The position numbers and the translations under genes are program-made. A stretch of DNA of 64,000 bases from assembly GCF_000422785.1 (NCBI RefSeq), contig NZ_AUGS01000002.1:1-64000 (forward strand), in the 5' to 3' direction. A model generated the notes under the pieces. The model ran no database searches and was not told the origin of the DNA. It worked only from the letters and a program-made list of their open reading frames with translations. The stretch's first letter is position 1; each line of letters opens with the position of its first letter. Shown here one piece after another: positions 1-64,000 of the stretch. This DNA is from Pseudovibrio exalbescens DSM 16456 (GTDB lineage: Bacteria > Pseudomonadota > Alphaproteobacteria > Rhizobiales > Stappiaceae).

Positions 1-31
1 AATCTGGATGCCGGAGCAAGTCCAACATGAC
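1..31. repeat. Right end of a second copy of the inverted-repeat element
   Basis: Bases 1-31 match the right end of the 258-349 element (319-349) almost perfectly: both run from AATCTGGA through CCGGAGCAAGTCCAACATGAC, differing at one base near the left. Both are then followed by AGC. The copy is cut by the window edge. Confidence 0.7.
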
Positions 32-257
32 AGCCGAGGGGAAGGCGATGGAAGGTTCGGGGGCAACGAGGCAGGACAGGGCAAAAGTGAACCGCGAAAA
101 GCAAACAGGATCAGGTCCAGCAGCAACGCGGCGCAAAGATAAAAGGGCCAGAGCCCTACAATGAACTCTCTGCAAATTGTCCGACCGAAACCCTACCGAC
201 CTCATGCTCACGCAAAACAACAAGACCAAGATCCAACCTCGCCCCTACCCCACGCAG

Positions 258-349
258 GTCATCCCGCGCTTGACGCGGGATCCAGACCAGCAACTACGCG
301 CACCCGCGAGGCCCCGTGAATCTGGAGGCCGGAGCAAGTCCAACATGAC
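258..349. repeat. 92-bp element with ~29-bp imperfect terminal inverted repeats
   Basis: The left end reads GTCATCCCGCGCTTGACGCG and continues GGATCCAGA. The reverse complement of the right end reads GTCATGTTGGACTTGCTCCG and continues GCCTCCAGA. The two ends share GTCAT, CTTG, CGG and TCCAGA at the same spacing, so they form terminal inverted repeats around a roughly 30-bp centre. Short intergenic palindromes that begin GTCATCC and run into GGGATCCAG are a familiar repeat class in alphaproteobacterial genomes. The left end alone can also fold (CCCGCG with CGCGGG). Confidence 0.7.
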
Positions 350-589
350 AGCTGAAAAAGAAGCGAGGTTCAGGACTGGTAGGACAGCCGAGGGGGAGAA
401 AGAGACCGAGAGAAACTCGAAGCGCCGCATGAAAAAGCCGGCACCCCATTTGGTGCCAGACACAGAATCCGGAACGCCAAATCCGGAACGTCAGGCGCTG
501 GGGATCAGGCTTCGAGGGACAGAACAAGCTGCGTTCGTCTACTGCTACACGAACTAGCGCGGGTTTTCACCCTTCGATTCGAGAGGCTC

Positions 590-1039
590 TCATGTCTTCG
601 GTTGCTCCAACGACTGGCGAATTTTCTGAACCCGGCGCTGAATCCCAAAAAGGATCTGATCCCACACCTCGTCGTCAACAAGGGTACCTGGCTCACTCAA
701 ACGAGTCAGCGCCATTTCTATAGTAGCGATTTGCGTTGAAAGCCGCGACAACTGCTCAGCGACTTTTGGGTTGGCGTGACAGTCTCGGCGCAGGGCGGTC
801 AGCTCATCATTCAAATGGGCCAATTGCTCGTGCCATTCTGCTGGCTTCAGACCGCTGGCAGACAGTACAGCGACAGTGGTGCGTTCTGCAGCTGTTTCCG
901 CCACATTCAAGACCGCATGCACGGCCCAACCTACAGAAAGGGCTGCTACAATGGTCAATATCAATGTCGCGTTCACCAACGCAAGGCTGAGATCCTTGAG
1001 CGCACGCCGGAATCGGTGGGGTTTGCCTAGATAAGCCAT
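590..1039 (-). CDS. Small single-pass membrane protein of unknown function (149 aa)
   Basis: I do not recognise this protein. It begins MAYLGKPHRFRRALKDL, with a basic N-terminus, followed by one clear membrane span at about residues 18-44. The rest is soluble and helical, rich in Leu, Glu and Arg (residues 50-145), with heptad-like spacing that could form a coiled coil. The N-in topology is inferred from the positive-inside rule and would place the helical part in the periplasm. It starts at ATG 1039 and lies 52 bp downstream of the glycosyltransferase on the same strand, so the two may be co-transcribed. Confidence 0.55.
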   Translation of the reverse strand: MAYLGKPHRFRRALKDLSLALVNATLILTIVAALSVGWAVHAVLNVAETAAERTTVAVLSASGLKPAEWHEQLAHLNDELTALRRDCHANPKVAEQLSRLSTQIATIEMALTRLSEPGTLVDDEVWDQILFGIQRRVQKIRQSLEQPKT

Positions 1040-1091
1040 TGGCTCGTTCTCCCATTCAGATCATGGGAAAACAGTATCAAACAACCCTTCC

Positions 1092-2621
1092 CTAACGGTT
1101 AGAACTCTCACCTCCTGCCGGAACCACCAGTTCATAATAGGAGAAGTAAGTGTCGCTGTATCCCTTGTAAGGCAGGTGCACCGATGTGCCTGTGGTACGC
1201 AAAAGCGGCTGTTCGTAGAGGCGCTCATAAAGATCCTTGAGCTTTTGTGGAACCTCCTCGGACGGTGGATAGCGCCAGATCAGAAGTACAGGCTTGTCAA
1301 AAGGAACCTGAAGGGCTGCGTATTCAGGACTGGCTATGGTTTCCGTGTCCAAGTGATACCCCACAGCACCTATGAACTCCTTCGGCTCACCGAGGACGGT
1401 CGCAATGCCTTGCTCACGCACTCTTTCGGCAATTGCTGCTGAAGGAATACGGTGTGCGCTGGGGCCTTTTGAGCTTTCCCGGTTCATGTTGATGGGAAGG
1501 GCAATCACGATGGCAAGGCAACAAACACCCGCCAGAGCGAAGACCCCGGCCGACCGCGCCATCGACAGGCGTGACCACGCCGCCCCGACAACCAGAACAG
1601 GCGTGATGAACAGAGTGGGTTGTAACCATCGGTCCTTGACTACGGTTGTGCCGCTAACCAGCATGGCCACAAAAACAAGGACCAAGGCCAGCACCAACAC
1701 CGCGGTTAGAAATCGAAGCTTCCTCCGATCCAAAGCACCTTTGGCGTCTCGCTCTGTGGGTTTCTTCAAAAAGAAAACCGGCAAATACACGGCAAGCAGA
1801 ACAGCGATAAAACTGATCGCCGCCCGGCCCAAGGAATAAGGCCCCGCATACCAGGGCGCCTCTCCCCGGTGAATGCCGAACTTGTGAACACGTGAGAAAA
1901 GGAGATCTGCGTGCTCCACCATCCACAAGGCTGGAAACACGAGAATCCCAGCAGCGACGGCCGCCGCTCCAACAGCATATCTGGACAGAAGAAATCGGCG
2001 CCCCTCCGGATAAAGAGCCCCCGCCGCGCAAATGGCTGCAAGAAGAAAGAAGTAGTTGAACTTGGCAAGGACACCCGCCGCCACGACAGCACCCAAGGCA
2101 ACCGCGCGACCCCATGCGGGGCGCTCAAAGCACAAAAGGGCGATGTAAACCGTCCATGACGCGGCAGCAAACAGCAACACTGAATGCGACAGGGCGCGCT
2201 GTGCTTCCCACGATATCTGAGGCAAAAAGAAAACCGAAGCCGTTGCCACGGCGGCAAACACCCGGCCTCCAATCCGTTTGGCCGCAAGCCAAACACCCAG
2301 ATAGCCCAAAAACAGGAGGCTGTTTTTCAAAAGAGAGAGAGCGAACAGGCTTTTCCCGAACACGGAAAACATAGCAATGACCAGCCAGGAATAAAGAGGT
2401 GGCTGGGGGCCATAGCCCCACTCCAAGCTTTGGGCTGCGATAATCTGTTCAGCCTCATCCAGACCCAGATTGGAAGCACTGAGAAGACGAAGCCCAACAT
2501 GAAGGAGAAAGTATCCGCCCAGTATCAGAGGAAACCAGCGCACCACCCAGTCACTGGCTGACGCTGCCTTTGTCTGAAACGATGTAACCTGACGCGTCTG
2601 GGGGTGCTGCGGGCGTACCAC
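1092..2621 (-). CDS. GT39-family (PMT/ArnT-like) glycosyltransferase, integral membrane
   Basis: A 509-residue polytopic membrane protein with about 10-12 hydrophobic segments. The first membrane segment (about 31-48) is followed by an acidic periplasmic loop with LGLDEAE (residues 52-58, Asp55 and Glu56). This matches the catalytic first loop of dolichyl-/undecaprenyl-phosphate-sugar mannosyltransferases and ArnT. PQPPLYSW (72-79) follows, as is usual in this family. Such enzymes move a sugar from a polyprenyl-phosphate carrier onto lipid A, another glycan or protein; the acceptor cannot be told here. The start is GTG 2621 with GGGAG nine bases upstream. The C-terminal 90 residues are soluble and probably periplasmic. 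Confidence 0.8.
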   Translation of the reverse strand: MVRPQHPQTRQVTSFQTKAASASDWVVRWFPLILGGYFLLHVGLRLLSASNLGLDEAEQIIAAQSLEWGYGPQPPLYSWLVIAMFSVFGKSLFALSLLKNSLLFLGYLGVWLAAKRIGGRVFAAVATASVFFLPQISWEAQRALSHSVLLFAAASWTVYIALLCFERPAWGRAVALGAVVAAGVLAKFNYFFLLAAICAAGALYPEGRRFLLSRYAVGAAAVAAGILVFPALWMVEHADLLFSRVHKFGIHRGEAPWYAGPYSLGRAAISFIAVLLAVYLPVFFLKKPTERDAKGALDRRKLRFLTAVLVLALVLVFVAMLVSGTTVVKDRWLQPTLFITPVLVVGAAWSRLSMARSAGVFALAGVCCLAIVIALPINMNRESSKGPSAHRIPSAAIAERVREQGIATVLGEPKEFIGAVGYHLDTETIASPEYAALQVPFDKPVLLIWRYPPSEEVPQKLKDLYERLYEQPLLRTTGTSVHLPYKGYSDTYFSYYELVVPAGGESSNR

Positions 2622-2714
2622 TGAATCTCCCGGATCTCACATGAACCTCACGAGCTGCAGGTAATGTGCAAATATCGGAAATCCAGAAAATTCTAGTAAA
2701 AATATCTCAAAGAA

Positions 2715-2738
2715 GGCCCGCAGACTGATCCGCGGGCC
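2715..2738 (-). terminator. Probable intrinsic terminator of purH
   Basis: On the minus strand GGCCCGC (2738-2732) pairs perfectly with GCGGGCC (2721-2715) across an 10-base loop, and is followed by TTCTTT. It lies about 18 bases past the purH stop codon. Confidence 0.7.
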
Positions 2739-2755
2739 CAAACCACGGCTGGACC

Positions 2756-4372
2756 CTAGTGCCGGAAGTGACGCATGCCGGTAAAGACCATGGCAAGGCC
2801 GGCCTCATCTGCGGCCTTGATGACTTCGTCATCACGCATGGACCCGCCCGGCTGGATGACAGCCGTTGCACCTGCTTCTGCTGCCGAAAGCAGACCATCT
2901 GCAAATGGGAAAAACGCATCAGAAGCGACCACGCACCCCTTGGTCAAGGGTTCTGCGATCCCTGCCGATGCGGCGGCATCCTCGGCTTTGCGGGCAGCAA
3001 TGCGCGCACTGTCAACGCGGCTCATTTGGCCAGCCCCGATACCAACGGTTGCGCCATCCTTGACATAGACGATCGCGTTGGACTTCACATGTTTTCCAAC
3101 CCGGAAGGCCATTTTCAAATCCGCCAGTTCCTGGTCTGTCGGCTGACGTTTGGTGACCACCTTGAGTTCCAAATCGTCGACAACCCCATTGTCTCGACTT
3201 TGAACCAGTAGACCGCCGGAAACGCTCTTGACGAAAACGCCATCCGCGCGCGGATCAGACAACCCTCCGGTCAGCAACAAACGCAGGTTCTTCTTCTTGG
3301 CAACGATCGCCATGGCGTCATCCGTCGCCTCTGGTGCAATGATGACCTCGGTGAAAATCTTGGTAATCTCGAGCGCAGCATCCGCGTCCAGCGTCCCGTT
3401 CAGAGCAACAATACCTCCAAACGCGGAAACAGGGTCACACGCCAATGCCTTTTCGTAGGCCTCTTTCAGCGTTGGGGCTTCGGCAACACCGCATGGATTG
3501 GCATGCTTGATGATCGCAACAGCGGCCGTGCGGGCCGGGTCAAATTCCGAAACCAGCTCGAATGCAGCATCAGTATCGTTGATGTTGTTGTAGGACAGCT
3601 GCTTGCCTTGCACCTGGCGTGCCGTCGCCACACCCGGGCGCCGCTCCCCTGTCAGATAAAAGCCCGCCGCTTGGTGCGGGTTCTCACCATAGCGCATGAC
3701 TTCATTGAGCTTGCCACCTACGGCCCGATAATCGGGAGCACTCTCGCCGATCTGCGCAGCCATCCAATTGGAAACAGCCGCATCATACGCCGCCGTGCGG
3801 GCGAACGCCTTCTGAGCGAGTTTCTTTCGCAGCACAAGCGGCACCTTGCCATCATGGCCATCCAGCGCATCAACAAACGCATCATAATCTGACGGATCGA
3901 CAAGGGTGGTCACATAGGCGTGGTTCTTTGCAGCCGCCCGTGTCATCGCAGGACCGCCAATGTCGATGTTCTCAACGCCATTGGCATAGTCCGCGCCGGA
4001 AGCCACCGTATCTTCAAACGGATAAAGGTTCACACACAGAAGATCGATGCCGGTGATATCATGTGTAGCCATGGCAGTCTGATGGTCAGCATCATCGCGA
4101 ATGGCAAGCAATCCCCCATGAACCTTGGGGTGCAGGGTCTTGACCCGCCCATCCATTATCTCCGGAAAGCCGGTCACCTCGGCGATATCCTTGACCGCCA
4201 GACCAGCCTCTGCAATCGCCTTGCGTGTCCCACCCGTGGAGACCAGCTCAACGCCGCGATCCACGAGCGCCTTTGCGAACGCTACCAATCCGGTTTTGTC
4301 GGAAACAGACAATAGAGCACGCTTTACCGGAACCAGATCTGGAACAGGTATGCCTTTTGACACGACAGCCAT
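2756..4372 (-). CDS. purH: Bifunctional AICAR transformylase / IMP cyclohydrolase
   Basis: PurH catalyses the last two steps of IMP synthesis: formylation of AICAR by 10-formyl-THF, then ring closure. The N-terminal MGS-like cyclohydrolase domain has [10 protein letters not shown] (20-29) and STGGTRK (45-51). The transformylase domain has RYGENPHQ (227-234) and IKHANPCG (288-295), which carries the catalytic Lys-His pair. The C-terminus is the usual [11 protein letters not shown]...FTGMRHFRH. At 538 residues from ATG 4372 it is full length; the longer frame would need a TTG start at 4381, and ATG 4372 has GAGG six bases upstream. It follows the heparinase-like gene on the same strand, an order common in Hyphomicrobiales. 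Confidence 0.97.
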
Positions 4373-4522
4373 GAGCCTCAAGCCTTATGTATTTGTGGAG
4401 TTAAACTACGCAGATGGCGTGGCCGTACCATGCTTTGGCGAGATTATAAAGGCTGAGAATGCTGTTTTTTCAGGCACGAGCCCGGGGAGCACTCGTGTAA
4501 CACTCTCCTGAGCCAGCTAACA

Positions 4523-6241
4523 CTATCCAGACTTGCGCCGCCCTTTGGCCGCCGCCACACGGCGGAACATCCACGTCACATTGGGTCGCTCACTTGCGCG
4601 ACCATAGATCACGATTTGATTGGTGCGCCGATGGCCGAACACATCCGACAGATAGATGGATTCTTCCAGATCGACCGCACCATCTTCAGCCATGAATTCC
4701 CATGCCTCTCCATCCGGGCATTGCAGGATCACGGCTTGCCCCGAATTCAAGGTGGAGCACTTGACCGAAGGGTGAAGATGAAACCGGAGCGTATAATGGT
4801 CGTTACCGGTAAGATCCGCGACCTTCTGAAACCGATCCACCCCATCGAGAACCGTTCCATCTCGAGACAACGTCAAGTCCCGCTCATGGATCAAGTGAAA
4901 CCGCGCCGCATAGCCGTCATGGCTTGCTATGACACGTTCGGCCAACTCGTCATCATGGCGCTCGACCTGCACCTTTCTCGGCCCCGAAATCACGGGACTG
5001 CCCAGATAGCGCTCATAGCGGGCACTGTTTAGAAAGCGACAGGACGATGTTTCACCGACAGACGCAGTGGAATGCGCGGCTGTGGAGCGCGCAACCGACC
5101 GCCATTCAACGCGGTCACGCGCGGACACACCACAATTGACCACAATGCGATTGCGCAAAGAAGAAAACTCGAAGGACAGAGCCCCGGCATGAGCGGCCGC
5201 ACTGAACTGGATTGGCGGCGGAGTTCCCGCATCCATGATCACAAGGCTGTCTGCTGCCGATAGACGCTGATAACCGGAATAAGGAGCGCTGGGGGACGGC
5301 GCGCCCCGCGCATCATCATAAGCCAAGACCGTGGCAACCACGTCGCCGGGGGTCGCCCCCATGCCATTGAACAGCGCGAATGACCCATCGCCATGACGGA
5401 AGAACCGGACCATGGGCATCATTCGATCAATCGCTTCCATCATCGCTGGCGAGGCGGATTGACCTTGCATGACGAGCGCTTGGCGAATGGGCAGCAAATC
5501 CACCAGAATATCCAGAACCGCTCCGGGATGGCGGGAAACATGGCCCCCATCGGGCAGTATCTGGCGCTGCAACTCCGTATCGAGACGCTTCAGCGCCTTT
5601 TTGACATGGCGTTCCTGCCCTTCGATCGAAACTGCTGCACAGGCCACTGCCATGGCGACAGTCAGACGAGGCACCCCGTCGGTGGTTTCACCCGCCGTGC
5701 GCCGCAAATACCGAACCTGTTTGCCCAGCGAGCGCATGAAGCGGCGATAAAAGTCGGCATCACAGCCTTGAAGCAACAGCGGAGACTGTGCCATCCAGCT
5801 CAGAATGCGACGGGCGACAACGTCCTGTTGCCAACCGATCGGGTCTCCCCGGCCACAAGCCTTGATCCAGTCTTCGACAAGCGCCCGTGCGTTGCGCTGT
5901 GCCATGGCGGTTTCCGCCGCCCGCAAATGGCGCAACCATGAGAACCCGTGAAGCGCCCGCGCCCACTCGGTACTTGGCGGATGCACCTCAAAGGGCGACT
6001 CCCCGCCCGTTTCGACCAGATGGCCGGAAAACAGGAAGCGCCCGGCATAAATGTCTGCTGCATTGGTAGAATCTGTGGTGCGCAAGTCCTGCGGTGCAAT
6101 CAGAAGACGCGACGGCGCATGCCGCAGCGAGCCAAGACGCATGGCGGATGCACCACGTACCTTTCTCACAGCAGACTGTACAAAGTTCTGCGCTATCAAA
6201 CGCCAAACAAGCGCCTGTTCAGACACCGCGCCCAACGCCAT
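4523..6241 (-). CDS. Heparinase II/III family protein (572 aa)
   Basis: The protein resembles the heparinase II/III-like group that sits next to purH in many Hyphomicrobiales. The N-terminal half (1-300) is an alpha-helical toroid-like region, including WARALHGFSWLRHL and FALFNGMG. The C-terminal half (about 330-560) is beta-rich, with SLRNRIVVNCG, HDGYAARFHLIHER and LRFHLHPSVK, as in the heparinase C-terminal domain. Its substrate in these bacteria is not established; a polysaccharide lyase or envelope-glycan role is an inference from the fold. There is no signal peptide visible from ATG 6241, which has GGAGG about 13 bases upstream. It lies between rsmB and purH on the same strand. Confidence 0.85.
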   Translation of the reverse strand: MALGAVSEQALVWRLIAQNFVQSAVRKVRGASAMRLGSLRHAPSRLLIAPQDLRTTDSTNAADIYAGRFLFSGHLVETGGESPFEVHPPSTEWARALHGFSWLRHLRAAETAMAQRNARALVEDWIKACGRGDPIGWQQDVVARRILSWMAQSPLLLQGCDADFYRRFMRSLGKQVRYLRRTAGETTDGVPRLTVAMAVACAAVSIEGQERHVKKALKRLDTELQRQILPDGGHVSRHPGAVLDILVDLLPIRQALVMQGQSASPAMMEAIDRMMPMVRFFRHGDGSFALFNGMGATPGDVVATVLAYDDARGAPSPSAPYSGYQRLSAADSLVIMDAGTPPPIQFSAAAHAGALSFEFSSLRNRIVVNCGVSARDRVEWRSVARSTAAHSTASVGETSSCRFLNSARYERYLGSPVISGPRKVQVERHDDELAERVIASHDGYAARFHLIHERDLTLSRDGTVLDGVDRFQKVADLTGNDHYTLRFHLHPSVKCSTLNSGQAVILQCPDGEAWEFMAEDGAVDLEESIYLSDVFGHRRTNQIVIYGRASERPNVTWMFRRVAAAKGRRKSG

Positions 6242-6368
6242 AACCGCTATAGGCCTCCTTCATGCCTGCACCGTTCCGGAAGACAGGATTGCCCTCTAAG
6301 GCCTTTAAATCTCGTTAACCATATCATTAAGAAACGTCACCACGTGTGTTCAAAAAGACGCAGTGCAC

Positions 6369-7814
6369 TCATGCTTTGCGAAGCTTGGCAGCGAAAAACC
6401 CGTCCAAACCACTCAAACGCGCTGTTTCCTGCCGGTTGTGGCAGGGCAAAGCCCGAAAATCACCCTGTTCGTTTATCACGGCTGCGGGCATACCTAACGC
6501 GGCTGCATCAAAGAGTTCTCTGGAAAACTGCGGGGATTCCAACAGGAATCGCTGAATCTGCAATTCCCCCTCTTCTTGCTCCAAAGAGCATGTGCAGTAC
6601 ACCAACACACCGCCAGGCTTCAGCCACTCAGCTGCACGCGTAAGCAGTTCGTACTGGAGGTCCGCCAGTTTGGCCACGTCATCTTCCCGCTTGAGCCACG
6701 CCACATCGGGATGACGGCGGATTGTGCCGGTTGCACTGCACGGAGCATCGAGCAGGATTGCATCAAACGGCTGGTTGGGCTCAAAGCTGCGCAGATCACT
6801 GGCGATGGTTTCCACGTCAAAACCCATGCGCGCCATATTGTCAGACAGGCGCTCCAAACGGCGCGCTGACACATCAACAGCGGTGACATGGGCCCCGGCC
6901 GCAGCCAGTTGCATGGTTTTACCGCCCGGCGCGGCACAAAGATCAGCAACATGCAGACCCTGTACATCACCCAGCAACCTTGCCGGCACCGCGGCAGCCG
7001 CATCCTGAACCCACCAGGCCCCTTCAGAAAAGCCCGGCAAGTTTTCAATTGACCCGTCCGGCACCAATCGAACGGAGTCTCCGGCCGTGATCACGCCGCC
7101 CAGGCGCTCAGCCCATTCCGATGCATTGCCCTTGATCGAAAAATCGACATACGGCTCCATCAGATGTGCCTGAGCTATCGCCGCCGCCGTTTCAGAGCCG
7201 TAAACCTCACACCACCGATCATACATCCACTGCGGTGCATTCAGATGCGCAGCGCCGCTGCTTTCCAAAATCGCACGCCCTTCGCGAGTTGCACGGCGCA
7301 GCACGGCGTTTACCAATCCCTTGTAGGGCTTGGCGCGCGCATCCCGCCCCGCCAAGGAGACAGCCAGAGAAACAGCCGCATGATCGGGTATGGACATGAA
7401 AAAGATCTGGGTCAGCGCCACATGAAGAATGTCCAAAACGCGGCCGGTTTTTTCCGGGATAGGCCGTTCCAGCAACGCATCAATCACGACCTGGATTTCT
7501 CCGCGGCGCCGCAAGGCCGTGCCGATAATGGCCCGCACCAAAGCCCTGTCATTGGGTTCAAGACGCTTGTACCCCGGGTGCCCGTTGCGCAGATCCAGCT
7601 CTCCATCCAACGGCATGCGCTTGAACATGATCTTGCCAAGAAGATCCGTTGCTGCCTTGCGCGCTGCGTAGCCAGGCTCTGGCGCGGAGGACGGTGGCGG
7701 GGAACCCGCCGTTGCACCGCCCGAAGGACGGGCGCCCTTTTTTTCAGGTTGCCGACGCTTCGTGTTACGCGTCTTGTGCGCGGTGTTCTGTCGTTTTTCA
7801 TTGTTCGCGCTCAT
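6369..7814 (-). CDS. rsmB: 16S rRNA m5C967 methyltransferase (RsmB/Fmu/Sun)
   Basis: The enzyme methylates C967 of 16S rRNA using SAM. A basic low-complexity tail (1-50) precedes a NusB-like RNA-binding domain (about 50-190, with LKRLEPNDRALVRAI-like sequence and KPYKGLVNAVLRR). The Rossmann methyltransferase domain has the SAM motif DLCAAPGGKT (291-300), motif IV DAPCSATG (Cys359) and motif VI VYCTCS (Cys409, the expected nucleophile). At 481 residues it is slightly longer than the E. coli protein because of the N-terminal tail. It sits 213 bp downstream of htpX and 127 bp upstream of the heparinase gene, all on the minus strand. Confidence 0.95.
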   Translation of the reverse strand: MSANNEKRQNTAHKTRNTKRRQPEKKGARPSGGATAGSPPPSSAPEPGYAARKAATDLLGKIMFKRMPLDGELDLRNGHPGYKRLEPNDRALVRAIIGTALRRRGEIQVVIDALLERPIPEKTGRVLDILHVALTQIFFMSIPDHAAVSLAVSLAGRDARAKPYKGLVNAVLRRATREGRAILESSGAAHLNAPQWMYDRWCEVYGSETAAAIAQAHLMEPYVDFSIKGNASEWAERLGGVITAGDSVRLVPDGSIENLPGFSEGAWWVQDAAAAVPARLLGDVQGLHVADLCAAPGGKTMQLAAAGAHVTAVDVSARRLERLSDNMARMGFDVETIASDLRSFEPNQPFDAILLDAPCSATGTIRRHPDVAWLKREDDVAKLADLQYELLTRAAEWLKPGGVLVYCTCSLEQEEGELQIQRFLLESPQFSRELFDAAALGMPAAVINEQGDFRALPCHNRQETARLSGLDGFFAAKLRKA

Positions 7815-8027
7815 TAACGCTTCATCCAGCTATCAAACACGCGATTTGCACCGCGCGCCGAGAGGAACGCCTCTCTAATGTGTTGTAGTCAATCGATATT
7901 GGCACGCCTAATGACACAATTCACGCCGGAAGGAAATGGCCCCGGTTCACTCTTGTGCCAAATGCCGTGATGTGGGCAGCCGCCCACGCCGACGCGGATC
8001 TGCGTTGGCATGGGTGGCACGGAAGGT

Positions 8028-9005
8028 TTATCCCCAAGGTCCACGTGGTTTGCGGGGCTGCTGTGCTCCCCAAGGGCCACGCGGCGCTTCACCCTGTGGT
8101 CCGCGAGCAGGTGCAGAAGACTGACCACGGGGCGTGGAAAATCCCATGCCGCCGCCACTGCCCATGTCACCGGCCATTTGCCGAAGGGCTGCAATGCGAT
8201 TGTCCGTGTTGGGGTGCGTGGAAAACAGATTGTCCATTCGTTCGCCAGACAGCGGGTTGATGATGAACATGTGCGCGGTGGCCGGATTGTTTTCCGCATC
8301 CGCGTTGGGAATACGCGCCGCACCTCCCGCAATCTTGTTGAGGGCCGACGCGAGCCAAAGCGGATTGCCACAGATCTGGGCACCCATCTTGTCTGCCGAA
8401 TACTCCCGGGTTCGGGAAATCGCCATTTGCACCAAGCTGGCCGCCAACGGCGCGAGGATCATCATCAAAATCACCCCGACAAAGCCGAGCGGATTGTTGT
8501 TATCGCGCGATCCGCCAAAAAAGAAAGCGAAGTTGGCGAGCATGGAAACCGCACCGGCAATCGTCGCGGTAATCGTCATGATCAACGTATCGTGGTTCTT
8601 GATGTGCGCCAATTCGTGGGCCATGACACCGGCCACCTCTTCCTTGCTCAACGAGTTCAGAAGGCCGGTCGTGGCGGCAACGGCGGCATTCTGGGGATTT
8701 CTACCCGTGGCGAACGCGTTTGGCTGCGGATTGTTGATGACATAAACCTTGGGCATGGGCAGGTCGGCACGCTGTGCCATTGTGCGCACCATCCCCACCA
8801 GTTCGGGAGCCTGACGTTCATCCACTTCCTGGGCATGGTGCATGCGCAGCACCATCTTGTCCGAGTTCCAGTAGCTGAAAAGGTTCATGGCCCCGGCAAT
8901 GAGCAGGGCGATAACCATGCCGCTCTGACCGCCGATCAGGAAGCCTACAAACATGAACAATGCCGTCATGGCAGCGAGCAGCATGGCGGTACGGAAGTAG
9001 TTCAT
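8028..9005 (-). CDS. htpX: Membrane zinc metalloprotease HtpX
   Basis: HtpX is an M48 inner-membrane protease that degrades misfolded membrane proteins together with FtsH. Two N-terminal membrane spans (about 5-24 and 28-46) precede the catalytic domain with the zinc motif HELAH (130-134) and NAFATGRNP (97-104). Two more hydrophobic segments follow (about 150-200). The C-terminal 45 residues are Gly/Pro/Arg/Gln-rich and end in repeated RGPWG, a flexible cytoplasmic tail often seen in rhizobial HtpX. Length 325 is normal for the order. ATG 9005 has AGAGGA about 12 bases upstream. Confidence 0.95.
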
Positions 9006-9227
9006 GATGACGTACGATCCTCTGTTAAGAACACACCGTCAGGCATGGATGCCTGTCACTTTTCCATATGTGTGGGTGTCGCGCTCGACATTGAAGGGTA
9101 GGTATACCATTTACCTGTTGCCAGAGCGTAGACTACATAGAATTTTGACCACTATAAGTCACAGCGCCGTGCCTTGAAAAACCCTGAGGCGAATGGCGTA
9201 GATGAATAAGGCAGAAAGGCGTCGCCA

Positions 9228-9494
9228 ATGACCGCGGACAACGAGACAAAAACTGCGCTTAACTACAGCAGCCATGACATTGATACGACGCCTCCCGAAG
9301 AAGTTGCGCCGAAGAAGAAACGGTTCGAGGACCTTCCCCCTGCCGCCCAGCGCGCCCTAAAGGAAGCGGAAGAGCGCCGCGCGCAGATTGATGCGGTTAC
9401 CAAACAACGGCCCACGGAAGTTGATGGCCGCGGCGGACTGGACCCCGCACGCTACAGTGATTGGGAAGTGAAAGGAATCGCGAGCGACTTCTGA
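9228..9494 (+). CDS. DUF1674 protein, SDHAF4-like succinate dehydrogenase assembly factor
   Basis: An 88-residue protein whose C-terminal half matches DUF1674/SDHAF4. It has the terminal signature GGLDPARYSDWEVKGIASDF, including the conserved PxRYxDWExKGxxxDF. In mitochondria SDHAF4 binds FAD-loaded SdhA and supports its insertion into succinate dehydrogenase; the bacterial role is inferred from this homology. A charged N-terminus (KKKRFEDLPPAAQRALKEAEER) precedes the signature. It is divergent from htpX, in the common alphaproteobacterial arrangement, and faces the CorA-like gene convergently with 23 bp between stops. Confidence 0.88.
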   Translation: MTADNETKTALNYSSHDIDTTPPEEVAPKKKRFEDLPPAAQRALKEAEERRAQIDAVTKQRPTEVDGRGGLDPARYSDWEVKGIASDF

Positions 9495-9517
9495 CGCGAA
9501 AGCCGGTGCCGTTGGCC

Positions 9518-10507
9518 CTAGAAGATCCGAAGGAAACGTACAAGGTAGATCTGCAAGATGGCCACCAGCACGAGCAGGCCGTATACAGCCGCGAAACCGT
9601 ACGGGCTGTGAGCGCCCGGTATGCCGCCTACATTGATGCCGAGCAACCCGGTGATCAGGGAAAGGGGAAGAAAAATCGCCGCGATGATGGCCAGAAGCAA
9701 CATATAGCGATTTGTCATTTCCGACCGTTTGTACATGACCTGATCATGCACGATTTCCGCCCGCTCCCGAATGGCGTCCATCTCCTCGGCAATGCGGATC
9801 ACCCGATCAGCCGCCTCCCGCAGGCGTATTTGGGCGGTTCGGCTCACAATCCCCCAATCTTCAATCTCGAAGTTCCGAAGGGCGTCCCGTTGAACAAACA
9901 TGGATCTGCGCATAACCGTGGCACGCCGGCGAATGCGGGCCAACTCCGCCTCCCAAGGCTGTGAGGCTTGTTCCAGAACGAGGTCTTCAAGATCCTCGAT
10001 CTCGTCCGCCAACGCCTCGGACAATTCTTCAGCACGATCAGAGAGGATCAGGGCCAGCGCCGACACCAGTTCTGCCGCAGAATGCAACTGCAAACCTCGC
10101 CGGATCTGGAGATCGAGTGCTGCCAAGACACCTGTGGTATCGTTCCAGACCGAGACCACGAGCCGATCACTCACCCACAACTTCAGGAGATCAATGGTCG
10201 CGCCGAGCGCGTCTGGCTTTACAGGAAACACATAGAGATTCAGCAGCGCACCGTTTTGAGAGATCGTGCAACGCGGGCGGGCATCCTCCTGTTTCAGCTC
10301 CGCACAAATGTCTTCCGGCAGATCCAGTTGAGCCAGGACCGCCGCACCTTCTGGCCGATCTTGACGGATGTGCAGCCAATAAACATCCGGTGAACCGGTA
10401 CGCCCTGCCGCCACGGCTTGAGCCGCACTTGTCTCGCGAACAGAGCCATCCTTGCCAATACATACGGCAAACACGGGACGTTCACCGTTATTCTGCGCCT
10501 CCATCAT
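9518..10507 (-). CDS. zntB: ZntB-like CorA-family cation transporter
   Basis: The protein has the CorA/ZntB layout: a large cytoplasmic N-terminal domain with a long helical stalk (about 140-265, including EELSEALADEIEDLEDLVL), then two C-terminal membrane spans at about 270-290 and 307-327. The first span ends in TGLLGINVGGIPG; the GIN triad, in place of the GMN of Mg-transporting CorA, and the following GGIPG are typical of ZntB. ZntB moves Zn2+, probably by H+ symport. ATG 10507 and ATG 10504 are tandem; AAGGAA lies upstream of both. The longer frame to 10558 lacks a ribosome site. Confidence 0.85.
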   Translation of the reverse strand: MMEAQNNGERPVFAVCIGKDGSVRETSAAQAVAAGRTGSPDVYWLHIRQDRPEGAAVLAQLDLPEDICAELKQEDARPRCTISQNGALLNLYVFPVKPDALGATIDLLKLWVSDRLVVSVWNDTTGVLAALDLQIRRGLQLHSAAELVSALALILSDRAEELSEALADEIEDLEDLVLEQASQPWEAELARIRRRATVMRRSMFVQRDALRNFEIEDWGIVSRTAQIRLREAADRVIRIAEEMDAIRERAEIVHDQVMYKRSEMTNRYMLLLAIIAAIFLPLSLITGLLGINVGGIPGAHSPYGFAAVYGLLVLVAILQIYLVRFLRIF

Positions 10508-10625
10508 CGTTCCTTTTTTCCAATGAGCTGCAAACAAAAACTGGCTCAAACCTGCCAAATTATGACCAACATTCCCTTAATAGAGTTGCGGAATGCAAGC
10601 CTGCGGAGCCGGACCTGCATTTTAG

Positions 10626-10640
10626 TTAAGGCCCGATTTA
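10626..10640. promoter_or_regulatory. Near-consensus CtrA-like box upstream of the aminotransferase-ftsK operon
   Basis: TTAAGGCCCGATTTA has the TTAA-N7-TTAA spacing with one mismatch in the second half. It lies about 65 bp before the aminotransferase start. One mismatch occurs often by chance, so this is only suggestive. Confidence 0.25.
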
Positions 10641-10703
10641 CCAAAAATCTTTAGAAATTGGCGGACAGCTTGTTTCTATGAATTCATCAAGACGAGAACC
10701 CCG

Positions 10704-11900
10704 GTGTCGAATAGTCAAAAAAAGCCTGCCTCCGGTGGCAACCCCTTCCAGCGTCTGCGTGTCCAGCTAGAGGGCATTCAGCCCGCGCTTGAGCCCATCA
10801 CTCTCACGATTGGTGAGCCCAAACACGAGCCACCCCAGTTTTTCATGGAGGTCCTGTCGGAAAACCGGGAGGGATTCCGCAAGTATCCTCCAATCCACGG
10901 CACACCGGCGTTCCGTGAGGCCGTCGGAGCCTGGCTTTGCAACCGCTATGGTCTGGGCCAGTCCCTTGACGCCGAACGCAGTGTGATTCCGCTCAATGGC
11001 TCCCGCGAAGGGTTGGTAACTGCCTGCGTCAGTGCCCGCGACTATCTCGGCAAGACCGGAGACAAGCCCGCCGTGATCCTGCCAAACCCCTTTTATCAGT
11101 CCTACGGAGCCGGCGCCCACATGGCTGGAGCGGAACTGGTTTTGCTTCCCGAGCAAGGCACAGGGGTACTTCCAGATCTCAAGGTACTGGACCCGACACT
11201 TCTGGACCGCACGATTGCGTTTTACTTTGCCTCGCCAGCCAACCCCCAAGGCACCGTGGCGCCAATGGCTTATTGGAAAGAGCTGATCAGCCTCGCACGC
11301 AAACACAACTTCATGGTGTTTGCTGATGAGTGCTATTCGGAAATCTACCGCACGACACCGCCAACGGGCGTTCTGGAAGCGGCCCATGCACTCGATGGCA
11401 CATTCAAGAATGTTGTAACCTTCAATTCGTTGTCCAAGCGCTCCAACCTGCCCGGATTGCGCTGTGGTTTTGCGGCGGGCGATCCGGACTTCATCCAGTT
11501 TTATGCAGACTTCCGAAACATCGCCTCCCCGCAAGTGCCGCTACCCGCACAAGCCGTGGCCGTTAGAGCCTATGGCGATGAAGAACACGTGATCGAAACC
11601 CGGCGCCTTTACAACGAAAAGTATGAAGCCGCAGAAGCAATCCTCTCCCCGCTGTTCGGCTCGGTCATGAACGACGGCGGCTTCTTTTTGTGGCTCGATA
11701 CCTCGCGTTGGGGCGGCGGCATCAAAACCGCAGAAAAGCTGTGGCGGGAGGCAGGTGTAAAGGTCCTGCCCGGTGCTTACATCGCCTCGGACATGCCCGA
11801 TGGTACCAACCCCGGCGCTGCCTACATTCGCCTTGCCCTCGTGGATAGCCTCGACATCAGCCGCGAAGCGTTCAAGCGCATCGTGACCTGTCTGGAGTGA
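10704..11900 (+). CDS. Class I/II PLP-dependent aminotransferase (DapC-like)
   Basis: A fold-type I aminotransferase of 398 residues. PLP-site features are visible in order: SPANPQGT (Asn), [11 protein letters not shown] (Asp and Tyr) and the Schiff-base lysine in [15 protein letters not shown], followed by the Arg that binds the substrate carboxylate. In Hyphomicrobiales the equivalent gene next to ftsK is usually annotated as an aminotransferase or N-succinyldiaminopimelate aminotransferase (DapC), which would put it in lysine/peptidoglycan precursor synthesis; the exact substrate cannot be read. It starts at GTG 10704 and ends 4 bp before the ftsK frame, so the two are probably co-transcribed. 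Confidence 0.88.
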
Positions 11901-11904
11901 TCGA

Positions 11905-14838
11905 ATGCATCAAGCCTCGACCATGCACGCAACTCGCAAATCTACCATTTCGCTTGAGGACACCGAGAGCCCCATCAAGCGCTTGATCAAACGTAACCTC
12001 ATTTCCCTGTGCGGTCTCGGGGTCATCGCAGTGGCAATCGCTTTTGCCGCGGCCTTGGCAACCTGGTCCGTCAATGATCCCAGCTTGAGTCATTCGACAA
12101 CAGAACCGGTGCGCAACGCTCTGGGAACGGTTGGTGCCATTTTGGCGGACCTGTTGATGCAATCCATCGGCCTGGCCACCGCCATCGTCTTGTTCCCTGT
12201 TTTGGTCTGGGGCTGGCGAATATTCTGGCACCATCGCTCCCATGTAACGCGCCGGCGCGTACTTTCCTGGTTCGCCGGAACGCTCATCTTTTCCGGTGCA
12301 TTGGCAGCTCTGCCAGTGGCTGAAGGCTGGCCTCTTCCCACCGGAATGGGTGGGTTCATGGGGGACTGGATTTTCTCGGTCCCCAACACGTTTTTCAATG
12401 GCCTGACTTCCGGTGCCAAGATGCTCGTGGGCACCGTTGGCCTTGGACTGCCCGCGCTGTTCCTGATGGCCCACGCTTCCGGCTGGATCGGGCGCACGCC
12501 GGCCGAAATCGACGATGAACCCACCGCCATGGCCATGACCGCCCCGACCTATGAGGGCTATGATGACTATGAGGAGGATGAAGACGACAACGAGGATGGG
12601 CGCCTCTCTGCAGCAATCGGAGCCCTCTCGCATTGGAAGCTGATGGCCGTGAGCGCAATCAAGCGCACCTTCTTCCGCTCCAAGGCACACCCCGCGCCGA
12701 CCCCGGCCTATGAGCCGGAGCCCGACTACGTCGACCAACCGTATGCGCAAGAGTATGCCTACGCCGATGACGCGAGCTATGACGCCCCGGAGTACGAAGA
12801 CGAAATCGCTCCACCGGCAACCCGAGAAACCTTGATGACCCGGTTGCGGCGCAAACTGGCGGCGCGGTTGCTGCCGGAAGACGACGATGGCCTGCGCGAA
12901 TTTTACGAACGCGGCCAGGTCGCCTATGAAGCCCCGGAAGGATATGAACCACAACAGGCCGGCGCTGAACCTTACGATGCCGCTCCTGCCTCCTATCATG
13001 GCGAAGGCATGGACCCGCACCCTGCACCTTGGGAAGATCCGGATCCGGCTCATCACCCGTTCTATGAGGATGACGCGGCACACGACGAAGAAGGCGACCC
13101 GGACTATTTCGAGGCTCCCTTTGAGCAGCCAACTCAACCAGTCGCGCCTCCTCAACAGGGTGCATCCGTGCGGCCAGTCGGCATCGCAAGCCCGACAGAA
13201 CCAGCCCCTGTTCCCACATCAACGACACCAACCGGCCGTGTGGTGCCCCAAGCCCCCACTCCGGCACCCGGTCAGCGCATCCAGCAAGAAGCTCAGGGCC
13301 GCTTGCCGTTGCCGCACACACCGGACTATGAGTTCCCCCCTCTGGCTCTCCTGACCAAGCCTGAGGCCACCGGTCAACATCAACTCAGTCAGGATGCGCT
13401 GGAACAGAATGCGCGCATTCTGGAAGGTGTTCTGAGTGACTTTGGTGTGCGGGGCGAAATCATTGAAGTACGGCCCGGCCCGGTTGTGACGCTGTATGAA
13501 CTTGAACCTGCTCCGGGCATCAAATCATCGCGCGTGATTGGCCTTGCAGATGATATTGCACGGTCCATGAGCGCCATTTCAGCCCGCGTTGCCGTGATTC
13601 CGGGCAAGAACGCCATTGGTATTGAATTGCCGAATGCCCGCCGGGAAACCGTTTATCTCCGTGAAATCCTGGCAGCACAGGACTTTGAGAAATCGAAGGC
13701 CAAGCTTGCCATGGCCCTCGGCAAGACGATTAACGGCGAGTCGGTTATTGCGGACTTGGCCCGCATGCCTCACCTGCTGGTTGCCGGTACTACCGGTTCC
13801 GGTAAGTCGGTCTCGGTCAATACGATGATCCTGTCCCTGCTCTACCGACTGACACCGGAACAGTGCAAGCTGATCATGATCGATCCGAAGATGCTGGAAT
13901 TGTCCATCTACGACGGGATTCCTCACCTTCTGACCCCGGTGGTCACGGACCCCAACAAGGCCGTCGTTGCCTTGAAGTGGACCGTCCGGGAGATGGAGGA
14001 TCGCTACAAGAAGATGTCCAAGATGGGTGTACGCAACATCGATGGCTACAACACCCGTGTTGAACAGGCCATGAAAAAGGGCGAGCGTTTTACCCGTACG
14101 GTTCAAACCGGTTTCGACCGCAATACCGGCGAGCCGATCTTCGAGGAAGAAGAACTGCCATTGGAAAAAATGCCGTACATCGTCGTGGTTGTCGATGAAA
14201 TGGCTGACCTGATGATGGTCGCTGGCAAGGACATCGAAGGCGCCATCCAGCGCTTGGCACAGATGGCCCGTGCGGCAGGTATCCATCTGATCATGGCAAC
14301 GCAGCGCCCATCCGTGGACGTGATTACCGGCACCATCAAGGCCAACTTCCCGACCCGTATTTCCTTCCAGGTCACCTCCAAGATTGACAGCCGCACCATT
14401 CTCGGCGAGATGGGGGCTGAACAGCTACTGGGTATGGGTGACATGTTGTACATGGCCGGAGGCGGTCGCACCCAGCGAGTTCACGGTCCATTCGTTTCCG
14501 ATGACGAAGTGGAGGAAATCGTGAACCATCTGAAGGAACAAGGCACGCCGCAGTATCTGGAAGAAGTAACCGAAGAAAAGGATGAAGGCGGGAGCTATGA
14601 CGGCCTGACTGCAGGCAGCGGCAATGCCAGCAATGACCTTTATGATCAGGCGGTCGCGATCGTGGCACGGGACAAGAAAGCCTCCACTTCGTACATCCAG
14701 CGCCGGTTGTCCATTGGCTACAACAGAGCCGCATCCTTGATTGAGCGGATGGAGCAAGAAGGCATCATCAGCCCGGCAAACCATGCGGGCAAACGCGAAA
14801 TCTTGCTGCGCACCGAAGATGAAGACATGATAGGTTAA
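11905..14838 (+). CDS. ftsK: DNA translocase FtsK
   Basis: FtsK anchors at the septum and pumps chromosomal DNA towards dif during division. About four membrane spans are visible at roughly 33-58, 78-108, 120-140 and 168-190. An acidic Pro/Tyr/Glu-rich linker (about 205-450) is followed by the motor: Walker A GTTGSGKS near residue 630, Walker [12 protein letters not shown] near 760, and MATQRPS. The C-terminal gamma winged-helix (about 910-970) includes [17 protein letters not shown] and recognises KOPS. Length 977 is long because of the linker. An upstream start would overlap the aminotransferase; ATG 11905 or the internal ATG 11923 are possible. Confidence 0.96.
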
Positions 14839-14945
14839 ACATGGACAAGATTTAATGGCGAATGCCCCAACTTTGCCAAAGGTGTGTCTTAGGTCCGAAC
14901 CAGCGCAACACAGAGCGCCAACCTGATGATTTTGGAGTTTACTTG

Positions 14946-15608
14946 ATGAGTTTCAATCGCCACGGAAGTGTCAACTGGATGCAGCGCATGTTTGCATGCA
15001 TGACCATTGCACTTGGATTGGTTGCGGCAAGCTTCATCACAAGCGACGCCAACGCCCAGGCACCCAGCAAGGCGCAGGCCATCAAGGCGATCAACAGCAG
15101 CTTCAACTCGGTCAAGACCATGCGTGGTGAGTTCATCCAGTTTGGTCCCAGCGGGGGCCGCGTGGAGGGACAGTTTTTCATCCACCGCCCAGGCAAGCTG
15201 CGGTTTTACTACAACAAACCGTCCAGCCTCGACATCATTGCGGATGGAGACATGATTTCCATCAAGGACCGGAAACTGCAAACACAGGACATCTGGCCTT
15301 TGTCGCAAACGCCGCTGCGGTTCTTGCTGGCAGACCAGATTGACCTGACCCGCGATGCCAATGTAACCGCTGTCGAGGTGGAAGAGGACCTGGTTTCGGT
15401 CGTGATTGACGACAAGACACGCTTTGCATCCGGTCGCCTGACCCTGATTTTCGACACCAAGAACTTCAAGCTCAAGCAATGGACCGTGCGCGACAATCAA
15501 GGCTATGACACCTCGGTCGCCATCTACAATGTGGAGGAAAACGGTCCCACCAATCCGGATCTGTTTGAGATTGACTATCTGGCGAATGCACGGCAGAAAC
15601 GCCGGTAG
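14946..15608 (+). CDS. lolA: Outer-membrane lipoprotein carrier LolA
   Basis: A 220-residue periplasmic protein that carries lipoproteins from LolCDE to the outer membrane. ATG 14946 has GGAG eight bases upstream and gives a good signal peptide: basic start, hydrophobic MFACMTIALGLVAASF, likely cleavage after ANA near residue 37. A longer frame from 14862 would bury this signal. The mature part shows the LolA pattern: MRGEFIQFGPSGGRVEGQF, RPGKLRFYYNKP, ISIKDRKLQTQDIWPLSQTPLRFLL and LTLIFDTKNFKLKQWTVRDNQG. It lies 107 bp after ftsK, the usual neighbour. Confidence 0.92.
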   Translation: MSFNRHGSVNWMQRMFACMTIALGLVAASFITSDANAQAPSKAQAIKAINSSFNSVKTMRGEFIQFGPSGGRVEGQFFIHRPGKLRFYYNKPSSLDIIADGDMISIKDRKLQTQDIWPLSQTPLRFLLADQIDLTRDANVTAVEVEEDLVSVVIDDKTRFASGRLTLIFDTKNFKLKQWTVRDNQGYDTSVAIYNVEENGPTNPDLFEIDYLANARQKRR

Positions 15609-15637
15609 ATCAAGACCTGATCAGGAATGACTGGTTG

Positions 15638-15665
15638 AAAGGCTCGGAGAGATCCGGGCCTTTTT
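15638..15665 (+). terminator. Intrinsic terminator after lolA
   Basis: AAGGCTCGG pairs with CCGGGCCTT (one G-U pair) around AGAGAT, and is followed by a T run. It lies 30 bp past the lolA stop and ends 16 bp before the next gene, so the ATP-grasp gene probably has its own promoter or is reached by read-through. Confidence 0.8.
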
Positions 15666-15680
15666 GTTGGATAGGAAACC

Positions 15681-16751
15681 ATGGCAAAGTTCGTCGAGGC
15701 TTGTGACCTGCCCGGATTGTCTGTTGGCAATGAAATGCTGGCGCGCTTTTGCGCCGACTACGGCGCCCGCCTGTTCGTGGATATCCGCTACCAGCACGCC
15801 GGTTACATTCTCACGGGCTCTGGTGAGCGGCTGGTCTTCAAGGGAACCAGTTTGCCGCTTAACGCATTTGGGCCGGCTCAGATTGCCATCGACAAGGAGT
15901 ACACCTCCCAGATGCTTGACTCTGCAGGCCTGTGTGTACCCGACGGTGTTCTGATCCACTCTGAGCAAGAGATCGCCACTATTCGCAGCCGAAATCCGGA
16001 GGCTGCCGAGCATATGCACACACGACGGAATGCGCATTCGTTTGCAATGGATCGCGGATTTCCGATCTTTGCCAAACCCAATGATCAATCCCAAGGCACG
16101 CATGTTCTGTGCACCACGCATGCGGGCGAACTGGATGAAGCCCTAACATTGCTGCTCAACCGCTATGGGGCGGCATTGGTGCAAAAAGCCATGCCAGGCA
16201 AGGACTACCGTGTCATTGTTCTGGATGGTGAGGTCCTTGCTGTCATCGAACGTCGCGCCCTGTCGGTCGTTGGTGACGGCCAAACTCCGCTGCAGCAGCT
16301 GATTGCTGCACACCTCGACAAGGCCACCACCCGAACCGGTGGGAAAAAGATAGAGGCCAGCGATCCGCGCATAGAAAAACATCTCCAAGCACAGGGCTAC
16401 GCACTCGGCAGCGTGCCATCAACGGGCGAAATTCTGAGCTTGTTGCCCAGCGCCAACCTGTCAACCGGAGGGGACTGTCTGGATCAGACCGAGAAAATCA
16501 GTCCCTTCATCTCTCAGATCGCCTGCAAGGCCGCCGCTACACTCGGCCTGCGTTATGCCGGCATTGATATTCTCTGCCCGGATATCGCCGCCTGCGAAGG
16601 GCCATATTGCATTCTGGAAGTCAACGCAGCACCTGGGCTGACCTACTTCTATCGCGCCAACCCGGCTCATCAGGCGCGCGTGGAAACCATCTACAAGCGC
16701 CTGACTGAAGCCATGTTGTCTCCGGGCCGCCACCCCACGATCAAACAGTGA
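15681..16751 (+). CDS. Stand-alone ATP-grasp ligase resembling the cyanophycin synthetase ATP-grasp domain
   Basis: The 356-residue protein matches the central ATP-grasp domain of cyanophycin synthetase (CphA1). FAKPNDQSQGTHV (130-142) is the nucleotide-binding loop. GKDYRVIVLDGEVLAV (173-188), VVGDG (196-200), ANLSTGG (258-264), YAGIDILCPD (292-301) and the metal-binding EVNAAPGL (313-320) follow in CphA order. It has neither the N-terminal CphA domain nor the C-terminal Mur-ligase domain, so it cannot be a normal cyanophycin synthetase. By family it should activate a carboxylate with ATP and join it to an amine; the substrate is unknown. ATG 15681 has GGAAA upstream. It overlaps the AEC transporter gene tail-to-tail by 11 bp. 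Confidence 0.82.
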   Translation: MAKFVEACDLPGLSVGNEMLARFCADYGARLFVDIRYQHAGYILTGSGERLVFKGTSLPLNAFGPAQIAIDKEYTSQMLDSAGLCVPDGVLIHSEQEIATIRSRNPEAAEHMHTRRNAHSFAMDRGFPIFAKPNDQSQGTHVLCTTHAGELDEALTLLLNRYGAALVQKAMPGKDYRVIVLDGEVLAVIERRALSVVGDGQTPLQQLIAAHLDKATTRTGGKKIEASDPRIEKHLQAQGYALGSVPSTGEILSLLPSANLSTGGDCLDQTEKISPFISQIACKAAATLGLRYAGIDILCPDIAACEGPYCILEVNAAPGLTYFYRANPAHQARVETIYKRLTEAMLSPGRHPTIKQ

Positions 16752-17667
16752 TTGCCGCCACAGCGGTGACCGTAATCACGGATAGGAATGTGGTGACGAG
16801 AATGACCTGGCTGAGAAACTCTTCCGGGGCCTTGTACTGAACACCGATCACGAAGGCCAGAACCCCGCTTGGGCCGGCAGCGACCAGCACGCCCGGACCA
16901 ATCCAGAACTGCGGTAAAGCGAACGCGATCGCGAACAGAACCCAAGCGATGGCGGGCACAACAACGAGCTTGAGCGCAGACGCGCTCAACACCAACGGAC
17001 TGGCAAAACCGACGCGCTGTGTGCTCAACACAAGCCCCAGCGCAAACAGAGAAGCCGGCGCAGCCGCACTGCCCAGAAAATCGGCATAGACCCCGATACC
17101 GTTGTTCGTTGAGATGCCGCACAGGTTTACAGCAAGCCCCAACGCCAATGCCATGATGTTGGGATTGGTGTAAAACGTGGCACACAGATTATGAAACGGC
17201 GATCCTTGACCGTTTTTGGTCATCAACTCCAGCGCCAACACGGTCCCACCGAGAACGATAAGATTGTCGACGACGATGACCGAGACCACCGGCAAGGTCG
17301 CCTCATGGCCGTAAAGAACCTCTGCGATGGGAAGAATGAAGAAGGTGTGGTTACAAAACGCAGCCGCCATGCCAAGCAGCAGGCTTTCCTTGATGCAGCG
17401 ATTAAACACCTTGTAGGCGAGAAAAAAAGTCAGCCCGTAAACCAACGCCTCGGAAAGGCTATAGCCAACAACGTAGAGATAGTCGAATTTCTCAAAGGGT
17501 GCTTGTGCCACCAGCTTGAACAAAAGTGCTGGCAAAAAGACATAGAACACCGTTTTATTGATCACATTGGCTTCATCTTTGTCAAAGAGCTTCAGCCACC
17601 CGAACCCATAACCCAGTACAACAGCGGCAAACACGGGTAATACCGCATTGAGTAATATATTTATCAC
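16741..17667 (-). CDS. AEC-family (auxin efflux carrier) transporter
   Basis: A 308-residue membrane protein with about ten hydrophobic segments, split into two halves by a short polar centre near residue 155-165 (MTKNGQGSPF). The opening INILLNAVLPVFAAVVLGYGFG, the internal PNIMALALGLAVNL repeat and the closing gene order of helices match the AEC family, whose bacterial members export or import small organic acids such as malate or malonate. The substrate cannot be told from sequence. The start is GTG 17667 with AGGGG seven bases upstream. Its 3' end overlaps the ATP-grasp gene by 11 bp on the opposite strand. Confidence 0.85.
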   Translation of the reverse strand: MINILLNAVLPVFAAVVLGYGFGWLKLFDKDEANVINKTVFYVFLPALLFKLVAQAPFEKFDYLYVVGYSLSEALVYGLTFFLAYKVFNRCIKESLLLGMAAAFCNHTFFILPIAEVLYGHEATLPVVSVIVVDNLIVLGGTVLALELMTKNGQGSPFHNLCATFYTNPNIMALALGLAVNLCGISTNNGIGVYADFLGSAAAPASLFALGLVLSTQRVGFASPLVLSASALKLVVVPAIAWVLFAIAFALPQFWIGPGVLVAAGPSGVLAFVIGVQYKAPEEFLSQVILVTTFLSVITVTAVAAITV

Positions 17668-17796
17668 GGCTTGAACCCCTATAAGACCTCAAAAGGCCTA
17701 CAGGGTTTCTACCGGGATTTCGAGTTCGGGATTTGACGCAGAACCTGAAAAAAGACACTTGCGGAAGCCACACAAGCGCCTGAAATTTCAGATGAT

Positions 17797-18003
17797 TTAC
17801 CACTCACCCAATTTGGTTTCCCGCGTGTATTCCTCATCTGGCACCACTTTGACGACCGCCTGGCCGCACATCGTCACGCCCTTGGCAGCATCAAAAGTCA
17901 TCGTTGGTGATCCATAAAGCTCCCAGCCACGATTGAGAGCCTGAGTTATGCGGTGACAAAACTCTGAGGAATCCGGTTCCGTGATCAGCCGATAAAGACG
18001 CAT
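17797..18003 (-). CDS. DUF1737 protein (68 aa)
   Basis: A small soluble protein beginning MRLYRLITEPDSSEFCHRIT and containing LNRGWELYGSPTMTFD and GQAVVKV, which fit the DUF1737 family. No function is established for the family. It lies 98 bp after the CitE-like gene on the same strand, separated from it by a long palindrome (18044-18098). DUF1737 genes are often found near CitE-like lyases in Hyphomicrobiales, which suggests but does not prove a link. Confidence 0.8.
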   Translation of the reverse strand: MRLYRLITEPDSSEFCHRITQALNRGWELYGSPTMTFDAAKGVTMCGQAVVKVVPDEEYTRETKLGEW

Positions 18004-18043
18004 TTTTTCTTCTCCGATTACCTGTCTGGGCCCGGTTCAATAC

Positions 18044-18098
18044 GTGCTTGAGCGGGGTGGCCGCCAAATGGTTGCCCACGCGGCGGCCCCTCAAGCAC
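18044..18098 (-). repeat. Long imperfect intergenic palindrome
   Basis: GTGCTTGAG (18044-18052) pairs with CTCAAGCAC (18090-18098), and the inner GGCCGCC pairs with GGCGGCC, leaving a loop of about 18 bases. There is no T run on either side, so it looks more like an mRNA-stabilising or processing hairpin between two co-directional genes than an intrinsic terminator. Confidence 0.6.
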
Positions 18099-18101
18099 AT
18101 T

Positions 18102-19004
18102 TCAACCTGCCATATTCCGAGCCTCAATCGCTTCTGCCACGGCAACGAGATGCCGGCCCATATCCGCATGAAGGCGCTCAACCATCTGCCCCTCCACCTG
18201 AACAACCCCCTTGCTCTTGTTGGCCGGGTCATCAAAGGCCGCAATCATTTTACGCGCCCAAGCCAGTTCATATGGACCAGGCGAAAAAGCACGGTGACAC
18301 GCTTCTATCTGACTGGGATGGATCAGCGTTTTGCCATCCATTCCCATTCGTGCGCCTTGTGCGCATTCCTCGGCAAAAGCTTCTGGTTTGGAGAAATCAT
18401 TGAAAACACCGTCAATAATGCTGATGCGACCCGCCCGCGCCGCGGCAACGCACGTCATGAGCCAAGGCATCAACTCGGCGCGGCCAGGCGCAATGGCAAC
18501 GCCTGTTTCCTTCGCCAAATCGTTTGTCCCCATCACCAAGGCATCAAGCCGAACATCGTCTTCCAGACCAGACAACCCAATGCCTTTTGCATTCAACATG
18601 GCCAGTGGTGTTTCCATCATCGCCCAGAGTTTAATCGCCGGATCCGCCCCTTGGGCTTTCAAGATACCTGAGACCAGTTTCAGATCCGCAGGCCCATTCA
18701 CTTTTGGCAGGGCAATCGCATCGGGCTTTGCCGTGATGGCCGCATCAAGATCCGACCGTCCGAATTCCGAGGTCAACGCATTGATGCGAATGACCAGCTC
18801 GCGGTGACCAAAATCGCCAGCCTTGACGGCTTGATACACTTGCTCTCGGGCATCCAGCTTGGCTTCAGGCGCCACCGCGTCTTCCAGATCGAAAATGATG
18901 CTGTCCACATCCAGCCCCTTGGCCTTCTCGATCGCCCGGGTGTTGGAGCCCGGAACATAAAGAACACTTCGACGCGGTCGTATCGTTTTACCTGCCGCTG
19001 CCAT
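18102..19004 (-). CDS. CitE-like CoA ester lyase (HpcH/HpaI aldolase family)
   Basis: A 300-residue TIM-barrel enzyme. The N-terminus RRSVLYVPGSN (11-21) and the metal-binding strand IIFDLEDAVAPEAK (34-47, Glu and Asp) are diagnostic of citrate lyase beta/malyl-CoA lyase relatives; WAMMETPLAM (153-162) carries the second metal ligand. Family members cleave or hydrolyse malyl-, methylmalyl- or citramalyl-CoA. No citrate lyase alpha, gamma or ligase subunits are nearby, so a role in citrate fermentation is unlikely; a malyl/citramalyl-CoA lyase or thioesterase role is more plausible. ATG 19004 is the only good start. Confidence 0.85.
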   Translation of the reverse strand: MAAAGKTIRPRRSVLYVPGSNTRAIEKAKGLDVDSIIFDLEDAVAPEAKLDAREQVYQAVKAGDFGHRELVIRINALTSEFGRSDLDAAITAKPDAIALPKVNGPADLKLVSGILKAQGADPAIKLWAMMETPLAMLNAKGIGLSGLEDDVRLDALVMGTNDLAKETGVAIAPGRAELMPWLMTCVAAARAGRISIIDGVFNDFSKPEAFAEECAQGARMGMDGKTLIHPSQIEACHRAFSPGPYELAWARKMIAAFDDPANKSKGVVQVEGQMVERLHADMGRHLVAVAEAIEARNMAG

Positions 19005-19372
19005 TGATCACTTCCCCCATTTGGTCACAGTTGCGATCGCTTGTCCCTTGCAAGCGCGTTTTGATAACCAGATCACAACCCGTGCGTCTTTTATTTCCAA
19101 CGCAAAATCAGATTTTCAGCCATCGAGCCGCAGATGCTAACGCAAACCGCTAACAGCTTAAAGACGTTGTTTGTATGAAGATTTTTGGAAGTTTACCCAA
19201 ACGGACACCAACGGCAGGCGCGAAAAATCACATTCACCTGTGAGCGGAGTACGCCGAACCATGCGATAGCGCTGTATTTCCTGCGGCAAATCAGAACTAC
19301 ACCTTGATTTAGCGTTTGAATTGGCGACACTGAGATTTAAATCCTTTGATATGTAACAGGACCAAATCAACC
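19005..19372. other. 368-bp divergent intergenic region
   Basis: This region separates the CitE-like gene (minus) from the GNAT gene (plus) and must hold both promoters. I see no RNA gene or conserved box. A short hairpin CGCTTG...CAAGCG near 19035-19055 is the only secondary structure noticed. A minus-strand frame (19158-19415) shows no domain or ribosome site. Confidence 0.5.
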
Positions 19373-19840
19373 ATGAGCGCTGAGACCATTCGCACCTTAG
19401 TTCACGACGATGCACCGGCTCTTGCCCCGCTTATCGCGGAGAACGCGCAGGCTCTGAGACGCGGAGCGCCTCGCCGTCCGGATGAAGTATATGCCGAACG
19501 CCTTCTAACCGCAGGTGGGGCCGAGTTTTTGGGCGCTTTCTGCAGTGATGAGCTGGTTGGTTTCGCTCTGTTCTATGATTTGCCGGACCTGATTTCGGGC
19601 CGGCGCATTGGCCAATTGGAAGACATCTATGTGATGCCAAGCCATCAGAGTCAGGGCATTGGACGCGATCTCGTGGCCCATGTGGCCGGCATCGGAAAAA
19701 TCCGTGACTGGTCTCACGTGCGTTGGATGGTACCCGCCAAAAACGAAGTTGAGACGGGCCTCTACGAACAAATGGGCGAGCCGGGCGACAAGCAAAGCTA
19801 CAATGTTTCCGTCGAGCGGCTCGCCGAAGCCAATACCTAA
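19373..19840 (+). CDS. GNAT-family N-acetyltransferase (155 aa)
   Basis: A GNAT fold is indicated by ELVGFALFYDLP (beta 3-4 region), LEDIYVMPSHQSQGIGRDLVAHV, where the acetyl-CoA-binding Q/RxxGxG/A loop is QSQGIGRDL, and WMVPAKNEVETGLYEQMG near the C-terminus. The acceptor is unknown; the short length and sequence resemble amine or aminoglycoside-type acetyltransferases. The longer frame starts at 19346, but ATG 19373 (MSAETIRTL) fits family starts better, with AGGA 11 bases upstream. Its TAA stop interlocks with the stop of the DUF2125 gene in a shared CTAA. Confidence 0.85.
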   Translation: MSAETIRTLVHDDAPALAPLIAENAQALRRGAPRRPDEVYAERLLTAGGAEFLGAFCSDELVGFALFYDLPDLISGRRIGQLEDIYVMPSHQSQGIGRDLVAHVAGIGKIRDWSHVRWMVPAKNEVETGLYEQMGEPGDKQSYNVSVERLAEANT

Positions 19841-20862
19841 AACAACGGCGGCACAGGGCCCAGGTCGATGAACGCGATCCGGGCCCGACCGTTCTCCAGT
19901 GTTACAGGCAGCTGAATTGTCGGCTGACCATTCACCATATTGCTTTTGCCGATGCTCATCGCCGTCTTTTCAAGACTTTGCGGCAAGCGTGAACCATCTG
20001 GAAACAACGGCGAAAGCACCTCGGCCAGCTTGTCCACGCCAGAGACAGTCAGCGGCAGAGTGCCAGAAAGGCGCCCCTGATCATCAACCGTAACCGGGCC
20101 CTGCGTCTGAACAAAGAAGTCTCCCGAGGCCACGCGCGCGGTGCGCACTATCAGGTCCAACTTGCCATCGACAAGCAGATCCCGTGGATCGCGCAGTTTT
20201 CCTTCAAGGACCGACGCCCCTTCCGGTGCGGTGACGATAAGCTCGATATCAAGCGGTTGCTCCAGTGCCATTGTCTCTGAGGTGAACTGTTTGACCAGAA
20301 CGGCTGCATCGACACCTTCGGCCTCCTCACCGCTTTCACGCAGATGCATTTCCGCCGCTTCAGCCGCAAGACGCAGCGGTGTCTGCAACGCCACCACTGA
20401 AAGCGCCGGGTTTTCAATCACCATGTCCGCCTTGCTAATCCGTCCCGAACCCACATGGGCGCTCAGGCGGGCGCTGTCCCATGTGGCAGCATATCCCGGA
20501 CCGCCCTGCCCGGCGATCACCTCAAACGGACTGTCCGCCTCCAGAATGACGTGAGTGGGATTATAGGCCAGCGCCACACCCCGCATCTCCTGAGCAAACA
20601 GGCTCTGCGCGCCCCGCTCCAAACGCAAGGGCGAGCAGGTCACCTCAAAACGAAACGGATAACCGCCCACCGTTTCATTGGTACAGTTGAATGCCGCACC
20701 CTCCACCTCTGCGATCCGATGGGCATTTTTCAAGGTGTCACTGATCGCGCCACTGCCGATGTTCCAGTAGGTTGACCAGGCCGCAATACCCAGACCAACC
20801 ATCCCTGCCAGAATGAAGTAAGATTTTTTTGAGGGGCGCTTGGGACGGGATGTTGTGCTCAT
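19837..20862 (-). CDS. DUF2125 protein, membrane-anchored, probably periplasmic
   Basis: A 341-residue protein with a basic N-terminus (SRPKRPSKKS) and one membrane anchor (about 14-32). It has the DUF2125 pattern: ETVGGYPFRFEVTCSPLRLE and ALAYNPTHVILEADSPFEV. The rest is beta-rich and repetitive, like the AsmA-like/LPS-transport beta folds; a role in the envelope is only inferred. ATG 20862 has GAGGTGAG ten bases upstream; the longer frame needs GTG 20877, which sits inside that ribosome site. It converges on the GNAT gene with a 4-bp overlap. Confidence 0.85.
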   Translation of the reverse strand: MSTTSRPKRPSKKSYFILAGMVGLGIAAWSTYWNIGSGAISDTLKNAHRIAEVEGAAFNCTNETVGGYPFRFEVTCSPLRLERGAQSLFAQEMRGVALAYNPTHVILEADSPFEVIAGQGGPGYAATWDSARLSAHVGSGRISKADMVIENPALSVVALQTPLRLAAEAAEMHLRESGEEAEGVDAAVLVKQFTSETMALEQPLDIELIVTAPEGASVLEGKLRDPRDLLVDGKLDLIVRTARVASGDFFVQTQGPVTVDDQGRLSGTLPLTVSGVDKLAEVLSPLFPDGSRLPQSLEKTAMSIGKSNMVNGQPTIQLPVTLENGRARIAFIDLGPVPPLF

Positions 20863-20959
20863 GCTAATTATTCTCACCTCATACTGACGGGCAGTTGCGT
20901 TGACTCTTGCGGACTGTTACCCGATGCGCAGCAAATTAAAACACGGAAAATAGCAGGTT

Positions 20960-21508
20960 ATGCGAGATTTATGGGTGTTTGGCTACGGATCACTGATCTG
21001 GCGACCGGGATTTGAGTACGAAGAGGCTGTTCCGGCGCTCGTTCGGGGGGTCCACCGCTCCCTATGTGTCTATTCTTGGGTTCATCGCGGCACACAAGAA
21101 CAACCGGGTCTGGTGTTCGGTTTGGACCGGGGCGGTTCCTGCCGCGGCATGGCCTTTCGCGTGGCCGGACAAAATCGCGAGCGCACCATCGCCTATCTAC
21201 GGGAACGCGAACAGGCCACCATGGTTTATCGGGAGACAGTACGCGGGGTTGAGCTGGACGGACGCCCGCACGATCCGGTGGAAGCGCTGACCTATGTTGC
21301 AGACCGCACCCATCCGCAATACGCCGGTGCACTTCCGCGTGAACGGCAGCTGGAAATCGTTCTGTCAGCCTGCGGTCAATCAGGCCCTAACCCGGAATAT
21401 GTGGTGAATACGGCGCAACACCTCCATCACCTCGGCATTCACGACCGAGATCTGGAGTGGCTGGAAAAACAATTGATCGCGCACCGAAACAAAACGGCGA
21501 CAAACTAG
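20960..21508 (+). CDS. chaC: Gamma-glutamylcyclotransferase (ChaC family)
   Basis: ChaC enzymes cleave glutathione to 5-oxoproline and Cys-Gly. The N-terminal substrate loop VFGYGSLIW (6-14) is diagnostic, and the catalytic Glu is expected in the REREQATMVYRETVRGVEL region. VLSACGQSGPNPEYVVNTAQHL near the C-terminus also matches the family (GPSG..YV..T). At 182 residues the protein is full length. ATG 20960 follows GCAGG. Its TAG stop shares a CTAG tetramer with the stop of the gene on the other strand. Confidence 0.93.
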   Translation: MRDLWVFGYGSLIWRPGFEYEEAVPALVRGVHRSLCVYSWVHRGTQEQPGLVFGLDRGGSCRGMAFRVAGQNRERTIAYLREREQATMVYRETVRGVELDGRPHDPVEALTYVADRTHPQYAGALPRERQLEIVLSACGQSGPNPEYVVNTAQHLHHLGIHDRDLEWLEKQLIAHRNKTATN

Positions 21509-21888
21509 TCTGAAAACAGCCCCGCCGTAAGATCTTCAAGAGTTTGCTGACGGTCCGCATCTGAGTTGCACAACAGGTGAACATAAAACCCAAGCCGGCG
21601 GCGCCGTTTGGGGAGGCTGCGCGCGCCCATCAACTCCCCTTGTGAATCGGCCTGCCCAAGCCAGACGACCAAATGATCCATGCGATCGTCAGCTACCAAC
21701 ACAAGACTGTTGGGATAGTCCTGCAGTTCATTTTCCTTGATCTTGGAAAACAGGTAGCGCTTGCCAGAGTCCCCTTCCCAGTACCGGAAGCGGTCCCCTG
21801 CGGACAGGAGTTCGGATACACGGGCGGCCCGCCCGCTGGCTGAATTGGACCGGAATAGGGAATACTGCACGGTTGATACTCGCTTCAT
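21505..21888 (-). CDS. Uncharacterised 127-aa protein
   Basis: I do not recognise this protein. It is soluble, basic in its last third (SLPKRRRRLGFYVHLL), and has no signal or membrane segment. The centre (LVLVADDRMDHLVVWLGQA) is strand-like. The first third contains FRYWEGDSGKRYLFSKI, which resembles short beta-hairpin proteins. It is separated from the upstream plsC operon by a strong terminator (21950-21985), so it is probably transcribed alone, and its stop codon interlocks with that of chaC. Confidence 0.6.
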   Translation of the reverse strand: MKRVSTVQYSLFRSNSASGRAARVSELLSAGDRFRYWEGDSGKRYLFSKIKENELQDYPNSLVLVADDRMDHLVVWLGQADSQGELMGARSLPKRRRRLGFYVHLLCNSDADRQQTLEDLTAGLFSD

Positions 21889-21949
21889 TACCCACTCGAT
21901 GATTCTGAGTATAGGAACAAAATATGAACGAAAAGCAACCAGCGCAACA

Positions 21950-21985
21950 AAAAAGCCACCTGCGATCGCTCACAGCTGGCTTTTT
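21950..21985. terminator. Bidirectional-looking intrinsic terminator after plsC
   Basis: AAAAAGCCA pairs perfectly with TGGCTTTTT, extended by CTG/CAG after one mismatch, with T runs on both strands. It lies 26 bp beyond the plsC stop on the minus strand and closes the ftsE-ftsX-ydcF-plsC group. Confidence 0.85.
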
Positions 21986-22011
21986 GAGGTTCTGCGTTCG
22001 TTTTGAAGGCT

Positions 22012-22809
22012 TTATGACGACGCCTGAGCAACCGCCTGTGTCGTTTGGGCTTGGCGTTCACGGGCTTCCTTGACGATAATGTTGTCCGGAGTCGCAGCCG
22101 CAGCCTCTTCAAACAGTGCATTGGAGGCCGTCTCGATGTCGTGTTCCAAACGCGCAAGAAACGCTTTTTGGTCCAATCCCGGCTCTATCGGCGGCAGAAT
22201 TTGTGCGCTGATCGTGCCAGGAAAACGGAAGAAACGCCGCCGTGGCCAGTAGACACCGGAATTGACAGCGACGGGCACCACCTTGCAGCTCAACGAGGAA
22301 TACAGGTGCGCAATGCCATACTTGTATTTGGGTTCCGCCCCCGCCGGACGCCGGGTTCCCTCTGGGAAAATAATGATGTGGCGTTGCAGGTTGATGGCCT
22401 CCTCGGCACTGCGCGCCATGGACGCCAATGCCGCAGACCGCTTTCCGCGATCAACCGGAATCTGCCGCAGTTTCCAGATGTACCAACCGAAAATCGGTAT
22501 TGCCCTCAACTCGCGCTTCAAGATGAAGGAAGGCGCCTTCAGATGCGCCAGCAAGGCAAAGGTTTCCCATGCCGACTGATGCTTGGATGCAATGATGCAA
22601 CCTTCCTCGGGCAGATTTTCCAGACCACGAATGTCCGATTTGACGCCCCCTACCCAGCGCAGCAGGAACAGATTGACATTGCACCAAATGGGCAAGATCC
22701 AGAATCCCCACCGCCAAGGCAGCAGAAAGATCGGCATGAACGCGATCATGAGGACAAACGTTGTCAGATAGAAGAGCAAATTGAAAAGAACCGAACGCAG
22801 TAAAATCAT
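22012..22809 (-). CDS. plsC: 1-acyl-sn-glycerol-3-phosphate acyltransferase
   Basis: PlsC acylates lysophosphatidic acid to phosphatidic acid at the inner membrane. Two hydrophobic segments (about 5-30 and 36-52) precede the acyltransferase motif I KHQSAWET (76-83), an HX4E form in place of the usual HX4D; this His-Gln-Ser-Ala-Trp-Glu variant is seen in alphaproteobacterial members. IFPEGTR (147-153) is the glycerol-phosphate-binding motif III. ATG 22809 (MILLRSVLF) is preferred over the longer frame to 22857. It follows ydcF by 78 bp and is closed by a terminator. Confidence 0.92.
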   Translation of the reverse strand: MILLRSVLFNLLFYLTTFVLMIAFMPIFLLPWRWGFWILPIWCNVNLFLLRWVGGVKSDIRGLENLPEEGCIIASKHQSAWETFALLAHLKAPSFILKRELRAIPIFGWYIWKLRQIPVDRGKRSAALASMARSAEEAINLQRHIIIFPEGTRRPAGAEPKYKYGIAHLYSSLSCKVVPVAVNSGVYWPRRRFFRFPGTISAQILPPIEPGLDQKAFLARLEHDIETASNALFEEAAAATPDNIIVKEARERQAQTTQAVAQASS

Positions 22810-22887
22810 GAAACCCAGTCTGTATGTTCGCACGGGGAAATTGCGGCAAGCAGACACTTGCGCCGGGCTCCAGAAAGACGGTCCGCC

Positions 22888-23679
22888 CTACAGCAAGGCG
22901 TTCCAGCTCACCCGAACCCGCACAAGCGTATACTTCACAAATTCGCGCAGGAGAAGCTTTGTTGTTTCCCCTTCAAGATACCAATGCCGCAAATCAAGCC
23001 CTTCATGAAAGACCGGATTGGGAATAATCTCCACATCCGGCAGCAAGGCCTGAAGTTCCGTCAGTGCCCGGGGCATATGATAGGCGCTTGTCACCACAAC
23101 GATGCTCTTGAACTCGTTCTTGTGCGCCCATGCCGCCGTTTCCGCAGCGTTGCCGATCGTATCCCGGGCACGTCGATCCAAGTCCACACAACACTGAAAC
23201 AAGGCCATCTTGCGCTCGGTCAGGCGGGAAATCTGTTCGGCGGTGGTTTCAGGATGAACGCCGGAAATGAGAAGGCGCTTGGCTTTTCCTTCGGCCAACA
23301 AGCTCAACGAGTTGGTGATGCGCTCCCGTCCGCCCGTGAACACCACGATACCATCGGCGGACCGCAGCTCATCCATGGGAGCCGTGTTCAAGGTGGCGAC
23401 GAAGCTGAAGAAACTGGTCCCCAACGCGACAAGGCACGCAAACAAGACACCGACCACGAACAGGATCAACCGTCGAAACGTTATCCAACGGGAGCGCCGT
23501 GACCGAACAATGCGCCTTGGCTCCTTTGCATTCTCACAGGCATCTGACGGACCTTGCGAGACGCGCGCACGCTGCTCCGGTTCATTCGAGCGAGCCGAAA
23601 TCTCACTGGCCTTGGAGCCGGCCGAACTAGGGGGAGCCAAAGTATCGTCTTCTGTCATATGTGAGTGGTCCGCGCGCAT
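22888..23679 (-). CDS. YdcF/SanA-family (DUF218) membrane protein
   Basis: A 263-residue protein with a disordered polar N-terminus (1-60), one membrane span (about 70-95) and a DUF218 domain. The domain shows DGIVVFTGGRERI (start), RLLISGVHP, DTIGNAAETAAWA and VVVTSAYHMPRALTEL, which hold the conserved GG, G, N/E and SxYHxPR positions. The family has been linked to envelope barrier function (SanA) and to lipid-carrier metabolism (ElyC), but its exact activity is unsettled. It lies between ftsX and plsC, as in related genomes. Confidence 0.88.
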   Translation of the reverse strand: MRADHSHMTEDDTLAPPSSAGSKASEISARSNEPEQRARVSQGPSDACENAKEPRRIVRSRRSRWITFRRLILFVVGVLFACLVALGTSFFSFVATLNTAPMDELRSADGIVVFTGGRERITNSLSLLAEGKAKRLLISGVHPETTAEQISRLTERKMALFQCCVDLDRRARDTIGNAAETAAWAHKNEFKSIVVVTSAYHMPRALTELQALLPDVEIIPNPVFHEGLDLRHWYLEGETTKLLLREFVKYTLVRVRVSWNALL

Positions 23680-23778
23680 TTTGCCTCGCCCGTGGCGCGC
23701 CTGTTCATTGCCTCAATTTCCTTGAAGTGACCTTAACACCAGATCATGGCCAAAAGTGAACTCAAATTTAGCGAAAGA

Positions 23779-24855
23779 TTAGTCCATCCCCGCCAGATGC
23801 GAATGAACGGCTATTCGTGACGTCAAGGCTGTCAAAACAGCAACCAGAACAACCACCAGGCCGGCACCGACATATCCCAACCAACTGACCGAGATCGTAC
23901 CGAGCAAGGCTTGCGCCTGACCTGCGGCACCGAACTCGTTGGGTGTATTCCCCAAAAACTCGATGAGCATGAAACTGAGGCAGCCGATAGCGCCGCCCAC
24001 AAGCCCGCCTTTCAAGCCCAGAACCAGAAAGTGACGTTGGAACTGAGAGGCGATGAAACTGTCTTCCGCCCCCACAAAGTGCAAGACTTCCACCACCTCC
24101 TTGTTACCGGACATGGCAGCGCGGGTGGCAAAAACCACGGACAGGATCATGGAGGCCAGCACAAGGATCAGGATCCCGAACCCGATGACAACCGCACCGT
24201 TGGCCATGGAGGACAGCTGCTGGGTCCACAGCCGATGATCATCAAGACTGGCGCCGCGTATGTCATCCTCGATGGTGGCTTTCATCTCCGTGAGATCGAG
24301 AAGCTCCGGCTGGGCAATCTTCACAAGGATCAAGCGCGGAACCGGCAAGTCATCCAGATTGAGATCCCCTCCCAGCCAAGGCTGGAGCAACTCCTGAGTT
24401 TCCTGATCGGACAAGGCACGCACATGGCCAACTCCCTGAAACTCCTGAGCCAACGCCACCGTTCTGTCGATCTGCTGCAACATGTCGATGCCATCCACCG
24501 GGCGGATCTGAATGGTGATCTCGCGAACAAGCTCGTTGCTCCAGTCCGTGGCAGCATCATTGACAACAGTAACGAACCCCACCGTCAGGCACGCGAGAAA
24601 GCTCATGATCGCCACAACCAGCATCAGCGCCCGCCCGGCAACCGCCTGAGGCGGCACGATGGGGGCTTGCCTTGGCTTCTGGATGCGACGTTTGCCAGCC
24701 TGGGTCTTTTTGACGGGCTTTTTCGGGGCCTTGAAGGAACGCCGGATACCGCCCGGCCCCTTTGGGGCCTTCCCCGAGGGGCGTGGGCCACCCCCTCGTT
24801 GGGCCTGTTCATGTCTTGTCAGAGCCGGCTCGCGTCGTTCCATACTGTTACTCAT
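23779..24855 (-). CDS. ftsX: Cell-division protein FtsX with a long basic N-terminal tail
   Basis: FtsX is the membrane part of FtsEX, which activates peptidoglycan hydrolases at the septum. After an 75-residue Lys/Arg/Pro/Gly-rich tail comes the first membrane span (about 77-100), a periplasmic domain (about 105-215) and three C-terminal spans (about 220-245, 270-300 and 325-348). ATG 24855 overlaps the ftsE stop by 8 bp, which signals translational coupling; the longer frame would need a TTG. E. coli FtsX also has an extended cytoplasmic N-terminus, but this one is longer and strongly basic. Confidence 0.92.
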   Translation of the reverse strand: MSNSMERREPALTRHEQAQRGGGPRPSGKAPKGPGGIRRSFKAPKKPVKKTQAGKRRIQKPRQAPIVPPQAVAGRALMLVVAIMSFLACLTVGFVTVVNDAATDWSNELVREITIQIRPVDGIDMLQQIDRTVALAQEFQGVGHVRALSDQETQELLQPWLGGDLNLDDLPVPRLILVKIAQPELLDLTEMKATIEDDIRGASLDDHRLWTQQLSSMANGAVVIGFGILILVLASMILSVVFATRAAMSGNKEVVEVLHFVGAEDSFIASQFQRHFLVLGLKGGLVGGAIGCLSFMLIEFLGNTPNEFGAAGQAQALLGTISVSWLGYVGAGLVVVLVAVLTALTSRIAVHSHLAGMD

Positions 24856-25507
24856 CAACTATCATGCGGCCGTCATGCAGCACCAGATGACGGGCGTTCA
24901 CCTGCTCCAACAAGTGAAGATCGTGGGTCGCAATCAGAACAGATGTTCCAAGCCGATTCAATTCAATAAACAATCGAAGCAGGCGTCTGGCCAGTGGCGC
25001 ATCCACATTCCCGGTCGGCTCGTCCGCCAACAACACTTCAGGACGGGTAATCAACGCCCGCGCGATGGCCGCGCGCTGCTTTTCCCCGCCTGACAGAACG
25101 GGCGGCATGACGTGCATGCGGTCCCCAAGGCCAACCCACTTCAACAGGTCGATGACATCCGATCGGTAGTCCGCTTCCATCTTGCCGGCCACTCGATGGG
25201 GCAAGGCCACATTCTCGTAGGTTGTCAGATGGTCCAGCAAACGAAAATCCTGAAACACCACCCCGATGCGCCGACGCAACGCGGGAAGCTGTGATTTCGT
25301 CACCCGGGAAGTATCCGTCCCGAACGCAGAAATAAGGCCACGCGTTGGACGCAAAGACAAAAACAACAAGCGCAAAAGGCTGGTTTTGCCGGCCCCCGAC
25401 GGTCCGGTCAGGAACTGGAATGACTGCGGTTCAATGGAGAATGTCAGATCCTTGAGGATCTCCGGGCCCATGCCATAGCGCAAACCGACGTTTTCGAACC
25501 TAATCAC
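24848..25507 (-). CDS. ftsE: Cell-division ATP-binding protein FtsE
   Basis: FtsE is the ABC ATPase that drives FtsX. Walker A GPSGAGKT (35-42), Q-loop VVFQDFRLLDHLT, signature LSGGEKQRAAIARAL and Walker B VLLADEPTGN are all present, and VHV-type H-loop ATHD closes the set. Length 219 is standard. The start is GTG 25507 with AAGGAG six bases upstream. The gene leads the ftsE-ftsX-ydcF-plsC run, and an exact CtrA-type box lies 43 bp upstream of its start. Confidence 0.96.
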   Translation of the reverse strand: MIRFENVGLRYGMGPEILKDLTFSIEPQSFQFLTGPSGAGKTSLLRLLFLSLRPTRGLISAFGTDTSRVTKSQLPALRRRIGVVFQDFRLLDHLTTYENVALPHRVAGKMEADYRSDVIDLLKWVGLGDRMHVMPPVLSGGEKQRAAIARALITRPEVLLADEPTGNVDAPLARRLLRLFIELNRLGTSVLIATHDLHLLEQVNARHLVLHDGRMIVDE

Positions 25508-25549
25508 CAGCAGCTCCTTCGTGTTGGCGCCACGCTACAAGCCCGCTCG

Positions 25550-25564
25550 TTAATGGATCATTAA
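25550..25564. promoter_or_regulatory. Exact CtrA-type box (TTAA-N7-TTAA) at the ftsE promoter
   Basis: TTAATGGATCATTAA matches the CtrA full-site consensus TTAA-N7-TTAA in both halves. It is centred about 50 bp before the GTG of ftsE. CtrA is the cell-cycle master regulator of alphaproteobacteria. No experimental support is available here. Confidence 0.5.
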
Positions 25565-25678
25565 GCATGCACCCTTTCATTCTGCAACTATCCCCAAATC
25601 ATTGACAGAGTTAAGAACAGCAGAAATCAGTGACTTGCATTTTCCACCATCGGTTTATAGCTAAACTGACAAGAGAGT

Positions 25679-25693
25679 TTAACAATTCCTTAA
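25679..25693. promoter_or_regulatory. Exact CtrA-type box (TTAA-N7-TTAA) before the DUF3426-hpt-cpdR operon
   Basis: TTAACAATTCCTTAA matches the CtrA full-site consensus in both halves. It lies 97 bp before the ATG of the zinc-ribbon gene. With the 25550 box it makes two exact sites within one 282-bp divergent promoter region. Confidence 0.5.
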
Positions 25694-25789
25694 TCATATG
25701 AAGATTCTGTTAGGCCCAGAAACCATCTGCGGAGTGGCTGGTGCCATGTTGGGGCAGAACGGACAGAGCCGAGGAAACCAGGATCTTCC

Positions 25790-26725
25790 ATGAAATTGAA
25801 GATCAGATGCCCGGAATGCAACACCACCTACGAAATTCCCAGCGAGAAAATCGGCGGGGAAGGTCGAACGGTGAAGTGCACCCGCTGCAGCACAAGTTGG
25901 CGCGCCCGCGCTGATGATGCTGATACCATCGCCCTGAATGAAAAGAAGGCAGACGCTGAATGGCAGCAGCTGGACCGTGAAAGCGCGCAGGCCGCTCCTC
26001 CACCACCACCTCAGGATCCGGCCCCTTCCACGACCGAGACTGCCGAACAGATGAGCGCGGATCAAACCGCTGCCACTGCCGAAAATGAAGCAGACGCAGA
26101 CCCGAGTGAACAGGCGGACGAAAAAACCGCATCTGGCGCAGACAGCCCGCAAGAAACCGGCGAGAACGACGATGCGGCCGCTGTCGAAGCCGCAGCAGCC
26201 AAGGCAACCAAAGCGCGAGATCGGGTGCGGTCGCGCTACGCCCATTTGGCCAAAAAACGGCTTGGCGCCTCTCCGCGCGCGCGCCGGATCATGGGCGGGG
26301 CACTTTTTGCCGCTTCCCTTCTGGTCTGTGCGACGACACTGGTTTATAGAGACACCTTCGTTAGACAGTTCCCGGATCTGGCTGGCCTTTATCAGTTGGC
26401 CGGACTGACGGTGAATCTGCGCGGTTTGGAGTTTCGGGATCTGAGAACCTTTCGCGAGGTTGAAGACGGCACCACCGTTCTTGTGGTGGAAGGGGCCATC
26501 GAAAACATCACGGACAAACGTGTGGGGATACCTGCCGTCCGATTGTCCCTGCGGTCGCATGATGGGCACGAACTTTACGCCTGGACCGTGGAGCCGCGCT
26601 TGATGACGCTGGATCCGGCAACCAAGACCAGGTTCCGCACCCGGTTGGCTCAGCCACCGGACCGGGCCGCAGACATTCAAATGCGCTTTGTAGAGCGCCA
26701 ACAAAGAAGAGCGAGCACTAGATGA
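25790..26725 (+). CDS. MJ0042 zinc-ribbon / DUF3426 membrane protein
   Basis: The N-terminus is an MJ0042-type zinc ribbon with Cys7, Cys10, Cys30 and Cys33 (RCPECNTTY and KCTRCSTSW). A long acidic Ala/Glu/Pro-rich linker (about 45-145) follows, then one membrane span (about 166-185) and a C-terminal DUF3426 domain with VLVVEGAIENITDKRVGIPAVRL, likely periplasmic. Homologues sit next to ftsE and hpt in most Hyphomicrobiales; a regulatory or localisation role is inferred and its function is unproven. The stop overlaps the hpt start (ATGA). Confidence 0.85.
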   Translation: MKLKIRCPECNTTYEIPSEKIGGEGRTVKCTRCSTSWRARADDADTIALNEKKADAEWQQLDRESAQAAPPPPPQDPAPSTTETAEQMSADQTAATAENEADADPSEQADEKTASGADSPQETGENDDAAAVEAAAAKATKARDRVRSRYAHLAKKRLGASPRARRIMGGALFAASLLVCATTLVYRDTFVRQFPDLAGLYQLAGLTVNLRGLEFRDLRTFREVEDGTTVLVVEGAIENITDKRVGIPAVRLSLRSHDGHELYAWTVEPRLMTLDPATKTRFRTRLAQPPDRAADIQMRFVERQQRRASTR

Positions 26726-27267
26726 CCGGTACACCGGAAATCCGCGTTCTGTATGATGAGGCGGCAATCGCCGAACGCATTACGGGCATTGCAAAGAGCA
26801 TTGCAGACCATCAACCCGAGGACCTACTCGTCGTCGCCATTTTGAAAGGCAGCTTCATGTTCGCGGCTGACCTGGCGCGCGCTCTGCATGCAGCAAATAT
26901 CGCCCCGGAAATGGAATTCCTTCACCTGTCCAGTTACGGCACCGGAACCGTTTCTTCAGGGCATGTTAAGGTGTTGCGTGACATAGAAAGTGATGTCACG
27001 GGACGAGACGTGATTCTCGTGGACGACATTTTGGAGTCTGGACGGACATTGAAGTTCGCGCGCGACATGATCGCTGAGCGCGGTGCAAGCTCCGTCCGCG
27101 TGGCAGCCTTGTTGGATAAGCCGATGCACCGCAAGGCAGATATTGAAGCAGATTATGTGGGGTTTGAATGCCCCGACAAGTTTGTGGTCGGCTATGGCAT
27201 GGATATGGCCCATGCGTGGCGGCAACTCCCATTCATCGGGTATGTGCCGCAGGACGGTGACGCTTAG
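26722..27267 (+). CDS. hpt: Hypoxanthine phosphoribosyltransferase
   Basis: Hpt salvages hypoxanthine (and guanine in some species) with PRPP to make IMP or GMP. The type I PRTase signature VILVDDILESGRTL holds the two acidic PRPP-binding residues, VVAILKGSFMFAADL is the substrate loop, and FVVGYGMDMAHAWRQLPFIG is the conserved C-terminus. Length 181 is standard. Its ATG overlaps the stop of the zinc-ribbon gene by 4 bp, so the two are translationally coupled, and cpdR follows 12 bp later. Confidence 0.96.
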   Translation: MTGTPEIRVLYDEAAIAERITGIAKSIADHQPEDLLVVAILKGSFMFAADLARALHAANIAPEMEFLHLSSYGTGTVSSGHVKVLRDIESDVTGRDVILVDDILESGRTLKFARDMIAERGASSVRVAALLDKPMHRKADIEADYVGFECPDKFVVGYGMDMAHAWRQLPFIGYVPQDGDA

Positions 27268-27279
27268 AAGGGGGACAAA

Positions 27280-27678
27280 ATGGCCCGCGTACTTCTGACT
27301 GAGGATGATGACGCCGTACGTGCGTTTGTAAAACGTGCGTTGGAGCTGGACGGCCACACGGTTACGGCCGTTTCTGACGGCAGCGAGGCCGCTGAAGCCC
27401 TGACGAACGAGCAAGGTGCGTTCGATCTGTTGCTCTCGGACATCCGCATGCCGGAGATGGACGGCATCGCGCTGGCCATGCAAACCAGCCAACGCTATCC
27501 GGGCCTGCCCATTCTGCTGATGACCGGCTATGCCGACCAGCGTGAGCGGTCCGACGAGGTCAGCAATTGCGTGCGCGATGTGTTGACCAAGCCATTTTCG
27601 CTCGTTGAAATTCGCAGTGCTGTGACAGAGGTTCTTGCGGATGAAACAGTGACAGAAAAACGGCGCCTCTACGCGTAG
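27280..27678 (+). CDS. cpdR: Single-domain response regulator CpdR
   Basis: CpdR has only a receiver domain. In its unphosphorylated form it brings ClpXP to the pole and primes it to degrade CtrA and other substrates. The receiver residues are visible: Asp9/Asp10 acid pocket, phospho-acceptor Asp54 (LLLSDIRMPEMDG), Thr82 and Lys104 (LTKPF). The protein is 132 residues with a short charged tail ending RRLYA. GGGGG lies just upstream of ATG 27280. It is the last gene of DUF3426-hpt-cpdR, whose promoter region contains exact CtrA-type boxes. Confidence 0.9.
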   Translation: MARVLLTEDDDAVRAFVKRALELDGHTVTAVSDGSEAAEALTNEQGAFDLLLSDIRMPEMDGIALAMQTSQRYPGLPILLMTGYADQRERSDEVSNCVRDVLTKPFSLVEIRSAVTEVLADETVTEKRRLYA

Positions 27679-27706
27679 GCCTTGCTCGCATCCCGAAACT
27701 GTTCGC

Positions 27707-27735
27707 CGCCGGCCACGGATTTTCCATGGCCGGCG
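27707..27735. terminator. Strong hairpin between convergent cpdR and TIGR02302 gene
   Basis: CGCCGGCCA (27707-27715) and TGGCCGGCG (27727-27735) are perfectly complementary around an 11-base loop. There is no clear T run, so it may act as a bidirectional barrier rather than a classical terminator. Confidence 0.6.
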
Positions 27736-27770
27736 TTGCACTATCTGTGGCCTTTTAAGCCATTTTCCGA

Positions 27771-30329
27771 TCAGTAGCGATTGAGCAAGCGCTCCAGATA
27801 GTCCAGTTCCAACTCGGGACGATCGGGCTGAGAAAAACGGCGACGCAATTCTTCAAGAATGCGGCGAGCCCGCTGAATGTCGATTTCATCCGGAACTTCA
27901 ACCTGATTGCCAAAATCCGGCCCTTGGGTGCGCCGCATCCGGCCGAGCGGATCTTGACTGAACGGGGCGTTGCGGGTCATGCCCGGCCCGTTTCCTTCCC
28001 CAGCCAACTGTTCCGCCATCTGTTGCGCACCGTCCCGCAACTGATCGAGCGCCCGCCCTTGATCGCTCAGGGCCTGTCCGGGAGCTGATTGGCCCAGCGC
28101 GCCGCGCGCATCATCCATTGCGTCTCCGGCACCCTCGAGTTGCTCGTTGCTGCCCATTCCGTTATTGGCAAGCTCATCCAACATCTTTTGAAGCTGATCT
28201 GACAGGTTTCCCTGCTGTTGCTGCAGGTTCTTCATTGCCTCGGCCAACTCTTCCGGGCTCATCTGGTTGCCGGACTGATTGGGATAGGAGCGCATCCGCT
28301 CATCCTGGCTGTTCGGCGCATAGGGATGGGTCTGATCCATCAGATCCTGTTGACGCTGGATCATCTCGCCCAACTCATTGAGCGTTTCCATCATCTGTTG
28401 TTGTTGCGGTGATGGAGCACGTGGCTGGGCCGTCTGCAGGTTCTCGAGCATTTGCTGCATCTGAGAAAGCAATTCGCGCGCCGCATCCAATGAGCCCTGC
28501 CGTGCCAACTCTTCCATCTGCCGCATCATTTCATCCAGATCCTGCGGATTCAGCTGTTGCGCATTGGGGTTCATGGGCATCTGTTGCATGGCCTGCGGGT
28601 TTTGCTGCATTTGTTGCATCAGGGCCTGTAGATACTCCTGAAGGGCTTCACGCAGGTTGTCCATCAAGCGGGCGATTTCCTCCGGCGACGCGCCCTCTTC
28701 CAATGCCTGTCGCAGCTCTTCCTGCGCATCCCTCAGCGCCTGTTCAACCGCTGACAGATCGTTGTCCTCAATTGTCAGGGCAAGTGTCCACAAGACATCA
28801 ATGACCGCGCGAAGTTCCTCATCGCTTTCGGCATCGACAAGCTGGCGATACGCAAGACGCATGGGAAGAAAAATGCCAGCGTCATTGATGAACCGCTCAG
28901 GTGCCAACATCAGGCTGTCGAAAGCATCGATTACCCGGACATGCTGATTGGCATCCATTGCCAGATCACGGCGTTGTTCGACTACAGCGCGCGCCAATGG
29001 CTTCGTGAAGCGACGTTCCGGCAAGGCAAGCACAAGGCGATCGGACACGCCAAGCTGGCCCGCCTCGTCCCGCGCCTGCAACTGAACGCGCACCTTGGAC
29101 CCGGCCCATGGATGGGCAGTCAAATCCTTGAAGGTTTCCCCCGTGCCCTCACGTGCCAGTTGACGCGGCAGGGAGAGTTGAATTTGCGGCGCCTCGATCA
29201 AGGGCCGAGGTGGCTCAGCGGTCTGGCCCCTGGGCAATTGAGTTACTACCGCTTCAGCAGAGGCAACGCCGTAATCATCTTCAACCGTATACTGAAAGCG
29301 CAGGCTACCGGAAAGCTGCGGCTCCGGATCCTCAAGATAGGCAATCGAAGGTGCGTGGTCAGGTGCCACATTGAACCTCCACAGATAGGCCGTGGTTCCG
29401 TCGTCAGTTACGGACAGCTCGGATGTCTGGCGCAACTCAAAGCGCCATTCCTGACCAGTCGATTGCGATGTGTCGCTGCCATCCTTGGCGTCAGTTCCTG
29501 CCAGTTTGACCGCCTCTCCCGAGACGACCGACACATCCACGTTCGGTCCGTTCTGCACTCGAACCAGAAGCTCACTGCCTTCCGGCACCTCATAAGGAGC
29601 CGACGCATCACGCAAGTCCTGGGCTGTGCCTGTCAGAAAGATGGGTGCTTCCCCCGTGTAGGCAGGAGGGGTAACCCAAGCGTCAATGCGCGCCGGAACA
29701 GCCGACCCAGACCCGCTGAAATCAAAGGGCTGACCAAGTGTCGTCCAGCGATCCGGACCGGAAACGGCAACGGCAACCACAAGAAGCATGGCCGCCAAGG
29801 CGCGTAGACCATAAGGATCCTTGGTAAAACCGCGACTGTTGGGACCGCGTACCCGCAAGTGTCCCACCAACGCCAGAAGCTGGCGGCGGTGATACTGCCA
29901 CAGCGCTTTGGAAGCGGGATCCCCCTCGCCCAGCGCCATGGTGTCTTCCAGCGATTGAAGCGGCGCATGGGCCAATCGGCTCGATTGCTCAATGCGGCGA
30001 ATGGCCTTGGTGCGGTCCGGCCAACGAACGCTCAACAGGCCACGGGCGGACCAAAGGCCAACGCCAACAAAACCAAGAGCAATGAACGCAGACACAAAGC
30101 TGGGCAGATAGCGCCATAGGCCCAAAAAACTGAGCGCAATATAAAACGCCAGCAAGATGCACAGGGGCACCAGATGGGGCCACACCTGTTCCCACAGCAT
30201 ATACAGGCGCGCGCGCAGCTGCAGTCGGTACACCCGCGCATCAAGAGCCGACGAAAATGCCAGATAGGTCAGGGAATGCTGCGCCTTTGGGGAAGAACGC
30301 GATGTGTCTTGCGGAGCCTTGTCTGCCAC
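27771..30329 (-). CDS. TIGR02302/DUF4175 membrane protein (852 aa)
   Basis: This is the large alphaproteobacterial protein called TIGR02302, of unknown function. Two adjacent spans (about 46-90) and a third (about 180-197) anchor the N-terminal third. A beta-rich region (about 205-450) has ARIDAWVTPPAYTGEAPIFL, a typical opening of the family. The C-terminal half is a long helical region with a Gln/Met/Asn-rich stretch (about 560-720) that is likely coiled coil, closing in DYLERLLNRY. The start is GTG 30329 with GAGG upstream. It lies downstream of lysA on the same strand. Confidence 0.88.
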   Translation of the reverse strand: MADKAPQDTSRSSPKAQHSLTYLAFSSALDARVYRLQLRARLYMLWEQVWPHLVPLCILLAFYIALSFLGLWRYLPSFVSAFIALGFVGVGLWSARGLLSVRWPDRTKAIRRIEQSSRLAHAPLQSLEDTMALGEGDPASKALWQYHRRQLLALVGHLRVRGPNSRGFTKDPYGLRALAAMLLVVAVAVSGPDRWTTLGQPFDFSGSGSAVPARIDAWVTPPAYTGEAPIFLTGTAQDLRDASAPYEVPEGSELLVRVQNGPNVDVSVVSGEAVKLAGTDAKDGSDTSQSTGQEWRFELRQTSELSVTDDGTTAYLWRFNVAPDHAPSIAYLEDPEPQLSGSLRFQYTVEDDYGVASAEAVVTQLPRGQTAEPPRPLIEAPQIQLSLPRQLAREGTGETFKDLTAHPWAGSKVRVQLQARDEAGQLGVSDRLVLALPERRFTKPLARAVVEQRRDLAMDANQHVRVIDAFDSLMLAPERFINDAGIFLPMRLAYRQLVDAESDEELRAVIDVLWTLALTIEDNDLSAVEQALRDAQEELRQALEEGASPEEIARLMDNLREALQEYLQALMQQMQQNPQAMQQMPMNPNAQQLNPQDLDEMMRQMEELARQGSLDAARELLSQMQQMLENLQTAQPRAPSPQQQQMMETLNELGEMIQRQQDLMDQTHPYAPNSQDERMRSYPNQSGNQMSPEELAEAMKNLQQQQGNLSDQLQKMLDELANNGMGSNEQLEGAGDAMDDARGALGQSAPGQALSDQGRALDQLRDGAQQMAEQLAGEGNGPGMTRNAPFSQDPLGRMRRTQGPDFGNQVEVPDEIDIQRARRILEELRRRFSQPDRPELELDYLERLLNRY

Positions 30330-30431
30330 GGGGCCTCACTGATCGCTTTTTCTCTTTAAGGTGGAGCATAGGGCGATCAGTGACAAGGAGCAATTAACTT
30401 CCCTAAGGAAAGTTTCACGTAACCCTTACTT

Positions 30432-31697
30432 TTAAGTAAGCCACTCCGGGAGCTCGTCCTGTCCCAGAAGGTCATCATAGGAGGGACGCTTGCGAATAAC
30501 GGCGAACTTGTCACCATCCACCAGAACTTCCGGAATCAGCGGCCGCGTGTTGTAGGTCGATGCAAGCGTTGCCCCATAGGCCCCGGCGGAATAAACCACC
30601 AGCAAATCCCCTTCCGTGACCTTGGGCACGGCCCTGTTTTGCGCCAGATAGTCGCCCGTCTCACAAACCGGCCCGACGACATCGGCCATCATGGTCGAGC
30701 CGTTCTGAAGGGCCTCGTCCACGGCGCCAATTTCGTGATGCGCATCATAAAGCGTGGGACGAATGAGGTCATTCATGGCCGCATCAACGATCACGAAATT
30801 CTTCGCCTCACCTTCTTTCACGAAAATTGTTTCCGTTACCAGAATGCCCGCATTGCCAGCAATCATGCGGCCCGGTTCAAAGACAACCCGGCATCCCAAC
30901 TTCTCGACATGCTTTCTCACCACTTCAGCATAGGCGACAGGGTCAGGGGCATTCATGCTGTCCGCGTAAGGAATTCCAAGGCCGCCGCCTACATCCACGT
31001 GTTCAATCTCGTGGCCATCCGCCTGCAGCGTTTCAATCAGTTCACCAAGACGAGAAAACGCGCTGTCAAAAGGGTCGAGCGAGGTGATTTGAGAACCGAT
31101 ATGCATATCGATACCCGCCACCTTCAGGCCTGGCAATGCGGCAGCATGGGCGTAAATTTCCCGAGCACGCTGCCAGGGAATGCCAAACTTGTTTTCCGCC
31201 TTGCCGGTTGAAATCTTGGCATGGGTCTGGGCGTCCACATCCGGATTGATGCGCAGCGACACCGGCGCCACCTTTTCCATGGCGGAGGCCACTTCAGAAA
31301 GACGTCGCAATTCCGGTTCGGATTCCACGTTGAAGCATAAAATTCCGGCCTCCAAGGCAAACTGCATTTCCTTGCGGGTCTTGCCGACACCGGAAAACAC
31401 CACCTTGCTTGCCGGAATACCGGCCGCCAAAGCCCGGCGCAACTCGCCTTCTGACACCACATCCGCACCAGCGCCCAGGCTGGCAAGAACCTTGAGAACG
31501 GCAAGGTTCGAATTGGCTTTCAGTGCATAGCAAACCAGATGATCCACGGATGCAAACGCATCCTTGAAAACACTGAAATGCCGCTCAAGGGTGGCGCGCG
31601 AATAGCAATAGAAAGGTGTTCCCACGCTTTCAGCGATTTCGGGAACAGATACCCCCTCGGCGAACAGCACGCCGTTCTTGTACGTGAAATGATGCAC
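30432..31697 (-). CDS. lysA: Diaminopimelate decarboxylase
   Basis: LysA makes L-lysine by decarboxylating meso-diaminopimelate with PLP. Lys60 in YALKANSN is the Schiff-base lysine. HIGSQI, VDVGGGLGIPY, EPGRMI and GPVCETGDYLA (the active-site Cys from the partner subunit) appear in order. Length 421 is standard. The start is GTG 31697 with AGAGGA nine bases upstream. It is 53 bp downstream of the LptM-like lipoprotein and forms the argH-lptM-lysA group conserved in Hyphomicrobiales. Confidence 0.97.
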   Translation of the reverse strand: MHHFTYKNGVLFAEGVSVPEIAESVGTPFYCYSRATLERHFSVFKDAFASVDHLVCYALKANSNLAVLKVLASLGAGADVVSEGELRRALAAGIPASKVVFSGVGKTRKEMQFALEAGILCFNVESEPELRRLSEVASAMEKVAPVSLRINPDVDAQTHAKISTGKAENKFGIPWQRAREIYAHAAALPGLKVAGIDMHIGSQITSLDPFDSAFSRLGELIETLQADGHEIEHVDVGGGLGIPYADSMNAPDPVAYAEVVRKHVEKLGCRVVFEPGRMIAGNAGILVTETIFVKEGEAKNFVIVDAAMNDLIRPTLYDAHHEIGAVDEALQNGSTMMADVVGPVCETGDYLAQNRAVPKVTEGDLLVVYSAGAYGATLASTYNTRPLIPEVLVDGDKFAVIRKRPSYDDLLGQDELPEWLT

Positions 31698-31750
31698 TGG
31701 CCAGTTCCTCTAAGGTCACCTGCCGGCTCACTCGGCAGGAGAAAACTCGT

Positions 31751-31978
31751 CTAGAGGCCCGGGTCGATCAGCGGATCCAGAAGAAAGCGCTTCTGTTCCT
31801 TGGTCTCGGGGGCCTCCGGTGTTTTGGAAACCTCGGCTTGGTCCTGCGCTTGCGGTGTTTCCGCGCGAACCGGTTCAAGACTTCCTTTACGCCCACAGGC
31901 TGCCACGCTCATGGCAAGACCGGCCACAACAGCAACAGTGACCAATTTCGGCGCGACCTTCGAGAATTGACTGCTCAT
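31751..31978 (-). CDS. lptM: LptM/YifL-like small lipoprotein
   Basis: A 75-residue lipoprotein with a signal peptide and lipobox VAAC (Cys28), followed by GRKGSLEPV, which matches the start of LptM (YifL): Cys-Gly-x-x-Gly-Pro/Ser-Leu. In E. coli LptM helps the LptDE outer-membrane LPS translocon to mature; the function here is inferred. The rest is Pro/Glu/Lys-rich, ending in LLDPLIDPGL. ATG 31978 is used; the longer frame runs through the structured leader. The gene is commonly found between argH and lysA. Confidence 0.8.
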   Translation of the reverse strand: MSSQFSKVAPKLVTVAVVAGLAMSVAACGRKGSLEPVRAETPQAQDQAEVSKTPEAPETKEQKRFLLDPLIDPGL

Positions 31979-31991
31979 TCTCTTTTCAACT

Positions 31992-32069
31992 CCAGTTGAT
32001 GGGCACCCATCATTAAACCGTGTTCGCCTGCCGGACGCTGACCCCCGAAATCCATCGGGGATCAACTGG
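31992..32069 (-). promoter_or_regulatory. Structured leader of lptM-lysA with a 9-bp long-range stem
   Basis: CCAGTTGAT (31992-32000) is the exact inverse complement of ATCAACTGG (32061-32069), enclosing 60 nt. Inside, CCCCGA pairs with TCGGGG (32042-32060), and GATGGG/CCCATC can pair at the 3' side (31998-32011), competing with the outer stem. In the minus-strand mRNA this closes 13 nt before the lptM start. It does not match a riboswitch class that I know. Confidence 0.4.
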
Positions 32070-32123
32070 TAATTCCATGCATCGCTTTTTGGCGAACATC
32101 AAGGGTCCAGTTTTCATAAAGAT

Positions 32124-33521
32124 TCAGGACCGTTTTGCATCCCGCTCCAGTTGCTTCAACCAGCGCCGTGCTTGCTTGCGCACGTTTGCCGGACTGGTGC
32201 CCCCATAGCTGACGCGGCTGCGCACGGACTTGTCTACAGACAGAACACTGTACACGTCATCCGTGATATTTGGCTCGACGCTCTGCATATCTTCCAGCGA
32301 AAGCTTATGCAACTCCACATTTTTCTCAACCGCCTTGGCAACCAATGCACCGGTCACATGGTGTGCATCGCGGAACGGCATGCCCAGAACCCGCACGCAC
32401 CAATCTGCCAGATCGGTGGCGGTGGAGTAGCCAGACCCCGCCGCTTTCTTCATGACCTTGGTGTTAGGCTCCATGTCGCGCACCATGCCGGTCATGGCCG
32501 CCAATGCCAACGACAGGTTCGGCAAGGCATCGAACGCCTGCTCCTTGTCTTCCTGCATGTCCTTGGAATAGGTCAGCGGCAGGCCCTTCATCATCACCAG
32601 AAGCGCGTTCAACGCGCCATAGATCCGGCCCGTCTTGGCACGCACCAGTTCCGCGGCATCCGGGTTCTTCTTCTGCGGCATGATGGAAGAGCCGGTAGAA
32701 AACTTGTCGGACAGCTTGATGAAGTTGAACTGGGCCGAGCACCAGATCACGATCTCTTCCGCCAGACGCGACAGATGCATGGCGCAAATGGAAGCATCAG
32801 ACAGCGCTTCCAGAACAAAGTCACGGTCTGACACGCCGTCCAGAGAGTTGGCGGTTGGGCGGTCAAAGCCCAGCGCCTTGGCCGTCATCTCACGGTCGAT
32901 CGGGAAGGACGTACCCGCCAGCGCCGCGCAACCAAGCGGGCTTTCGTTCATACGCGCCCGCGCATCCTGAACACGGGAGCGATCGCGGGCAAACATTTCA
33001 ACATAGGCCATCATGTGATGGCCAAAGGTCACCGGCTGGGCAGACTGCAAGTGGGTGAACCCGGGCATCACATCGCCGGCGTGCGTCTCAGCCTTTTCAC
33101 AAAGCGCCTGAAGCAACTCGGTCAACTGGTCTTCAAGATTGTCGAGCGTATCACGCACCCAAAGACGAAAATCCGTGGCAACCTGATCATTCCGCGAGCG
33201 CGCGGTGTGCAAGCGACCCGCCGTCGGACCGATCAATTCCGCAAGGCGCGCCTCGATGTTCATGTGGATGTCTTCAAGCGCGCGCGAAAATTTGAAGGTC
33301 CCTGCCTCAATCTCTGACAAGATTGTGTTTAGACCAGACACAATCTTTTCGGCATCATCGCTTGAAACGATACCTTGCTCTGCCAACATGCGTACATGCG
33401 CCTGTGACCCGGCAATATCCTGTTTGTACAGCTTTTGGTCGAAATCGATAGACGCATTGATTTCTTCCATGATTGCGTCGGGTCCTTCGGCAAACCGACC
33501 GCCCCACATGCGGTTGCTCAT
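32124..33521 (-). CDS. argH: Argininosuccinate lyase
   Basis: ArgH splits argininosuccinate into arginine and fumarate. The fumarase/aspartase signature [12 protein letters not shown] is present, with [16 protein letters not shown] (first conserved region) and the His of [17 protein letters not shown] (second). Length 465 is standard. ATG 33521 starts the gene, and tlpA diverges from it 30 bp away. It is the first gene of argH-lptM-lysA. Confidence 0.97.
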
Positions 33522-33551
33522 GTAACGCCCTCTTAGTGTTTGGGAATAGAT

Positions 33552-34211
33552 ATGAAGAATTCGACCACTACCGGAAACTTTGGACTTCGAAAAGCCCTTG
33601 TCGCAGGTTTGGCCGGATTAATTGTCGGCTTGGGCGGTATTTACATATATCAAACACAGGTTGCGACCGGATCTGCCGCAAATGCCTGCCAATCATCCAT
33701 GGCGGCAGCCGAACAGCTCAAGCCTTTTGCCACCGGCGAAGTTGCTGCGTTCCTGCCGGCGCAAAAACCTCTGGTGGTCAGCGACCTCACCTTCAACACG
33801 CAAGACGGTGCCCCCCTTTCCATGGCGGATATCAACGGCACCAAATTGATGAACATCTGGGCCACGTGGTGTGCACCTTGCCGCAAGGAAATGCCGCATC
33901 TGGACCGCCTGCAGGCCGAGATGGGCGGTGACGACTTCAACGTGATTGCGGTCAATGTCGACAGGAACGATACCGACGACAAGCAGATCGCCTTTCTTGA
34001 GGAAATCGGCGTCAGTCACCTCGCCTACTACTCTGACAACAGCATGAAGGTGTTCAACGACCTGCGGGCCAAGGCCCGCGCCATGGGTCTGCCGACAACC
34101 ATCATGGTGGGGCAGGACGGATGTGAGATCGGGTCCATGTACGGCCCGGCAGACTGGGCATCACCAGAAGCTCTGGAACTCGTCAACCGGGCCATGGCGG
34201 CGCAGGAATAA
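33552..34211 (+). CDS. tlpA: TlpA-family thiol:disulfide reductase, membrane-anchored
   Basis: A 219-residue protein with one N-terminal membrane anchor (about 14-35) and a periplasmic thioredoxin fold. The active site is WCAPC (Cys107 and Cys110), and the cis-Pro loop is in LPTTIMVG. TlpA reduces disulfides in copper-loading proteins needed for cytochrome c oxidase assembly in Bradyrhizobium; the role here is inferred. ATG 33552 is preferred over an upstream TTG. It diverges from argH, a conserved Hyphomicrobiales arrangement. Confidence 0.92.
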
Positions 34212-34220
34212 AGCACATCG

Positions 34221-34248
34221 AGGATCGTTTCTTATCCGATACGATCCT
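34221..34248. terminator. Hairpin between convergent tlpA and tesB
   Basis: AGGATCGT (34221-34228) pairs exactly with ACGATCCT (34241-34248) around a 12-base loop, and TATTCCTCTT follows. It overlaps the last bases of the tesB stop codon region, so it serves both convergent genes. Confidence 0.6.
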
Positions 34249-35122
34249 ATTCCTCTTCCTTGGGGCTCACCAATCGCATCAGGCCTTCCTGGGTGGTGGA
34301 GGCGACCAGAACACCGTCGCGGGTGTAAAGACTTCCGCGATTAAACCCTCTCGACCCAGAGGCACTCGGGCTGTCTTGCGTGTACAGCAACCACTCATCC
34401 GCCCGGAACGGACGGTGAAACCACATGGCATGGTCGAGGCTGGCCACCTGCAGGCTGCTGTCGAATACAGACCGCCCATGCGGGTAAAGCGCCGTATCAA
34501 GCAACGTCATGTCCGAGGCATAGGCCAGAACGCATTGATGAATGCGCGGATCATCCGGCAACGCCTCCGTGGCGCGCACCCATACATGTTGATAGGGCGG
34601 CAACTTCTTGCTGCTCAGAAAGTGGGTGTAGTCCACCGGACGCAGTTCGATCGGACGCTCCCGGCGCCAGTAGCGCTTCACCGCCTCGGGCGCATGGTCA
34701 ATGAACTTTTCCTTCAGTTCGTTCTCGCTGGTCAGATCCTCCGGCATGGGCACATCCGGCATGTCGATCTGATGTTCGATCCCCTGCTCGGCCACCTGAA
34801 AGGACGCAGACATGGAAAAGATCGCCTTGCCATGTTGAACGGCGACCACGCGCCGGGTGGTGAAGCTGCCGCCATCGCGGATCCGATCCACCTCATAAAT
34901 AATGGGAACCTGAGGATCACCGGGACGCAGGAAGTAGCCATGAAGTGAGTGCACGGATCGGCTGTCTTCCACGGACCGTGAGGCAGCGACAAGCGCCTGA
35001 CCAATCACCTGTCCGCCAAATACGCGCTGCCACCCAGCTTGTGGACTGCGACCGCGAAACAGATTGTGTTCAAGAGGTTCCAGATCAAGTATGTCCAAAA
35101 GAGCTGCAACAGCGCTTGTCAT
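34247..35122 (-). CDS. tesB: Acyl-CoA thioesterase II (TesB)
   Basis: TesB hydrolyses medium- and long-chain acyl-CoA with a double hot-dog fold. The first repeat shows GQALVAASRSV and SLHGYFLRPGD; the second shows YASDMTLLDTALYPHG (with the catalytic Asp), SLDHAMWFHRPFRADEWLLY and the closing QEGLMRL. Length 291 is standard. ATG 35122 is the start; a divergent promoter region of 110 bp separates it from the hydroxylase gene. Confidence 0.95.
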   Translation of the reverse strand: MTSAVAALLDILDLEPLEHNLFRGRSPQAGWQRVFGGQVIGQALVAASRSVEDSRSVHSLHGYFLRPGDPQVPIIYEVDRIRDGGSFTTRRVVAVQHGKAIFSMSASFQVAEQGIEHQIDMPDVPMPEDLTSENELKEKFIDHAPEAVKRYWRRERPIELRPVDYTHFLSSKKLPPYQHVWVRATEALPDDPRIHQCVLAYASDMTLLDTALYPHGRSVFDSSLQVASLDHAMWFHRPFRADEWLLYTQDSPSASGSRGFNRGSLYTRDGVLVASTTQEGLMRLVSPKEEE

Positions 35123-35232
35123 AACGACATTCCTACTTCAGATATGTATTACGGATCGCCCGTGACTACGCAGGGTCGCAGGGCATAAGTCAATGGGACC
35201 ATGAGTGCAGCCCACAACGCACAGGGAAGCCG

Positions 35233-36477
35233 ATGAGTGAGAAAAATATGTCCACTGCTGATGAAATGCTAGATGTAGTCATCGGAGGGGGCGGCTATGT
35301 AGGCCTGTCACTGGCATTGGCGCTGAAACAATCCGAACCGGACATGAAGGTGGCGCTTGTGGATCTGCGCCCGCGCTCCGCCATTGAAAACGACCCGCGC
35401 GCTTCTGCCATCGCCGCCGCAGCATCTCGCATGTTGGACCAACTGGGTGTTTGGCATCAACTGCAAGATGACGCCCAGCCCATCAATGACATGATTGTCA
35501 CCGACAGCAAGCTTCACGATAGCGTGCGTCCGGTCTATCTGACTTTCGATGGCGAAGTGGAAGAAGGCGAACCGTTTGCTCACATGGTCCCGAACAACCG
35601 CATGGTGGGGGCCCTGCATGATGAGGCCGTGCGCGAAGGCGTAACGATCATCGCACCAGAAAGCATCGACGATTTTTCTACCGACGCGGCTTCTGTCACC
35701 ATCCGCCTGCGCTCCGGCGAAATGCTTCATTCCCGCCTGCTCGTGGCCGCCGATGGTGTCAGATCGAAACTGCGCGGTTTGGCCGGCATCCCGGTCAACC
35801 GCTGGGACTACAAGCAATCCGGAATCGTGACCACCGTTGCCCATGAGCGCCCGCACAATGGCCGTGCAGAAGAACACTTCCTGCCCTCCGGCCCTTTCGC
35901 CATCTTGCCGCTCACCGGCAATCGGTCCTCCATCGTCTGGACCGAAAAGCCGCTTGAGGCACAACGCCTTGTCAATGGTGATGAGTTTACCTTTGAAATC
36001 GAGTTGGAACGCCGTTTTGGTCGCCATCTTGGCGAGCTAAGCCTTGACGGCCCGCGCGCAGCTTTTCCGCTCAGCCTGACGCTGGCTCGGTCCTTCATTG
36101 GAAACCGCTTTGTGCTTGCCGGTGATGCTGCGCACGGCATTCATCCCATCGCCGGCCAAGGTCTCAACTACGGCTTCAAGGATGTGGCAGCACTGGCTGA
36201 AGTGCTGGTGGACGCCCATCGGCTGGGCCTCGATATTGGCGCAGCCCACATTCTGGAGCGCTACCAAACCTGGCGCCGGTTTGACACCTACCGCATGGGC
36301 GTTACCACCGACATGTTGAACCGTCTGTTCTCCAATGACTTCGATGTGGTCCGCGGCGTACGTGACTTCGGACTGGGACTGGTAGAGCGTATGCCGTTCA
36401 TGAAAAAGATGTTTATTGGCGAGGCGGCAGGCACCACGGGCACAACACCAAAGCTGTTGATCGGAAACCCGATCTGA
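35233..36477 (+). CDS. UbiH/UbiF-type FAD-dependent ubiquinone-biosynthesis hydroxylase
   Basis: A 414-residue flavin monooxygenase. The FAD-binding motif is VIGGGGYVGLSLALAL (near 16-31), the DG motif is VAADGVRSKLR, and the second FAD motif is LAGDAAHGIHPIAGQGLNYG, typical of the UbiH/UbiF/COQ6 group. Such enzymes hydroxylate the polyprenyl ring during ubiquinone synthesis. Which ring position (C1, C5 or C6) it acts on cannot be read. The alphaproteobacterial UbiL/UbiM variants also fit. ATG 35233 follows GGGAAG. Confidence 0.9.
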   Translation: MSEKNMSTADEMLDVVIGGGGYVGLSLALALKQSEPDMKVALVDLRPRSAIENDPRASAIAAAASRMLDQLGVWHQLQDDAQPINDMIVTDSKLHDSVRPVYLTFDGEVEEGEPFAHMVPNNRMVGALHDEAVREGVTIIAPESIDDFSTDAASVTIRLRSGEMLHSRLLVAADGVRSKLRGLAGIPVNRWDYKQSGIVTTVAHERPHNGRAEEHFLPSGPFAILPLTGNRSSIVWTEKPLEAQRLVNGDEFTFEIELERRFGRHLGELSLDGPRAAFPLSLTLARSFIGNRFVLAGDAAHGIHPIAGQGLNYGFKDVAALAEVLVDAHRLGLDIGAAHILERYQTWRRFDTYRMGVTTDMLNRLFSNDFDVVRGVRDFGLGLVERMPFMKKMFIGEAAGTTGTTPKLLIGNPI

Positions 36478-36513
36478 TCAACCAACAACATTCTGAGATT
36501 GAGGGGCGATCTC

Positions 36514-37377
36514 GTGTCAGCACCAACCGCTACCGGGCGCAGCATCCTGATTACGGGCTGCTCATCCGGCATTGGCTATTCTGCCGCAAACATCCTGAAA
36601 CAGCGAGGCTGGGACGTCTTTCCCACCTGCCGCCAACAAAAGGATGTGGACCGGCTGCGCGAGGAAGGTTTTTGCGCGTATCTGCTCGACTATCAAAAAC
36701 CTGAGACCATTCAAGCCGCTGTCGAGGCTGTGCTCTTGGAAACCGGCGGTCGGCTTGATGCGTTGTTCAACAATGGCGCCTACGCCCTGCCCGGTGCCAT
36801 CGAGGATTTACCGGTCCAGGCCTTCCGCGATCAGTTCGAAGCCAACTTTTTCGGCTGGCACGATCTGACATGCCGCGTGATTCCGATCATGCGCAACCAG
36901 GGCCATGGCCGTATCGTTCAGTGTTCCTCGGTACTTGGCCTCATCGCCATGAAGTATCGCGGCGCCTACAACGCCAGCAAGTATGCATTGGAAGGCCTTA
37001 CCGATACGCTGCGCATGGAGCTGGACGGATCCGGTATTCAGGTCAGCCTGATTGAGCCCGGTCCGATTGAGAGCAAGTTCAATGAAAACGCCATGGCCAT
37101 GTTTCACCGTGAACTGGGTGACCCGGTCATCGAGCGGTCGGCATTCAAGGCGGCCTATTATCGCCGCCTCAACCATTTGAAAAAAGGCGGCGCCACCCGG
37201 TTCAAGCTGGGGCCGGAAGCGGTGGTGGATCGGCTGATCCATGCCATTGAAGCCAAGAAGGCCAAGCCCCGGTATTTTGTCACTGTGCCAACTCACCTGA
37301 TGGCCATTCTGCGCCGCATCCTTCCAAACCGAACCCTCGACAGGTTCTTGATCCGTGCCGCAGATGCGGAGGAATAA
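36514..37377 (+). CDS. Short-chain dehydrogenase/reductase
   Basis: A classical SDR of 287 residues. TGCSSGIG (14-21) binds NAD(P), NNGAYALPGAIED is the NNAG-type motif, Ser138/139 with Tyr152 and Lys156 (YNASK) form the catalytic set. The substrate is unknown; the C-terminus (RFLIRAADAEE) is family-atypical, and the length exceeds the common 250 by a helical tail. GTG 36514 is used because GAGGGG lies seven bases upstream; the longer frame from TTG 36499 has none. It follows the hydroxylase by 36 bp. Confidence 0.9.
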   Translation: MSAPTATGRSILITGCSSGIGYSAANILKQRGWDVFPTCRQQKDVDRLREEGFCAYLLDYQKPETIQAAVEAVLLETGGRLDALFNNGAYALPGAIEDLPVQAFRDQFEANFFGWHDLTCRVIPIMRNQGHGRIVQCSSVLGLIAMKYRGAYNASKYALEGLTDTLRMELDGSGIQVSLIEPGPIESKFNENAMAMFHRELGDPVIERSAFKAAYYRRLNHLKKGGATRFKLGPEAVVDRLIHAIEAKKAKPRYFVTVPTHLMAILRRILPNRTLDRFLIRAADAEE

Positions 37378-37403
37378 ACCAGACAACAGGAGGCGTAAGG
37401 CAC

Positions 37404-37925
37404 ATGTTCAGCTTTTCAGATGAAACCAAGGCCAAACTGCGAAACCGCGTTGTTTGGAGCCGGCTGGTTGGATGGGCATTGCTGTGTTACGCCGCCGCAA
37501 TTTATGGCGGTGTCGTCACTGCGCCGGCTATTCCGGAATGGTACGCCGGCCTGACCAAACCCTGGTTCAGCCCACCCAATTGGTTGTTCGCCCCGGTGTG
37601 GACCACGCTCTACGCCATGATTGCCGCAGCCATCTGGATCGCGGTTGAATTTGATCGTTCAGGTGCGGAGAAAGCGCAGAAACTGCGCCTTCAACTTCTG
37701 TTCGTCTTTCAAATGGTCCTGAATGGGCTCTGGTCCTGGGCGTTCTTCGGCCAAAAGTCTCCCGCCATCGCCTTGGCCATTCTTGCCATTCTGCTCTTAA
37801 CAGGCATCGTAACATTACGTATATTCGCCTCTCGGCGTCCTTTGGCGGCCTGGCTGTTCCTGCCCTATGTGGTGTGGTTGAGCTTCGCGGGTCTGCTCAA
37901 TGCGGCAATCGTACGCCTGAACTAG
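37404..37925 (+). CDS. tspO: TspO/MBR family membrane protein
   Basis: TspO binds tetrapyrroles and other ligands and affects stress or photosynthesis responses. The signature WYAGLTKPWFSPPNWLFAP lies at 46-64, with VWTTLYAMI following. Five hydrophobic spans are visible. Trp, Asn and Pro residues of the loop are conserved. Length 173 is slightly above the family norm because of a 20-residue polar N-terminus. It lies 26 bp after the SDR on the same strand. Confidence 0.93.
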   Translation: MFSFSDETKAKLRNRVVWSRLVGWALLCYAAAIYGGVVTAPAIPEWYAGLTKPWFSPPNWLFAPVWTTLYAMIAAAIWIAVEFDRSGAEKAQKLRLQLLFVFQMVLNGLWSWAFFGQKSPAIALAILAILLLTGIVTLRIFASRRPLAAWLFLPYVVWLSFAGLLNAAIVRLN

Positions 37926-37954
37926 CAGCAGTCGGTTCAAGGAAAGGAACAGGT

Positions 37955-38146
37955 ATGGGCGGTGTCATTAACGCCATGGTTCCAGTCGCGCTCGCGGCTG
38001 TGGCTGTGGTGCTGTGTTTGGGGCTTTGGAACATGATGCGGGGCGGCAGTCCAAACCGATCTCAAACGTTGATGCGGTGGCGCATTATTCTGCAATTTGC
38101 GGCGATAATCCTCATCATGGCGAGCGTGTATTTTCTGAAAAGCTGA
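37955..38146 (+). CDS. HIG1-domain-like twin transmembrane protein (63 aa)
   Basis: A tiny two-span protein (about 6-27 and 43-60) with the connecting loop RGGSPNRSQTLMRWRIILQF. The RSQ-LMRWR core matches the HIG1/hypoxia-induced family, in which (I/V)RxxLMRxR-type sequences are conserved. The mitochondrial homologues assist cytochrome oxidase complexes; the bacterial role is not established. ATG 37955 has AAGGAA ten bases upstream. It precedes the PduO-type adenosyltransferase, the usual neighbour in Hyphomicrobiales. Confidence 0.85.
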   Translation: MGGVINAMVPVALAAVAVVLCLGLWNMMRGGSPNRSQTLMRWRIILQFAAIILIMASVYFLKS

Positions 38147-38197
38147 GGCCGACCGGCTCTGAACCCATCCAATCAACTATTTAATCTAGGGGACCAC

Positions 38198-38773
38198 ATG
38201 GTTGTTCTGAATAAAATTTACACCAAGACGGGTGACGACGGCACCACCGCGTTGGGATCCGGTGAACGCCGGCCCAAATACGACTTGCGTGTTGAAGCCT
38301 ACGGCACGGTCGACGAAACCAATTCGATCATCGGACTGGCTCGCCTGCATTCTGCCACAGCTTTGCCGGAGCTTGATGAGACGCTGGCCCATATCCAGAA
38401 CGATCTTTTCGACCTTGGGGCAGATCTGGCAACCCCTCATACCGACAAGGACCTTGGCTATGAACCGTTGCGGATCACCGCCAAGCAGGTTGAATATCTT
38501 GAAATGATCATCGACCAGCTCAACAGCGAGCTGCAGCCGTTGCGGTCTTTCGTGCTGCCGGGGGGCACCGCGCTGTCTGCCTATCTGCATCAGGCACGGA
38601 CGGTGTCACGGCGGGCAGAGCGTCTGGTCGCGGAACTACGCGAAAAGGAACAAGTCAACGCCGAGGCCATGCAATACCTCAACCGGTTGTCAGACCTCAT
38701 GTTTGTGGCGGCCCGTTTTGCAAATGACCGGGGCGAAACCGATGTTCTCTGGGTCGCCGGCAAAAACCGCTAG
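38198..38773 (+). CDS. pduO: PduO-type cob(I)alamin adenosyltransferase
   Basis: The enzyme adenosylates cob(I)alamin to coenzyme B12. The N-terminus IYTKTGDDGTTAL is diagnostic for the PduO type and binds ATP. FVLPGGTALSAYLHQARTVSRRAERLV holds the conserved Arg residues near the active site, and YLNRLSDLMFVAAR closes the protein. Length 191 is standard. ATG 38198 has AGGGG eight bases upstream. Confidence 0.94.
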   Translation: MVVLNKIYTKTGDDGTTALGSGERRPKYDLRVEAYGTVDETNSIIGLARLHSATALPELDETLAHIQNDLFDLGADLATPHTDKDLGYEPLRITAKQVEYLEMIIDQLNSELQPLRSFVLPGGTALSAYLHQARTVSRRAERLVAELREKEQVNAEAMQYLNRLSDLMFVAARFANDRGETDVLWVAGKNR

Positions 38774-39074
38774 GCCAAAGAGAGCCCCGCGATTCAACGA
38801 CAGTCCAACGATGGTTGAGGTTTTTGTATTCACAGGTCATTCCAAGGTCGATCAATCTCCTGCCAGCCCGTTTTCAAGGCTTAGACTTTGGTTGGAACAG
38901 GGGCGTAAATTACCTTAGGCCATCGTTGACAGTACTCATATGGCTGGCTACCGTCGATGCCAACTGCAATGCACAACGGGTTTCGCAGTCGGCCGGGATA
39001 AAGCTGTTGCGCCAGCTCATGCCAGATAGCCGCAGCGCCGGGGCCATTGCAATTCTGGTGGAGGTTCAAGGAAA
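38774..39074. other. 301-bp intergenic region before etfB
   Basis: No gene is visible. TTGACA (38926-38931) with a weak TACCGT 17 bases later is the best promoter-like pair, pointing towards etfB. A plus-strand frame (38815-39078) has no family match and lacks a ribosome site, and is not called. Confidence 0.45.
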
Positions 39075-39824
39075 ATGAAAATTCTCGTGCCCGTGAAACG
39101 GGTCGTCGATTACAACGTCAAAGTACGTGTCAAGGCGGACGGGTCTGGCGTGGAACTCGCCAACGTCAAAATGTCCATGAACCCGTTTGACGAAATCGCG
39201 GTGGAAGAAGCGCTGCGCCTGAAAGAAGCCGGCAAGGCCACTGAAATCGTCGTCGCCTCCGTGGGGCCGCAACAGGCCACCGAAACGATCCGCACCGGTC
39301 TGGCCATGGGTGCCGATCGCGGAATTCTGGTCAAAACCGACGAGACGACCGAGCCGCTCGCAGTCGCAAAGATCCTCAAGGGCATTGTCGAGGAAGAAGA
39401 GCCTGGCTTGGTAATTTTGGGCAAGCAGGCCATCGATGATGACTGCAATCAGACCGGTCAGATGCTGGCTGCCCTGCTGGGCTGGGCACAGGGCACTTTC
39501 GCTTCGAAAGTGGATCTGGGCGACGGCACCGTTGATGTCACCCGTGAAATCGATGGCGGTCTGCAAACCGTGAAGCTGAACATGCCTGCAATCGTCACCA
39601 CCGATCTGCGTCTCAACGAGCCCCGCTATGCGTCACTGCCCAACATCATGAAGGCCAAGAAAAAGCCTATTGATGAAAAGGCGCCGGGTGACTACGGCGT
39701 GGACATTGCCCCGCGCCTGAAGGTGCTCAACACCGCTGAGCCGGAAAGCCGCAAGGCCGGTGTGAAAGTCGAGAGTGTCGCCGAACTGGTCGACAAACTG
39801 AAAAACGAAGCCGGCGTGCTTTAA
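39075..39824 (+). CDS. etfB: Electron transfer flavoprotein, beta subunit
   Basis: EtfB pairs with EtfA to pass electrons from acyl-CoA and other dehydrogenases to the ubiquinone pool. [16 protein letters not shown] is the conserved start, and the signature [52 protein letters not shown] region includes the ETF beta pattern. Length 249 is standard. ATG 39075 has AAGGAA upstream. EtfA follows in the same operon. Confidence 0.97.
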
Positions 39825-39849
39825 GGCCCGACAAGAGGAGTTGAAACAG

Positions 39850-40779
39850 ATGACCACGCTTCTTGTAGCGGAGCATTCCAATTCGGAACTCAATGAAGCC
39901 ACGGCCAAGACGCTGACTGCAGCGGTTGCGCTGAGTGGCGACGTGCACATCCTTGTTGCGGGCAAAGGTTGTGCCGCAGCAGGCGAAGCCGCCGCAAAAC
40001 TGGACGGCGCTGCCAAGGTTCTGGTGGTGGAAGGTGATGCCTATGAACATCAACTGGCTGAGCCGATGGCTGATCTGATCCTGTCATTGGCGGGCGAGTA
40101 TGATGCCATTCTTGCGCCTGCAACCACCAACGGCAAGAACATCCTGCCGCGCGTGGCGGCAAAGCTTGATGTCATGCAGATCTCCGACATCATGGCAGTC
40201 GATGCGCCTGATACCTTCAAGCGTCCCATTTATGCGGGCAACGCCATCCAGACGGTCCAGTCCACGGATGCAAAGAAAATCATCACCGTTCGGACCGCGT
40301 CGTTCAACGCCGCCGGCGAAGGTGGCTCCGCTGCCATTGAAACCGTTGGTGCGGGTGCAGATGCGGGTATCTCGTCGTTTGTCGGCGAGGAAATTGCTGA
40401 ATCTGATCGTCCGGAGCTGGCATCAGCCCGTGTGATCATTTCCGGTGGTCGCGCGCTTGGCTCTGAAGAAAAGTTCAACGAGGTGATTACGCCGGTTGCC
40501 GACAAGCTGGGTGCCGCCATTGGCGCATCGCGTGCTGCGGTTGACGCGGGCTATGCCCCCAACGACTGGCAGGTGGGTCAGACCGGCAAGGTTGTCGCTC
40601 CGGAGCTTTACATCGCAGCAGGTATTTCGGGTGCCATCCAGCACCTCGCCGGGATGAAGGACTCCAAAGTCATTGTTGCCATCAACAAGGATGAAGAGGC
40701 CCCAATCTTCCAGGTTGCGGATTATGGGCTGGTCGCCGATCTGTTCGAGGCTCTTCCGGAGCTTGAAAAGGCTCTCTAG
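39850..40779 (+). CDS. etfA: Electron transfer flavoprotein, alpha subunit
   Basis: EtfA binds the FAD of ETF. The C-terminal FAD domain shows [10 protein letters not shown]-like [34 protein letters not shown] and the signature [24 protein letters not shown], with SR (SRAAVDAG) contacting FAD. Length 309 from ATG 39850 is standard; an earlier TTG at 39841 would only add three residues. AGAGGAG lies 11 bases upstream of the ATG. It follows etfB by 25 bp. Confidence 0.97.
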
Positions 40780-40800
40780 GGCCGTTTACAATGTATCGAC

Positions 40801-40834
40801 GAGCCCCGGGATGCGAATTTTCTTTCCGGGGTTC
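40801..40834 (+). terminator. Hairpin between etfA and the 3-hydroxybutyryl-CoA dehydrogenase gene
   Basis: GAGCCCCGGG pairs with TCCGGGGTTC (two wobbles) around an AT-rich loop, followed by TTGCTGTTTC. It lies 21 bp past the etfA stop. It may lower read-through into the next gene. Confidence 0.5.
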
Positions 40835-40922
40835 TTGCTGTTTCAAGAAAGTCTTGTCATGAATATGCAACTTCTTGGAGCAGCTTCTTTGGCTGTTGAA
40901 CACAAAACGTTTGGATCACACG

Positions 40923-41804
40923 ATGGTGCTAGAGATTAAAAAAGTCGGGGTAGTCGGTGCCGGTCAGATGGGTAACGGTATCGCTCATGTCTGCGCCCTC
41001 GGCGGGTTTCACGTCGTCCTCTACGATGTGTCCCAGGAGCAGATCGAAGCGGGCATGGAAAGTGTTCAGGCCAACCTCAACCGCCAGATTGGCAAGGGCA
41101 AGATTTCCGAGGAAGACCGCGATCGCGCCCTCACCTTCATTCATCCGACCGGAAACATCAATGACTTGTCAGATGCCGATCTTGTTGTTGAGGCGGTCAA
41201 CGAAAACGAGCAGGTCAAGCGCAAGGTTTATTCGGCACTCTGCCCGGTGCTGAAGCCGGAAGCAATTCTTGGCACCAACACCTCTTCGATTTCCATTACA
41301 CGTCTGGCATCTGCCACAGACCGGCCCGAGCGCTTCCTGGGCGTTCACTTCATGAACCCGGTTCCGGTAATGGAACTTGTGGAGCTGGTGCGCGGCATTG
41401 CGACGGAAGACGAGACCTTTGAAGCCTGCCGTGTCTTTACCGAAAAGCTCGGCAAGACCGTTGCGGTTTCTGAAGATTTCCCGGCATTCATGGTCAACCG
41501 CATTCTGCTGCCGATGATCAACGAAGCCATTTACACCCTGTATGAAGGGGTGGGCTCGGTGGAAGCCATTGATACGGCCATGCGTCTGGGTGCAAACCAC
41601 CCGATGGGGCCGCTTCAACTGGCAGACTTCATCGGTCTAGACACATGCCTGTCAATCATGCAGGTGTTGTACGAAGGCTTGGCCGACACCAAATACCGTC
41701 CCTGCCCGCTGCTGGTCAAATACGTCGAGGCGGGCTGGCTTGGACGCAAAACTCAGCGCGGGTTCTACGACTACCGCGGCGAGGTTCCCGTGCCGACGCG
41801 CTAA
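40923..41804 (+). CDS. hbd: 3-hydroxybutyryl-CoA dehydrogenase
   Basis: The 293-residue enzyme interconverts 3-hydroxybutyryl-CoA and acetoacetyl-CoA with NAD(P). The NAD motif GVVGAGQMGNGIAHVCALGG is at the start, SSISITRLASATDRPERFLGVHFMNPVPVM holds the catalytic Ser and His, and FPAFMVNRILLPMINEA the Glu/Asn region. ATG 40923 (MVLEIKKVG) is preferred to the long frame. It links beta-oxidation and polyhydroxybutyrate metabolism to the ETF genes upstream. Confidence 0.95.
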   Translation: MVLEIKKVGVVGAGQMGNGIAHVCALGGFHVVLYDVSQEQIEAGMESVQANLNRQIGKGKISEEDRDRALTFIHPTGNINDLSDADLVVEAVNENEQVKRKVYSALCPVLKPEAILGTNTSSISITRLASATDRPERFLGVHFMNPVPVMELVELVRGIATEDETFEACRVFTEKLGKTVAVSEDFPAFMVNRILLPMINEAIYTLYEGVGSVEAIDTAMRLGANHPMGPLQLADFIGLDTCLSIMQVLYEGLADTKYRPCPLLVKYVEAGWLGRKTQRGFYDYRGEVPVPTR

Positions 41805-41827
41805 GGCGCTGCACAGGTTCAGCTACC

Positions 41828-41853
41828 AAAAGCCCGCCCAATGGCGGGCTTTT
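41828..41853. terminator. Bidirectional terminator between hbd and the COG0523 gene
   Basis: AAAAGCCCGCC (41828-41838) pairs perfectly with GGCGGGCTTTT (41843-41853) around a CAAT loop, with T runs on both strands. It serves the convergent genes on either side. Confidence 0.92.
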
Positions 41854-41859
41854 TCATGC

Positions 41860-43053
41860 TTACTTGAAGGACCCGCTGAAGCCAGAAATAGACAACGGAT
41901 TGTCCATCATCGCCTGGCGATCCGGGGTATCGGATTGAACCTGTCCGGCGAAGGCATCGAACATCCGCTTCACGAACCCCTCCGACAAGTCTTTTGTTAT
42001 GAACACCATACGCGTGCGTTCATCACCATCGGGCCACTTTTCAAGCCGCACTGGCGGATGAAACACGTGCTGAACCCCGTGGATGACCAAGGGCTGGTCC
42101 GGCTTCTCCGAAGTCTTGATGATGCCTTTGACCCGTAACAGCTTTGGCCCATGGGCCGATCGCAGCAGATCAATGAACATCTCCAACGCCGCTTCAGGAA
42201 TGGCTGTAGATGTTGCCAGCGTAAAGGCGCGCACCGTGTCTCCGTGACGGTTCACATCATGGTGGTGATGACCATGATGGTGATCGTGGTGGTGATGGTG
42301 GTGATGGTGCCCGTCACCGTGATGGTGGTGATCATGCTCGTCACGGTAGGCTTCTTCCTTGAGCCACCGCGCCACTTCCGGGATCTTCGTGTCGGGATTG
42401 TAAAGCCCGCAGTTGATCAAGGCTGAAGCTGCAACGTTTCCGTTTTGCGCATCCAGAACCTCGGCGCCGGGGTTCAACTCTTTCAAGCGCTGGCGCAGCT
42501 GCTCGTAGCTGGCCTGCCGAGCCTCACTGTCCAGAAGGTCTGTCTTTGTCAGCACCACACGGTCTGCCACTGCAGCCTGTTTGACCGCTTCCTCATGGCC
42601 GTTGAGGGTGTCCAGTCCATTCACCGCGTCAACCAAAGTGACAACACCGTCCAACCGGTAGCGCATCACGAGATAAGGATGAAGCATGACGCTGTGCAGC
42701 ACGGGCGCCGGATCAGCCAATCCGGTGGTTTCAATGATGACGCGGTTCAGCTTCTTCATCCGACCATTATCGATCCGCCGCAGAAGGTCTTCCAGCGTGT
42801 TGATCAGATCGCCCCGGATGGTACAGCACAGACAGCCCGACGATAGCTCGATGATACCATCTTCGACCGTATCAACCAGCAGGTGGTCGAGCCCGATCTC
42901 ACCGAATTCATTGATGATGACCGCCGTATCCTCCAGGATCGGATCCTTGAGGATGCGGTTCAAAAGGGTCGTCTTGCCCGAGCCCAGAAAACCGGTAATC
43001 ACCGTCAGCGGAATTGGTTCCGGCGGCCGCTTCCGCCCGTTTTCACTAGCCAT
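41860..43053 (-). CDS. COG0523 (CobW/ZNG1-type) GTPase with a His-rich metal-binding loop
   Basis: A 397-residue G3E-family GTPase. Walker A GFLGSGKTT (21-29), the metal-site CLCC (74-77), ETTGLADP (108-115) and the specificity motif VLTKTD (168-172) are present. Residues 240-270 carry 21 His residues (HHHH, eight His in a row, then HHH and HHHH), expected to bind zinc or another transition metal. The C-terminal CobW_C domain follows (about 275-395). Such proteins deliver or sense metals under limitation. ATG 43053 (MASENGRKR) is used. It follows the carboxypeptidase gene by 32 bp on the same strand. Confidence 0.92.
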   Translation of the reverse strand: MASENGRKRPPEPIPLTVITGFLGSGKTTLLNRILKDPILEDTAVIINEFGEIGLDHLLVDTVEDGIIELSSGCLCCTIRGDLINTLEDLLRRIDNGRMKKLNRVIIETTGLADPAPVLHSVMLHPYLVMRYRLDGVVTLVDAVNGLDTLNGHEEAVKQAAVADRVVLTKTDLLDSEARQASYEQLRQRLKELNPGAEVLDAQNGNVAASALINCGLYNPDTKIPEVARWLKEEAYRDEHDHHHHGDGHHHHHHHHDHHHGHHHHDVNRHGDTVRAFTLATSTAIPEAALEMFIDLLRSAHGPKLLRVKGIIKTSEKPDQPLVIHGVQHVFHPPVRLEKWPDGDERTRMVFITKDLSEGFVKRMFDAFAGQVQSDTPDRQAMMDNPLSISGFSGSFK

Positions 43054-43085
43054 ACCTACCCATAAGCCACAGGCTGGGCAGCGCG

Positions 43086-44510
43086 TCAATTGATCCGCGT
43101 CGGCTCTCGCTCTGATTTGTACAACCCGCCGGGCCCGCCAAAGAAGTGTTTTTCAATTGGCGGCGAACCGGCGTCGCGGTCCACCAGTTGCACACGGGGC
43201 TGCGCCTCACCCGCAAACAGAAGAGACGCATTGTGCCCATTGACCCCGTCCCGCACAAACGGATCAGGGTGGCGCAGATAGCTCTGCTTTCTGGGCGGCA
43301 CAGGAACGTCCGCTGGCACGGCCACCGGGGACGCCTTGAACGGCTTGGGCATGGGCAGCGGAACTTCCGCGCCCGGCACCAACAACTGCGCAATTGCGCT
43401 GGCCGGTTTGCCTACATGAACTTCATAGGGCTGCAAAGCCGCCAACCGCGGCCCCATCAGCTGTTCATGCACCAATGTCCAGTCTATGCGCTTGTTGTCC
43501 TTGAAAACCGAAAGGCCCGCTGGCGCCGGTTGGTCTGTTTTTGCGTAGGCCAGCAACGGCGCATTCACGCGTTTCTCGCCAAACCGGTCTACCAGTTGCT
43601 GTGCATCAGGCTGTTTGTTGCGCTGACAATAGCGCGGTTCCGGCAGCGGCAGGGACCCGGCGGTATTCAGATCCGCAATGGACGGGCCGCGATGGCGCTT
43701 GAAGCCCGTTTCAATCAGGCGGCGGGCGAAGGCGTTGCGTTCCAGTTCGGAGGCGGACCCCAGCACCACAGCCAACAGTGTGCGCCCCTTGCGCGTGGCA
43801 GTAACCACCACATTGAAGCCAGAGTCACAAATATACCCGGTCTTGATGCCACTGGCGCCCGGAACCCGCAACAGGAACTCGGCAATGCCCGACTTCATCG
43901 TGCGCTTGCCAAAACGAATTGCGGGCTTGTTCAGATAGTCATGATACTGCGGAAAATGGTTCCACAACGCCATGCCCATCAGTGCCATGTCTCTGGCAGA
44001 CGTTACCTGCCGCTCATCAGGCAAGCCGTGCGGATTGACGAAGGTCGTCTGGCTCATGCCCAGGCGGCGGGCTTCCCCATTCATCAACTGTACGAAGGCG
44101 TCTTCTGAACCGGCAACACTGTGAGCAATGGAGGCGGCGATGTCATTGGCCGATTTCACCATCAGCATCATCAAGGCGTCGTGCAGGCTGACTTGTGTTC
44201 CAACCTTGAACCCCATTTTGCTGGGAGGAAGCTCATGTGCTGCAGCGCTCACAACCACAGGGCTGGAAAGGGTCAACTCCCCCTGTTCGATCTTCCGAAA
44301 CACGACATAAGCGGTCATCATCTTGGTAAGGGATGCCGGATGCCAGGGGCGCGTTGCCGAATACTGCTCAAGCACGGTTCCATCGCGGGCATCCACCACC
44401 ATCCATGCAGCAACATCAGCCCGCGCCGGTGCAGCACTCAAAATCGCTACCAGAACCAGCACGAAACTGCAGGCAATCACCTGACCCTTGCGCAACACTG
44501 CATGGCACAT
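43086..44510 (-). CDS. D-alanyl-D-alanine carboxypeptidase (S11 family)
   Basis: A penicillin-binding protein that trims the terminal D-Ala of peptidoglycan stem peptides. ATG 44510 gives a signal peptide with cleavage after ARA near residue 31. The active-site motifs are SLTK (Ser60 and Lys63), SAN (120-122) and KTG (223-225), in the normal order. A C-terminal domain (about 290-474) with Pro-rich segments follows, perhaps for wall binding, and has no SPOR domain that I can see. The longer frame from 44654 would place the signal internally. The COG0523 gene follows. Confidence 0.93.
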   Translation of the reverse strand: MCHAVLRKGQVIACSFVLVLVAILSAAPARADVAAWMVVDARDGTVLEQYSATRPWHPASLTKMMTAYVVFRKIEQGELTLSSPVVVSAAAHELPPSKMGFKVGTQVSLHDALMMLMVKSANDIAASIAHSVAGSEDAFVQLMNGEARRLGMSQTTFVNPHGLPDERQVTSARDMALMGMALWNHFPQYHDYLNKPAIRFGKRTMKSGIAEFLLRVPGASGIKTGYICDSGFNVVVTATRKGRTLLAVVLGSASELERNAFARRLIETGFKRHRGPSIADLNTAGSLPLPEPRYCQRNKQPDAQQLVDRFGEKRVNAPLLAYAKTDQPAPAGLSVFKDNKRIDWTLVHEQLMGPRLAALQPYEVHVGKPASAIAQLLVPGAEVPLPMPKPFKASPVAVPADVPVPPRKQSYLRHPDPFVRDGVNGHNASLLFAGEAQPRVQLVDRDAGSPPIEKHFFGGPGGLYKSEREPTRIN

Positions 44511-44801
44511 ACCAAAATCACCCTTGTTTGTTCGCGATAAAGCGTCATCCCTGTGCAATCTGACAGAGAACACCCTAACGTCAACCAACCTTAAACCCCA
44601 GTCCTGTGTGGCCTTATCCGCCCATTTCGCAGGAATGTGGATGCACCCGCCCACAATGACCGCAATCCACAGGGATATTTAGGCGCACCTTAACCAACGA
44701 GATCCTCAAGGCACACAGGAAGCTAACACGCAAACATTTCGGTTAGGTTGCATTAGGACAATTACGATAGCCTGACAAAAACAATAACAAGGCGCAAATC
44801 C
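44511..44801. other. 291-bp divergent region between the D,D-carboxypeptidase and LprI-like genes
   Basis: It must contain both promoters. I see no gene, repeat or convincing operator; several TTAA half-sites occur (44589, 44688) but without the second half at the right spacing. Confidence 0.4.
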
Positions 44802-45221
44802 ATGAAAAACCTTGGTTCGGCACTCTTCAGCATTCCGTTGGCTTTCCTTGCAACTACCCTTCACGCAGACGAGATTGATGAATGCCAGAAAACGCTCGGA
44901 GCCGCACAGCGTCACCTGTGCGCCGATGCCGAATACCGGAAAGCTGCAGTTCAACTCCTCAAAACCTATGAACAAGCGCAAAACGCGATCAACACAATGG
45001 ACGCTCCGGAAGATCGCAAGGCGCTTGCCCGCCAGCGCCTTGAATCCAATCAGACAGCCTGGGTCTCTTACCGCGATACAACCTGCAACATCGTGTCCAA
45101 CCTGACAGACCAGATGGCGCCGAAAACCGCCAAGTGTCTGACGAAGCTGACCCGAGAACGAACCGATGATCTTGAAAAATTGTTGGAGTCCGGTGCTGTG
45201 TTCGCGCCACCGCCACAATGA
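44802..45221 (+). CDS. LprI/DUF1311-type secreted protein (139 aa)
   Basis: A small periplasmic or secreted protein with a signal peptide (hydrophobic ALFSIPLAFLATTLHA, cleavage likely after residue 20-22). The mature part has four Cys and the LprI-like pattern ESNQTAWVSYRDTTCNIV, with ECQK near the start and KCLTKLTRERTDDLE near the end. Some members inhibit lysozyme in mycobacteria; here the function is only inferred. It is convergent with the iron alcohol dehydrogenase gene. Confidence 0.8.
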   Translation: MKNLGSALFSIPLAFLATTLHADEIDECQKTLGAAQRHLCADAEYRKAAVQLLKTYEQAQNAINTMDAPEDRKALARQRLESNQTAWVSYRDTTCNIVSNLTDQMAPKTAKCLTKLTRERTDDLEKLLESGAVFAPPPQ

Positions 45222-45250
45222 AAAACGCCGCGGACACAATGGCCCGCAGC
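45221..45250 (-). terminator. Terminator of the iron alcohol dehydrogenase gene
   Basis: On the minus strand GCTGCGG pairs with CCGCGGC (one U-G pair) around a 10-base loop and is followed by GTTTTT. It lies 42 bp past the dehydrogenase stop. Confidence 0.7.
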
Positions 45251-45291
45251 GCTTTCTCAGGTTCAAAAGTTGAGGCCTCCCTGAAAAGCCC

Positions 45292-46440
45292 TTACATGGC
45301 AGCCTTGTAGATTGCCGTGATTTCTTCGGCGGTTGCCTGTTTTGGATTTGTCAGACCGCAGGCATCCTTCAACGCATTTTCTGTAAGCGTGGGAATATCT
45401 TCTTCCTTCACTTCCAGCTCCGTCAAGCCGGCCGGAATGCCGATATCCTTGGCCAACTCCTGAATGGCAACAAGAGCGGCTTCTGCCCCCTCTTGCGGGC
45501 TCATGTCGGTCACATCCACACCCATGGCCTTGGCTACATCACGCAACCGCTCTGGACAAACCTGCGCATTGTACCGCTGGACATGCGGCAACAAGATCGC
45601 GTTGCAAACACCATGTGGCAAATCATAGAACCCGCCCAGTTGGTGCGCCATGGCATGCACATAGCCAAGCGAAGCGTTATTGAAGGCCATACCTGCCATG
45701 AACTGCGCATACGCCATCTGCTCACGCGCATCGATGTTCTGTCCGTCCTTCACCGCCGTGCGCAAATGCAACTGAATAAGTTCAATCGCCTTGAGGGCGC
45801 AAGCATCCGTGATCGGCGTGGCGGCGATGGAAACATAAGCTTCAACCGCGTGTGTCAGCGCATCCATACCCGTTGCTGCGGTCAACCCGGCGGGTTTTGC
45901 CAGCATCAGCTCAGGATCATTCACCGAGATCAGCGGCGTTGTGTTCTTGTCCACGATCGCCATTTTGATATGCCGCTCTTCATCCGTAATGATGCAGAAG
46001 CGGGTCATTTCAGAGGCTGTACCAGCCGTGGTGTTGATCGCCACAAGCGGCAACTGTGGTAGGGAGGACTTGTCCACGCCCTCATAATCAGCAATGCCGC
46101 CGCCATTGGTGGCAACCAAGGCAATGCCCTTGGCGCAGTCGATGGGCGAGCCACCGCCCAGCGCGATCACGAAGTCACATTCCTCTTCCTTCAGCAGCTT
46201 GACGCCGCCCTCAACGTTCCCGATCGTCGGGTTGGGCTGAGATCCGTCGTAAATCACTGTGGCAACGCCATGTTCTCCGAACAGCTCAGCTACCGATTGG
46301 ACAACGCCGAGTTTGCTCAACACCTTGCCGCAGACAATCAAGCCCTTTTTGAAGCCGCGATCCTTAACATCCGCAACGGCTTCCTTCAGGCATCCTGCGC
46401 CCATCATGTTGACACTCGGAATAAAGAACGTGCTGGTCAT
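45292..46440 (-). CDS. Iron-containing alcohol dehydrogenase
   Basis: A group III (Fe-dependent) alcohol dehydrogenase of 382 residues. [14 protein letters not shown] binds NAD(P), and the metal ligands fall in [41 protein letters not shown] (His residues and Asp). It resembles YiaY/FucO/ethanol dehydrogenase types, so aliphatic alcohol oxidation or aldehyde reduction is likely; the substrate is unknown. ATG 46440 has GAGGGAG eight bases upstream. It lies beside acetyl-CoA synthetase, which would complete conversion of ethanol-derived acetate to acetyl-CoA. Confidence 0.93.
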
Positions 46441-46948
46441 GCGCATCTCCCTCACCAGTCATGGTGTTACTGCTAAAGTCTCCCGAACACCCCACACAAC
46501 CGAGACGGCTCCATTTAGGGGCAGCACCACCGTTCATTTCAGGAAAAAGGTAGCATGAGCTAAATCGATACAATTGATCTAAAGCAAAACTAGTAATTTC
46601 ACTAGTACTTTTGTATTTCACAAAGTATCCAATTGTGTTCAATCCAAAATAGTGAATTAATTTCATTCTAATCTGCCGAAAACTCTTGAGCAGCATTAGA
46701 ATATATTAGGCGTATCTAATTTATATAACTTTCAAATGGAATAGCGCCTTGGACGAAAAGTTAGGTCCTTGGCCTTGTACAGGTCTGGTAAACTTCATTG
46801 CTTCACAGCGCAAAAAACAGCGGATTCGGAAAATCATGAATTGTATCGGCGGCTTGTCCCGTTGCCCATGGCCCCTTCCAAAGACCGGTTTCAAGCATGC
46901 CCAACTGATCAGAAAATGCGCGCGCCGCACGGCAGGAGACGCGAGCCG
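46441..46948. other. 508-bp divergent region with an AT-rich core
   Basis: The region between the Fe-dehydrogenase and DUF1761 genes has a very AT-rich core (about 46556-46740), in contrast to its neighbours. It contains two ACTAGT palindromes six bases apart (46590-46607) and ATCGAT-ACA-ATTGAT (46564-46578), which look like operator half-sites upstream of the dehydrogenase. No gene is supported; the plus-strand frame from 46749 has no family match. Confidence 0.5.
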
Positions 46949-47353
46949 ATGATGTTTGATGGCGTCTACTTGCCAGCTGTTGTGTATGCTGCACTTTTAT
47001 CTTTTGGGTTTGGGGCCGCCTATTATCGGCTGCTCGCCGGGCCATGGCGACGGGCAGCCGGGCTGACACACAGCGAAGCGCAGGTTAAATGGCACACAAT
47101 ACTGCTTGCATTCGCTTGTGAAACCTTGATGGCCTTCGTATTGGCCGGTGTGATTTACCATACGGCGGCAGTCACCCCGCGCAATGGCATCATCTCGGCG
47201 GTCATGATCTGGGCCGGGTTCATGGTCATGGGTTTGATCATCAACCACCGTTTCCAGAAAGCCCCCTGGGCCCTGACAGTCATCAACGCCGGGCACTGGC
47301 TGGGAGTGCTTGTCATCCAGGGGGCAGCCTATGGATACTTCGCCCCCACCTGA
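46949..47353 (+). CDS. DUF1761 membrane protein (134 aa)
   Basis: Four hydrophobic spans (about 6-27, 46-68, 78-98 and 110-130) and the WHTILLAFACETLMAFVLAGVI pattern fit DUF1761, a small family without known function. The start is ATG 46949 or the adjacent ATG 46952; GGAGACG lies about ten bases upstream. The long frame upstream is low-complexity and is not used. It is read towards acs, 237 bp away. Confidence 0.75.
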   Translation: MMFDGVYLPAVVYAALLSFGFGAAYYRLLAGPWRRAAGLTHSEAQVKWHTILLAFACETLMAFVLAGVIYHTAAVTPRNGIISAVMIWAGFMVMGLIINHRFQKAPWALTVINAGHWLGVLVIQGAAYGYFAPT

Positions 47354-47590
47354 AAAAGGCGTTTTTGCGAAGTTTCCCGCTCGGCAAGGGGCAGAGCCAA
47401 CACCTGCTGGCCGTGAATTCTACTCAGGCCCCAACTCGTTTTATCTATGAAAAACTCAATACATAATCACGGGTGGCAGGCTACCAAAGTTCGATAGCAA
47501 TCGGCTGGACGGTCAAAATATCCACTCCCATAATGCAGCCGATGACGAGTTGGCCCGCCCGTGGGCTTTTCTGCATTGGGGAGGAACGCC

Positions 47591-49537
47591 ATGACAGGCG
47601 AAGTGTTTCCGGTGCCGGCAGATATTGCTGCCGATGCACTGATCAACAATGACCGCTATTTGGAACTCTACAACCAGTCAGTTTCCGATCCCGAAGCTTT
47701 CTGGCGCGAACACGGCCAGCGGATCGACTGGATCAAGCCTTACACCAAGGTCAAGAATACATCCTACGACTATCACAATGTGTCCATCAAATGGTTCGAG
47801 GACGGAACGCTCAACGTGGCCGCCAACTGTGTTGATCGACATCTGGCCACGCGCGGTGACCAACCGGCCATCATCTGGGAGGGGGACGATCCTTCTGAGC
47901 ACAAGGTCATCACCTACAAGGAGCTGTCGGAGGCGGTGAACCGGCTTGCCAACGTGTTCAAGGCCAATGGTGTCGAGAAGGGAGATCGCGTCACCATCTA
48001 TATGCCGATGATCCCGGAAGCGGCCTATGCCATGTTGGCCTGCGCGCGCATCGGGGCCATTCACTCCATCGTTTTCGGCGGTTTTTCGCCAGACAGCCTG
48101 GCGGGCCGGATCGAAGATTGCCAATCCCGCTTTGTCATCACCTCCGATGAAGGACTGCGTGGTGGACGCACGGTGCCGCTGAAAGAAAACACGGACCGTG
48201 CCATCGAGAAGTGCGGCGGGGTCGACAAGGTGTTTGTCGTCAGGCGCACCGGCGCCGACGTCCCCATGACAGCGGGCCGCGACCTCTGGTATCACGAGGA
48301 AATCGAGAAAGTTCCCGCCGAATGCGCGCCGGAAGAAGTGAACGCTGAAGATCCGCTGTTCATTCTTTACACCTCCGGATCAACCGGAAAACCGAAAGGG
48401 GTAATGCACACCTCCGGCGGCTATCTGGTCTACGCGTCAATGACCCATGAATATGTTTTTGATTACAAGCCGGGCGAAGTGTACTGGTGCACCGCCGATG
48501 TGGGCTGGGTGACAGGGCACAGCTACATCGTCTACGGGCCGCTCGCCAACGGTGCCACCACGCTCATGTTTGAAGGCGTGCCAACCTATCCGTCACCTGC
48601 GCGTTTCTGGGAAGTCTGTGACAAACACAATGTCAGCATCTTCTACACCGCCCCCACCGCCATTCGCGCGTTGATGGGAGCTGGCGAGGAGCACGTCAAA
48701 AAGACCTCGCGGAAATCCTTGCGCATACTGGGATCTGTGGGCGAACCCATCAATCCGGAAGCCTGGATTTGGTATCACGATGTGGTGGGCGAAGGCCGGT
48801 GTCCAATCGTCGACACATGGTGGCAAACAGAAACCGGCGGGATCCTGATTGCCCCTCTCCCGGGCGCAACGGACCTCAAGCCCGGCTCTGCGACACGGCC
48901 TTTCTTTGGCGTCCAGCCGGCCATTGTGGATAGCGAAGGCAACTTCCTCGACGGCGCGACCGAAGGTAATCTGGTGATCACCGACAGTTGGCCAGGCCAG
49001 ATGCGTACGGTTTACGGCGACCATGAGCGCTTCGTGCAAACCTACTTTGCCACCTACAAAGGTCTTTACTTCACCGGGGACGGGTGTCGCCGCGATGAGG
49101 ACGGGTACTACTGGATCACGGGCCGCGTTGACGATGTCATCAACGTGTCTGGGCACCGCATGGGTACCGCTGAAGTGGAAAGCGCTCTCGTCGCTCACCC
49201 CAAGGTCTCAGAGGCTGCCGTGGTGGGCTACCCTCACGACCTGAAGGGACAAGGCATTTATGCCTATGTCACGTTGATGGAAGGCGAAGAACCTTCAGAG
49301 GAATTGCACAAGGAACTGGTCAAGCACGTCCGAGCCGAAATCGGACCAATTGCATCACCCGACCTGATCCAGTTTGCTCCTGGTCTTCCCAAGACCCGGT
49401 CGGGCAAGATCATGCGTCGCATCCTGCGCAAGATCGCCGAAGACAGCTTCGATAATCTGGGCGATACCTCAACTCTGGCTGACCCAACCGTGGTGGGGGA
49501 TCTGATCGATAACCGGCAAAACCGCGGCAAGGCCTGA
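47591..49537 (+). CDS. acs: Acetyl-CoA synthetase
   Basis: Acs activates acetate with ATP and CoA. AMP-binding motif [18 protein letters not shown], the acetyl-specific region [14 protein letters not shown], the [14 protein letters not shown] motif and [18 protein letters not shown] are present. The acetylatable lysine lies in [12 protein letters not shown] near the C-terminus. Length 648 is standard. ATG 47591 has GGGGAGGAA eight bases upstream. Confidence 0.97.
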
Positions 49538-49573
49538 TAACGCAGAAAATACGCATTTCATTCAAACCAACGC

Positions 49574-49600
49574 AAAAGGCGCTCAAAATGGGCGCCTTTT
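49574..49600. terminator. Bidirectional terminator after acs and the TadG-like gene
   Basis: AAAAGGCGC (49574-49582) and GCGCCTTTT (49592-49600) form a perfect 9-bp stem around a 9-base loop, with T runs on both strands. It lies between the convergent acs and vWA genes. Confidence 0.92.
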
Positions 49601-49619
49601 CTTTTCTACACCACCTACG

Positions 49620-51020
49620 CTATTTGGAGAGGTAGATCGCCTTGATATCCTGTGCAATCTGAGCGAAGGCGGCGGTCAAATCTTCAGCACTTTTGGCATT
49701 GTAATACGTGTCATCCTCGTCGGTTGCGCAGTATTTCATCAGGCGTGCAGGACGAGAATAATCATCTCTTCCGAAGTAAACAGAGTATATTCTGATCTTT
49801 TCATTTTTGTTCTTCGTTTCTTTCATATGATCGCAAATGTCTTCAGCAGTTTCCTCAGAATCATATACTGGATTCTGCCCACATCCGCTATAACGAATAG
49901 TTGCCCATCCGCTCAAAGAACGGCAATACCAATCCCAATTACTTCGTTTATATTCTCCACTCTTCCTGAAGGTCGTATTGAACTCACCATCCGTCATCAG
50001 GACAATGAATTTCAGATCGTTGTCCTGATAATAGTCGGCCGGCATGCTCCCGTTGTCGATGGAGTTCCAAAGCGACGCCCAATTGGGAGACAGAGTGTAG
50101 TAGCCCCACGCAATGCCGGTGTGCCCAGCCGTACCGCCACTTGCTGACATCTTATTGATTTCATTTTTTAATTTTTCTTTGTTGGAAGTCAGAGGAACCA
50201 AGGTGGACTTTGACGGGCACCCCGTGCTGCCCCCACCGAAATACTCGATCCGGTTGTTGACCTTCTTGTTCCAGGGCGCATCTGTCGTGCTGTCATCCCC
50301 CATTCTTTCAGTCAGGCAATGTTTTCTGGCCTGACCATTTGAAACCAAATCCGACAGCTCGATATCAGGTCCGATGCGCGTTACCGTAAGTTCGCCATTC
50401 ACACCCTCACTATACGGCACCAGCGCAATACGCACACGGCTTCCCGAGCCGGTCTTGGCATCCGGAAGCAAGGTCGTGACCAGGTTCTTGGCCGCCTTTT
50501 TCAAGTCAGTCATATGGTTTCTCATGGATCCGGTGACGTCCAGAACCATCGTAACCTCAGCATTTCTGGTCGGGAAAGACGCTTGAGCCGACGTTCGAAC
50601 AGAAAGAGACTTCAGTTCGGATGTGTCATATCCCATCAGGTCGAGATGATGGATAAAGAAGGTCGGCACCTCCGCAATGATGGATGCTTCGACCCGCCCG
50701 CCAATCGGGTCCAAGGAAAATTCAGGCGTCCGGCGGATCACGTCGTCATAAAGTTGTCCATCCTGCAAATTGGCGTCGAAATAGGCAGCAAACGTAGATT
50801 TCGCCTGAGCTTGGGTCATGATTGTTGTCGATGCCTCGCGCGCAACTGCCAACAATGCATTGTCCATGGCGTGATTGAGAGTTTGGCGGGTGTTGATTGC
50901 CCGCGCGAAGTCAATCGCTGCCCCAGCCACCACGATAAGAATGACTATCATGACGGCCGCAATGGGCAGCACAACTCCCCGTTCGCAGCCAAGAAAACCG
51001 GTTGCCCGTTTGAACGGCAT
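49620..51020 (-). CDS. TadE/G-type membrane protein with a vWA domain
   Basis: A 466-residue protein. An N-terminal TadE/TadG-like span (about 15-37) follows GCERGVVLPIAAV. The vWA domain begins with VTMVLDVTGSM; Asp161, Ser165 and nearby Ser/Thr form a MIDAS metal site (DxxGS). The rest (about 170-460) contains FIVLMTDGEFNTT and a Cys-containing region (WYCRSLSG, GCGQN, ICDHM). TadG-type proteins help assemble Flp/Tad pili, but no tad genes are near. Codon use between 49740 and 50190 is more AT-rich. ATG 51020 has AGGGG nine bases upstream; GTG 51029 sits too close to that site. Confidence 0.85.
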   Translation of the reverse strand: MPFKRATGFLGCERGVVLPIAAVMIVILIVVAGAAIDFARAINTRQTLNHAMDNALLAVAREASTTIMTQAQAKSTFAAYFDANLQDGQLYDDVIRRTPEFSLDPIGGRVEASIIAEVPTFFIHHLDLMGYDTSELKSLSVRTSAQASFPTRNAEVTMVLDVTGSMRNHMTDLKKAAKNLVTTLLPDAKTGSGSRVRIALVPYSEGVNGELTVTRIGPDIELSDLVSNGQARKHCLTERMGDDSTTDAPWNKKVNNRIEYFGGGSTGCPSKSTLVPLTSNKEKLKNEINKMSASGGTAGHTGIAWGYYTLSPNWASLWNSIDNGSMPADYYQDNDLKFIVLMTDGEFNTTFRKSGEYKRSNWDWYCRSLSGWATIRYSGCGQNPVYDSEETAEDICDHMKETKNKNEKIRIYSVYFGRDDYSRPARLMKYCATDEDDTYYNAKSAEDLTAAFAQIAQDIKAIYLSK

Positions 51021-51143
51021 TGAAGACACCCCTACCCGAAAATATTATTAGGTAAGGATACCAGTACCGCATTTGCGGTTTGAGAATTGTTAAAGTTTTA
51101 TCGAGCCGAACGTTCCTGCAAACAGCGTAAACACCGCATTAAC

Positions 51144-51701
51144 TCATGGTTCCAATTCGGTATCCCAATACAGGAAGTCGATCCAGCTTTCATGCAGGTA
51201 GTTGGGCGGAAACATCCGTCCATTGTTGTGCAGATCATGAACGGTTGGCATGTATGGCATCTGCAACGGCTTCATGTTCATTTCCTGCCATGACTTGTTG
51301 GATTTGCGCACATTACAAGGCGAACAGGCGGTAATGACGTTGTCCCAGGTTGTCAGTCCCCCCTTCGAGCGCGGAATCAAGTGGTCGAAGGTGAGATCAT
51401 GATGCGTGCCACAATATTGGCACTGAAAGCGATCTCTCAAGAATACATTAAAGCGGGTAAAGGCGGGATATCGGTTGGGTTTGACGAAGTTTTTGAGCGC
51501 AACAACGCTCGGAAGTCGAAAGTTGAAGCTCGGACTTCGAACACTCACATCATAGTGCGAGACAATGTCCACCCGGTCCATGAACACCGCCTTGACGGTA
51601 TCCTGCCACGACCATAGTGACAGGGGATAATAGGACAAAGGCCTGTAATCCGCATTGAGCACCAGAGCCGGATGGGTGCCAGCGGGTACCGCAGTAGTCA
51701 C
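51144..51701 (-). CDS. HNH endonuclease
   Basis: A 185-residue protein with an HNH domain: CQYCG and CSPCNVRKSNKS bind the structural zinc, and LTFDHLIPRSKGG provides the catalytic His-Asp/His core. Such single HNH proteins are conserved in Hyphomicrobiales; many are linked to DNA repair or are of unknown target. No methyltransferase or phage gene is near, so a restriction role is not supported. The start is GTG 51701 with GAGGAA eight bases upstream. Confidence 0.88.
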   Translation of the reverse strand: MTTAVPAGTHPALVLNADYRPLSYYPLSLWSWQDTVKAVFMDRVDIVSHYDVSVRSPSFNFRLPSVVALKNFVKPNRYPAFTRFNVFLRDRFQCQYCGTHHDLTFDHLIPRSKGGLTTWDNVITACSPCNVRKSNKSWQEMNMKPLQMPYMPTVHDLHNNGRMFPPNYLHESWIDFLYWDTELEP

Positions 51702-51758
51702 GTTTTGTTCCTCACTTGCGACCTAAAGATCATAGTAAGTTCGTTACGAATGTCTTCG

Positions 51759-51780
51759 GTGCCTAGATTATTGTAGGCAC
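51759..51780. repeat. Hairpin upstream of the HNH gene
   Basis: GTGCCTA (51759-51765) and TAGGCAC (51774-51780) form a perfect 7-bp stem around an 8-base loop, followed by a second small stem GTCTT/AAGAC. They lie 58-80 bp upstream of the HNH start and could be an operator or part of a leader. Confidence 0.5.
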
Positions 51781-51901
51781 TGGGTGACAGTCTTGTGAAG
51801 ACAGAACGTGAACCTGTGGTCTACTTATTCCTTCCCAAAGGTTATTAGAGCCAAACAAGTGGTTGTTTTTATGGATATCTGCCGCTTTGCAACCGAAAAA
51901 C

Positions 51902-51934
51902 AAAAAAACGGGCATTACGCCGCAATGCCCGTTT
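51902..51934 (-). terminator. Terminator of leuC
   Basis: On the minus strand AAACGGGCATT pairs perfectly with AATGCCCGTTT around a 7-base loop and continues into a T run. It lies 22 bp beyond the leuC stop. Confidence 0.92.
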
Positions 51935-51956
51935 CCCCATAAACTTGATGGCAGAT

Positions 51957-53363
51957 TTATGACCAATCGCGAATATCAACGAAGGTTCCCGTCACAGCCG
52001 CAGCGGCTGCCATGGCAGGCGAAACCAGATGTGTACGCCCCTTGAATCCCTGACGCCCTTCAAAATTCCGGTTCGAGGTCGATGCGCAACGCTCTCCTGG
52101 TGCCAACTTGTCCGCATTCATGGCCAAACACATGGAACACCCCGGCTCCCGCCATTCAAACCCGGCAGCTTTGAAGATTTCATCCAGTCCTTCGGCTTCG
52201 GCTTGCGCTTTCACCAAGCCGGAACCGGGCACAACCATCGCGTTCACATGGCTCGCAACGGTTTTTCCCTTCACCATCTCTGCCGCAGCGCGAAGGTCTT
52301 CTATGCGCCCATTGGTGCACGATCCGATGAAGACACGATCCAACTTGATGTCAGTGATCTTCTGTCCCGGAACCAATCCCATGTATTCCAGCGCACGTTT
52401 TTTCGACAGGCGGCGGTTTTCGTCTTCAATGCCGTCAGGATCCGGCACTTCCCCGGTGACCGCAACAACATCTTCCGGTGAAGATCCCCACGTAACAATC
52501 GGCGGCAAGTTCGCAGCGTCCAGTACGATTTCCTTGTCGAACTGCGCTCCATCATCCGAATAAAGCGTTTTCCAATAGGATTTGGCCATTTCCCACGCTG
52601 CGCCTTTCGGCGCCTTGGGACGCCCCTCCAGATATGCAAACGTTACCTCATCCGGAGCAATCAACCCTGCCCGTGCCCCAGCTTCAATAGACATGTTGCA
52701 CACGGTCATGCGACCTTCCATGGACAATGCCTGAATTGCTTCGCCAGCATATTCAATGACATAGCCAGTGCCACCTGCCGTGCCCAACTCTCCAATGATA
52801 GCCAGCACGATATCCTTGGCAGTGACCCCTGCAGGCAACTGCCCATTCACGGTGACGCGCAGATTCTTGGCCTTTTTCTGAATGAGTGTTTGCGTCGCAA
52901 GAACATGCTCAACTTCAGAGGTTCCGATGCCATGAGCCAAAGAGCCAAAAGCACCATGAGTAGAGGTATGGCTGTCACCGCATACGATGGTCATACCCGG
53001 CAAAGTAAACCCTTGTTCTGGCCCGACAATGTGAACCACACCCTGGCGTTGATCCAGCTCTGAATAGTATTCAATACCGAACTCGGCGGCGTTCTTGGCA
53101 AGTGTGTCCACCTGCAACGCGCTCTCGGGATCATCAATGCCGTTGGAACGATCTGTTGTCGGCACGTTATGATCCACTACCGCCAAGGTACGTTTGGGAT
53201 GACGAACAGGACGACCAGTCATCCGCAGACCTTCGAATGCCTGCGGGCTCGTCACCTCATGAACAAGGTGCCGATCAATGTAAAGCAGGCTCGTTCCATC
53301 TTCCTGTGTCGTGACAACGTGGGTGTCCCATATTTTGTCATAGAGTGTTTTGGCCTGCGACAT
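51957..53363 (-). CDS. leuC: 3-isopropylmalate dehydratase, large subunit
   Basis: LeuC and LeuD isomerise isopropylmalate in leucine synthesis, using a [4Fe-4S] cluster. The cluster cysteines are in IGSCTNG and [18 protein letters not shown] and [17 protein letters not shown] are family motifs. Length 468 is standard. LeuD is not within the window. ATG 53363 starts the gene and the terminator 51902-51934 follows it. Confidence 0.97.
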
Positions 53364-53600
53364 TGCGCGATCTCCTGGAAAGCCCGTCTCACATCATGCC
53401 ATATCCTTTGACGCGGCACCTGCGAGTATCTTGTTCTCTTGTAAATTTGCTTCGAGTGTTAATCCCGACACTCTGCGGGCGGTCGATAAAGGCATACCGT
53501 CCGTGTTCTGCGAAGTATAATGAGGCCAAGCCGGTAAAAAGCGCAAGAACCGCGACATTGAGAATCTCTCAATACCTTTTGATCCAGAAACCAAAACAGC

Positions 53601-54482
53601 TCAATGCCTTGGTTTCTCTGGGTTTGCAGGTACCAGATCAATGAGTAAAACCTCCGGCGGACAATTGAACCTGATTGGCAACCGCGAACACCCCAGACCG
53701 GCTGTAACAATCATCTTCACCGATCCTTTCTCGAACACCCCTTTCGCGAACCGGCGCCCAAACCTTGAAGGAACCATGATCGCGCCCCAAAACGGCAATC
53801 GAATTTGGCCGCCGTGAGTATGGCCACTCAAAATCAACCCTATCCGCTCTGGCACTTCATCAAAAATGTCCGGTTCATGGGCGAGCAATATGGCGGGGTT
53901 CCCGTCGGCGGGAATGGATGCAAGCGTGGCAGGCAGATCATCTGCGCGCTCGCGCCCCTCAAACATCTTCCCGTTGGTATACTGATCGCCCAACCCGGCA
54001 ATCCAAACGCCGACCCCGTCAGACAGGGCAACAAACCGAACCTCGTTTTCCAGAACCTTGATTTGCTGTGAAGTGAGAATAGCGCGCGTTCCGGCGAGAT
54101 CCTCCGCCCAGTCATGATTCCCTAGAACGGCATAACGACCCAAAGGCGCATGCAAAGACCCAATCGCAGGGCCCCAGTGTTCGGGTGAAACTGCCTTTGA
54201 GGAACAAAACGGCGGATGCATACCGGTTTCGAAATCGCCCAGAAGAAAAACCAGATCAGGTTTGATCCGGTTCACTTGATGGGCAATGCGGCGAATACGG
54301 CGCGGCGACATCCAAGGTTTGCTCGCATGAAGATCGCCAAGCGCCACAACGCGAACCGGTTGACACAAGCCCGCCAAAGAAACGTTGAAGTGACGCAAGA
54401 CCGGGTCCCGAAATGGCTCAAGCAACACGGCATAAGCCAGAACAAGAAGGCCGAGAATGAAAATGGCTATCGCAATCCACAT
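53601..54482 (-). CDS. Membrane-anchored metallophosphoesterase (YkuE/YaeI-like)
   Basis: A 293-residue protein with one N-terminal membrane anchor (MWIAIAIFILGLLVLAYAVL) and a calcineurin-like domain. Metal ligands appear as LGDLHAS, LLGDFE, LGNHDW and GHTHGGQIRLP, in the usual order, and the closing RRLPIRFNCPPEVLLIDL is typical of the YkuE/YaeI group, which act on phospholipid or lipid A-related substrates in some species. The exact substrate is unknown. It lies 237 bp upstream of leuC on the same strand. Confidence 0.88.
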   Translation of the reverse strand: MWIAIAIFILGLLVLAYAVLLEPFRDPVLRHFNVSLAGLCQPVRVVALGDLHASKPWMSPRRIRRIAHQVNRIKPDLVFLLGDFETGMHPPFCSSKAVSPEHWGPAIGSLHAPLGRYAVLGNHDWAEDLAGTRAILTSQQIKVLENEVRFVALSDGVGVWIAGLGDQYTNGKMFEGRERADDLPATLASIPADGNPAILLAHEPDIFDEVPERIGLILSGHTHGGQIRLPFWGAIMVPSRFGRRFAKGVFEKGSVKMIVTAGLGCSRLPIRFNCPPEVLLIDLVPANPEKPRH

Positions 54483-54555
54483 TTCCTCAACCTACTGGCT
54501 CCTCCCATTGGTATCCAGCTAGCAGTTCTTTTAGGGACAGATGGTACCGGAAACG

Positions 54556-54590
54556 AAAAAGGCCCCATGGACCAAAATCCACGGGGCCTT
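54556..54590 (-). terminator. Intrinsic terminator of rplS
   Basis: On the minus strand AAGGCCCC (54590-54583) pairs with GGGGCCTT (54566-54559), extended by GTGG/CCAT, and a T run follows. It lies 23 bp past the rplS stop. Confidence 0.92.
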
Positions 54591-54612
54591 GAATAGCGTT
54601 GGGATACTTGGC

Positions 54613-55077
54613 TTATTCGCCGGAAGCTTCCGCAGCTGCTTCTGCCTTCGCAGCAGCCTTGGCTGCGCGTGCTTCAGCTGCTGCCGTACGCTGTTGTTCG
54701 TTGAGACGCTTCGCACGAGCGTTGGTCGCTTCAACAATACGTGCAGACTTACCGCGACGCTCACGCAGGTAGTACAGCTTCGCACGACGTACCTTACCGC
54801 GGCGGATCACCTCTACACCCTCAATCATCGGGCTGTAGACCGGGAATACACGTTCAATGCCTTCGCCGTAGGAAATCTTGCGAACGGTAAAGTTCTCGTT
54901 GATACCGCCGCCAGAGCGAGCAATGCAGACACCTTCGTAAGCCTGTACACGGGTACGTGTACCTTCTGTCACACGTACGTCAACACGCACGGTGTCACCC
55001 GGAGAAAACTCAGGAAGCTTACGCTGTTCTTCAATGCGCGCCATTTCTTCGGCGTTCAGCTGCTCGATGATATTCAT
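54613..55077 (-). CDS. rplS: Ribosomal protein L19
   Basis: L19 sits at the 30S-50S interface. [33 protein letters not shown] and [21 protein letters not shown] are conserved, and [23 protein letters not shown] closes the core. The C-terminus is extended by about 35 Ala/Lys/Glu-rich residues, common in this order. The start is ATG 55077. It follows trmD and ends in a strong terminator. Confidence 0.97.
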
Positions 55078-55284
55078 GGCAGTTTTTCCATTCTTCAATT
55101 GGTCAGAGCGTCCACAAACGATCCAGCCGTGGGGGACGGGTTCACCAAACCTAGGCATATGCCGGAAACTGGAGCGACAAGGGCTCCTATTCAATCGGTG
55201 CAGACAGAATCTGCCCACCGGTTGGCGTGGTTGATACCTCTTTTCGGCGCCATTGTCACCGGGTTTTGTCGATTTTTTTCAGTC

Positions 55285-55989
55285 TCAACCGTCGTTTTTT
55301 GCCAGATAGGCCGCCCATAGATCAGGCCGCCGCTCCTGCGTCAGCTTTCGCGACTGGTCCAACCGCCACTCGTCAATCAAGCGATGGTTGCCGCTGGTCA
55401 ATACTTCCGGTACCAGCCGCCCCTCAAACTCCTGCGGGCGCGTATAATGCGGGTGTTCCAGCAAGCCGTTTTCAAAACTCTCCGTCTCGCCGCTCTCGTG
55501 GTTTCCCATCACACCTGGCAACAGCCGTACCACCGCATCCAGAACGATGGTTGCCGCCATTTCGCCGCCGGACAAGATGTAGTCACCGATGGACACTTCT
55601 TCCAAATTTCGAGCTTCGATCACCCGCTCATCAACACCTTCAAAACGGCCACACACGATAATTACGCCCGGCCCTTGGGCGAGCTCACGTGCACGTTCCT
55701 GGGTAAGGGGCTTGCCACGCGGGCTCATCAAAAGCCGAGGCCGAGGGTCGTCAACTTCGGTCACATCGTCGATGGCCTTGGCCAGAATGTCAGCGCGAAG
55801 CACCATCCCGGCCCCGCCGCCGGATGGCGTATCATCAACCGAGCGGTGCTTGTCCGTGGCATAGTCCCGAATGCTGGTTGCAGCCAGCTGCCAATCGCCT
55901 CGCTCCAGCGCTTTGCCCGAAAGGCTCATACCCAGATTGCCGGGAAACATTTCTGGATAAAGGGTGAGAATGTCCGCGCGAAAACTCAT
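55285..55989 (-). CDS. trmD: tRNA (guanine-N1)-methyltransferase TrmD
   Basis: TrmD makes m1G37 in tRNAs. The knot motifs are visible: [36 protein letters not shown] and [15 protein letters not shown], and the C-terminal domain has [22 protein letters not shown] and [10 protein letters not shown]. Length 234 is standard. In most genomes trmD lies directly after rimM, but here a plus-strand gene and about 670 bp separate them. Confidence 0.97.
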
Positions 55990-56077
55990 GCTGTCCTGTC
56001 AATACACTCGATCTCTTTGTGGCTGCATACCCTATCTACACCATCAAAAACAACAAAATCCAAAGCCGCGGATGATG

Positions 56078-56093
56078 GAACCGAACGCGGTTC
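56078..56093. repeat. Perfect 6-bp hairpin upstream of trmD
   Basis: GAACCG (56078-56083) and CGGTTC (56088-56093) pair around AACG. It lies in the 200-bp region between trmD and the plus-strand gene and may be a small operator or leader hairpin. Confidence 0.4.
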
Positions 56094-56190
56094 ATGTTTG
56101 ACATGGATTCATGCTCATAAGCTGCCTTACTTTAAGTAATCATTAGAACATGGAGGCGCCTAATCTAAGGGAACACACCGGGACGCAGCC

Positions 56191-56664
56191 ATGATGAAAC
56201 ACTTATCTATCTGTAATAAAACACTTTTCTTGAATATCTCATCTTTGGTGATTCTATTTTTGTTTGCACCCGCCCTGTATTCGGGTGCAATCCCGTCAGC
56301 ATCACAAAGCTTAGGTGTTTTTGCTCATCTAAGCTATTTTGCTATCCTGACCTGCGCCCTGTTCAGATTTTTCAATCACAAGATCGTTCCAACCTTTCTG
56401 ACAGGTTGTTGTCTTGCAATTCTCGGCGAAGCACTTGGCGCGCTATTTGGGCTTCAAGAGCCGAAGATCATGATGATTGTTGCTGCAGGTTTAGGGGTGA
56501 CTTGCGCTTGCTCACTGATGGGACTGATGAGCGCTGATAGTCGGGCTTTGCAACGATATGCGGTACCAGGTAACCACGATCATCGTGCACGCCGGATATC
56601 TGATCCGCTGAGCGGCCGCTTCAGGTTGATCCCATGTGAAAAGCGATCGACGTTGCAGTTCTAA
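56191..56664 (+). CDS. Orphan membrane protein inserted in the rimM-trmD junction (157 aa)
   Basis: A protein I cannot identify with certainty. It has about four hydrophobic spans (about 12-31, 40-60, 65-85 and 92-112), and the arrangement FAHLSYFAILT, ILGEALGALFG and KIMMIVAAGLGV is weakly reminiscent of VanZ-like proteins. The last 45 residues are polar, run over the 3' end of rimM and do not look like the rest. Base use is clearly more AT-rich than the flanks. Its stop TAA interlocks with the rimM stop in CTAA. It lies opposite to its neighbours inside a ribosomal operon, so it may be a recent insertion, or a partial or decaying gene. Confidence 0.45.
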   Translation: MMKHLSICNKTLFLNISSLVILFLFAPALYSGAIPSASQSLGVFAHLSYFAILTCALFRFFNHKIVPTFLTGCCLAILGEALGALFGLQEPKIMMIVAAGLGVTCACSLMGLMSADSRALQRYAVPGNHDHRARRISDPLSGRFRLIPCEKRSTLQF

Positions 56665-57212
56665 TTGCCGGCCGTTTCGTCTTCAGGTTCCCCGTCCTCA
56701 AAGAAACCGAGGGGCGGTTCAATATAGATGAGGCCATTTTCAAGATCGATCTCGGGAACCGTTTGTCTGTCAAATGGGAAGATAACAGTCTTTCCCGAGC
56801 GGTCGCGTACCTCAATCAAGTCTCCCGCGCCAAAGTTTAACAGCGCGATCACGGTGCCATAATCGGTGCCGTCTCGTCCTTGGGTGGGTAACCCGATCAA
56901 ATCAGAATGATAAAATTCATCCGCATCTTCCGGCGCAGGTAGCCGTTCGCGCGGGATGTAAAGCTTGACGCCATTCAGTGCTTCAGCTTCATTCCGGTCG
57001 TTCACACCTTCAAACTTGGTAATAACCACGTTCTTTTGCAGGCGTGCACGTTTGACTTTGAACTTGCGACTGCCGTCTTCTGTTTCCAGCTTGCCGTAGT
57101 CGGTGAAGGAGAGCGGATCATCCCCAAATGGTTTGACCCGCACCTCCCCCTTGATGCCATGTGCGGCGCCAATCTGTGCCATTAGAATACGTTTACCGGC
57201 GTCAGGTGCCAT
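56661..57212 (-). CDS. rimM: Ribosome maturation factor RimM
   Basis: RimM binds S19 and helps 30S head maturation. ILMAQIGAAHGIKGEVRV is the conserved start, followed by the PRC-barrel domain (YHSDLIGLPTQGRDGTDYGTVIALLNFGAGDLIEVR and VIFPFDRQTVPEIDL). ATG 57212 (183 residues) is chosen over TTG 57221; GGAG lies 11 bases upstream. It follows rpsP on the minus strand, but its usual downstream partner trmD is displaced by the 56191-56664 gene. Confidence 0.95.
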   Translation of the reverse strand: MAPDAGKRILMAQIGAAHGIKGEVRVKPFGDDPLSFTDYGKLETEDGSRKFKVKRARLQKNVVITKFEGVNDRNEAEALNGVKLYIPRERLPAPEDADEFYHSDLIGLPTQGRDGTDYGTVIALLNFGAGDLIEVRDRSGKTVIFPFDRQTVPEIDLENGLIYIEPPLGFFEDGEPEDETAGN

Positions 57213-57247
57213 GAATTCCAAAACTCCGCACAGACTGGTTGCAACTA

Positions 57248-57640
57248 TTATTCGGAAGCTTCAGCTTCGCCAGCAGCAGCTTCTTCAGCTGCAGCCTTGG
57301 CTTCAGCTTCGCGAGCCAGCTTCTCGTCCAGACGCTCCTGAGCCTTCTTGCCCAGCTTCGCCTTGTTTGGATTGTTGCGTGGCTCACGCTTCAGGATGCC
57401 AGCAGCATCAAGGAAGCGATGAACGCGGTCGGTTGGCTGAGCGCCATTGCCGAGCCAATGCTTGATGCGCTCTTCGTCAAGTTCCACGCGCTTTTCATCA
57501 GCCTTTGGCAGCATTGGGTTGTAGCGACCTACAACTTCCAGAAAACGACCATCACGCGGTGCGCGTTCGTCAGCAACAACAATGCGGTAGAAAGGACGCT
57601 TTTTTGCGCCACCGCGAGCGAGACGGATTTTCGTAGCCAT
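57248..57640 (-). CDS. rpsP: Ribosomal protein S16
   Basis: S16 is a 30S subunit protein. The core [24 protein letters not shown] and [16 protein letters not shown] are conserved, and the following [26 protein letters not shown] is the family C-terminal region. The protein is extended by about 45 Ala/Glu/Lys-rich residues to 130 in all, as in other Hyphomicrobiales. It lies 11 bp after the chorismate mutase gene. Confidence 0.96.
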
Positions 57641-57651
57641 TTTTTATTCTC

Positions 57652-57975
57652 CTAGTAATCAGTTTTGCCGCGGTCCGCAGCAATGGCTTCATGATGTCGA
57701 ATGACTTCTTTGACGATGAAGTTCAGGAACTTCTCCGCAAAATCAGGATCCAGATTGGCGTCGGCAGCCAGACGGCGCAGACGTTCGATCTGTAATTTTT
57801 CTCGGGCTGGATCAGCTGGTGGAAGATCGTGAGCCGCTTTCAACTCGCCAACGGCCTTGGTACAACGGAACCGCTCCGCAAGCATGTGAACCAGCGCCGC
57901 ATCGATGTTGTCGATGCTGGCACGCAAAGATCCGAGCACCTCTGAGGCGCGTTCTGTATCTTGGGTAGTGCTCAC
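57652..57975 (-). CDS. AroQ-type chorismate mutase
   Basis: The 107-residue protein fits the AroQ all-helical chorismate mutase fold. LRASIDNIDAALVHMLAERF (first helix, Arg and Asp), RCTKAVGELKAAHDLPPADPARE (Lys and Arg) and FLNFIVKEVIRHHEAIAA (last helix with Glu/Gln position) hold the catalytic positions. It would make prephenate for Phe and Tyr. The start is GTG 57975, which directly follows the ffh TAA stop without spacing, so coupled translation is likely. It lies in the ffh-rpsP-rimM operon, as in other Hyphomicrobiales. Confidence 0.9.
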   Translation of the reverse strand: MSTTQDTERASEVLGSLRASIDNIDAALVHMLAERFRCTKAVGELKAAHDLPPADPAREKLQIERLRRLAADANLDPDFAEKFLNFIVKEVIRHHEAIAADRGKTDY

Positions 57976-59532
57976 TTACTTCTTCCCCTTGCCTAGCCCT
58001 GGCAAACCGGACCCACCGCCCAATCCGGGCAGCTTTGGTCCACCGGCACCCGGCAGACCACCGGGGAGTCCTTGCCCCGGCAATCCTTGTGGCAAATCCA
58101 TTCCGCCCGGCATCTGACCGGACTTGGCCATCTGCTCCAGTTGCTTGGGGTCGATGTTGGGCATACCGCCGCCCATGCCGGGCATGCCGCCACCCATGGC
58201 ACCCATCATCTTGCCAAGCATACCCTTGCCTTTGCCCTTACCCATGGCCTTCATCATGTCAGCCATCTGGCGATGCATCTTCAAGAGCTTGTTGACTTCC
58301 GCCACCTGCACACCGGCACCAGCAGCAATACGCTTTTTCCGGCTGGCCTTGAGAAGCTCCGGCTTGGCACGTTCCTTTTTTGTCATGGACTGAATGATCG
58401 CAACCTGTCGCTTGAACATCTTTTCATCGATGTTCGCAGCTTCCATTTGCTTTTTCATCTTGCCCACGCCAGGCATCATCCCCATCAGGCCGGACATACC
58501 GCCCATCTTCTCCATTTGTTGGAGCTGATCTTTCAGATCATTGAGGTCGAAATGGCCCTTCTGCATCTTCTTGGCCATTTCAGCTGCTTTTTCAGCATCA
58601 ATGGCTTCTGAAGCTTTCTCCACGAGCGACACGATATCGCCCATGCCCAGAATACGATCTGCGATGCGCTTGGGATGGAAATCTTCCAGATCCTCGGCTT
58701 TTTCACCTGTACCGATCAACTTGATCGGCTGGCCGGTTACCGCACGCATGGACAGGGCCGCACCACCGCGACCGTCACCATCCATACGGGTGAGCATGAT
58801 CCCCGTTATGCCAACACGTTCATTAAAGCTCTTGGCCAGATTGACGGCATCCTGACCGGTGAGCGCATCGGCAACAAGCAAGATCTCATGAGGATTTGCC
58901 GCAGCTTTCACGTCAGCCATCTCAACCATGAGCGGCTCATCAACATGGGTGCGGCCCGCCGTATCCAGCATGACCACATCATAACCGCCCAGCCGTGCTG
59001 CATTCATGGCCCGCTTGGCAATGTCCACGGGCTGCTGGCCTTCGATGATCGGCAATGTGTCAACGCCGTTCTGTTCACCCAAGACCTTCAGCTGCTCTTG
59101 AGCGGCCGGTCGGCGGGTATCCAGGGAGGCCATCAACACCTTGCGCTTGTCGCGCTGGGTCAAACGACGCGCTATCTTGCCGGTGGCTGTGGTTTTACCC
59201 GCACCCTGCAGGCCCACCATCATGATGCAAACCGGCGCAGGCGCATTCAGGTCAATCGGCTGGCTGTCTGTGCCAAGCATCTCCACCAGTTGATCATGGA
59301 CGATCTTGACGACCATCTGACCAGGCTTGATGGATTTGACGACTTCTGCGCCGACCGCGCGGTTGCGCACTTTGTCGGTAAAGGAACGCACAGTTGGCAG
59401 CGCCACATCGGCCTCGATGAGGGCACGGCGCACTTCGCGCAGCGCTTCATTCACATCGGCTTCTGACAAGGCACCGCGCTTGGTCAGCTTATCAAGAATA
59501 CCGCCCAGGCGATCTGACAGGTTATCGAACAT
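57976..59532 (-). CDS. ffh: Signal recognition particle protein Ffh
   Basis: Ffh is the SRP54 GTPase that targets nascent membrane proteins to FtsY. The N domain (about 1-90) is followed by the G domain with P-loop GLQGAGKTTATGK, DTAGRTHVDEPLM (G3), LTRMDGDGRGGAAL (G4) and GTGEKAEDLEDFHP. The M domain (about 325-440) is Met-rich for signal sequence binding. The C-terminal 80 residues are Gly/Met/Pro-rich and extended beyond the E. coli protein, a feature common in alphaproteobacteria. ATG 59532 has GAAGGAACG upstream. The leader of this operon holds the candidate RNA at 59651-59760. Confidence 0.97.
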   Translation of the reverse strand: MFDNLSDRLGGILDKLTKRGALSEADVNEALREVRRALIEADVALPTVRSFTDKVRNRAVGAEVVKSIKPGQMVVKIVHDQLVEMLGTDSQPIDLNAPAPVCIMMVGLQGAGKTTATGKIARRLTQRDKRKVLMASLDTRRPAAQEQLKVLGEQNGVDTLPIIEGQQPVDIAKRAMNAARLGGYDVVMLDTAGRTHVDEPLMVEMADVKAAANPHEILLVADALTGQDAVNLAKSFNERVGITGIMLTRMDGDGRGGAALSMRAVTGQPIKLIGTGEKAEDLEDFHPKRIADRILGMGDIVSLVEKASEAIDAEKAAEMAKKMQKGHFDLNDLKDQLQQMEKMGGMSGLMGMMPGVGKMKKQMEAANIDEKMFKRQVAIIQSMTKKERAKPELLKASRKKRIAAGAGVQVAEVNKLLKMHRQMADMMKAMGKGKGKGMLGKMMGAMGGGMPGMGGGMPNIDPKQLEQMAKSGQMPGGMDLPQGLPGQGLPGGLPGAGGPKLPGLGGGSGLPGLGKGKK

Positions 59533-59923
59533 AGCGTTCCTTCAAAATCTTCATTCGGTTTCAAGGTCGGGCCATCCTAAACCCATCACCCTGCTCCGCT
59601 CCATAGCAGATGTCACCGTTTTGGCATGCATACATCGTTGTACGCATAGCAAAAAAGCACCCGAGGGCGCATCGCGCTGTCGGGTGTTGACCTCCGGGAT
59701 CTCTTTATACCTTTTCGGGTCCCGGTCAGTTGCTCCAGTGACATACATGTACGGAGTTGCAGATGACTTAGTTGATGAAAGCAGTGGAGTCAAGCATCTA
59801 TGCGGAAAGCCGCCATTAAAGGGAACATTCAGCAGGCTTGGTGAATTTCGGTGGCCAGTCTCTGGTCTTGGCTAAATACGTAATTACACATAATGTTGCC
59901 GCGACATGATGAAGAGGTTTAGC
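59533..59923. other. 391-bp divergent region between ffh and the hydrolase gene
   Basis: It contains a minus-strand promoter-transcript-terminator unit (59651-59794), which is listed separately. Between the terminator and ffh I see no strong second promoter, only a Shine-Dalgarno-like GAAGGAACG before the ATG. A minus-strand frame (59551-59793) overlaps the unit and has no family match. Confidence 0.5.
59651..59760 (-). ncRNA. Candidate ~110-nt small RNA or attenuated leader upstream of ffh
   Basis: On the minus strand a CTTGAC -35 (59794-59789), a 17-base spacer and a CTAAGT -10 (59771-59766) are followed by a region with three stem-loops. CTCC/GGAG is near the 5' end, CCGGGA/TCCCGG lies in the middle, and the perfect CACCCGA/TCGGGTG stem (59686-59658) runs into six Ts (59656-59651). 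The transcript would start near 59760 and be about 110 nt long. No protein-coding role is visible. It could be a stand-alone small RNA or the leader of the ffh operon controlled by attenuation. It does not contain the conserved core of SRP RNA, and I do not recognise it as 6S RNA. Confidence 0.5.
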
Positions 59924-60904
59924 ATGCGCAACATTCTTCTGGTTTTTGTTACGAGCATCATTGCTGTGGTTGCAATTTATTTTCTGGGTCCGCGCGCGTC
60001 AGACCGCGCCAGTGTTTCTTTCAATCCCTCCGGAATAGGAGAGGATCTTGACACCTACCTGGCACAAAAGGAAAGCCGCGTGCCGGATATCCGAGAAGGG
60101 CTCCAAAAAGAAATCGTTTGGGCCGATCCGCAAACCAAGGAAAAAACGGCCTACTCCATTGTCTACATTCACGGTTTTTCAGCCAGCAAAGAAGAAATTC
60201 GACCGATCCCGGACCGCGTGGCAGATCGGCTTCAGGCCAATCTTTATTACACCCGGCTTCAAGGACACGGACGCACAGGCGACGCGATGGCAGAAGGCAC
60301 CCTGTCTGGCTGGCTGAATGACGTGGCCGAAGCCCTCACCATTGGTCGGCGCATCGGCGACAAAACAATAGTCATCGCCACCTCTACCGGCGCTACCCTC
60401 GCCGCATGGGGCAGCCTGAGTCACTCTGACATGATGGCGGGAACGCACGCCATGGTGCTGTTTTCGCCTAACTTTGGTCCCAACGCGGTCGGTTCCTTCC
60501 TCCTCGCCGCACCTTTCGCCGAACATTTTGTTCCTTGGCTGTTAGGTCCAACCTACGGCACCAATGCGGGAGCCTCTGCAAAGGAAGACCACGCCTGGAC
60601 ACTCAGCTACGCCTCCAAGGCCCTGATTCCAATGGCCGCAGCCGTGGACGCGGTAAACCGTCTCGACCCGAGCACCAACACCATTCCGACGCTGTTTATC
60701 TACGCAATGGAAGACAAGACCGTCGACGCGGCCAAAACCGAAACAGTTTATGAGGCGTGGGCAGAACCGAAATCCCGTATTCTGATTGAAGCCTCAGGTG
60801 ACCCGAATTTCCATGTGAATGCCGGTGATATCATCAGCCCCGAAAACAACGACAGCGTCACCAACGATATTCTTGAATGGCTCAAATCCCTGGGCTTGAG
60901 CTGA
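59924..60904 (+). CDS. Membrane-anchored alpha/beta hydrolase
   Basis: A 326-residue protein with an N-terminal membrane anchor or signal (MRNILLVFVTSIIAVVAIYF). The hydrolase core shows SIVYIHGFSASKEEI (oxyanion loop with HGF), the nucleophile elbow IATSTGATLA (Ser flanked by Thr instead of the usual GxSxG) and FIYAMEDKTVDA near the acid. His is expected in NFHVNAGDI. The atypical elbow resembles the alphaproteobacterial carboxylesterase/lysophospholipase-like group. ATG 59924 has GAGGTTTAGC upstream, a better site than ATG 59906. The substrate is unknown. Confidence 0.85.
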   Translation: MRNILLVFVTSIIAVVAIYFLGPRASDRASVSFNPSGIGEDLDTYLAQKESRVPDIREGLQKEIVWADPQTKEKTAYSIVYIHGFSASKEEIRPIPDRVADRLQANLYYTRLQGHGRTGDAMAEGTLSGWLNDVAEALTIGRRIGDKTIVIATSTGATLAAWGSLSHSDMMAGTHAMVLFSPNFGPNAVGSFLLAAPFAEHFVPWLLGPTYGTNAGASAKEDHAWTLSYASKALIPMAAAVDAVNRLDPSTNTIPTLFIYAMEDKTVDAAKTETVYEAWAEPKSRILIEASGDPNFHVNAGDIISPENNDSVTNDILEWLKSLGLS

Positions 60905-61006
60905 CGTGACCGGTCTCATCCCTTTAGGTTGTGTTCGTAAGAGAAGGTGCGCGCGGAAGTGTTTGGTAGGCACCAACCGAAGGAGATACATATCGGATTT
61001 GCGGAG

Positions 61007-61041
61007 GATGCCCCATCCGGCCCAATAGGCCGGATGGCATC
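61007..61041. terminator. Long hairpin between the convergent hydrolase and YggS genes
   Basis: GATGCC-CC-ATCCGGCC pairs with GGCCGGAT-GGCATC around CAATA, a 14-bp stem with a small bulge. No T run follows on either strand, so it probably acts as a bidirectional terminator or transcript end-stabiliser. Confidence 0.65.
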
Positions 61042-61052
61042 GACTGTCTAAC

Positions 61053-61739
61053 TTACTTAGTCAGATGTGAGTAATCCCGCTCGCCGAAAATCGCGGAACC
61101 AACCCGCACGTGGGTCGCGTTGTGCTGTACGGCAATCTCGTAGTCTGCTGACATGCCCATGGAAAGCTTGTCCAATCCGTTGCGGCGCGCAATCTTCTCA
61201 AGCAGAGCAAAGTGCATTCCCGGGGCTTCCTCAACAGGCGGAATGCACATAAGTCCCTCTATCTGCAAACCGTATTCTTCACGACATTTGGCGATGAACG
61301 CATCGGCGTCCTGCGGCGCAATGCCAGCTTTTTGCTCTTCCTCACCGGTATTCACCTGGATATAGAGCCGTGGATGCTTGCCTTGTTTGTCCATTTCCGC
61401 TTTCAAGGCCTTGGCAATCTTGTCGCGATCCACGCTGTGGATCACATCAAAGGTCTGCACGGCTTCCTTGGCCTTGTTGGATTGCAATGGACCAATGAGA
61501 TGGAGTTCGACGCCTTCATAATCAGCGCGCAACTCTGGCCATTTGCGCATACCTTCCTGGACCTTGTTCTCCCCGAAGACCCGCTGGCCTGCGTTTAAAA
61601 CCGGGCGAATATGCTCGGCATCAAACGTCTTGGATACCGCAATCAGTGTCACCGAGCCCGGTGCACGACCGGCATCCTTCTCGGCTTTCGCAATAGCGGC
61701 GCGCACAGTGGCCAGACGGTTTTCTGCTTCTTGGCTCAT
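61053..61739 (-). CDS. YggS-family PLP homeostasis protein
   Basis: The 228-residue PLP-binding protein (PLPBP/YggS) buffers pyridoxal 5'-phosphate levels. The PLP lysine is Lys37 in LIAVSKTFDA. FGENKVQEG, LHLIGPLQSNKAK and SMGMSADYEIAV, with GSAIFGERDYS at the end, are conserved. ATG 61739 is the start. It diverges from leuS with 221 bp between starts. Confidence 0.95.
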   Translation of the reverse strand: MSQEAENRLATVRAAIAKAEKDAGRAPGSVTLIAVSKTFDAEHIRPVLNAGQRVFGENKVQEGMRKWPELRADYEGVELHLIGPLQSNKAKEAVQTFDVIHSVDRDKIAKALKAEMDKQGKHPRLYIQVNTGEEEQKAGIAPQDADAFIAKCREEYGLQIEGLMCIPPVEEAPGMHFALLEKIARRNGLDKLSMGMSADYEIAVQHNATHVRVGSAIFGERDYSHLTK

Positions 61740-61960
61740 TTTGATCTCCCGAAATGCAGTCGTTTCCTCAGCTTATTACCCAATTTGGCCGCGAGACAGA
61801 AGTCTGTTCTGCACCAAATGGGCAAAGTGAAGCTTTTGTCGCTGGCTATTGATGTTTTTTCCTCAGTCAGTAGCTTGACCAAACTCCCAATTTCTGGTGA
61901 CAGTCCGTTCAATCGATTTTGAATGCCCTTCGGGTACGGCAAACACACATGGCGGAATAA

Positions 61961-64000
61961 ATGGCTACGGAGCGATATAACGCGCGCGCGACAGAAACGC
62001 GCTGGCAAAAGAAGTGGGACGAACAGGAAGTTTTCAAGACGGACAACGATGATCCGCGGGACAAGTACTATGTCCTAGAAATGTTCCCCTACCCTTCCGG
62101 TCGCATCCACATGGGGCATGTGCGCAACTATGCCATGGGCGACGTTGTTGCGCGCTTCAAACGCGCAACCGGGCACAATGTGTTGCACCCCATGGGATGG
62201 GATGCATTCGGTATGCCTGCCGAAAACGCTGCCATGGAAAAGGGTGTTCATCCAAAAGGGTGGACCTACGATAACATCGCAACAATGCGCGGCCAGCTGA
62301 AATCCATGGGATTATCACTGGACTGGAGCCGCGAGTTCGCAACGTGCGACGAAGACTACTACGCACAACAGCAGCGTTTGTTCATCGATTTTCTGAAAGC
62401 GGGCCTGATTTATCGTAAGAATGCCAAGGTCAACTGGGATCCGGTTGATATGACCGTTTTGGCCAACGAACAGGTGATTGATGGCAAGGGCTGGCGCTCC
62501 GGTGCTCCCGTTGAGCAAAAAGAACTGACACAGTGGTTCTTCAAGATCTCGGAATTCTCTGAGGATCTGCTTGAGAGTCTGGACACGCTTGATCGCTGGC
62601 CGGAAAAAGTTCGGTTGATGCAGAAGAACTGGATTGGTCGCTCCGAAGGCCTGAAGGTCCTGTTTGAATTCACCGAGGCTGCGCCAACAGGCGATACCAC
62701 ACTGGAAATCTTCACAACCCGGCCGGATACGCTTTACGGCGCTTCCTTCATGGGGTTGTCGCCAGATCACCCCATTACGCAGAAATTGGCAGAAAACAAT
62801 GAAGATCTGCAGGCATTCATTGCTGAATGTCGCCGCATAGGCACCACCGAAGAAGCCATTGAAACCGCAGAAAAGCTGGGGTTTGATACTGGCCTGCGTG
62901 TGAAGCACCCGCTTGACCCAAGCTGGGAACTCCCGGTCTACGTCGCAAACTTCATTCTCATGGATTATGGTACCGGCGCAATTTTCGCCTGTCCGGCCCA
63001 CGACCAGCGTGACCTTGATTTTGCTCGCAAGTATGGTCTGCCAGCCAAGGCGGTTGTTCTGCCGGATGGGGAAGATCCAACATCATTCGAAGTGACGGAT
63101 GAAGCCTACACAGGTGAAGGCACCATCTTCAACTCCGATTTCATGGATGGCATGTCCATCGCCGATGCAAAGGCTGCTGTATCAGACCGCTTGGAACAGC
63201 AAAAAGTTGGCGGCAAGCCTCAAGGTACTCGAGAAATCAACTACCGTTTGCGCGACTGGGGAATTTCACGGCAGCGGTATTGGGGCTGTCCGATCCCGGT
63301 GATCCATTGTGATGACTGCGGTCCCCAGCCAGCGCCGATTGAAAGCCTGCCTATCAAGCTGCCGGAAGACGTGTCTTTTGACCGCCCAGGCAACCCACTT
63401 GATCGTCACCCCACATGGCGCAACGTCAAATGCCCCTGCTGCGGCAAGGATGCAAAACGTGAAACCGATACCATGGACACCTTCGTGGATTCCTCTTGGT
63501 ATTTTGCTCGGTTCACGGACCCGAAAAACACCAATCCAACCGATCCGGCTGCTGCCAACGCATGGTTGCCCGTAGACCAGTACATTGGTGGCATTGAGCA
63601 TGCGATCTTGCACCTGCTGTACTCCCGTTTCTTCACACGGGCCATGCAGATTACGCATCATCTTGATCTTAAAGAACCCTTCAAGGGCCTGTTCACCCAG
63701 GGCATGGTGAACCATGAAACCTACAAGGCATCCTCGGACAATCGTTGGGTTTCTCCTGCAGACATCAAGATTGAAGAAGTAGATGGCGGCCGCAAAGCAA
63801 CCCTTCTTGATACTGGTGAGGATGTTATCATCGGCTCCGTCGAGAAAATGTCCAAGTCCAAGAAAAACGTTGTCGATCCAACCGACATCATCGATACATA
63901 CGGTGCCGATACAGCACGCTGGTTTGTGCTCTCCGACAGTCCGCCCGAGCGTGACATCATCTGGACCGAGGAAGGTGTGCTGGGTGCCTGGCGTCACGTT
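61961..64000 (+). CDS. leuS: Leucyl-tRNA synthetase, N-terminal 680 codons (cut by window edge)
   Basis: LeuS charges tRNA-Leu. The HIGH motif is HMGH (50-53) in [12 protein letters not shown], the editing domain runs through about 225-415 (including [20 protein letters not shown]), and KMSKS lies near residue 629 in [15 protein letters not shown]. The frame is open from ATG 61961 to 64000, with the anticodon-binding domain outside the window. Usual length is about 870 residues. Confidence 0.97.

Follow-up and report, generated by a model that had tools for sequence, protein, structure and literature searches.

The alphaproteobacterial ffh motif RNA keeps company with rpsP and may be a leader for autoregulation by ribosomal protein bS16

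The RNA that precedes the ffh-chorismate mutase-rpsP-rimM operon of Pseudovibrio exalbescens is a member of a known family, Rfam RF01793 (the ffh motif). Judged from sequence comparison, it is on balance probably a cis-acting leader through which ribosomal protein bS16 regulates its own operon. New here is which gene the element stays with, i.e., rpsP. A wider reading is possible, and we put it forward with more reserve: the ffh motif may be misnamed and may be a class-wide bS16 autoregulatory leader of Alphaproteobacteria, with its ligand kept through loss of the whole signal recognition particle (SRP), a read-out that depends on the lineage, and a U-run gain that made the Pseudovibrio version a terminator. 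Coordinates refer to the window, i.e., the whole 64,000-nucleotide stretch of P. exalbescens DNA analyzed; the leader and its operon are on the minus strand.

Results

The leader RNA belongs to the RF01793 family

A preliminary description of this DNA, made from the sequence alone, had not recognized the RNA. We found a full-length match to Rfam RF01793 'ffh' RNA at 59650-59701 (-), which scored 70.4 bits against a gathering cut-off of 35, spanned model positions 1-52 of 52 and contained the bulged hairpin with two conserved cytosines that marks the family. RF01793 was the sole Rfam family above cut-off in the 64 kb, which argues against 4.5S RNA or any other Rfam family; mir-202, with 20.7 bits against a cut-off of 51, was taken as a chance match. 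The whole P. exalbescens genome has one copy. The covariance search in relatives that had been suggested as a check found RF01793 in 60 of 61 genomes from genus, family and order, the own genome included. Ffh was downstream within the stretch initially inspected in 59 of these 60 loci, and in the sixtieth it lies 816 nt downstream.

Meyer et al. 2009 (PMC2704228) reported the ffh motif in Pelagibacter, Rhodobacterales, Sphingomonadales and Rhizobiales; in the sections available, function is left open and possible regulation of ffh is raised. According to the parts at hand of Valverde et al. 2008 (PMC2573895), the Sinorhizobium meliloti RNA sm5, about 120 nt long, is located in the dapF<ffh> intergenic region, has a sigma70 promoter and a predicted Rho-independent terminator, and gave a microarray signal; a further table entry reads 'not done'. 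An excerpt of a Bartonella study names an expressed 'ffH leader RNA'. The later open-licence papers that we found use ffh motif, in the passages seen, merely as a label, and our search of the open-licence PMC literature found no published link of the motif to S16 or rpsP.

Promoter, leader and operon

After the leader, the gene order is ffh, encoding the SRP GTPase (57976-59532, -; PF00448, PF02978, PF02881), chorismate mutase (57652-57975, -; PF01817), rpsP, encoding bS16, the proposed ligand (57248-57640, -; PF00886), and rimM (56661-57221, -; PF01782), given here as an open frame whose true start may be inside. A gap follows, and then trmD and rplS. Between rimM and trmD there is an open frame on the opposite strand (56191-56664, +) with hydrophobic stretches and no Pfam match. 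Because this frame intervenes, trmD-rplS may be outside the ffh-rpsP transcript in P. exalbescens. In Rhizobium sp. NLR16a, the block is found on a 489-kb plasmid (locus L227, NZ_CP072868.1, 210481-218542) in the order ftsY-mtaB-dapF / element-ffh-chorismate mutase-rpsP-rimM-trmD. A table for Mesorhizobium huakuii, in the part available, lists RF01793 for an intergenic region with the label Pb, which is apparently a plasmid. Matches in the plasmid collection numbered six, on replicons of 0.49-4.6 Mb. We rejected a plasmid copy away from ffh, as both of the matches that were opened carry the ffh-rpsP operon.

The sigma70-type promoter (59766-59794, -) was as previously described, with CTTGAC at 59794-59789, a 17-base spacer and CTAAGT at 59771-59766. 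Of the 37 loci of the family, Stappiaceae, 36 had TTGAC 100-110 nt 5' of the last hairpin; in the remaining one (L021), a TTGAC is visible at the customary place and a nearer one is also present. A scan of 59300-60200 gave no promoter at its sigma-70 threshold, hence the promoter call rests on conservation. In the same interval, a simple scan returned four terminator-like sites where 1.1 were expected, one of them a version of the last hairpin. From the promoter to this terminator-like hairpin with its six Ts, the leader measures about 110 nt. The 7-bp terminator stem and the T-run were confirmed in the sequence, as was the distance of 119 nt between the end of the T-run and the ffh ATG (59532). 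A convincing second promoter between terminator and ffh had not been seen before. Nor did we find a conserved one when 16 Pseudovibrio spacers were compared by eye; only a T-run/GCTATG block and a AAGGAACG...ATG block were prominent. We also considered whether a TATAAA-like conserved block in stem-loop 2 could serve as another promoter and rejected this, the spacing of the block to a TGAC block being about 14 (by eye) and thus too short. The folding energy of the whole leader was unremarkable (z -1.74; 10 of 200 shuffles folded as well), so that the signal of the leader is carried by conservation.

A covarying hairpin with an almost invariant C.C mismatch

Three stem-loops had been proposed, and the three fared differently. 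Stem-loop 3 (59658-59686, -) is the conserved core. Its 7-bp outer stem CACCCGA/TCGGGTG (59686-59658) encloses, beyond a C.C mismatch and an A.C neighbour, a 4-bp inner stem, with a folding energy of -18.2 kcal/mol. Among 145 parsed hairpin loci, the C.C mismatch was present in 144; the position beside it was A.C in 96, a standard pair in 31, A.A in 15 and other in 3. In the non-redundant alignment A1 (76 of 78 prepared rows, L055 and L060 omitted), 99.6% of the stem cells were paired and 10 of 11 stem pairs showed two-sided change. The covariation score was 0.449 for the structure as given, i.e., with the position beside C.C counted as a twelfth pair, compared with 0.152 for shuffled and at most 0.089 for slid versions.

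Stem-loop 2 (59689-59727, -) also held up. Its consensus fold pairs GACCGGGA ... TCCCGGAGGTC with a AAAGGTATAAAGA loop, and double changes were found at four pairs in the family alignment A2 (24 of 25 prepared rows, L053 omitted). Its loop GGTNTAAAGA is almost invariant across the family. Stem-loop 1 was absent from the family consensus fold and we rejected it as a conserved structure. A lack of compensatory changes in the stems, named beforehand as the result that would speak against the RNA, was hence not observed for the last two stems. Among the parsed hairpin loci, L225 and L185 are the same place and were counted once.

The six-T run 3' of stem-loop 3 (59651-59656, -) is a terminator feature specific to Pseudovibrio. 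Six Ts after the hairpin were found in the window, and 15 of the 16 loci of the genus have them; stem and U-run together were not kept across the family, with five or more Ts in just 1 of 21 other family loci. In wider sets, runs of at least five Ts occurred in 21 of 60 order loci and 15 of 71 class loci. As only one of the other family loci has such a run, the hairpin is not conserved as an intrinsic terminator, and the U-run looks like a gain or retention in Pseudovibrio. The terminator U-run is thus a Pseudovibrio trait and not the conserved purpose of the hairpin, and classical attenuation therefore cannot be the general mechanism.

More generally, a U-rich stretch and a GUUUG-like block are found 3' of the hairpin, the GUUUG-like block being beyond the end of the Rfam match. 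Just 5' of stem-loop 3, a small local hairpin reached a score of 10 or more in 31 of 68 non-redundant loci and was hence enriched compared with shuffled sequences (mean 14.4, maximum 24 in 200 shuffles); it is outside the covariance model R1 described below.

Across the class the element is upstream of rpsP

To follow the element beyond the order, we used a broader covariance model, R1. In the window it matched the extended element at 59643-59699 (-) over 57 positions (64.7 bits, E 2.3e-19), the window's own sequence being one of its training rows, and the own genome had this single match. R1 was run genome-wide with stricter filters and without control genomes, and 19 candidates were scored per genome. 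As the search was genome-wide, the position of its matches is an independent check. R1 matched 184 of 289 alphaproteobacterial genomes; RF01793 matched 75 of the 289 at E <= 0.001, 59 of them above cut-off.

For the analysis of loci, 150 places were listed from the 184 matching genomes. In 122 of these, the match was followed by ffh and then rpsP. In 15, rpsP was downstream and ffh was not located, in 6 rpsP came first without ffh, in 4 ffh was present with rpsP not seen, and in 3 the contig ended. Altogether, 147 of the 150 listed matches were on the same strand upstream of ffh and/or rpsP, and the remaining three were at contig ends. rpsP itself was downstream on the same strand in 143; the other seven were six contig ends and genome G290. 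Three of the four listed matches with ffh and no visible rpsP reach contig ends and the fourth is G290, where, on the matching contig, ffh is cut short and antisense RecF/SMC-like sequence takes over; this contig is apparently chimeric, and no rpsP was found in the assembly. For two contig-end matches (G067:C63 and G232:C30), the listed ffh-rpsP of the genome is on another contig, and in G067 a second match precedes ffh on that contig. Among the listed matches whose sequence continues, no case was seen in which rpsP was elsewhere.

The match often ends close to the first gene. In 68 of 91 class-sample loci and in 7 of 59 loci of the own order, its end was at most 60 nt away from the start of ffh; at most 20 nt separated the two in 17 of 91 and 1 of 59, respectively. 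R1 gave no match in 105 of the 289 genomes. Since rpsP was found in 272 of the 289, no element was detected in at least 88 rpsP-bearing genomes, and other Ffh-less genomes are among them.

Exceptional genomes separate ffh from rpsP

As most genomes of the class have ffh and rpsP close together, the case for S16 rests on few exceptions. Among those that discriminate, one order is a strong case, and three further families, in which the element precedes rpsP without ffh, have weaker matches.

The strong case is the order of G109 (18 genomes: G109, G234, G330 and G349-G363), with genomes of about 1-1.4 Mb and a G+C content of 33-37% (stretches of four), which is at a guess HIMB59-like. RF01793 matched above cut-off in 14 of the 18, and in all 14 carriers the distance from the element to the downstream rpsP is 26-33 nt, without an intervening ffh; the other four show no rpsP in their assemblies. 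In the 18 genomes, we found no SRP GTPase above cut-off with either TIGR00959 or PF00448, the latter of which also covers FtsY. Each gave one partial sub-cut-off match, in G351. In control genomes, TIGR00959 matched 14 of 14 (10 above cut-off) and PF00448 14 of 14 (all 14 above). 4.5S RNA (RF00169) was found in 0 of 18 compared with 11 of 14 controls, 9 of them above cut-off. A search with a single Ffh protein gave no match in the order either; it had no positive control, so we relied on the curated models. Completeness reaches 90% or more in only 6 of the 18 assemblies, and these six also had no match to SRP GTPase or 4.5S RNA. The order is hence apparently an SRP-less bacterial order. Within it, both partners have changed in a compensatory way in two stem pairs (G-C/A-U and C-G/U-A; 14 loci, 9 distinct), from which we conclude that selection on the hairpin continues without ffh. 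Runs of at least five Ts follow the hairpin in 4 of the 14 loci.

Four further genomes point in the same direction. In G149, the element is 54 nt before rpsP, and ffh is on another contig behind a GcrA gene, with no R1 match there. In G342, it is 284 nt before rpsP; the stretch fetched contains no ffh, and an Ffh exists in the genome at a place that is not listed. RF01793 scored 25.1 bits in G149 and 21.8 bits in G342 against the cut-off of 35, in the right place and on the right strand. In G128 and G248, the element precedes rpsP and the listed Ffh E-values (1.5e-4 and 7.4e-24) are far weaker than those of a full Ffh. RF01793 gave no match in either, hence these two are the weakest of the exceptional cases. 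Rows of G149, G128 and G248 had gone into the training of R1, which makes its matches in these three genomes non-independent; G342 was outside the training set.

The reverse arrangement is found in G206 and G073, which belong to one family. Here the order is element-ffh-rpsP and tblastn found no rimM, trmD or rplS behind rpsP; in G073, the next gene encodes a DUF502 protein. rpsP is the only gene common to the ffh-less and the rimM-less operons. The preliminary description had tied the RNA to ffh; the element does stand upstream of ffh, and the comparison points to rpsP.

We also searched the surroundings of rpsP for the element in 16 genomes, the majority picked for a missing Ffh or a missing ffh-rpsP link. 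R1 matched in these regions only in G149, G128 and G248; a hit in G080 was at chance level, and the genome-wide search gave no R1 match in this genome, which has ffh and rpsP on different contigs. Several other Ffh-less genomes likewise gave no R1 match around rpsP. With TIGR00959 at E <= 0.001, 11 of the 289 alphaproteobacterial genomes had no match, three of them from the order of G109; the others are G077, G209, G114, G190, G292, G283, G314 and G346, some of which are incomplete or very small. In G135 the TIGR00959 match was weak (6.8e-4).

Discussion

Ribosomal protein leaders (r-leaders) have a conserved, covarying structure 5' of an operon that contains a ribosomal protein gene, and such a structure is what we found here; what defines them is binding and repression by the ribosomal protein of that operon. 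We propose autoregulation by S16 because the structured leader remains with a single ribosomal protein gene while the genes around it are lost or rearranged. In the mechanism that we infer, excess free bS16, made from rpsP on the same transcript, would bind the hairpin with the C.C mismatch, and binding would lower expression of the ffh-chorismate mutase-rpsP-rimM operon. For Pseudovibrio, we expect that the hairpin, once bound or stabilized, would act with the six Us to stop transcription some 110 nt from its start, and the product of termination would be a short RNA resembling an sRNA. In lineages without the U-run, in which the hairpin is near the start codon, the same binding might act on translation or on mRNA decay.

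The preliminary description had left the choice between a small RNA gene and attenuation in the operon leader, with a preference for the latter. Control in a leader is the part that stands: the cis-leader reading is well supported by the location of 147 of the 150 listed matches upstream of ffh or rpsP and by the missing conserved second promoter in the genus; classical attenuation does not stand as the general mechanism. We consider it improbable that the RNA is a stand-alone gene for a trans-acting small RNA and that ffh has another promoter. The RNA has its own promoter and, in Pseudovibrio, a terminator-like end, and both the microarray signal of S. meliloti sm5 (PMC2573895) and the expressed Bartonella RNA, as far as the excerpts go, would fit such a gene. 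Its location is not independent of the operon, however: none of the 150 listed matches is demonstrably away from it, and the own genome has one copy. Moreover, most loci lack a five-T run, the match ends at most 20 nt before ffh in 17 of the 91 class-sample loci, and the comparison of the 16 genus spacers by eye gave no conserved second promoter for ffh.

If the RNA is a cis-acting leader, the question is to what it answers. The family name suggests Ffh or SRP status, and in 126 of the 150 listed matches ffh is known to come first; regulation of ffh is also the possibility suggested in the available part of Meyer et al. 2009 (PMC2704228). We nevertheless regard this as very improbable, since an order without above-cut-off Ffh, FtsY or 4.5S RNA keeps the element before rpsP, with compensatory changes, and since in G149 the element stays at rpsP with ffh elsewhere. 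Harder to set apart is a leader that works through a factor from outside the operon, e.g., control by growth rate, a global RNA-binding protein or RNase-dependent mRNA stability, without S16 binding. The positional evidence is identical for both, as a global-factor leader serving the operon would give the same pattern as an S16 leader. Mimicry of an rRNA site, which is apparent in several known r-leaders and not in all, was not found either: in three alphaproteobacterial 16S stretches, the best R1 match had an E-value of 0.063, and a structure scan of the same stretches, which does not extend to three-dimensional mimicry, gave no C.C hairpin of the element's shape. Against such an outside factor, the element has stayed linked to one ribosomal protein gene in spite of several rearrangements, which autoregulation predicts, and the almost invariant mismatch suggests a specific binder. 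We therefore judge it rather unlikely, and prefer autoregulation by S16.

Should autoregulation by S16 hold true, annotations of the RNA as an sRNA or as a regulator of ffh would need correction. With a ligand named, the element can be put to a direct test that takes one protein and one RNA. In the portion available of a 2024 review, the regulation of the Escherichia coli rpsP, rimM, trmD, rplS operon stands without any information.

Compared with the ffh motif in the available sections of Meyer et al. 2009 (PMC2704228), the element described here is the same hairpin with two conserved cytosines in the same position before ffh. In contrast to that account, which is put in terms of ffh, we find it before rpsP when ffh is missing, and it extends past the published motif in its wider range (R1, 184 of 289 genomes) and by the GUUUG-like block downstream. 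It shares with sm5 of S. meliloti (PMC2573895) the intergenic place, the sigma70 promoter, the length class and the predicted terminator; the parts of that paper at hand list sm5 as a candidate sRNA gene, without a link to S16. The closest functional parallel comes from another phylum and is compared here by description only. Eckert et al. 2020 (PMC7247131) describe, in the text available, a Flavobacterial S16 r-leader candidate directly 5' of rpsP, usually with rimM; ffh has no occurrence in that main text. Both are RNAs 5' of rpsP for which S16 is the proposed ligand, and if our reading is true, Proteobacteria would gain an S16 leader of a kind so far proposed, in the open-licence literature as far as it was accessible, only in Flavobacteria.
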